A stretch of 23,785 nt of DNA from a virus: positions 1-23,785 of IMG/VR virus record IMGVR_UViG_3300018417_000945. One strand, 5' to 3'. Under the pieces are notes generated by a model. It did not search any database and was not told the DNA's origin. It saw nothing but the letters and a program-made list of their open reading frames with translations. How positions within the stretch are numbered: the first letter of the stretch is position 1; the number at the start of each line of letters is the position of its first letter. This document shows, piece by piece, positions 1 through 23,785 of the stretch. The translations under genes were made by a program, and so were the position numbers.

Positions 1-1
1 A

Positions 2-217
2 GACGGTTCTTGTGAGTTCACAAGGGCAATGGGCATGGCTGTCAAATTTGACAATCGAGGTTTCGGTGAAAGAAGTTGGAGATATGCTATGATAGTAAAT
101 GATGGTATCATTGAACATATCTTCGAAGAGCCAGGACGCTGTGAGAATAGTGATCCTGATCCATACGGAGAGACTTCTCCAGAAAACATTATGGCTTGGT
201 TAGCCGGAGCAAATTAA
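2..217 (+). CDS. Peroxiredoxin (AhpC/TSA, Prx5-like), C-terminal fragment cut by the window edge
   Basis: The reading frame is open from base 2, so the gene starts before the window. The visible 71 residues match the end of the type II / Prx5 peroxiredoxin fold: DGSCEFTRAMGM, then GFGERSWRYAMIVNDG and a short helix ending in MAWL. That family reduces hydroperoxides with a thiol donor, often glutaredoxin. The peroxidatic cysteine lies in the missing N-terminal part, so activity cannot be judged. An internal ATG at 29 exists, but the family resemblance continues upstream of it. The cytochrome c gene begins one base after the stop. The family call is by motif recognition; the link with the glutaredoxin at 4761 is inference. 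Confidence 0.8.
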   Translation, partial: DGSCEFTRAMGMAVKFDNRGFGERSWRYAMIVNDGIIEHIFEEPGRCENSDPDPYGETSPENIMAWLAGAN

Positions 218-218
218 T

Positions 219-536
219 ATGAAATTTAAAGCGTTACTAGTAACATGTTCACTTTTGATTGGATCACAAGTTCAAGCAGAAGATAGGTTTGAGAGCATCA
301 GAAAAGTTTGGCCAGCCTGTGCGTCTTGTCACGGTGCTTATGGAGAAGGTGTAGGAACCTTTCCCGCTTTAATTGGTAAAGATGCAGATTACATCATCTC
401 TTCTTTACTGCAATACAAGAATAATGAAAAGCGTGGATCTATGTCTAGTGTGATGTATCCTCAAGCCGCAATGTTGACAGATGGTCAGATTGGTGTGATC
501 GGCGTTTATATTCAAGAAGGATTACCAAAGGAGTAA
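219..536 (+). CDS. Exported c-type cytochrome (c553/c4-like, single heme)
   Basis: A 105-residue protein with a signal peptide (KFK, hydrophobic core, cleavage likely after SQVQA at residue 20), so the mature protein should act in the periplasm. The heme-binding motif CASCH sits at residues 34-38, and the likely distal ligand is Met79 in VMYPQAAML, as in small class I cytochromes. A final helix follows (DGQIGVIGVYIQ). Maturation needs the host Ccm or equivalent system. CGGAG lies 9 bases before the ATG. It sits between the peroxiredoxin and a Sm-like protein with one- and two-base gaps, so it is co-transcribed with them. It may feed electrons into the host respiratory chain; that is inference. 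The class call is firm, the redox partner unknown. Confidence 0.9.
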   Translation: MKFKALLVTCSLLIGSQVQAEDRFESIRKVWPACASCHGAYGEGVGTFPALIGKDADYIISSLLQYKNNEKRGSMSSVMYPQAAMLTDGQIGVIGVYIQEGLPKE

Positions 537-538
537 AT

Positions 539-817
539 ATGAGTTATAATAAAAATGATGTGATCACTGTTATCACAGTTGCAGGTGAATATGTAGGCAA
601 GTTTGTCTCTGAAGACGCAAGCCGACTGACGATTGCTGATCCTAAGATGCTTGTTAATGGTGAACAAGGAATGGGCTTTGGCTCAGGAGTTTGTGTTACA
701 GGTGAAGCTGATCCTGCTGATATGACATTTTATATTGGTGGCTTAGTCTTTGTCGCTAAAACATCTGAAGCTGTTGTTAAGGCTTATCGTGAGGCGACAA
801 GTGGATTGATCACATGA
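539..817 (+). CDS. Small Sm/Lsm-like protein, conserved in marine T4-like phages
   Basis: A 92-residue protein. The N-terminal half (VITVITVAGEYVGKF followed by SRLTIADPKMLV) looks like the bent beta-strands of an Sm/Lsm-type small barrel. The second half contains MGFGSG, CVTGEADP and VFVAKT, then a C-terminal helix. The pattern is familiar from marine T4-like phages, where the protein has no assigned function. AAGGAG stands 6 bases before the ATG. Its stop overlaps the next ATG (ATGA), suggesting coupled translation. RNA binding would be expected only if the Sm fold is right; I have no direct sign of it. There is no signal peptide. Confidence 0.6.
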   Translation: MSYNKNDVITVITVAGEYVGKFVSEDASRLTIADPKMLVNGEQGMGFGSGVCVTGEADPADMTFYIGGLVFVAKTSEAVVKAYREATSGLIT

Positions 818-990
818 TCAATCGTTGGGTAGCAAAAGTAGTACCTGACCCAGATGATCCTAACGAACTGTGTTTGGACTTTCCAGATGAGTTGTTAGAA
901 GAAATGGGTTGGTCTGTAGGAGATCAATTAGAATTTATTGAAGATGATGGACAATGGACCATCAAGAAAGTGGAGGCTCCCAGTGAGTGA
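814..990 (+). CDS. Small AbrB/MazE-like (SpoVT-AbrB type) protein
   Basis: A 58-residue ORF (MINRWVAKVV ... KKVEAPSE). The pattern LDFPDELLEEMGWSVGDQLEF followed by DGQWTIKKV resembles the swapped-hairpin SpoVT-AbrB fold, in which 'P-x-E-hhxxhGhxxGD-hhh' is the core signature. That family holds DNA-binding transition regulators and antitoxins. Here no toxin gene is evident beside it, so an antitoxin role is not supported. The ATG overlaps the preceding stop (ATGA) and its end overlaps the next gene by 8 bases. DNA binding is inferred from family resemblance only; the basic N-terminal arm of typical AbrB proteins is short here. Confidence 0.6.
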   Translation: MINRWVAKVVPDPDDPNELCLDFPDELLEEMGWSVGDQLEFIEDDGQWTIKKVEAPSE

Positions 991-1246
991 AGAAGAAGTA
1001 GGATTCAGAGTTCATCGTGCCCATAAGATGATGGACTGGATTGAGAATGAGGTAACTGAATGGGCTCAGGGTATCGTCTTTGAACACTACGGTGTTGAAG
1101 AAGTAACTGAACTGTCCCGTGATCAGATAGAAGAAGTTGCCGCTGAAGCAGACAGACTAGATGAGGACTACGGAGATTTCATATCTTTAGGATTCTTCAA
1201 CGTTGTTCGCTGGTGGGAATCTGAAAGTGAGGACTACGTTCTGTGA
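983..1246 (+). CDS. Conserved hypothetical protein, acidic, GTG start
   Basis: The frame is open further upstream (an ATG at 938), but a GTG at 983 follows GGAGG (972-976) with six bases between, which is the best ribosome site in the area. That start gives 87 residues: SEEEVGFRVHRAHKMMDW and a long acidic helix-rich body ending in FFNVVRWWESESEDYVL. I do not recognise a functional domain, and there is no membrane segment or signal. It overlaps the AbrB-like gene by 8 bases and the next GTG start by 4, so the genes are probably translated as a chain. Function unknown. Confidence 0.65.
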   Translation: MSEEEVGFRVHRAHKMMDWIENEVTEWAQGIVFEHYGVEEVTELSRDQIEEVAAEADRLDEDYGDFISLGFFNVVRWWESESEDYVL

Positions 1247-1458
1247 CTTTGCCATACGAGAGGAAAAATGCAGTAAAGAGAACAGAGAAATTTCTCACAG
1301 ACTTGCTTGACCCTAAAGTCACTCCTCGAGTACCTAAAGAAATTCGTAAGCAGGCTTCGTCATGCTTACGACACTACCCACGTGAATATGATATGGAAAT
1401 GGCGTCAGAAGAGGCGCCATCAATTTTTGGAGACTATGATGCCTATTACAGACAGTAA
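1243..1458 (+). CDS. BPSL0761-like small protein
   Basis: A 71-residue protein starting at GTG (GTGA overlap with the previous stop). The sequence MTLPYERKNAVKRTEKFL, PRVPKEIRKQA, LRHYPREYDMEMA and a final P-S-I-F matches my memory of the BPSL0761 family: N-terminal MT-P-ER-RAV--T--FL, RVP--VR--A, LRHYP. That family occurs in proteobacteria and their phages, and its role is not known. No cysteine pair or metal motif is present. The last 20 bases overlap the next small ORF. The call is by motif and not searched. Confidence 0.6.
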   Translation: MTLPYERKNAVKRTEKFLTDLLDPKVTPRVPKEIRKQASSCLRHYPREYDMEMASEEAPSIFGDYDAYYRQ

Positions 1459-1600
1459 AATTATAAGTATAATAAGAGGGTACGAACATTGGACTACCAC
1501 ACAGCCTTGGAAAGACATTGCTGATAGATTTGAAGAATTGATTGAAAAGGAAAAATCTGATGAGAGTTCGAATAGGTCCGTATCGGAAGAACCGAGCTGA
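1439..1600 (+). CDS. Small hypothetical protein
   Basis: This short ORF (53 residues, MPITDSKIISII ... SEEPS) is preceded by GGAG (1429-1432) six bases before the ATG at 1439; a second ATG at 1436 is less well spaced. The same frame is open upstream to 1307, but that part overlaps the BPSL0761-like gene and is not needed. The protein has a short hydrophobic start and a charged helix (DRFEELIEKEKSDE). It overlaps the genes on both sides, by 20 and 41 bases. No family recognised. It could be a chance ORF, but it fills an otherwise empty stretch between coupled genes. Confidence 0.45.
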   Translation: MPITDSKIISIIRGYEHWTTTQPWKDIADRFEELIEKEKSDESSNRSVSEEPS

Positions 1601-2012
1601 AAAAATTGAAATAGAGCGATTCGATACGTGGAGCATGGACTCCACTCTCGCTCTCATTATACATCCAATGTTAGTGCAACTCAAAGACACTACACATGGC
1701 GCACCCTGCGTTGATGATCTTGATGTACCAGAAGAACTACGTTCTACTAATGCCCCACCAAAAGAAAACGATTATGACACTGATGCGTACTGGTTCGATA
1801 GATGGGACTGGGTATTAGATGAAATGATCTGGTCGTTTAACGAGAAGAATAAAGATAATTGGCAAGACCAATACTATGGTCCATATATCGAGAAGGAAGA
1901 TGATTTAGGCGAATTTGAGTGGATTGATGACGTTGGTCGTAGGGCACATCAAGAACGAATGTCTAATGGATTTCGTCTGTTCGGTAAGTATTACGAAAAT
2001 CTTTGGGACTAA
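1560..2012 (+). CDS. Conserved hypothetical protein of marine T4-like phages
   Basis: The ATG at 1560 follows AAGGA (1547-1551 region) at normal distance and gives 150 residues; a TTG at 1542 in the same frame is less likely. The start MRVRIGPYRK and the block RFDTWSMDSTLALIIHPML, then VDDLDVPEELRSTNAPP and RWDWVLDEMIWSF, are patterns I recognise from many T4-like phages, where the protein is conserved but without known function. It has many Trp and acidic residues, no signal peptide and no membrane segment. An 18-base gap to an upstream-possible start of the next gene suggests co-transcription. Function not inferred. Confidence 0.8.
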   Translation: MRVRIGPYRKNRAEKIEIERFDTWSMDSTLALIIHPMLVQLKDTTHGAPCVDDLDVPEELRSTNAPPKENDYDTDAYWFDRWDWVLDEMIWSFNEKNKDNWQDQYYGPYIEKEDDLGEFEWIDDVGRRAHQERMSNGFRLFGKYYENLWD

Positions 2013-2059
2013 ACCAAGAAAGGAACACAATGTTTTTACTAAATATAACTGGAGATAAG

Positions 2060-2437
2060 ATGATTAAGTGTCTTATTGCCACATTAGCCGTGCTGTGGAC
2101 ATTTCCAGCAAACGCTAATCAACCTGTAATTTGGAATTCATATGAAGTGAATGAGTCTCAGCCTGAGTTCATGCCTTTTGATTTCACTGCACAGTGTTTA
2201 CCGTTAGAAGATATGGTGAAATATTTGAGTAATGTACACGGACAAATTCCTGCTTTCAATAGCTTACAAAGTTTTACTGTAATAAACGATAAACCAATGC
2301 AAGGACCTATGGTTCTCGCAATTAATCCAATAACGGGTGACTGGTCTTATATTTTTATAGGACAAGGACAAATAGCCTGCATGTTAGCAACAGGTCGAAA
2401 TATGCAACTAAATGGAGAAATGTTTCAAAGAAGATGA
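2060..2437 (+). CDS. Exported hypothetical protein with signal peptide
   Basis: Two starts are possible. The ATG at 2060 (GGAG 5 bases before) gives MIKCLIATLAVLWTF and a cleavage site after ANA, a standard signal peptide; 125 residues in all. The ATG at 2030 (AGGA before it) would add ten residues ahead of the signal and is less typical. The mature part (NQPVIWNSYEVNES ...) contains two cysteines, Cys in TAQCLP and in IACMLA, which could form a disulfide in the periplasm. I do not recognise a family. The stop overlaps the next ATG (ATGA). Confidence 0.65.
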   Translation: MIKCLIATLAVLWTFPANANQPVIWNSYEVNESQPEFMPFDFTAQCLPLEDMVKYLSNVHGQIPAFNSLQSFTVINDKPMQGPMVLAINPITGDWSYIFIGQGQIACMLATGRNMQLNGEMFQRR

Positions 2438-2667
2438 AAGAGTTAATTGACAGCCTTAAGAAGGGCGTAGTAACGATTGATTTCACAAAAATTGATACTG
2501 GAGAGCGGCGTGTAATGCCTTGTACGCTAAATAACAGTAACATTACGATTAGAAACATAGCATCAGATAGCGACTCAATTGTTGTTTGGGCTATGGATAA
2601 AGAAGATTTTAGGGACGTGATTGTGTCAACTATTAATGAATGGTATATAGGATATCCCAAAGTATGA
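2434..2667 (+). CDS. Sm-like SH3 barrel protein (WYL_2 / DUF2693 type), copy 1
   Basis: A 77-residue protein: IDSLKKGVVTIDFTKIDTGERRVMPCTL, then IVVWAMDKEDFRDVIVSTI. The order 'L-x-x-G-x-V-x-hxFxKxDGxxRxMxCTL ... VWDxDxxxWRxFxxxxI' is the small phage family known as WYL_2 (Sm-like SH3 beta-barrel, DUF2693). Members have unknown roles. The second copy lies at 5008-5280. In this copy the WRSFR part is degenerate (EDFRDVIV), so it may have diverged in function. ATGA overlaps tie it to both neighbours. Confidence 0.7.
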   Translation: MKELIDSLKKGVVTIDFTKIDTGERRVMPCTLNNSNITIRNIASDSDSIVVWAMDKEDFRDVIVSTINEWYIGYPKV

Positions 2668-2798
2668 TTGGATTATTAGGACTTCTTGCAGTTTTCTTAT
2701 GCCCGATGATATTTGGTGGCATTACTTTTTATTATTCGCACAAGACTACACATCCTGTGACGATAGAGACTTGGGAGAAAGTGAAACGTTATGAGTAA
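2664..2798 (+). CDS. Tiny single-pass membrane protein
   Basis: A 44-residue ORF starting at an ATG that overlaps the previous stop. Residues 2-24 (IGLLGLLAVFL, then MIFGGITFYY) form one clear membrane segment, followed by a short charged tail (ETWEKVKRYE). Its stop overlaps the next gene's start region by 8 bases. Size and topology fit the many small membrane proteins of large phages, some of which act in lysis control or superinfection exclusion, but nothing in the sequence picks one role. Confidence 0.6.
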   Translation: MIGLLGLLAVFLCPMIFGGITFYYSHKTTHPVTIETWEKVKRYE

Positions 2799-2973
2799 GT
2801 GGCATGGAGGTAAGGGGTCTAAACAAAGACCTACTGACCAGGTGAAATACAACGACAACTGGGACAGAATATTTAACGGGAAGAAAGACGAACATGGAAG
2901 TTCAACCAGTAGACTCAGCACTGACGGGCGAACTGATATCAAAGCAGGAGCAACTGTCAAGAGCAGAGCATGA
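2791..2973 (+). CDS. Small conserved phage protein (SKWHGGKGSKQRP type)
   Basis: A 60-residue protein whose start, MSKWHGGKGSKQRP, followed by YNDNWDRIF, is a pattern I know from marine T4-like phages, where it stays uncharacterised. The first 35 residues look conserved; the tail (HGSSTSRLSTDG ...) overlaps the next gene by 80 bases in another frame and is probably free to vary. The N-terminal part is basic and glycine-rich, so nucleic-acid binding is possible but unsupported. The ATG lies inside the end of the preceding membrane-protein gene. Confidence 0.65.
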   Translation: MSKWHGGKGSKQRPTDQVKYNDNWDRIFNGKKDEHGSSTSRLSTDGRTDIKAGATVKSRA

Positions 2974-3121
2974 GATAAAGAAGACCGTCAAGCGATCCCA
3001 GCAGTTGGTTGACGGCAGTCTAAAAATAACTACGACAGATTATTTTATGACAGTTTATAACGCCGCTGGGAAACAGAGTATCGTGTACTCTACAGGACAG
3101 TATGTAGATATCATGATATGA
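2894..3121 (+). CDS. Hypothetical protein with helical N-terminus
   Basis: A 75-residue ORF that begins inside the preceding gene. Residues 12-40 form a charged, probably coiled helix (ELISKQEQLSRAEHEIKKTV), and the C-terminal part (LKITTTDYFMTVYNAAG ... YVDIMI) looks like beta-strands. The part after 2973 is the only coding option there, which supports the gene. No strong ribosome site precedes the ATG at 2894, so it may depend on coupled translation. Family not recognised. Confidence 0.5.
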   Translation: MEVQPVDSALTGELISKQEQLSRAEHEIKKTVKRSQQLVDGSLKITTTDYFMTVYNAAGKQSIVYSTGQYVDIMI

Positions 3122-3134
3122 CGAGGAGATAAAA

Positions 3135-3599
3135 ATGGGAATGAAATTAGCGGGAGTTATGGCATTGATAAGCTTTGTTATGGCCGGTGCGTTTTATTGG
3201 TACTACAATGATACCCAAGAACGTATGGCAATACTGAATGAGAATAACGCAAAATTAGAAGTTGCAGTGCAGACTAGTGAAGCGGCTGTAGAGTCTTTAC
3301 AGGTGGATTTTCAAAGAGCCAATGAAGAACTCAATAAAGTAAATAGTGAATTTGCTAGTATACGTAGACAGAATCAAGTACTCAGTGACAAACTGGGAAG
3401 ACATGATTTAGGTAACTTAGCAGAAAATAAACCAGGTCTAGTAGAAAGAGTTATCAATGGAGCATCTGATAAAGCAGGCAGATGTTTTGAACTACTATCT
3501 GGTGCTGAACTAACAGATAAAGAAATGGAGGCAGAAAATGGCAAGCAATTCAACAGCGAATGTCCTTGGCTTTTTGATCGTTACAACACTACTGATTAG
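3135..3599 (+). CDS. Candidate i-spanin (Rz-like): N-terminal membrane anchor plus coiled coil
   Basis: A 154-residue protein. Residues 4-24 (LAGVMALISFVMAGAFYWYY) are a membrane anchor, followed by a long heptad-rich coiled coil from about 28 to 100 (rich in E, N, L, V) and a C-terminal domain with two cysteines. Size and topology equal those of phage inner-membrane spanins. The next gene starts within its last 62 bases in another frame and encodes a lipoprotein, which is the Rz/Rz1-style arrangement. GAGGAG precedes the ATG by 6 bases. A spanin role, bridging inner and outer membrane at lysis, is inference from topology and order; no endolysin or holin was identified next to it. Confidence 0.55.
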   Translation: MGMKLAGVMALISFVMAGAFYWYYNDTQERMAILNENNAKLEVAVQTSEAAVESLQVDFQRANEELNKVNSEFASIRRQNQVLSDKLGRHDLGNLAENKPGLVERVINGASDKAGRCFELLSGAELTDKEMEAENGKQFNSECPWLFDRYNTTD

Positions 3600-4008
3600 T
3601 GGTTGTACAAGTATGCCTCAAAAAATTGAGGTATCAGCAAAACCGGTAGATAAGCCACAGCTTGTACTGCCGAGCGCAGATGAACTTAATCTAAGAGAAG
3701 TTAATTGGACTATAATCACAGAAGATAACTGGGAAGAAAAACTTGCTGAGTTAAAATCTAGTGGTAGATCAGTTGCGTTCTTTGCTATTACCGACAAGGG
3801 ATATGAGAATTTAGGACTAAACTTTTCTGACTTACGTGCATATGTACAGCAACAAGATGCTATCATTGCCGCATATCAGGAATACTATGAAGCGTCTTCA
3901 GATGCTTTAGATGAGGCAAATAATCAAATTGAAAGTGCTAAAGATCAGGTAGAAGAACAACAGCCTGAAGACAACAGAACTCTTTGGGAGAAACTAAGAG
4001 GCAATTAA
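3538..4008 (+). CDS. Outer-membrane lipoprotein, candidate o-spanin
   Basis: A 156-residue protein with a lipoprotein signal peptide: a hydrophobic stretch at residues 9-20 and the lipobox LISGC, with Cys23 as the lipidated residue. Ser at +2 after the Cys favours outer-membrane sorting. The body holds a mixed domain with WTIITEDNWEEKL and VAFFAITDKGYENL, then a helix (SDLRAYVQQQDAIIAAYQEYY) and an acidic coiled tail. GGAGG lies 6 bases before the ATG. The gene overlaps the candidate i-spanin by 62 bases in a different frame. It is longer than classical Rz1. The lipoprotein call is firm; the spanin role is inference. Confidence 0.6.
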   Translation: MASNSTANVLGFLIVTTLLISGCTSMPQKIEVSAKPVDKPQLVLPSADELNLREVNWTIITEDNWEEKLAELKSSGRSVAFFAITDKGYENLGLNFSDLRAYVQQQDAIIAAYQEYYEASSDALDEANNQIESAKDQVEEQQPEDNRTLWEKLRGN

Positions 4009-4009
4009 A

Positions 4010-4144
4010 TTGAAAGAAGCTGATAGGGTAGAAGTTGATTATGTTGTTACCTATGAGCAAAGAAGTTTTTCAAAAGACATGCTACTAGTGTGTTCTATTG
4101 GACTAAACATTGGATTTTTATACGGGATAGTATTTTTACTGTGA
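4010..4144 (+). CDS. Tiny membrane protein, TTG start
   Basis: A 44-residue ORF that starts at TTG two bases after the lipoprotein stop, with AGAGG about 8 bases upstream. The first 22 residues are polar (KEADRVEVDYVVTYEQRS), the last 20 form one membrane segment (MLLVCSIGLNIGFLYGIVFLL). No in-frame ATG offers a better start near the beginning. Topology is C-tail anchored. Its place directly after the candidate spanin pair is suggestive of the lysis region, but it has no recognisable holin features. Function unknown. Confidence 0.5.
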   Translation: MKEADRVEVDYVVTYEQRSFSKDMLLVCSIGLNIGFLYGIVFLL

Positions 4145-4153
4145 GGCAAACTT

Positions 4154-4318
4154 ATGTCAAGATGGTGGAAAATTTGGAAATACGCATTAGGTTCATTTAA
4201 CGATGAGGACACCAAGCCCGTGGAAGATCAAATCACAATCATTCGAACATTAATACTGCTACTCAATGCAGTAACCTGTTGCTTCATCATAGCATCTAAT
4301 GTAAAAAATTTATTTTAG
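4154..4318 (+). CDS. Small conserved membrane protein (SRWWKIWKYALGSF type)
   Basis: A 54-residue protein: MSRWWKIWKYALGSFNDED, then a membrane segment (IIRTLILLLNAVTCCFIIAS). The N-terminal pattern SRWWKIWK-ALGSF and the IIRTLILL-N segment are familiar from marine T4-like phages. The tryptophan-rich basic start may lie on the membrane surface. It is the last gene before a promoter, so it ends the first transcription unit seen here. No function is known to me. No strong ribosome site is visible; GAGGC is 9 bases upstream. Confidence 0.65.
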   Translation: MSRWWKIWKYALGSFNDEDTKPVEDQITIIRTLILLLNAVTCCFIIASNVKNLF

Positions 4319-4321
4319 TGC

Positions 4322-4349
4322 TTGACATACTCCTATGCTTAGTGTATGA
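4322..4349 (+). promoter_or_regulatory. Sigma70-like promoter
   Basis: TTGACA (4322-4327) and TATGAT (4344-4349) are separated by 16 bases, in the 57-base gap between two genes. Predicted start of transcription is near 4356, leaving a leader of about 20 bases with AAAGGA before the ATG at 4376. Confidence 0.8.
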
Positions 4350-4375
4350 TTATACACAATTAGGAAAGGAAGCGT

Positions 4376-4768
4376 ATGCGTGAAGGTTATTATGACTACA
4401 TACTTAGACGGTACCGTGAAGAGGAGAATAAGATGAGTTTGAAAAAAGACTATGTTATTGTGGAAACTATATCAAGTTTCAGAATGCGATACGTGATGTC
4501 GATGGAAGAACTTCAGAAGTCAAATCCCGACATGCCTGTTCAAGAAGAGTGGGCATTAGACGCAGTGACTTGTGAAGAGGTAGAAGACTTTTCTCAGAAG
4601 TGGATTGGCGAACATATCATAGATCACCGTGTGATCAGTGAAGATGAAGTAATCGAAGCTTTTGATAGAGATAACGACTATCTTAAAGAATGGCCACGTG
4701 AACAAAAACTTGAACACATTCGATGCTCCCTTAACCATAATAAAAATAATGGAGACATCTATGATTAA
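4376..4768 (+). CDS. Hypothetical protein, first gene after a promoter
   Basis: A 130-residue protein. The ATG at 4376 has AAAGGA five bases upstream and follows the promoter by a short leader. A second in-frame ATG at 4433 (also with a GAGGAG site) gives a 111-residue form starting MSLKKDYVIVETISSF, and the recognisable part begins there: VETISSFRMRYVMSMEEL is a pattern seen in phage proteins with no function. Two translation starts may both be used. The protein is acidic, with no signal or membrane segment. Its end overlaps the glutaredoxin start by 8 bases. Confidence 0.65.
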   Translation: MREGYYDYILRRYREEENKMSLKKDYVIVETISSFRMRYVMSMEELQKSNPDMPVQEEWALDAVTCEEVEDFSQKWIGEHIIDHRVISEDEVIEAFDRDNDYLKEWPREQKLEHIRCSLNHNKNNGDIYD

Positions 4769-5015
4769 AATATACGGCTCATCAAATTGTATTTGGTGTT
4801 TAAAAGCAAAGCAACTATGTGAGAGCATGAACCTAGAACACGACTATATCTTAGTCGATGACATTGGGTTCGATGAGTTCTCAAAGAAATTCCCTAATGT
4901 GAGAACTGTCCCGCAGATAATGTGGGGAGAAGAACACGTTGGTGGATACCAGGAGTTCGCTGTGAAAGTGAATGATTTTATAACTAAAGAAAGTGAGGAA
5001 AATGATAATGACTAG
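4761..5015 (+). CDS. Glutaredoxin
   Basis: An 84-residue protein with the dithiol active site C10-I-W-C13 directly after the first beta-strand (IKIYGSSNC), the cis-proline loop TVPQI (Pro51) and the GG motif (HVGGYQEF), all in the order of the thioredoxin fold. T4-like phages carry such proteins (nrdC in T4) as reductants for ribonucleotide reductase. The usual CPYC is CIWC here. GGAGA lies 5 bases before the ATG. No nrd gene is in the window. It might also reduce the peroxiredoxin at the window's left edge, as Prx5-type enzymes often use glutaredoxin; that is inference. Confidence 0.92.
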   Translation: MIKIYGSSNCIWCLKAKQLCESMNLEHDYILVDDIGFDEFSKKFPNVRTVPQIMWGEEHVGGYQEFAVKVNDFITKESEENDND

Positions 5016-5280
5016 AAACGATATCTTGGAAAGCCTGAAAGCGGGTAAAGTTGATCTTGAGTTCATCAAGGCTGACGGTACTCTACGTAAAATGGTTGCT
5101 ACATTAAGTGACGATTTTATTGTGTATGAAAATGCACCTACAAACTCAAAGAAGCAAAGCGATTTCGCCCTGCCTGTTTGGGACACTGAAGCCAATGGAT
5201 GGCGCTCATTTAGATGGGACAGCCTTAAGTTGGTGAACGGAGTAGATATTCCTGCGGGAAGTTTACTCAATGCCGCCTAA
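5008..5280 (+). CDS. Sm-like SH3 barrel protein (WYL_2 / DUF2693 type), copy 2
   Basis: A 90-residue protein: ILESLKAGKVDLEFIKADGTLRKMVATL, then PVWDTEANGWRSFRWDSLKLV. This is the full pattern of the small phage family WYL_2, better kept than copy 1 at 2434. The ATG at 5008 has GAGG nine bases upstream; ATG 5002 and GTG 4993 are alternatives. It overlaps glutaredoxin by 8 bases and the glycosyltransferase by 11. The role of the family is unknown; a nucleic-acid-binding small barrel is possible. Confidence 0.8.
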   Translation: MTRNDILESLKAGKVDLEFIKADGTLRKMVATLSDDFIVYENAPTNSKKQSDFALPVWDTEANGWRSFRWDSLKLVNGVDIPAGSLLNAA

Positions 5281-6160
5281 TCTGTTAAACGAAAATTGTT
5301 CGGGTTCGATCATCAATCTTATTCAGAGAGATGTCAACCCGACTGTTCTTCCGCAGATTAATTTCAACTCAGTTGAAGAAGAGTATATTAACATTCTAAT
5401 ACCTCATCTTTCACCTGATCAAGTTGATGCTAGTGACTTAGAAGGATATGATGCTATTGTATTCTTCAGTCACTGGCAACAACAGATGTACAACCTATTT
5501 CTTGATGTTCCCTATTCTAGCGGAATCGTAATGAAAAATGCCATTGATCTTATGCCTCTGGTTGAGAAACCCAGAAAAGGAGTAGGACTACTTTATGTTG
5601 GTGATATGGATAAAGGACTCGATATAGTCCTATCGGCATTCAAGAAACTGACTAAAAGAAAGTATACCGATGCACGATTAGTTGTCTGTGCCAGACCTAT
5701 AGCTGGTAGAGACGGCGATACCATGATAAAGGAACTTACGTCTAACCCTAAAATCAAATGGTATAAAAGCGTAGATGAAGAACTCTTAAACGGACTTTAT
5801 AATCAAAGCCATATATTTGTATATCCCACCAATTATCCAGAGGTATCTTATACACCTCTAATCAAAGCGATGTCATCTGGCTGTATGTGCATACATTCGT
5901 CTTATGGATCTTTACCTGAGACGGCACTTGATATGACTGCCATGTATGGTTATCACGAGGATAAAATGCAACACAGTATACATTTTACACGTGAACTTGA
6001 CAATGCCCTCAACATATATAATCATAGTGGACTTAGACGATCAATGATGCGAACACTCATAGATCAAAAGAAACTAGTCGATAGCATATATGATTGGAAA
6101 CAGCGATCCTACCAGTGGAACGAACTGCTAATAAATTTTGCAATCAAAAATAATGGTTGA
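5270..6160 (+). CDS. GT-B fold glycosyltransferase (family 1/4-like)
   Basis: A 296-residue protein. The N-terminal half has a Rossmann-type region with FFSHWQQQMY; the C-terminal half shows the donor-binding domain: LLYVGDMDKGLDIVLSAFKKL (105-127) and FVYPTNYPEVSYTPLIKAM (183-201). In the EX7E motif the first Glu is E191 but the second is Lys199. Small phage-type members often have this, so activity is plausible but not certain. At about 300 residues it is shorter than bacterial GT4 enzymes (350-400), mainly at the N-terminus. Its substrate may be phage DNA, a virion protein or the host surface. Its last codons contain the next promoter's -35 box. Confidence 0.8.
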   Translation: MPPNLLNENCSGSIINLIQRDVNPTVLPQINFNSVEEEYINILIPHLSPDQVDASDLEGYDAIVFFSHWQQQMYNLFLDVPYSSGIVMKNAIDLMPLVEKPRKGVGLLYVGDMDKGLDIVLSAFKKLTKRKYTDARLVVCARPIAGRDGDTMIKELTSNPKIKWYKSVDEELLNGLYNQSHIFVYPTNYPEVSYTPLIKAMSSGCMCIHSSYGSLPETALDMTAMYGYHEDKMQHSIHFTRELDNALNIYNHSGLRRSMMRTLIDQKKLVDSIYDWKQRSYQWNELLINFAIKNNG

Positions 6161-6185
6161 CAAATAAATCAGAGTGTGTTAATAT
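6157..6185 (+). promoter_or_regulatory. Sigma70-like promoter overlapping a stop codon
   Basis: TTGACA (6157-6162) and TAATAT (6180-6185) are separated by 17 bases. The -35 box contains the TGA stop of the glycosyltransferase. The upstream bases CAAAAATAATGG are the same as those before the promoter at 20347. Confidence 0.8.
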
Positions 6186-6210
6186 ACGTTATAACTTGAT
6201 GGAGTAGCAC

Positions 6211-7374
6211 ATGGCTAAAGCTAAAACAAAGACAAGATTGCCTCGCAGAGGTAAGACCCAACGTTCTATCGAAGAGGGTCATATTGGATATGAGACTACT
6301 GAGTGGTCTGATGTCCCGGCTGATGTTTATCAGAAGAAAATTACAGAGACGATGCGGCACTACGGATACTTCTATGAGAAGAAATCCTTTCAGTCTTGGA
6401 TGCTTGCTTGGATGAAAGAACACATGCCAGAAAGAGTTGAAGACTTCAAAGCCGCTGAAGCTTGGAGATGTACTTCAACGATGTCCAGCTTATGCAAGAT
6501 GGAACTTAATGGTTGCGTTCTGCCCGAGTCAAGTAAACAGTTTCAAATGAAACACGTTGAAGAGTTACTAGAGACTGGTAGAATAAATCGTGAAGCAAAC
6601 GTTAAGTTAGATGAAAATGATGAGCCAGTAAAGCCGGTAAAGCGTAAGACTCCTCAAGAACTACTCGCAGAAAAGACTGCCGAATTCGTAGGAGAGATCG
6701 AAGGGCGTGTTGATGAGTTTACGACAGGAGAACTCGACTCTAAGTGGTCTATCTATAATGAGATGAAGAAAGTCAACACTGCGGCTCAAACGGCTAGAGA
6801 TACTATCAAGTTCTATGAGCCCGTCAAAGAAGAAATGCGTGAGTTGATCGAAGACAAGACTGAGGACCTCGTTGAGGGATATAGTCACATGACAGTTCGC
6901 CAGCAAAAAGCCTTTTACAAGTTTATCTCTGATATCATCACGGACTGTGAGAAGTATATTGTCAGCAAGAAAGCGACCCGCAAGCCTCGTGCCAAAAAGC
7001 CAACGCCTGCGAGTAAGCAAGTTGCGAAGGTGCTATACCTCAAAGAATCGTCTGAATATAAGATTGCGAGTGTGCCGCCCGAACAAATTGTTGGAGCGCA
7101 AGGCATTTACCTCTTCAATACGAAGACACGTGTTATGAAGTATCTTGTATCTGATCGAAGAGACGGCTTTATAGTGAAAGGCAGTACGATTCATGGCTAT
7201 GATCTAGAAGCATCAATCAAAAAGATGCTGAGAAAGCCAGAGGCAATGATAGAGACTATTGGTAAGGCTACCAAAGCGAAAGCTTTTAAAGAGTTCAGAG
7301 CCTTAAAGACCAAAGAGTCCCAAACTGATGGACGTATCAATAGAGATACCGTCATCTTAAAGATAATCAAATGA
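6211..7374 (+). CDS. Conserved phage protein of unknown function, lysine-rich
   Basis: A 387-residue protein. Residues 1-20 are basic (KAKTKTRLPRRGKTQR). A helical block follows (about 30-100, with YGYFYEKKSFQSWMLAWMKEHMPE), then a long charged helix region (about 150-255), a basic linker with KKATRKPRAKKPTPASK (about 250-270), and a C-terminal beta-rich domain (YLKESSEYKIASVPPEQIVGA, YLFNTKTRVMKYL). No catalytic motif recognised. The basic start and linker suggest binding to DNA or RNA, by inference. It is the first gene after the promoter at 6157 and overlaps the next start by four bases (ATGA). Confidence 0.75.
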   Translation: MAKAKTKTRLPRRGKTQRSIEEGHIGYETTEWSDVPADVYQKKITETMRHYGYFYEKKSFQSWMLAWMKEHMPERVEDFKAAEAWRCTSTMSSLCKMELNGCVLPESSKQFQMKHVEELLETGRINREANVKLDENDEPVKPVKRKTPQELLAEKTAEFVGEIEGRVDEFTTGELDSKWSIYNEMKKVNTAAQTARDTIKFYEPVKEEMRELIEDKTEDLVEGYSHMTVRQQKAFYKFISDIITDCEKYIVSKKATRKPRAKKPTPASKQVAKVLYLKESSEYKIASVPPEQIVGAQGIYLFNTKTRVMKYLVSDRRDGFIVKGSTIHGYDLEASIKKMLRKPEAMIETIGKATKAKAFKEFRALKTKESQTDGRINRDTVILKIIK

Positions 7375-7730
7375 CGAATGTTATCGACTTTGCAAAATAT
7401 AAAGATAAGAGATCGGATGAAATATCTGATCTCCAAGATAACGTAACCGAACTCAATAAAAAGATTGCTATGAGATTTTCGATTGATGTTGCCCATGACG
7501 TAGTGTCGGCAATGTCAGAGTTGGGATTTGATGTCACTGAAAACTATGAAACTGTACTCGACATTATGGTATTGATAGAAACCATAAGAGCGTTGATACA
7601 TAGATCGATAGGAGAAGACTATCATTTCCAAGCTGTATCAGAGAGAGTGTTTGCTGATTCAGAAATGGATTGCGAGACTGCTTTATTTGAATTCCTGGAT
7701 GAGATGTCAGACGACCAGGATCCCGCTTAA
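7371..7730 (+). CDS. Hypothetical protein of marine T4-like phages
   Basis: A 119-residue, mostly helical, acidic protein. It starts MTNVIDFAKYKDK, a short motif often seen at the start of small phage proteins, and continues with a coiled stretch and the block DIMVLIETIRALIHRSIGEDYHFQAVSE, which I recall from marine phages. The C-terminus is strongly acidic (EFLDEMSDDQDPA). Its ATG overlaps the previous stop, so it is co-translated with the 387-residue protein and the two may work together. No function is known to me. A promoter follows directly. Confidence 0.7.
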   Translation: MTNVIDFAKYKDKRSDEISDLQDNVTELNKKIAMRFSIDVAHDVVSAMSELGFDVTENYETVLDIMVLIETIRALIHRSIGEDYHFQAVSERVFADSEMDCETALFEFLDEMSDDQDPA

Positions 7731-7737
7731 AATTTAC

Positions 7738-7766
7738 TTGACATACCTAATAGTTTGTGTTATATT
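7738..7766 (+). promoter_or_regulatory. Sigma70-like promoter of rnh
   Basis: TTGACA (7738-7743) and TATATT (7761-7766) with 17 bases between, in the 69-base gap before rnh. CTAATA (7747-7752) and TATTAG (7763-7768) form an inverted repeat that spans the spacer and -10 box. Confidence 0.85.
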
Positions 7767-7799
7767 AGTAATATCAATAATTCAAACTAGGAGAAAATT

Positions 7800-8654
7800 A
7801 TGATACTGGTTGATCTAAACCAAGTTATGATTTCCAACATGATGATGCAGATGGGAAATCACCAGAATGCTCAGATTGATGAGAATATGCTTAGACATAT
7901 GATCCTCAATTCTCTGAGATTTAATAGACAAAAGTTTCACCGAGAATTTGGTGAACTTATAATTTGTGCTGATGATAAGAATTACTGGAGACGGCAAGTA
8001 TATGCGTACTACAAAGCAAATCGTAGGAAAGCACGTACCGAGTCAGAACTAGATTGGAATACAATCTTTCAGGCACTCAATAAGATTCGTGATGAACTAA
8101 AAGAGTTCTTCCCTTATAGAGTAATTCAAATTGAAACTGCTGAAGCAGATGATATCATTGGTACGATTGTTCATAAAGAGGGCGAACAACTAAACACTGG
8201 AAGTAATCCTATCTTGATTTTATCAGGAGACAAAGATTACATTCAGTTGCACAAGTACGCCAACGTGAAGCAATATGACCCGACACGTAAGCGTTGGATC
8301 TCAAACTCTAATCCAGAAAAGTATCTACACGAACACATTATCAAAGGAGATTCTGGTGATGGTGTGCCAAACATCTTATCTCCAGATAATACCTTTGTTA
8401 TGAACATCAGACAACGCCCAATCACTAAGAAGAGATTGCTTGATTGGACTGATATAAATAATATGGATGATGAAGTAAAACGCAACTACTTGAGGAACAA
8501 GGCAGTGATTGATTTGGAAGAAGTTCCAGATAAAATCAAAGATCAAGTTCTAAAAGAATACTTGGCAGAAAATTCAAAAGATCGAAGCCAGTTGTTGAAC
8601 TACTTCATTAAAAATAAACTAAGAAACTTAATGGAAAGCATATCGGAGTTTTAA
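7800..8654 (+). CDS. rnh: T4-type RNase H / 5'-3' exonuclease (FEN1-like)
   Basis: A 284-residue protein with the whole acidic site of the 5'-nuclease family: Asp5 (ILVDLN), Asp58/59 (CADDKNYWRR), Glu115, Asp117 and Asp118 (TAEADDIIG), Asp144 and Asp146 (SGDKDYIQL), Asp184 and Asp187 (KGDSGDGVPN, the helix-hairpin-helix part). T4 RNase H is 305 residues with the same order. It removes RNA primers and flaps during lagging-strand synthesis. AGGAG stands before the ATG and a dedicated promoter at 7738 drives it. Two base pairs separate it from the next gene. No missing residue seen. Confidence 0.92.
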   Translation: MILVDLNQVMISNMMMQMGNHQNAQIDENMLRHMILNSLRFNRQKFHREFGELIICADDKNYWRRQVYAYYKANRRKARTESELDWNTIFQALNKIRDELKEFFPYRVIQIETAEADDIIGTIVHKEGEQLNTGSNPILILSGDKDYIQLHKYANVKQYDPTRKRWISNSNPEKYLHEHIIKGDSGDGVPNILSPDNTFVMNIRQRPITKKRLLDWTDINNMDDEVKRNYLRNKAVIDLEEVPDKIKDQVLKEYLAENSKDRSQLLNYFIKNKLRNLMESISEF

Positions 8655-8656
8655 AT

Positions 8657-9142
8657 ATGACTACACTATCATTAGCAGAAATTACTGCTGGAGTTTGCGA
8701 GTTGAAGGATACATCTGAACAAGTCGCATATTTACAAAAAAATAACAGTAAGGAGTTGCGAAACATCCTTATCTTAATGTATGACAATAAATGGAGTTTT
8801 TCAATTCCATCGTCTGCACCACCATATACGCCATCGGTTGTAAATGAATCGCATGGCATGTTATATCGTGAAGCAAGAAAATTAGCATACTTTGTCACTG
8901 AAATGAAAGAAGGAGAAAACCTTTCTCAAATTAAGAAAGAGTCCTTGTTCATTCAGATGCTTGAAACGGTAGACAAGGACGATGCAAAGCTACTTATTCA
9001 AATGCTAGAGAAGCGCCCATTTCCCGAGTTGACTGCTGATACAATCAACGAAGCTTTTGGCGAAATCATTAGCGATCCTGTGGATATGCCGCCTGCGAAA
9101 AAGAAGCGTGGACGCCCACCAAAGAAAAAAGTAGAAGAGTAA
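8657..9142 (+). CDS. Conserved phage protein (possibly DUF6433) with AT-hook-like tail
   Basis: A 161-residue protein. The block from about 30 to 90 (LRNILILMYDNKWSFSIPSSAPPYTPS, then YREARKLAYFV) and the later SLFIQMLETVDKDDAKLLIQML recall a family of marine T4-like phages that I believe is named DUF6433; the name is from memory. The C-terminus is KKKRGRPPKKK, an AT-hook-like core RGRP within lysines, which suggests DNA binding. It follows rnh by two bases, so it is probably co-expressed with replication functions. Exact role unknown. Confidence 0.7.
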   Translation: MTTLSLAEITAGVCELKDTSEQVAYLQKNNSKELRNILILMYDNKWSFSIPSSAPPYTPSVVNESHGMLYREARKLAYFVTEMKEGENLSQIKKESLFIQMLETVDKDDAKLLIQMLEKRPFPELTADTINEAFGEIISDPVDMPPAKKKRGRPPKKKVEE

Positions 9143-9183
9143 TTCACCCATAAAGTCACCAGAGTACAAGTGAGACATCACCA

Positions 9184-9348
9184 ATGGCTAAAGGTAAGAA
9201 GTTCCGTGAATGGATCGAAGAGGAGTCCTTAAAGGACGAAGACATGCGCTTTCGAAAGAAGGACTCCAAACGATACGACAAACGCAGAGCGAGTATTCAA
9301 AAGGCAAGACGCCAAAAGAATAAACAGAAAGAAAATTTTTTCAGTTAA
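9184..9348 (+). CDS. Small, very basic hypothetical protein
   Basis: A 54-residue ORF, MAKGKKFREWIEEESLKDED followed by a strongly basic helix (KKDSKRYDKRRASIQKARRQKN). The start MAKGKKFREW is a pattern known to me from marine phages. High charge suggests binding to nucleic acid or ribosome, but that is inference. No clear ribosome site: the bases GTGAGACATCACCA precede the ATG. It closes the unit that starts with rnh. Confidence 0.65.
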   Translation: MAKGKKFREWIEEESLKDEDMRFRKKDSKRYDKRRASIQKARRQKNKQKENFFS

Positions 9349-9362
9349 ATTTAAATAACCGC

Positions 9363-9391
9363 TTGACAATAGCATAAAAGTATGCTATATT
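9363..9391 (+). promoter_or_regulatory. Sigma70-like promoter with a palindrome in the spacer
   Basis: TTGACA (9363-9368) and TATATT (9386-9391) with a 17-base spacer, in a 66-base gap. The spacer holds AGCATA (9371-9376), four bases, then TATGCT (9381-9386), a perfect inverted repeat between the two boxes. Confidence 0.85.
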
Positions 9392-9414
9392 AACTATAGA
9401 AATGAGGTTATAAT

Positions 9415-10002
9415 ATGAAAAAAGATGAAAAAATTATTTTAGTTGACTGTGATGGAGTTCTGGTCGACTGGCTACATAGTTTTGCTATGTGGATGGAACA
9501 ACATGGATATAAGCAATTAGCTAGTCCAGATGAATGCTATGACATTCACACCACTTATGGAATTTCTAAAGAGAAGTCTAAAGAACTCGTTAAGTACTTC
9601 AATCAAAGTGCCACTATGTGTTGTCTACCTCCTCTAAGGGATTCTGTCAAATACGTTAAAAAGATCCATGAAGAACTTGGATACGTGTTTCATTGTATCA
9701 CTAGTCTTAGTCTTGATAGACATGCGGGTCAATTAAGGAAATTAAATCTTGAAAATTTGTTTGGTAAAACTGCATTCGATAAGTTGGTGTGCTTAGACAC
9801 TGGCGCTGATAAAGATGATGCACTGTTACCCTATCTAGATACTGGGTGTATGTGGGTTGAAGATAAGCCACAGAACGCAGAATTAGGTGCCAATATGGGT
9901 TTAAACGCTATACTGATGACCCATCCTTTCAGTAAAGACTACTCACATGAAGATGTAACTAAAGTAGACAACTGGAAAGAAATTTACGAAATGTTGGTCT
10001 GA
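9415..10002 (+). CDS. HAD-superfamily phosphatase, 5'(3')-nucleotidase-like
   Basis: A 195-residue protein. Motif I is DCDGVLVD with nucleophile Asp11 and Asp13; motif II is Thr96 in HCITSLS; motif IV is VEDKPQNAE (Glu149/Asp150), followed by GLNAILM as in NT5C-type nucleotidases. The region between motif I and II is a helical cap. Such enzymes remove phosphate from (deoxy)nucleoside monophosphates and can adjust nucleotide pools; the substrate here is not proven. It has its own promoter, GAGG before the ATG, and a terminator 45 bases after its stop, so it may form a single-gene unit. Confidence 0.82.
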   Translation: MKKDEKIILVDCDGVLVDWLHSFAMWMEQHGYKQLASPDECYDIHTTYGISKEKSKELVKYFNQSATMCCLPPLRDSVKYVKKIHEELGYVFHCITSLSLDRHAGQLRKLNLENLFGKTAFDKLVCLDTGADKDDALLPYLDTGCMWVEDKPQNAELGANMGLNAILMTHPFSKDYSHEDVTKVDNWKEIYEMLV

Positions 10003-10016
10003 GAGAGTGTTTGAAG

Positions 10017-10024
10017 TATAAATA
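10017..10024 (+). promoter_or_regulatory. T4-type late promoter box TATAAATA
   Basis: The exact octamer TATAAATA lies in the intergenic gap 10003-10092. In T4 this box is read by gp55 and gp33 with gp45. Transcripts would start near 10030-10032 and run into the hairpin at 10047 before the FmdB-like gene. Confidence 0.6.
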
Positions 10025-10046
10025 TTCATTAGATGGGTACACTATG

Positions 10047-10073
10047 AAGACAGCCATTGCTGTCTTTTCTTTT
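10047..10073 (+). terminator. Rho-independent terminator
   Basis: AAGACAGC (10047-10054), a CATT loop and GCTGTCTT (10059-10066) make a perfect 8-bp stem with a 4-base loop, followed at once by a T-rich run (TTTTCTTTT overlapping the stem end). It lies after the nucleotidase gene. It is the only clear terminator in the window. Confidence 0.85.
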
Positions 10074-10092
10074 AATAATACTGGAGCATTTA

Positions 10093-10329
10093 ATGCCTAT
10101 ATACACGTTTGAGAACACTGAAACGGGTGAGAATTTTGAGAAGATTATGAAGATGGATGAACGTGAAGTCTACCTCTCTACCAATCCCCATATCAGACAA
10201 ACAATTACCAAAGCACCTGCTCTTGGTGATCCACATCGTATGGGAGTAATCAAGACTCCTGATAGTTTTAACTCACTAATGAAGAACATTCATAAAAACA
10301 ATCCGGGGTCTAAAATTCAAACTAGATAA
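10093..10329 (+). CDS. FmdB-like small protein without zinc cysteines
   Basis: A 78-residue protein. The frame is open upstream, but that part covers the terminator and the ATG at 10093 has GGAG six bases before it. The start MPIYTFENTETGENFEKIMKMDEREVYL and NPHIRQTIT, then GDPHRMGVIKTPDSF, are the pattern of T4-like phage proteins labelled FmdB zinc-ribbon-like. Bacterial FmdB proteins have two CxxC pairs; this one has no cysteine at all, so it cannot hold zinc in that way. A regulatory role is often written for the family but is not shown by this sequence. It precedes phoH by 15 bases. Confidence 0.75.
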   Translation: MPIYTFENTETGENFEKIMKMDEREVYLSTNPHIRQTITKAPALGDPHRMGVIKTPDSFNSLMKNIHKNNPGSKIQTR

Positions 10330-10344
10330 CCATAAGGATGTTTC

Positions 10345-11100
10345 ATGCCTGCACAACAACAGCAACGATTAACAAAAAGGCAAAGAAGAGTACTCAGACA
10401 ACAAGGAATATTAGACCAAGATAACAATTTTTCAACAGGATTTACAGTCAGTAGTGACATTCAACCTATGACAGACAATCAAGGTCTGGCATTCAATTCT
10501 TGGGATGAAGGAGCAAATTTAATGCTTCATGGTATCGCAGGGACAGGTAAAACGTTTTTAGCACTATACTTCTCATTGACAGAAGTTATGGCAAAAAACA
10601 CACACTACAAAAAAGTCTTCATTATACGATCGGTTGTACCGACTAGAGATATAGGCTTCTTGCCTGGTTCTCAGAAAGACAAGATGAAAGTATACGAAGC
10701 TCCATATTACGATATTGCATCAAAGCTATTTAAGCGAGGCGATGCCTATGAGATCCTTAAGCAAAGAAATAACGTTGAATTCATATCAACATCATTCTTA
10801 CGAGGCTCTACCTTTGACGATTGTATTCTTGTAGTCGATGAAGTTCAAAATATGAGTGATCAAGAGTTGCATACAGTTATGACACGTGTTGGTGAAAATT
10901 GCAGAATTATTTTCTGTGGTGACGTAAAACAGGACGACCTTACTAGTGAACGCAAGAAAGAAATGTCAGGACTTAGATCCTTTATGGGAGTGATCAAAAA
11001 GATGAAAGAATTCGACTTCGTTGAATTTGAAGCATCCGACATTGTTCGAAGTAAACTTGTTAAGTCGTATATCATAGAACGAGATAGACAAGGACTATAA
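10345..11100 (+). CDS. phoH: PhoH-like ATPase
   Basis: A 251-residue protein. A basic, glutamine-rich start (QQQQRLTKRQRRVLRQQG) is followed by the P-loop GIAGTGKT (63-70), then IIRSVVPTRDIGFLPGSQKDK, the Walker B ILVVDEVQNM (161-170) and a sensor region IIFCGDVKQDD. These are the hallmarks of PhoH, a superfamily 1 helicase-like ATPase common in marine phages. Its role in phage infection is not settled; a link to phosphate stress or RNA metabolism has been proposed. AAGGA precedes the ATG. A TATAAATA box covers its stop codon, so the next genes can be driven apart from it. Confidence 0.95.
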   Translation: MPAQQQQRLTKRQRRVLRQQGILDQDNNFSTGFTVSSDIQPMTDNQGLAFNSWDEGANLMLHGIAGTGKTFLALYFSLTEVMAKNTHYKKVFIIRSVVPTRDIGFLPGSQKDKMKVYEAPYYDIASKLFKRGDAYEILKQRNNVEFISTSFLRGSTFDDCILVVDEVQNMSDQELHTVMTRVGENCRIIFCGDVKQDDLTSERKKEMSGLRSFMGVIKKMKEFDFVEFEASDIVRSKLVKSYIIERDRQGL

Positions 11101-11103
11101 ATA
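11096..11103 (+). promoter_or_regulatory. T4-type late promoter box TATAAATA
   Basis: The octamer TATAAATA spans the end of phoH (its TAA is at 11098-11100). It lies just before the small genes, the subtilase and PAAR, which are expected to be late. Transcripts would begin at about 11109-11111, leaving little or no leader for the ATG at 11109. Confidence 0.55.
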
Positions 11104-11108
11104 CTGTT

Positions 11109-11321
11109 ATGGAAAACTATAAACAAAAACTTAAAGAAATGACCGAACTCAATGCTGATGGCAATGAGAATCGAGGACGTGAGGGAGAAGAACTCATAGT
11201 TGAAGTTCGACCCGAATGCGTTGGAGAGTTAGGTCAGATGGGATGGGACTTTGGGGAAGATCAAGACTTCCCCAGTACCCGTGATCGTAAGTTAGAACGC
11301 AAACATATGTTGAGAGGGTAA
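11109..11321 (+). CDS. Small acidic hypothetical protein
   Basis: A 70-residue protein: a charged helix (ENYKQKLKEMTEL), a block LIVEVRPECVGELGQMGWDF and a charged tail ending RKLERKHMLRG. It contains one cysteine. No ribosome site is visible before the ATG at 11109, and with the late box so near, the first usable start could be lower (an in-frame ATG is at 11139). It has no recognised family. The next small gene starts two bases after its stop. Being first in the subtilase-PAAR unit, it could be a chaperone or regulator, but nothing shows this. Confidence 0.55.
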   Translation: MENYKQKLKEMTELNADGNENRGREGEELIVEVRPECVGELGQMGWDFGEDQDFPSTRDRKLERKHMLRG

Positions 11322-11322
11322 C

Positions 11323-11451
11323 ATGTCAGTAGAACAACCACGTATTAGGATTTTTCAATTAGCGAACGGAAAGCGTGTTGCACATCAATTTGTGCAATCT
11401 CAAGTCGATCAATTTTTATCGGATAATGCTGGATCAACTTTAGTTCGATAA
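11323..11451 (+). CDS. Tiny hypothetical protein
   Basis: A 42-residue ORF, MSVEQPRIRIFQLANGKRVAHQFVQSQVDQ ending STLVR. GAGAGGG ends about five bases before the ATG, a good ribosome site, and the ORF fits exactly between its neighbours, with 17 bases to the subtilase. The order of a beta-strand pair (RIRIFQLANGKRV) and a helix looks like a real small fold. No family recognised. Confidence 0.5.
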   Translation: MSVEQPRIRIFQLANGKRVAHQFVQSQVDQFLSDNAGSTLVR

Positions 11452-11468
11452 TATAGTGGAAAGATGCG

Positions 11469-14400
11469 ATGAGTGAAAAGTACTACACTGTAGGAACGCA
11501 TACTGCTGAACAATGGTCTGAACTTCACTCAGAACTTATTGCAGACGGAAACGTATATCAAAGTGTGCCTTCTAGACGGGTCACGATAGTCGATGATAAG
11601 TTGCATAGTCCAACTAGAGGAAGTTACTTACTTACTCAACAGGAAGCGAACGAATTAAAGGCCGATGAACGAGTAAAGTTTATCAACCTGAGTCCAGAAA
11701 AATATCCAGATATATTTGAAATTGATCCAGATGAACTTAAGTGTGTTACGAATAATACACTGACAGACAGATGGTCTAATGCTTATAACAACTACCAGTA
11801 TTGGAGTACTTCTTCTTCGAACTTTAATACCAATGAGCCCACGATCAACCGTACTAGTGCATTGTATAGAATGCAGACCAAGCAAAACCCTTGGAAGACT
11901 ACCACTACAGACGAGAACGATGCGATCAGTGCTAAAGTACAGCAAGTCGGTGCGGGCGAGAATGTCGATATCATTTGCGCTGATGAGGGAACTTGGATTG
12001 CACATCCAGAATTCATCAACAGCGGAGTTACTGGTTCAGTAGATCCTACAGACTACGTTGGTGGTAATGTATTACCCGGTAACGGATACTGTGACGTACT
12101 TGATCTAGTATTAGATGCCCCTTATTATATTGATCCAGATTGGTTTAACGCAGATGCCTCTAATAGACTAACGACACGATGGGATGGAACTACTGTTCCC
12201 ATCGAAAGTGTTGCTATAACTTGGTGGAGAAATAGTAGTCAGAGAAGCACTGAGTTTGCGGCGTTTGGCAATATACCAGTAAGAACAACTTATGCTAGAG
12301 ATCTGGTTCACGGATCAAACACAGTCACTCCATGGATTAGAGATATTTCTGTTACGCCAGGAATTCCAGTCCCAGTAAGAAATGCTGATCACGGAACACA
12401 ATGTGCCAGTCTTATCTATGGTCGCACTCATGGATGGGCATACAATGCAAACAAGTGGCATTTAAATTTATATGGAGCTTTTAGTGTAGGCTCTTTTGAA
12501 ATAGGGTTTGATGTTCAAAAGGTGTTTCACCAATATAAACCAACAAATCCTCTATATAACACAAAAGACCCGACAATGAGTTCTAATAGTTGGGGACTTA
12601 GGGCAGAAAAAGAAGGTAGTCATTATTACTTTAGAAGTAATACTCCAGTCGCATATGATTCTTCAACTGTCCCCGAATTCATCAGCTGGTTGGGTGTAAC
12701 GGGTGATGGTGGTCGATGGAAAAGCGAGTTATACGATAACTCTATGACAGTTGCCGGAGATGAACTTATCGAATCCGGAATTATCTTTATTGCCGCCGCT
12801 GGCAACTCCAACCAACAGCAGGTTAATCCAGATCATCCTAATTACGATAATAGAATCAGCAATAACTCTACTAACACATTTTATCAAGACCAATTTGAAG
12901 AGTTGGGTGGATACGAATCAACGGGATCGACTAATCGAAGAGGGTTTCCTCAACACATAGGTAAGACAGAGAGCCAAACTTCTCAAGGAAATACCACAGC
13001 TAAATTTCCTGCTATTCTTATTGGAGCACTAGATGATAATATGGTGCAAAATTACGACCAAGACCAAAAAGTAAATTACAGTGATTGCGGAAATGCCATT
13101 GATTTATTTGCTCCTGGTGATGGAGTATTGGCAGCCGGAAGACCCACATATCAGAATCAGATTTTCAATGGTCAACTTTTATATAATAGGCTGGGATATA
13201 CGAGAGTAGATAACACATACAGCGGATTAAGTGCTGTAGAAAGATATGATTATTATGGTCCAGCGGCAGCGAATAGAACAATTGGTGAAGACGGGCAAGC
13301 AATGCTCGGAGAAACTGAATTCAATAAAACTTTTAGTACAGCTACAGATATTAGATTTAGTGGTACGAGTGCGGCTTGTCCTATCGCTTGTGGATTTTTG
13401 GCACTCGTAATGCAGTATAACAGAGGTTGGGACTATGAAGATTTGCGTAGCTGGATTCAAAATAATGTACAAACTCAGCCGACTGCCGATATGTATGAGG
13501 GCACCGAGTTAACGACCGCTAACGCAAACTGGTCAGGCGATTACAACGCACTGCAAGGAGCTGAAAGACGCATATTGTATCAAGCGACTATTCCCGTCAG
13601 TACAGCATTTCCTACTAGTGCGCCAGCAGACGTGGTTGGACCAGTAATTACTATTGTCGGAGACAATCCAGCCACTGTGGAATTAGGCGCAACATATACC
13701 GATGCGGGAGCAACAGCACTTGATGCAGTTGACGGCAGTGTATCAGTAACTTCCTCTGGAACTGTTGATACGTCAACAGTCGGTGCGTACACTATTACAT
13801 ATACCGCAACAGATGCCGCAGGTAACACGACAACTTCAACTAGAACGGTCAACGTTGTTGATACCACTGCACCGATAATCGATTCAAGTAATATCGTTTC
13901 TTCAGTTAACGAAGGCATCACTTCATTAGGAACTGTTAGTGCAAACGAAACAGTTACTTGGTCCATTTCAGGATCTGGAGTATCAATCAGCACCTCAGGA
14001 GTTGTCACATTAGATAGTCCAGCAGATTATGAAACTGCAACGTCCCATAGCTTTGTAATTACCGCAACAGATGGTGCAGGAAATGCATCAAGCACATCAT
14101 CGATCTCTGTATCAGTGGTTGATTCAGATGATGACGGCAGTGGAGATACTTATGATGGTCCACTTGTTATAAATGTGATATTAGGAACAACAGTTAGTAC
14201 CGCAACTGAAGAAGCTGGAGATGCATTCTTCGGTGGAAATACACAATCTGGTGAAGTTATAAACAGATTGCCTCCAGTTTATGCCAATGACGGATACTCT
14301 GTATCTATCAGCTTTGAGGCACTAGGAGCTGCCAGCGAAACTTGGACAGTCGATAGCATTACAGCTACAGCGAATACATCTTTTAATTATAGTATTTCTT

Positions 14401-14702
14401 CGCCTCAAGCAACTATAACTCAGCAAAATGATCCTTACTCTACAGATTGGACATGCTTGATGGAAGATTACTCTACGCAGATTTTTCCATCTGAGATAGA
14501 TGCCGCAGCCGCAAGCGATCCAGCTTTACTCGAACTTATATCTTTGACGATACCAGATCCAGTCGTAAACGAAGAAACTCATAGTTTTACTATTAATGTG
14601 TCTGAATCTGGTGGTGCTAGTGAAAGCAGATCAATTGATATTGACCAGGCGAAGCACTTTGACGCAACAAGTTTTATAAGTAAAGTACAATCGATTACAT
14701 AG
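11469..14702 (+). CDS. Giant subtilase (S8 family)-like virion-associated protein with Ig-like domains
   Basis: A 1077-residue protein. The S8 protease core spans about 165-660: Asp172 (ICADEGTWIAHPEF), His308 (NADHGTQCASLIYGR), the oxyanion Asn446 (IAAAGNSN) and Ser634 (FSGTSAACP). All four are intact. The Asp-His distance (136 residues) is far longer than in secreted subtilisins. An N-terminal domain of about 160 residues has no signal peptide. After 720 come a DUF5011-like Ig domain (PVITIVGDNPATVELG ... YTATDAAGN), a cadherin-like domain (to about 886) and a C-terminal domain of 180 residues. Similar proteins occur in marine T4-like phages. Placement before PAAR suggests a tail or spike role, which is inference. 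Confidence 0.88.
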   Translation: MSEKYYTVGTHTAEQWSELHSELIADGNVYQSVPSRRVTIVDDKLHSPTRGSYLLTQQEANELKADERVKFINLSPEKYPDIFEIDPDELKCVTNNTLTDRWSNAYNNYQYWSTSSSNFNTNEPTINRTSALYRMQTKQNPWKTTTTDENDAISAKVQQVGAGENVDIICADEGTWIAHPEFINSGVTGSVDPTDYVGGNVLPGNGYCDVLDLVLDAPYYIDPDWFNADASNRLTTRWDGTTVPIESVAITWWRNSSQRSTEFAAFGNIPVRTTYARDLVHGSNTVTPWIRDISVTPGIPVPVRNADHGTQCASLIYGRTHGWAYNANKWHLNLYGAFSVGSFEIGFDVQKVFHQYKPTNPLYNTKDPTMSSNSWGLRAEKEGSHYYFRSNTPVAYDSSTVPEFISWLGVTGDGGRWKSELYDNSMTVAGDELIESGIIFIAAAGNSNQQQVNPDHPNYDNRISNNSTNTFYQDQFEELGGYESTGSTNRRGFPQHIGKTESQTSQGNTTAKFPAILIGALDDNMVQNYDQDQKVNYSDCGNAIDLFAPGDGVLAAGRPTYQNQIFNGQLLYNRLGYTRVDNTYSGLSAVERYDYYGPAAANRTIGEDGQAMLGETEFNKTFSTATDIRFSGTSAACPIACGFLALVMQYNRGWDYEDLRSWIQNNVQTQPTADMYEGTELTTANANWSGDYNALQGAERRILYQATIPVSTAFPTSAPADVVGPVITIVGDNPATVELGATYTDAGATALDAVDGSVSVTSSGTVDTSTVGAYTITYTATDAAGNTTTSTRTVNVVDTTAPIIDSSNIVSSVNEGITSLGTVSANETVTWSISGSGVSISTSGVVTLDSPADYETATSHSFVITATDGAGNASSTSSISVSVVDSDDDGSGDTYDGPLVINVILGTTVSTATEEAGDAFFGGNTQSGEVINRLPPVYANDGYSVSISFEALGAASETWTVDSITATANTSFNYSISSPQATITQQNDPYSTDWTCLMEDYSTQIFPSEIDAAAASDPALLELISLTIPDPVVNEETHSFTINVSESGGASESRSIDIDQAKHFDATSFISKVQSIT

Positions 14703-14712
14703 GAGAAACTTA

Positions 14713-15024
14713 ATGCCAATGGCAGCCAGAAATTTAGACCCAATTTTAACAGGACATCCATGCGATGCTTCGTCTACTATTGTTGCGACTTTAGCAACTG
14801 GTAAGGTTATCATTCAAGGTCAGCCTGCGGCAGTTACTGGCGATGCTATCGCTCCTCATACAATTCTATCTGGTTCTAGTTGCGTACCTCACCCCGCAGT
14901 TACTGGAGTTGGATCAACTAAAGTCCGACTTGGACCAGCATTACTACCTGCGAATAGAGTGGGAGATCCTGCTGATTTGGGAGTAATCATAGGCGGATCA
15001 TCAAAAGTTATCATAGGAGGATAA
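14713..15024 (+). CDS. PAAR-domain spike-tip protein (T4 gp5.4-like)
   Basis: A 103-residue protein made of the PAAR repeat pattern: ARNLDPILTGHPCDAS, VIIQGQPAAVTGDAIAPH, and VIIGGSSKVIIGG at the end. PAAR proteins form a small cone that caps the beta-helical needle of T4-type tails and type VI secretion, with a zinc held near the tip by His and Cys residues; candidates here are His15, Cys17, His49, Cys57 and His60. AGGAG is 7 bases before the ATG. The gene follows the subtilase by 10 bases, so both are expected in the virion. Confidence 0.92.
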   Translation: MPMAARNLDPILTGHPCDASSTIVATLATGKVIIQGQPAAVTGDAIAPHTILSGSSCVPHPAVTGVGSTKVRLGPALLPANRVGDPADLGVIIGGSSKVIIGG

Positions 15025-15025
15025 A

Positions 15026-15208
15026 GTGTCTGATCAAAATGCTGAATTAATATACCAGCAGATAATACAAGAGCAACAAGGAGAACCAAAAGTTAAAGAT
15101 GATCGGCAAAAAGCCGAAGATCACTTTGTTAACTTTTTGGGATACAATAGAGCAGACGCTAAAACACTCGCAAGCAGATTTATTGATAAGTATGAAAAAG
15201 GCTCTTAG
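15026..15208 (+). CDS. Small hypothetical protein after PAAR, GTG start
   Basis: A 60-residue helical, charged protein (SDQNAELIYQQIIQEQQGE ... ASRFIDKYEKGS). The GTG at 15026 follows TAGGAGG (15014-15020) by five bases, a strong ribosome site, and lies one base after the PAAR stop. It overlaps the next gene by 17 bases. There is no signal, membrane segment or cysteine. Position suggests it is made with the spike protein. No family recognised. Confidence 0.6.
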   Translation: MSDQNAELIYQQIIQEQQGEPKVKDDRQKAEDHFVNFLGYNRADAKTLASRFIDKYEKGS

Positions 15209-15587
15209 TCTATGCTTTATACTATTACTGGGGTTTTCATCTAACTCTCAGGCGGAATTTAGACATTTTAATGAGTGGACCAAAAAAGAAAAGGGTGTGT
15301 TTCTTGCTTACACCACTGTCGCTTGGATAGATCATAGGCAGACACAATGGGCACTAGATCATCCGTGTGAGTGCTATAGAGAAAGCAACACGCTCATATA
15401 CGGATCAGACCCAAGCAGAGATAAATCTTTAATTATTAATGCCATAGCACTATCAGCAGTCTACTGGGCAGTCGGAACTTTTGAACCAGATACCTCTGTT
15501 CCCGTTTTAGGAACTGCGGCATTAGTCAGATTTGGTGTGGTTATCAGCAATGATAACATCGGTGCCAGCTGGCAAGTTGCATTTTAA
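15192..15587 (+). CDS. Exported hypothetical protein (DxRQT ... NxLIYG type)
   Basis: The start at ATG 15192 gives a clear signal peptide (KKALSLCFILLLGFSSNSQA), so I prefer it to the open frame upstream. The mature protein is about 110 residues. The block AWIDHRQTQWALDHPCECYRESNTLIYGSDPSRDK and the following hydrophobic helices (IINAIALSAVYWAVG, VLGTAALVRFGVVI) recall a widespread type in phages and bacteria with D-x-x-QT, a small gap and NP-x-L-G, whose function is not known. It is probably a membrane or periplasm protein. It ends the late unit; a promoter follows 11 bases on. Confidence 0.65.
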   Translation: MKKALSLCFILLLGFSSNSQAEFRHFNEWTKKEKGVFLAYTTVAWIDHRQTQWALDHPCECYRESNTLIYGSDPSRDKSLIINAIALSAVYWAVGTFEPDTSVPVLGTAALVRFGVVISNDNIGASWQVAF

Positions 15588-15598
15588 TTAAAAAAGAC

Positions 15599-15627
15599 TT
15601 GACATTTGGATCTACCTGTAGTAGAAT
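15599..15627 (+). promoter_or_regulatory. Promoter of the repeated TTGAC/CCTG family (17-base spacer variant)
   Basis: TTGACA (15599-15604) and TAGAAT (15622-15627) are 17 bases apart. CCTG lies ten bases after the -35 box, one fewer than in the six other members. It precedes the PD-(D/E)XK nuclease gene. Confidence 0.75.
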
Positions 15628-15651
15628 GGTAGTTCAATAGAGAGGTATTTT

Positions 15652-16320
15652 ATGTTTACACACGTTGATCATGGTCACGTCTTCGAAGAGCTATCTGCGG
15701 AGCTTACAGATATAGGTAGATTGTACACCACTCCAAGTGGTATGGTTCTCCCGTCTGTGACTACTGTTCTAGGTGTACAAGACAAATCTGGTCTTGACGC
15801 TTGGAGAAAAAGAGTAGGTGACGCAGAAGCGAACAGAGTCATGAACCAAGCCGCTGTGCGAGGTACTGCTGTTCACCAACTTGCTGAAGACTATGTGAAT
15901 AATAAAGAAGATTGGAAAGCTGGCGCAATGCCCGCTAATCTGTTCACTTTTAATACCATCAAGCCACTTCTCGATGAAAGACTAGATAATGTCTGGATTC
16001 AAGAAGCGCCTTTGTACAGTGAACGGCTCTCTGTTGCTGGTCGTGTAGACTGCATTGCTGAATGGGATGGTCAATTGTCGATTATCGACTACAAGACATC
16101 TCGGCGTCCAAAAAAGGTCGAGTATGTCGAAGGATACTTCATTCAGGAATCAGTCTATGCGGCTATGTTCTTTGAGAGAACTGGCGTACCGATCAAGCAG
16201 ATCGTGACAGTCATTGCAGTGGACGATAACGACCCACAAGTGTTCATTGAAAAGCCAATGAACCATCTACATAAGTTTATCGAACTTAGAAAAAAATACA
16301 AATCCATACATAATATTTAA
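15652..16320 (+). CDS. PD-(D/E)XK superfamily nuclease (RecB/Cas4/MGME1-like exonuclease)
   Basis: A 222-residue protein. RGTAVHQLAEDYV (70-82) is the N-terminal motif with His75; VAGRVDCIAEWDG (128-140) holds Asp133; LSIIDYKTSRR (142-152) gives Asp146 and Lys148 of the catalytic core; and GYFIQESVYAAMF (161-173) is the C-terminal QxxxY helix. This order is that of small RecB-like nucleases found in many marine T4-like phages. It probably digests DNA ends in recombination or in host DNA breakdown. Its own promoter lies at 15599, and GAGG precedes the ATG. No truncation is seen. Confidence 0.85.
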   Translation: MFTHVDHGHVFEELSAELTDIGRLYTTPSGMVLPSVTTVLGVQDKSGLDAWRKRVGDAEANRVMNQAAVRGTAVHQLAEDYVNNKEDWKAGAMPANLFTFNTIKPLLDERLDNVWIQEAPLYSERLSVAGRVDCIAEWDGQLSIIDYKTSRRPKKVEYVEGYFIQESVYAAMFFERTGVPIKQIVTVIAVDDNDPQVFIEKPMNHLHKFIELRKKYKSIHNI

Positions 16321-16328
16321 AAAAGTGG

Positions 16329-16356
16329 TTGACATTCTGGCTTAACCTGTTATCAT
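16329..16356 (+). promoter_or_regulatory. Promoter of the repeated TTGAC/CCTG family
   Basis: TTGACA (16329-16334), a 16-base spacer ending in CCTGT, and TATCAT (16351-16356). The TG one base before the -10 makes it an extended -10 promoter. A TATAAT follows at 16356-16361. Drives the HNH-like gene. Confidence 0.85.
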
Positions 16357-16384
16357 ATAATTCTAGCTTGTTTAGAGGTATAAT

Positions 16385-16819
16385 ATGACGATAGCAATGA
16401 AAGAAAAATTCTTCGCAGAGGGAAACGTTCTTCCTCAGTGTGTGAATCCAGGCTGTACACGTAACGTACAGGTACGTGCGTGGGCTAACTGGTCGTTCAA
16501 GACCGAGTGCGGTACTTGCTACAAGGCACGTGTTACCGGCAAATTCGGTAAAGCAATGGAAGGCATCACTATTCACAAGAAGCAATATTGCGAGAACGTT
16601 GATGGTCATCTTGGATGGAAATGTCCTGTTGATCAAAAAGCGTGGCGTAAATTAGATATGCTGAATGCGCTAGACCTAGAGCATTATGACGGTAACCACG
16701 ACAACAACGATCCAGATAACGTTAAGACGATCTGCAAGTTGTGTCACGGTAAGAAGTCTATGATCTTCAACGACTTCAGCAATCAGAAATCATCAGCCAG
16801 ATTCTTCAGTGGGAGATAA
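16385..16819 (+). CDS. HNH-like zinc-finger protein, putative endonuclease
   Basis: A 144-residue protein with many metal ligands: C19 and C24 (CVNPGC), C42 and C45 (ECGTC), C69, C80, and C117/C120/H121 (TICKLCHGKKS). The region LDLEHYDGNHDNNDPDNVKTICKLCHG (from residue 97) has the His100 - Asn112 - His121 order of an HNH nuclease. The type is common in marine T4-like phages, where the function is not proven. HNH domains cut DNA with one metal ion. As the protein lacks homing-endonuclease context (it is in its own unit with a promoter), it is more likely a normal phage gene. GAGG precedes the ATG. Confidence 0.75.
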   Translation: MTIAMKEKFFAEGNVLPQCVNPGCTRNVQVRAWANWSFKTECGTCYKARVTGKFGKAMEGITIHKKQYCENVDGHLGWKCPVDQKAWRKLDMLNALDLEHYDGNHDNNDPDNVKTICKLCHGKKSMIFNDFSNQKSSARFFSGR

Positions 16820-16820
16820 T

Positions 16821-17006
16821 ATGATTAGTGTATTAAAAGAAACGACTGACTGGGATATGCCTAAGGGCGAGTATCATGTCGATCAGAATGGTCATCTAGT
16901 GGCGTATCAAGCACCAGAAGCAGAATTGAAAGTATTCAGTAAGCCAATGAAGCTGTTTTCTAAGTCCAGAAGAAAGTTCAAAAAAGTTAGAGAATATGCA
17001 AATTAA
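16821..17006 (+). CDS. Small conserved phage protein
   Basis: A 61-residue protein. The ATG at 16821 has GGGAG upstream and lies one base after the HNH-like gene's stop. The body starts ISVLKETTDWDMPKGEYHVDQNGHLVAYQ, and the tail is basic (KLFSKSRRKFKKVREY). I recognise the pattern, with its SRRKF tail, from marine T4-like phages; function unknown. The basic end may bind nucleic acid or membrane phosphates. A promoter begins four bases after the stop. Confidence 0.65.
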   Translation: MISVLKETTDWDMPKGEYHVDQNGHLVAYQAPEAELKVFSKPMKLFSKSRRKFKKVREYAN

Positions 17007-17009
17007 TGG

Positions 17010-17037
17010 TTGACATTGCCAAAGAACCTGCTATTAT
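17010..17037 (+). promoter_or_regulatory. Promoter of the repeated TTGAC/CCTG family
   Basis: TTGACA (17010-17015), a 16-base spacer ending in CCTGC, and TATTAT (17032-17037) with an extended -10 TG. ATGG lies directly before the -35, as in other members. It heads a run of five small genes from 17060 on. Confidence 0.85.
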
Positions 17038-17059
17038 ATAATAGTAAATGGAGATAATT

Positions 17060-17209
17060 ATGGATCAAAAAACAATACAAAAAATAATCGATCTTTGGCA
17101 AGAGTACCAAGCAATCATGGCAAATGCATGGCCTGGTGATGAATACGAAATTTTAGCTAAGATCGAGGAACTCGGTGGGCTACATATGGAGGACTATGCG
17201 AATGGCTGA
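17060..17209 (+). CDS. Small hypothetical protein
   Basis: A 49-residue ORF with TGGAG before its ATG and directly downstream of a promoter, which supports it. The sequence (DQKTIQKIIDLWQEYQAIMANAW, then EILAKIEELGG) is likely two helices. Its end overlaps the next gene by 8 bases. No family recognised. Confidence 0.6.
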   Translation: MDQKTIQKIIDLWQEYQAIMANAWPGDEYEILAKIEELGGLHMEDYANG

Positions 17210-17444
17210 TGCAGTTGAAATGCTTGAAGTGTTGAAAGAAGACTATCTTGGAATGCAATACAAGGTAGAGTTTGACAAGTACATGCTGTCTGGCATTGCT
17301 GAGGGTCTTACGCTGACCGAAACGATGCGTTTTGTAGATTGGGAAGATGCTTGTGATTGGGCAGGCAAAGTAACCATGAATACCAAGTGTAACTATGTTG
17401 TGCTTGAGATGCGTGGTCCAAATGGTGAAAAGGAGAACTTTTAA
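17202..17444 (+). CDS. Hypothetical protein
   Basis: An 80-residue protein. I chose the ATG at 17202, which has GGAGG at 17188-17192 with nine bases between; the ATG at 17196 would have only three. It has a helical first half (ADAVEMLEVLKEDYLGMQ), then ETMRFVDWEDACDWAGKVT and a last beta-strand (CNYVVLEMRGPNGE). The stop shares one base with the next ATG. I do not recognise a family. No signal or membrane segment. Confidence 0.65.
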   Translation: MADAVEMLEVLKEDYLGMQYKVEFDKYMLSGIAEGLTLTETMRFVDWEDACDWAGKVTMNTKCNYVVLEMRGPNGEKENF

Positions 17445-17926
17445 TGAAACTCGTAATCCAAACTCAACACCGTGAAAATTATGGCGCCCATGATTGGGAC
17501 GGGAAGGGCGAATGTCCTCAGTACTGGAAGTTCAAGGGTGGCGAGACCTATGTGTTTCCCAACGTTAATCCTAACGATGTGGCTCGCATCCGTGAGTCTG
17601 GTATTCCAACTCTGACTAGTCTCATTGAGACTAAGGACGAAGGTTGGGAAGAGTATATTCTCGACTGGTCGTTTGAGGACGATGACGCAGTTGTATGTGA
17701 GGAGTGGGAGTCTCCTTGGGTTCTGGAATACTCAGAGGGCAACTGGGTTGCAAAGCGCCACACTGAGCGTGATGAGTATTGGAAGATCGATGTGATGGCA
17801 AAGTATGAGTCTTATACTCTAGCTCCCAATGGCGAGAGGGTTAACTACTCGCAAAAGTTTAAAATGTCTACGGGCAAGATGTTGACCTATGGCGAATACT
17901 GCGCCTCTTTGAAAGAGGTGGCATAA
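17444..17926 (+). CDS. Conserved hypothetical protein (QHRENYGAHDWDG type)
   Basis: A 160-residue protein. The start KLVIQTQHRENYGAHDWDG, then CPQYWKFKGGETYV, is a pattern I know from phages and plasmids of many bacteria; it has no assigned function. The clustered H, E, N, H and D residues near the start would suit a metal or nucleotide site, but that is a guess. The middle is acidic (ILDWSFEDDDAVVCEEWESPW). GAAAAGGAG precedes the ATG. It shares one base with each neighbour, consistent with coupled translation. Confidence 0.75.
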   Translation: MKLVIQTQHRENYGAHDWDGKGECPQYWKFKGGETYVFPNVNPNDVARIRESGIPTLTSLIETKDEGWEEYILDWSFEDDDAVVCEEWESPWVLEYSEGNWVAKRHTERDEYWKIDVMAKYESYTLAPNGERVNYSQKFKMSTGKMLTYGEYCASLKEVA

Positions 17927-18141
17927 TGTTTGATTGGCAAATTATTCAAGACGAAGAGCGGCGTGTACATCCTCACACTGCTCAAGGTGAACAATCTGTT
18001 ATGGTTCAGTCCGACATGAAGGCATGGGGACTCAAAACGGGCATGTGGCCTGCTGACCATTACAGCCGTATTATCGATGGACATGCAGAAGCACGTGGTT
18101 GGAAACAGCATGGATTAACTGGCATGGAGATAGTGGGATGA
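17926..18141 (+). CDS. Small hypothetical protein
   Basis: A 71-residue protein, MFDWQIIQDEERRVHPHTAQGEQ and a second half rich in His, Trp and Gly (KTGMWPADHYSRIIDGHAEARGW). The ATG shares its first base with the previous stop (TAATG); GAGG is present at 17915-17918. The stop overlaps the next small ORF. Family unknown. Confidence 0.6.
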   Translation: MFDWQIIQDEERRVHPHTAQGEQSVMVQSDMKAWGLKTGMWPADHYSRIIDGHAEARGWKQHGLTGMEIVG

Positions 18142-18254
18142 GATGGATAGGCTGGATATTTTCCACAATAGCGTTTCTCTTTAACGCAGTGATGTATCTG
18201 GTCGTTATGTTTTTACTGCTTGGCGTAATTTTAGCGTTGACAGGACTGGTTTAA
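18138..18254 (+). CDS. Tiny membrane protein
   Basis: A 38-residue ORF, almost wholly hydrophobic: RWIGWIFSTIAFLFNAVMY and LVVMFLLLGVILALTGLV. It could span the membrane once or as a hairpin. The ATG overlaps the previous stop (ATGA). Its last codons contain the -35 box (18237-18242) of the next promoter, so gene and promoter share bases. Function unknown. Confidence 0.55.
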   Translation: MRWIGWIFSTIAFLFNAVMYLVVMFLLLGVILALTGLV

Positions 18255-18265
18255 TGTTGTATAAT
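18237..18265 (+). promoter_or_regulatory. Full-consensus sigma70 promoter
   Basis: TTGACA (18237-18242), 17 bases, TATAAT (18260-18265): both boxes match the consensus exactly. The -35 lies inside the end of a tiny membrane-protein gene. It lacks the CCTG of its neighbours. Confidence 0.9.
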
Positions 18266-18279
18266 GGAGAGATATAAAA

Positions 18280-18480
18280 ATGTGGATAGCAAAACCGAAT
18301 CTGAATAATAATATCGGTATCAAAGAATTCGATACTGCAAAAGAAGGCGCAGAGTACCTTGAAGAGTACACTGGTATCGAAATGGCTTACGACCGCAATC
18401 GTAAGACTAAGGAGATCACCTATGACTGGGAGATCATTGGCAAACTTTGGGAAGTGAAAGGAGAATTATGTACTATTTGA
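18280..18480 (+). CDS. Small hypothetical protein
   Basis: A 66-residue protein, MWIAKPNLNNNIGIKEFDTAKEGAEYLEEYTG, then YDWEIIGKLWEVKGELC. GGAGA is about nine bases before the ATG, and a consensus promoter lies just upstream, with a leader of only a few bases. The fold looks alpha/beta. The last 13 bases overlap the next gene. No family recognised. Confidence 0.65.
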   Translation: MWIAKPNLNNNIGIKEFDTAKEGAEYLEEYTGIEMAYDRNRKTKEITYDWEIIGKLWEVKGELCTI

Positions 18481-18614
18481 AATTTACCAAAGCAAATGGC
18501 TGGACGTCACTTTACGAGATGTTCACTAAAGAACAAGTAAACTGGCTAAAAACAGCCCTAGTAGGCGAAGGCATTGATGAAGACCAAATCGAAATTGGTG
18601 AAATGGCCTCATGA
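18468..18614 (+). CDS. Small hypothetical protein
   Basis: A 48-residue ORF, MYYLKFTKANGWTSLYEMFTKEQ and a helix-acidic tail (DEDQIEIGEMAS). AAGGAG lies 5 bases before the ATG, and both ends overlap neighbours (13 bases upstream, ATGA downstream), which supports real translation. Family unknown. Confidence 0.6.
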   Translation: MYYLKFTKANGWTSLYEMFTKEQVNWLKTALVGEGIDEDQIEIGEMAS

Positions 18615-19174
18615 ATATCTTCGTGCTAGAAGATTGTCCCGTGAAAGCGGCAGAAGTACAATGTGACAAACACGTTGTTAAGATGGTCGTGGAGAGTGGT
18701 CAAATGCTCTCCACGGCTCATCGTATGCTTGACGGTGATCTTGAAGTGTACATAAATGCAAAAGGTCGAAAGGCTAGACGTTACAATCTAAATGATTGGC
18801 GCCAGCAAGTACTATATAAAGCAGTACACTATCATCATCCTTGTACCGTCTGGACTATGGAATCTAGCGAGAACTACAATTGGCATTGGAAGCATCTAGA
18901 GGCTTTATGTGCAGAGTATCGATTCAGATACGGAAAGGTACATAAGACTGAAGAGACGATTTTACATGCACTTAAATCTTTGCCTAAGAATATTCCTATT
19001 GGTAAGATGACGAACTTTAAACTTGCTATGGGAAGCAATCCAGAATGTATGGATGAAAATGATATTGTGGGGTCATACAGATCCTTCTATCACACGAAAC
19101 AATCACGTTTCAAAATGAGATGGACGGGTAGACCTGTCCCAAATTGGTTTACTTATCAGGAGAATGCGAAATGA
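18611..19174 (+). CDS. Conserved phage protein (CDKHVVKM family) of unknown function
   Basis: A 187-residue protein. MNIFVLEDCPVKAAEVQCDKHVVKMVVESGQML (1-33) and HHPCTVWTMESSENYNWHWKHLEALCAEYRFRYGK (75-109), ending GRPVPNWF, are the hallmarks of a family widely spread in phages. Cys18, Asp19, Lys20 and His21 with His75/76 would suit an active site. Its function is unknown to me, although an enzyme acting on DNA or RNA is plausible. It is fully sized and shows no damage. The ATG overlaps the stop before it; the end overlaps the next start by four bases. Confidence 0.8.
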   Translation: MNIFVLEDCPVKAAEVQCDKHVVKMVVESGQMLSTAHRMLDGDLEVYINAKGRKARRYNLNDWRQQVLYKAVHYHHPCTVWTMESSENYNWHWKHLEALCAEYRFRYGKVHKTEETILHALKSLPKNIPIGKMTNFKLAMGSNPECMDENDIVGSYRSFYHTKQSRFKMRWTGRPVPNWFTYQENAK

Positions 19175-19824
19175 AATATTATAGACTGGAACCGACTTAC
19201 AAAAAGTCGCTCGTTGAATTTTATACCTTTACTCGACCTCTGAGTGATCTTAAGGAAGATCATGGTCTTCATGAAGACGCAAAGGCATACTTAGTTAAAG
19301 AGATTGGTTGGCGATGGGGAGACTTCACTGTCGAGGTGCCCGAAACTGACGAAGAAATTGCTGAGTGGTTAGAGTTCAAGGACGAAGGTCAATATGAAAC
19401 ATTCTATGATCTTGCAGTTGACTACGGTCTGACTGAAACAGACGAAGAGACTGGAGAAGAAGTCTTGCCATCAGATCGAAGCGTAGTCGAATTGATTGAA
19501 GGAATGCTATTGCCTGATCTGGATGATGATTACATTATGATCAGCGAGGATTATCCTGATGCTCAAATGAATTCTACTTGGGATGGATGTTGGGAAGACT
19601 GGAGTATCAGAACTGGTTGGACAGAAGACGCACCGGTGTTAGATGATGTCGATGAACTAATCGAAGAGGTCGATGAAGCATACGCCGAAGAATACGAAGA
19701 CGGTGTAGAGGCACTTGGTTGGACATTCGAAACCTGCGAATACGAAATGCACTGTAAGCCCATGATCACTCCTATTGATGAAAATGGTGAAGAGATCGGT
19801 GAACCAATGATGTCAGAGGAATAA
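19171..19824 (+). CDS. Very acidic hypothetical protein
   Basis: The ATG at 19171 follows AGGAGA (19158-19163) by seven bases, so I reject the earlier open start at 19144. The protein has 217 residues, of which 65 are Asp or Glu by my count (30 percent). The acid is spread along the chain, with runs such as DLDDD and DDVDELIEEVDEAYAEEYED. The first 60 residues are less acidic (KYYRLEPTYKKSLVEFY). No catalytic motif seen. Phage proteins with such charge may mimic DNA and block host nucleases or restriction enzymes, but this is inference. ATGA overlap with the preceding gene. Confidence 0.75.
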   Translation: MKYYRLEPTYKKSLVEFYTFTRPLSDLKEDHGLHEDAKAYLVKEIGWRWGDFTVEVPETDEEIAEWLEFKDEGQYETFYDLAVDYGLTETDEETGEEVLPSDRSVVELIEGMLLPDLDDDYIMISEDYPDAQMNSTWDGCWEDWSIRTGWTEDAPVLDDVDELIEEVDEAYAEEYEDGVEALGWTFETCEYEMHCKPMITPIDENGEEIGEPMMSEE

Positions 19825-19826
19825 TC

Positions 19827-20021
19827 ATGGAATGGGTATTAGTATACATCACTCTCACTTTTCATGGTCATCCAATAGTAGAGGAACTCGGTCGATACGA
19901 TTCAATGGCTGAATGCTTTAAGGCTAGAGAGTACAAATCTTTAGAATTGGGAAGTGAGTCGGGTTACTTTCCTGTAGGATCTCAGGCTGTGTGCGTGTCA
20001 AATCTAAAGGAAATTCATTAA
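19827..20021 (+). CDS. Small hypothetical protein
   Basis: A 64-residue protein: a strand pair (EWVLVYITLTFHGHPIVEELG), a helix with SMAECFKAREYKS, and a last strand (SQAVCVSNL). The two cysteines could pair. AGAGGAATAATC precedes the ATG with a GAGG site. It lies two bases after the acidic protein's stop. The pattern is seen in other phage small proteins without function. Confidence 0.65.
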   Translation: MEWVLVYITLTFHGHPIVEELGRYDSMAECFKAREYKSLELGSESGYFPVGSQAVCVSNLKEIH

Positions 20022-20332
20022 TGAATTTAGACATGTTCGGAAATCCTGTGGGAACAAAATACCCAGGAGAAGATGGTTGTCCCGAAGGCATGATGTGTAT
20101 TCCTGAACAGGACTTTCGCTCAATGCTTACGGATAATGACATGCAATACACTGCGGAAGGAACGATTGAACCTGCACAAGGCGATGCAGAAGCAATCATC
20201 GACTTCACAAAGGATTTGCTGTTTTTAGATATCAGCGTAATCCTTAACATGGCTGTACCTCTCACTATATTTGCTATATATGGCTTAACTATCTACGCAG
20301 GAGTGAAATTCATACAAAAAAAGTTCTCCTAA
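20021..20332 (+). CDS. Small membrane protein with C-terminal anchor
   Basis: A 103-residue protein. The ATG at 20021 shares one base with the previous stop (TAATG), with AAAGGA upstream; I do not use the open frame before it. The first part is soluble (NLDMFGNPVGTKYPGEDGCPEGMMCIPEQDF). Residues 72-95 are hydrophobic (DISVILNMAVPLTIFAIYGLTIYAGV) and the end is basic (KFIQKKFS), so the soluble part would lie across the membrane from the tail. Two cysteines are near residues 20-26. Function unknown. Confidence 0.65.
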   Translation: MNLDMFGNPVGTKYPGEDGCPEGMMCIPEQDFRSMLTDNDMQYTAEGTIEPAQGDAEAIIDFTKDLLFLDISVILNMAVPLTIFAIYGLTIYAGVKFIQKKFS

Positions 20333-20346
20333 ACCAAAAATAATGG

Positions 20347-20374
20347 TTGACTTACTGGTGGATCCTGTTATTAT
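20347..20374 (+). promoter_or_regulatory. Promoter of the repeated TTGAC/CCTG family
   Basis: TTGACT (20347-20352), a 16-base spacer ending in GGATCCTGT, and TATTAT (20369-20374), followed by ATAAT. It is nearly identical to the promoter at 20606. The upstream CAAAAATAATGG equals that at 6157. Confidence 0.85.
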
Positions 20375-20405
20375 ATAATCTGAACTAGCGAAAAGGACAG
20401 ATCAT

Positions 20406-20588
20406 ATGGAACTCCAAGTCATTGAAATCCCAAACATTCATGAGTTTGTCGGTAGCATTCCTGCCGGTAAAAGTCTTACTGTCTATGAAAAGGGTACTGA
20501 CCCATTAGACGGCTATGTCTTGTATGGTTTTGATGAAATCGGCATGTTTGATGCTGAGTTCAAAGCACCAGCCTATTGTTTTTGTTAA
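20406..20588 (+). CDS. Small hypothetical protein between two near-identical promoters
   Basis: A 60-residue protein: ELQVIEIPNIHEFVGSIPAGKSLTVYE, then DGYVLYGFDEIGMFDAEFKAP. It looks like a small beta-rich fold ending in YCFC. AAGGA lies 8 bases before the ATG, and a promoter lies before and after the gene. No family recognised. Probably a free-standing early gene. Confidence 0.6.
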   Translation: MELQVIEIPNIHEFVGSIPAGKSLTVYEKGTDPLDGYVLYGFDEIGMFDAEFKAPAYCFC

Positions 20589-20605
20589 AAAAGTGAAAAT
20601 AATGG

Positions 20606-20633
20606 TTGACATTCTGGTGGATCCTGTTAGGAT
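20606..20633 (+). promoter_or_regulatory. Promoter of the repeated TTGAC/CCTG family
   Basis: TTGACA (20606-20611), a 16-base spacer ending in GGATCCTGT, TAGGAT (20628-20633). It drives the CobT-like gene. The upstream AAAATAATGG is kept. Confidence 0.85.
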
Positions 20634-20657
20634 ATACATATAGTCAAGGAGAAAGTG

Positions 20658-22865
20658 ATGTTTTCACAAAAATCAGTTCTAGCCCGCTTACTCGCTAATG
20701 AGAATATTAGCGTCCAGCAGGGCAATTTTAAGACTGCCTTCTTTGATGTCGAGAATCGTGTTCTCGGTCTTCCTCTCTGGAAAGAGATGTCGGCTGATGT
20801 TTATGATCTTCTCGTAGGTCATGAAGTCGGTCACGCATTATACACACCTTCTGTCGATAAGATCCAGATCAAAGGTGTTCCCTTCGCATACGTTAACGTG
20901 ATTGAAGATATTCGGATTGAGAAGAAAGTTCTCTCCAAGTATCCTGGTCTTGTTAACAATTTCAAGCGTGGGTATAAAGAGTTAGTCGAGATGAATATCT
21001 TCGGCACCAAAGAGAAGGACATTAATGAGATGTCTTTCATGGATCGTCTTAACATCAAAGCCAAAGGTCGTGATCTGGTCGATGTGGAGTTCTCTGAGGA
21101 AGAGCAACCCTATGTCGATATGGCTATGAAGGTCGAGACATTCGAAGATGTTGAGAAAGTTTGCCGTGAGCTGGTTGCTTGGATCGGCGAGAAGTCTGAA
21201 GATCAGCAAGAGCAAGAGTCAGCGATGACTGCCGAGCAAATGCAGGATCTCATTGATCAACTTAAAGATGAAGACCAGACACCACCTCAAAGTGGTGAAG
21301 GTGAGTCAGAAGAATCTGATGAGAATGGTGAGGAGTCTAGCGACTCATCCAGCGACTCAGAAGATGGCGAAGGTGAGGAGTCTAGCGACTCATCCAGCGA
21401 CTCAGAAGAGGGAGATGAAGAGGGCGAAGAAAGTTCTTCTAGCGCCCAAGACACTCCAGCTACCGATGAGTTAGAGTCCGATGATGGCGAAAAGTCTATC
21501 GCTGGCAAAGGGGCTGACGGTGTGCCAGAGGGACTTCCTGAAGTTGAGACTGAGAATGCTCAATCTCAAAACATGGAAACGCTTGTCGATAACATCGGCA
21601 AAGTTTACGTGCAGGGAATGCCACGTGCGGTTTTCGAAATCCTTCGTAACGATTACAAGACAATTTTGGCTGAGCGAGTAAAGCATGACCAAAAGCTGGT
21701 TGAACTGGGTTACGAATTTGATGAGAATCCCGTTGCGTTTTCTACTTTCATGGCTGAGACCAAGCAAGTGGTTAATCTCATGGCTAAAGAATTTGAGATG
21801 CGTAAGGCTGCCTATCGTTCAGTTCGAGCCCGTACTTCGACTAAGGGTTCGCTTGATGTGAACAAGCTTCACTCTTACAAGTATGACGACCAGTTGTTCA
21901 AGCAGGTCACTACTCTTGCCGACGGTAAGAATCATGGAATGATCATGCTGGTTGATTACTCTGGATCAATGTATCATCGTTTGCCTGCGGTAATTCGCCA
22001 GACGATTGCTCTGGTTCAGTTCTGCAAGCGAGTGAACATTCCCTTTGAAGTTTACAGTTTCACTTCTACACGTGGTAGCGTTGATCGAGATGCACTAAAA
22101 GCCGCTTCTAGCAACTTGACCCGATTCGAGTATGATGAACTGGTGTTGAACCAGCTATTCACCAACAAGATGGGCAAGCGTGATTATGATGAGGCACTGA
22201 AGGGCTTCTATGATTCAATCATGAAAGTTCGTTACCTGAACCGATATGAGGCACTGGGAAGCACTCCTTTGAACTCTGCTCTTCTAGCCTGTGAGCATAT
22301 CATCAAAGATTTTCGAAAGAACAATCCAGTTCATAAACTGAACCTGATTACTCTGACTGATGGTCACTCAGATGCCGCTAGTATGGTTTACGGGGCTGAT
22401 TATGATCCATATAATTCAGCCGGTCAACGTCAACGTCAGCTAATTATTCCAGTGAACGGAAAGAATGTCACTCTTGAATATGGGTGGGGTCGATACCGTG
22501 AGCAAACTGCCGCACTTCTGAAAGCGATTTCTGGCAATGATATCACCACTGCAAACTTCTTTATCTGTGACCGTCGTGATTTTCGATCTGAACAGTATGC
22601 AATACTTGCTTGGGATCACGCCGCTCAAAAGAAAGCAAAAAGTGATATGTCAAAGAACGGTGTTTGGATTGTCGAGAACGACTCAGGTTATGATCGCCGA
22701 TTCATTATGCTGGACAAGTCTGCTTCTATGTCAGGTGAGACTGATGAACTTGAAATTGACTCAAGTGCAACCCCAGCCCAGATCGCCCGTGCCTTCAAAA
22801 AGCACAGTGGATCTAAGAAAGGCAACCGAGTTGTTACTCAGAAATTTGCAGAATTAGTTGCCTAA
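20658..22865 (+). CDS. CobT-like protein: HExxH metalloprotease-like domain plus VWA domain
   Basis: A 735-residue protein starting at ATG 20658 (AAGGAG six bases upstream). The N-terminal domain has the zinc motif HEVGH (55-59) and VIEDIRIEKK (81-90), with Glu83 as possible third ligand. An acidic, Ser/Asp/Glu-rich linker (about 205-275) follows. The C-terminal VWA domain has the MIDAS motif DYSGS (433-437) and TLTDGHSD (around 568). Marine T4-like phages have such proteins under the name CobT, from the VWA subunit of cobaltochelatase. The HExxH domain and phage context make a cobalt-insertion role doubtful. It likely works with the CobS-like AAA+ protein that starts at 23249. Confidence 0.85.
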   Translation: MFSQKSVLARLLANENISVQQGNFKTAFFDVENRVLGLPLWKEMSADVYDLLVGHEVGHALYTPSVDKIQIKGVPFAYVNVIEDIRIEKKVLSKYPGLVNNFKRGYKELVEMNIFGTKEKDINEMSFMDRLNIKAKGRDLVDVEFSEEEQPYVDMAMKVETFEDVEKVCRELVAWIGEKSEDQQEQESAMTAEQMQDLIDQLKDEDQTPPQSGEGESEESDENGEESSDSSSDSEDGEGEESSDSSSDSEEGDEEGEESSSSAQDTPATDELESDDGEKSIAGKGADGVPEGLPEVETENAQSQNMETLVDNIGKVYVQGMPRAVFEILRNDYKTILAERVKHDQKLVELGYEFDENPVAFSTFMAETKQVVNLMAKEFEMRKAAYRSVRARTSTKGSLDVNKLHSYKYDDQLFKQVTTLADGKNHGMIMLVDYSGSMYHRLPAVIRQTIALVQFCKRVNIPFEVYSFTSTRGSVDRDALKAASSNLTRFEYDELVLNQLFTNKMGKRDYDEALKGFYDSIMKVRYLNRYEALGSTPLNSALLACEHIIKDFRKNNPVHKLNLITLTDGHSDAASMVYGADYDPYNSAGQRQRQLIIPVNGKNVTLEYGWGRYREQTAALLKAISGNDITTANFFICDRRDFRSEQYAILAWDHAAQKKAKSDMSKNGVWIVENDSGYDRRFIMLDKSASMSGETDELEIDSSATPAQIARAFKKHSGSKKGNRVVTQKFAELVA
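21327..21409 (+). repeat. 45-base tandem duplication inside the acidic linker
   Basis: A 38-base block at 21327-21364 recurs without change at 21372-21409, a period of 45 bases or 15 codons. It encodes GEESSDSSSDSE twice. Perfect copying at third codon positions shows that the duplication is recent. Confidence 0.9.
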
Positions 22866-22880
22866 AATTGAAATTAGGGG

Positions 22881-22908
22881 TTGACTTACGGGTCAATCCT
22901 GCTAAAAT
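22881..22908 (+). promoter_or_regulatory. Promoter of the repeated TTGAC/CCTG family
   Basis: TTGACT (22881-22886), a 16-base spacer ending in CCTGC, TAAAAT (22903-22908) with extended -10 TG, and then ATAAT. It lies in the gap after the CobT-like gene and drives the small gene at 22945. Confidence 0.8.
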
Positions 22909-22944
22909 ATAATCTGAAATTGAGTTAAACCTTTGGAGATGAAA

Positions 22945-23181
22945 ATGCAAAAAGTTCAGGAAAAAATGCAAGCGATCAGTGCCGCTCAGAATGCCTTCGC
23001 TACTATAGAAAGTATTCGACCAGGTGCAATACCTCAAGAAACTAAGGTGCTGTTAGCCGAACTGAAAGTCGATCTAATGGATATACAAGATGCCCAAGAA
23101 GAGCAAAACTCTTCTGGTCCGTTTGGAGAAATGAACAATTTAGTTGAAAATTTCTTTGAAAATAATGCATTTAAAGGTTGA
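22945..23181 (+). CDS. Small helical hypothetical protein between the CobT-like and CobS-like genes
   Basis: A 78-residue protein, mostly helical (QKVQEKMQAISAAQNAFATIESI, then VLLAELKVDLMDIQDAQEEQN), ending in a phenylalanine- and asparagine-rich tail. I chose ATG 22945, six bases after GGAG; the ATG at 22939 touches that site. It has its own promoter, and its TGA stop is part of the next promoter's -35. Placed between the VWA and AAA+ genes, it could be a partner or adaptor, but the separate promoters weaken this. Family unknown. Confidence 0.65.
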   Translation: MQKVQEKMQAISAAQNAFATIESIRPGAIPQETKVLLAELKVDLMDIQDAQEEQNSSGPFGEMNNLVENFFENNAFKG

Positions 23182-23205
23182 CATTGTGGTCCAACCTGCT
23201 ATACT
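23178..23205 (+). promoter_or_regulatory. Promoter of the repeated TTGAC/CCTG family, -35 overlapping a stop codon
   Basis: TTGACA (23178-23183) includes the TGA stop (23179-23181) of the preceding gene. The 16-base spacer ends in CCTGC, and TATACT (23200-23205) is the -10. It drives the CobS-like gene. Confidence 0.85.
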
Positions 23206-23248
23206 ACTTGTATAGATTGAGATAAACCAAGTGACTGGAGACTATATT

Positions 23249-23785
23249 ATGATGAATTTATCCGAAACCCAAGCCAATCTTCTTGACTCGTTTGTAGCGG
23301 CTCACGAAGGTAAGGCTTCTTTTGAGCGCCAAGAGATGTTTACTTTTGCCGAAGAGAATGGCTTTAGTGGCTCTGCCGCTTACACTCTCATGAAACAACT
23401 CCCTCGCATCGGTCGTGGTATTTACCAGATGATCGGCTCGGGAAATGTTGTTCCCATGACACCCCAAGTATCGCCGCAAGCGATACCTCAGCAACCCGCA
23501 CCAGCCGCACCTGTTGCCGCTGTCGGTAAAGTGCAGTCTACCTCTTCTGAGGAAGTCTACGTGCCTAGTGCTGATTCTACGTTTGTGAAGTGGGGTTATT
23601 TCACTGACGTTAAGAAGATCATTCAAAGCCAGCTGTTCTATCCCATGTACGTTGCCGGTCTCTCTGGTAACGGTAAGACGATGATGATCGAACAAGCCTG
23701 CGCTACCCTCAAGCGTGAATACGTCCGTGTTCAGATTACGCCTGAGACTGATGAGGATGATCTGATCGGTGGATTCCGCTTGCTG
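23249..23785 (+). CDS. CobS/MoxR-like AAA+ ATPase, N-terminal part cut by the window edge
   Basis: The frame is open to the end of the window (179 residues). An N-terminal helical domain (1-65; DSFVAAHEGKASFERQEMF, then YTLMKQLPRIGRGIY) looks like a winged-helix or small binding domain. A Pro/Ala/Gln-rich linker follows (70-92), and the AAA+ core begins near 115: PMYVAGLSGNGKT holds the P-loop (137-144), then PETDEDDLIGGFRLL, as in CobS and other MoxR ATPases. Walker B and the arginine finger lie outside. GGAG is 8 bases before the ATG. MoxR ATPases usually work with VWA proteins, such as the one encoded just upstream. Confidence 0.88.
   Translation, partial: MMNLSETQANLLDSFVAAHEGKASFERQEMFTFAEENGFSGSAAYTLMKQLPRIGRGIYQMIGSGNVVPMTPQVSPQAIPQQPAPAAPVAAVGKVQSTSSEEVYVPSADSTFVKWGYFTDVKKIIQSQLFYPMYVAGLSGNGKTMMIEQACATLKREYVRVQITPETDEDDLIGGFRLL

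Follow-up and report, generated by a model that had tools for sequence, protein, structure and literature searches.

Midasin carries a D/E-rich linker ahead of its MIDAS domain. In NorQD, a finger of the VWA domain enters the pore of the AAA+ ring, the N-terminal domain binds the side of the ring and the linker is stretched as ATP is turned over (PMC13036017, PMC9976466), and this machine inserts iron (PMC13036017). In viruses, cobST has been described as core in cyanophages, with the statements that cobT was 'mistakenly annotated as a peptidase' and that viral CobST hijacks the host CobN (Liu et al. 2021, PMC8651126). The cobS and cobT genes belong to the core gene set of abundant ocean phages and are usually classed as viral auxiliary metabolic genes that raise vitamin B12. 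Our literature search found no paper joining phage, MoxR, VWA and CobS. Here, we analyzed such a gene pair in a virus record of 23,785 bases (the window, meaning the whole stretch), for which an initial annotation had proposed a chaperone-like MoxR/CobS-type machine instead of a cobalt chelatase. Our main reading, held at a probability of roughly 0.55, is that the pair represents a NorQD/midasin-like AAA+/VWA remodeller with an intact gluzincin-like domain, the target of which may lie in replication, recombination or late transcription.

The protease-VWA gene and its ATPase partner

The ORF, the sequence motifs, the ATPase start and the promoter copies were all recovered from the window (Table 1), and the description given in the initial annotation, that is, one ORF joining an HEVGH metalloprotease-like domain, an acidic linker and a VWA domain, was therefore accurate, including the residue numbers His55, His59 and Glu83. 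The MIDAS is intact as claimed, its motifs reading DYSGS, GSTPL and TDG. However, novelty of the family could not be upheld, as the protein matched the PHROG 459 profile over its full length (E 5.6e-177, residues 4–735 of 735); the gene family is already known, and is substantially reinterpreted here. A phage repeat, GTTGACN5GGTNNANCCTGNTA, was found in five copies in the window versus 0 expected from 100 shuffles, and one of the five provides the ATPase gene with its own promoter, as had been noted.

Table 1. Features of the protease-VWA and ATPase locus (positions in the window).
Feature	Position	Strand	Evidence or remark
Phage promoter copy before protease-VWA gene	20605..20633	+	Repeat match
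Protease-VWA protein, 735 aa from ATG, PHROG 459 'peptidase'	20658..22865	+	ORF call, profile match
N-terminal zincin-like domain, residues 1-180: predicted three-strand sheet, HExxH helix 46-62, glutamate helix 76-94	20658..21197	+	AlphaFold2 pLDDT 90.1, pTM 0.85; Foldseek to gluzincins
HEVGH (H55, E56, H59), putative zinc site and general base	20820..20834	+	All three residues invariant in 106/106 homologues
E83-D84 in NVIEDIRIE, putative third zinc ligand and partner	20904..20909	+	Invariant in 106/106; on next helix in model
Acidic D/E/S-rich linker, residues about 180-300, predicted disordered	21195..21557	+	pLDDT < 50 at 185-287
VWA domain	21927..22712	+	MIDAS conserved in 113/113; Foldseek to NorD VWA and Rea1/MDN1 MIDAS
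MIDAS residues D433xS435xS437, T536, D568	21954-21968, 22263-22265, 22359-22361	+	Complete set; 113/113
Phage promoter copy before small ORF	22880..22908	+	Repeat match
Small ORF between the pair, about 80 aa	22939/22945..23181	+	ORF call; own promoter copy at 22880
Phage promoter copy before ATPase, TTGACA-N16-TATACT at 23178-23205	23177..23205	+	Repeat match
MoxR/CobS/CbbQ-type AAA+ ATPase, 5' part, Walker A present	23249..23785	+	Gene from ATG 23249 past window end

The full ATPase of 403 residues (P0002) was obtained from a near-identical contig (L002), the protease-VWA protein of which is 100% identical to that of the window by tblastn. It matched the AAA_5 and CbbQ_C domains, and the structures matched in sequence search were midasin, CobS, NorQ and CbbQ. 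Across 91 ATPase homologues, the Walker A and B motifs, sensor 1 and the arginine finger were conserved at 97% or more. These intact motifs, together with an adjacent VWA protein having a DxSxS-T-D MIDAS, are the features of a MoxR-type pair, and the nearest AAA+-linked structures of the VWA domain in Foldseek were NorD in NorQD complexes and the Rea1/MDN1 MIDAS. The proposed MoxR/CobS-type, chaperone-like machine was thus borne out by both partners, and we regard a MoxR/VWA-like nature of the pair as highly probable.

In phage databases, 463 records matched the protease-VWA protein, nearly all from cyanomyoviruses, plus pelagiphages, and the CobS-like ATPase, when tallied by host label, gave the same numbers (Synechococcus 365, Cyanophage 61 and Prochlorococcus 24 for both). 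Scanning IMG/VR returned at least 588 relatives of the protease-VWA protein. The ATPase gene lay downstream on the same strand in 102/116 loci, while 12 of the other 14 end less than 450 bases past the gene. Phages carrying the pair infect alpha- and gammaproteobacteria, cyanobacteria and actinobacteria, and include the pelagiphages Mosig and HTVC008M and phage PhiR41_1, the host of which is E. coli MG1655.

Residues H55, E56, H59, N80, E83, D84 and R86 were invariant in the 106 homologues having the N-terminal region. The homologues in these counts (106 for the zinc-site residues, 113 for the MIDAS) are about 30–60% identical to the window protein, and the patterns used to collect them contained no HExxH, although conservation of EDxRI was slightly favoured by the search because it was part of one pattern. 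Judged from these alignments, conservation of the zinc-site and MIDAS residues is above chance. In 13 more distant phage CobT-like proteins, HExxH was kept in 10 (from Klebsiella, E. coli, Salmonella, Rhizobium, Roseobacter, Vibrio, Tsukamurella, two Gordonia and Ochrobactrum phages) and lost in three (two Pseudomonas Nickievirus and Stenotrophomonas ANB28), which still have the MIDAS and the pair; cleavage would thus not be essential everywhere.

Structure prediction of the N-terminal domain, which the initial annotation had suggested for locating zinc ligands, produced a confident model (pLDDT 90.1, pTM 0.85) in which strands are followed by the HExxH helix with H55 and H59, and then by a helix with E83. 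The gluzincin signature, HExxH plus a glutamate on the following helix, is accordingly present, by residue conservation in 106/106 and by helix placement in the model. A PDB sequence search with P0001, A2 and A4 found no true relative and no consistent hit came from scanning 60 N-domains against Pfam, so that fold search alone helped: the best PDB matches by Foldseek were the gluzincins selecase, ArdC, abylysin, M61 and IrrE/PprI, all of them HExxH proteins, with weak E values of 0.1–3, and the BFVD search found the domain also in further CobT-like proteins of phages and haloviruses. From the motif and the predicted fold, we give slightly better than even odds to a functional metallopeptidase that binds zinc and carries out proteolysis. 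Cleavage of a target by the protease-VWA protein is plausible, and the domain could instead hold a metal for insertion.

The cobalt chelatase interpretation

According to Liu et al., and in line with the common labelling of cobS as an auxiliary metabolic gene, the phage CobST proteins stand in for or add to the CobS and CobT subunits of cobaltochelatase, hijack the host CobN and raise the cobalamin supply. This view can draw on the PHROG labels, on the presence of a CobN-family protein in Synechococcus hosts (S. elongatus control), and on distant homology, of the ATPase to CobS and of the partner to CobT around EDxRIE/EQARVE as aligned by hhalign. However, the equivalog cut-offs were widely missed. 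The CobS model TIGR01650 gave only 65, 61 and 77 bits on three phage ATPases against a cut-off of 558.6, and the CobT model TIGR01651 did not match the phage protein, whereas genuine CobT scored 953 versus a cut-off of 759; with PF06213 (CobT), the phage protein reached 17.4 bits, below the gathering score of 26.1. Likewise, CobN (PF02514) was not found in 25 records with the pair (13, comprising ten phage records and three contigs, and 12 more), with controls matching as expected, nor in any of the 149 Pelagibacter genomes (0/149), though pelagiphages carry the pair, nor in the E. coli control genome. The class I ribonucleotide reductase (RNR) small subunit was encoded by 14/14 large phages tested, none of which reached the NrdJ cut-off; as class I RNR is B12-independent, the rationale of extra B12 for a class II enzyme fails in the phages tested.

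The zinc-site motif points in the same direction. At the position of HExxH, genuine CobT has HHDxxxH-like sequences or HNPRIH, in line with the remark in the initial annotation that true CobT does not need a zinc protease site, and an invariant HExxH would serve no purpose in chelation. Neither a cobN-like gene nor loss of HExxH in most relatives, two observations that the annotation had set against its own reading, was encountered, since the 25 records gave no CobN and 106/106 close relatives keep the motif. Given the absence of CobN, the class I RNR, the failed equivalog scores and the conserved HExxH, we rejected cobalt chelation: the phage pair is very probably not a chelatase, and a phage CobST that boosts cobalamin supply is very unlikely.

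A similar separation from cobalamin appeared in cells. Among 144 Alphaproteobacteria, CobT was found in 114 and CobN/ChlH in 60, and 56 had CobT without CobN/ChlH, a count that is conservative in that PF02514 also detects ChlH/BchH, while genome incompleteness works against this bias. The ATPase and CobT genes are adjacent in the Pelagibacter ubique genome, which has no CobN, and the Caulobacter control likewise had CobT without CobN. As CobT occurs in genomes without CobN, it is probable that CobST also serves cells in a function apart from cobalamin. Furthermore, P0003, a cellular HExxH/VWA protein called CobT by Pfam, bridges the phage protein and CobT; through this link the CobT N-domain looks like a degenerate relative of the phage N-domain, the direction of change being our suggestion.

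Gene neighbourhood and candidate functions

The gene pair is usually located inside a DNA-replication cluster, the window's own lineage excepted. In Kyanoviridae, the order is gp55-gp47-gp46-[protease-VWA]-[ATPase]-gp45-gp44-gp62-RegA, a synteny that within one phage family reflects a single ancestor. Genes gp46/47 were upstream of the pair in 58/72 loci with enough sequence, and gp45/44/62 (clamp or loader) downstream in 57/70. The pair belongs to the conserved gene set of cyanophages and has genes for replication, recombination and late transcription beside it. DNA polymerase III alpha comes after the pair in SSU5-like and related phages, where ligase or primase is close by, and the pair of an ICP2-like Vibrio phage is followed by primase and polymerase. 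The lineage of the window is an exception, with gp45 at a distance of about 60 kb (in G001) and a curli operon after the pair instead, and in Roseobacter, Gordonia and Tsukamurella phages no replication neighbours were found near the pair. A replication-linked target is put forward tentatively, at somewhat below even odds.

Because the N-domain, disordered linker and VWA domain come in the same order as in NorQD, its mechanics may be extended to the phage pair. By analogy with NorQD and midasin, the ATPase would form a ring, the VWA domain would dock on it with the MIDAS metal gripping an acidic residue of the target, and ATP cycles would pull on the acidic, flexible linker that joins the VWA and N-terminal domains. 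The VWA model has a predicted beta-hairpin insert (residues 594–607) after the MIDAS aspartate. The zincin domain on the same subunit might then cleave or otherwise process the exposed target, which would most likely belong to the DNA-replication, recombination or late-transcription apparatus of the phage.

Three other functions were weighed against this remodeller with an intact gluzincin-like domain. In a metal-insertion chaperone like NorQD, the HExxH-E site would bind and deliver a metal while the ring pulls open a metal-dependent enzyme of the phage, for example class I RNR or a 2OG-Fe(II) oxygenase encoded nearby. NorQD is indeed the nearest structural analogue of the VWA domain, class I RNR occurs in the 14/14 large phages, and Mosig, HTVC008M and S-SCSM1 have 2OG-Fe(II) oxygenase genes close to the pair; but no single co-occurring metalloenzyme was found, and the invariant E56 is a signature of catalysis, not of storage. 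NrdB was moreover missing in 4/7 further phages with the pair (one of the four being a partial genome), for which reason RNR maturation was rejected as a universal role, and we consider metal insertion unlikely. A remodeller in which the zincin domain is a binding module alone, so that the pair would put together or take apart a phage complex but cut nothing, would agree with the two distant lineages that dropped HExxH while keeping the pair and MIDAS, and with the degenerate form of the N-domain in genuine CobT; against it, every zincin residue including the glutamate base is kept in 106/106 close relatives, leaving it quite improbable. Finally, the initial annotation had imagined a new way to disarm the host, and a protease-like domain in a phage, with the antirestriction protein ArdC among its weak fold matches, might suggest a takeover protease acting on host defence or other host proteins. 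This idea was not borne out, as no evidence pointed to a host target: the pair occurs in nearly all cyanomyoviruses within the conserved replication cluster and not in a variable region, it is common to phages of all four host groups above, and a PADLOC search gave no match. Anti-defence or host takeover was hence rejected as extremely unlikely.

Implications and comparison with known systems

The evidence from sequence, predicted fold, hosts and gene neighbourhood argues that the vitamin-B12 label should be dropped. If the pair is a protein-remodelling protease, the ecological claims tied to B12 would have to be revised, and a conserved machine of phages would become open to direct testing, for instance in E. 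coli K-12, a host without CobN for a phage that carries the pair. A broader proposal, which we regard as rather doubtful, is a hitherto unrecognised type of ATP-dependent protease spread across tailed viruses, in which the peptidase would sit on the VWA substrate-adaptor and not in a chamber under the ring and would act on the replication or late-transcription machinery; cellular CobT would then be a descendant subunit without the protease site, and CobST would have an additional role independent of cobalamin in many Alphaproteobacteria.

The closest relatives are PHROG 459 and its CobS-like partner PHROG 249 of T4-like marine phages, which share full-length homology, pairing and gene order with the window's pair, although the window's lineage has moved out of the gp46-gp45 cluster. 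Cobaltochelatase CobS/CobT has the same gene-pair layout and distant homology of the ATPase and N-terminal domain, but genuine CobT has no HExxH, a KENIDGEA signature in place of GxTPL, and CobN as a partner. With the gluzincins selecase/abylysin, ArdC and IrrE/PprI, the N-domain shares a predicted HExxH helix and, on the helix after it, the third-ligand glutamate, whereas the fold similarity is weak (E 0.1–3); none of these gluzincins is known to us to be joined to a VWA/AAA+ pair. NorQ-NorD and CbbQ-CbbO resemble the phage pair in the AAA+ ATPase with CbbQ_C, the VWA domain with MIDAS and matching fold, and the N-domain plus disordered linker, yet sequence identity is very low and the phage N-domain is zincin-like, with an intact HExxH read in the phage proteins. 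In midasin/Rea1, the AAA_5 modules and the MIDAS fold are matched, but these lie in one giant chain, whereas the phage system consists of two small genes and has an extra zincin domain.

Promoter repeat and other genes in the window

The phage promoter repeat was defined as GTTGACN5GGTNNANCCTGNTA, with a spacing of TTGAC-N16-TATANT. Elsewhere in the window, an S8 subtilase (1077 residues) carries Ig-like/cadherin repeats and is directly followed by the gene of a PAAR-motif protein, a weak match under the Pfam cut-off.

Genes downstream of the ATPase

The window's lineage has a curli-type operon on the 3′ side of the ATPase, kept in two contigs: the near-identical L002, and L003 from a relative. 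It encodes CsgG, two curlin-repeat proteins and FecR, and is followed in both by a CHASE2-adenylate cyclase gene; a curli operon on a phage is odd. Immediately 3′ of the ATPase in L003, one ORF looks, as judged by eye, like an IscU/NifU-type Fe-S scaffold.

Coordinates of the features
Feature	Location	Strand	Remark
Cytochrome c domain protein, phage-borne	window 219-536		Pfam above cut-off
Glutaredoxin, phage-borne	window 4662-5015		Pfam above cut-off
S8 subtilase, then PAAR-motif protein	window 11469-15024		
Phage promoter copies	window 16328, 20346, 20605, 22880, 23177	+	
Curli-type operon and CHASE2-adenylate cyclase region	L002:7619-13670		Pfam-confirmed
Curli-type operon and CHASE2-adenylate cyclase region	L003:16030-22029		
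IscU/NifU-type scaffold-like ORF	L003:13796-14197		judged by eye
HExxH-VWA protein, alphaproteobacterial	L189:1314-3035	−	matches Pfam CobT

Cellular counterparts

The alphaproteobacterial HExxH-VWA protein is the second match to the CobT family in its genome, and its gene is possibly carried on a mobile element. Given that Pelagibacter ubique has adjoining cobS/cobT-like genes and lacks CobN, and that 56 of the 114 Alphaproteobacteria with CobT have neither CobN nor ChlH, a cobalamin-independent role is suggested for cellular CobST.
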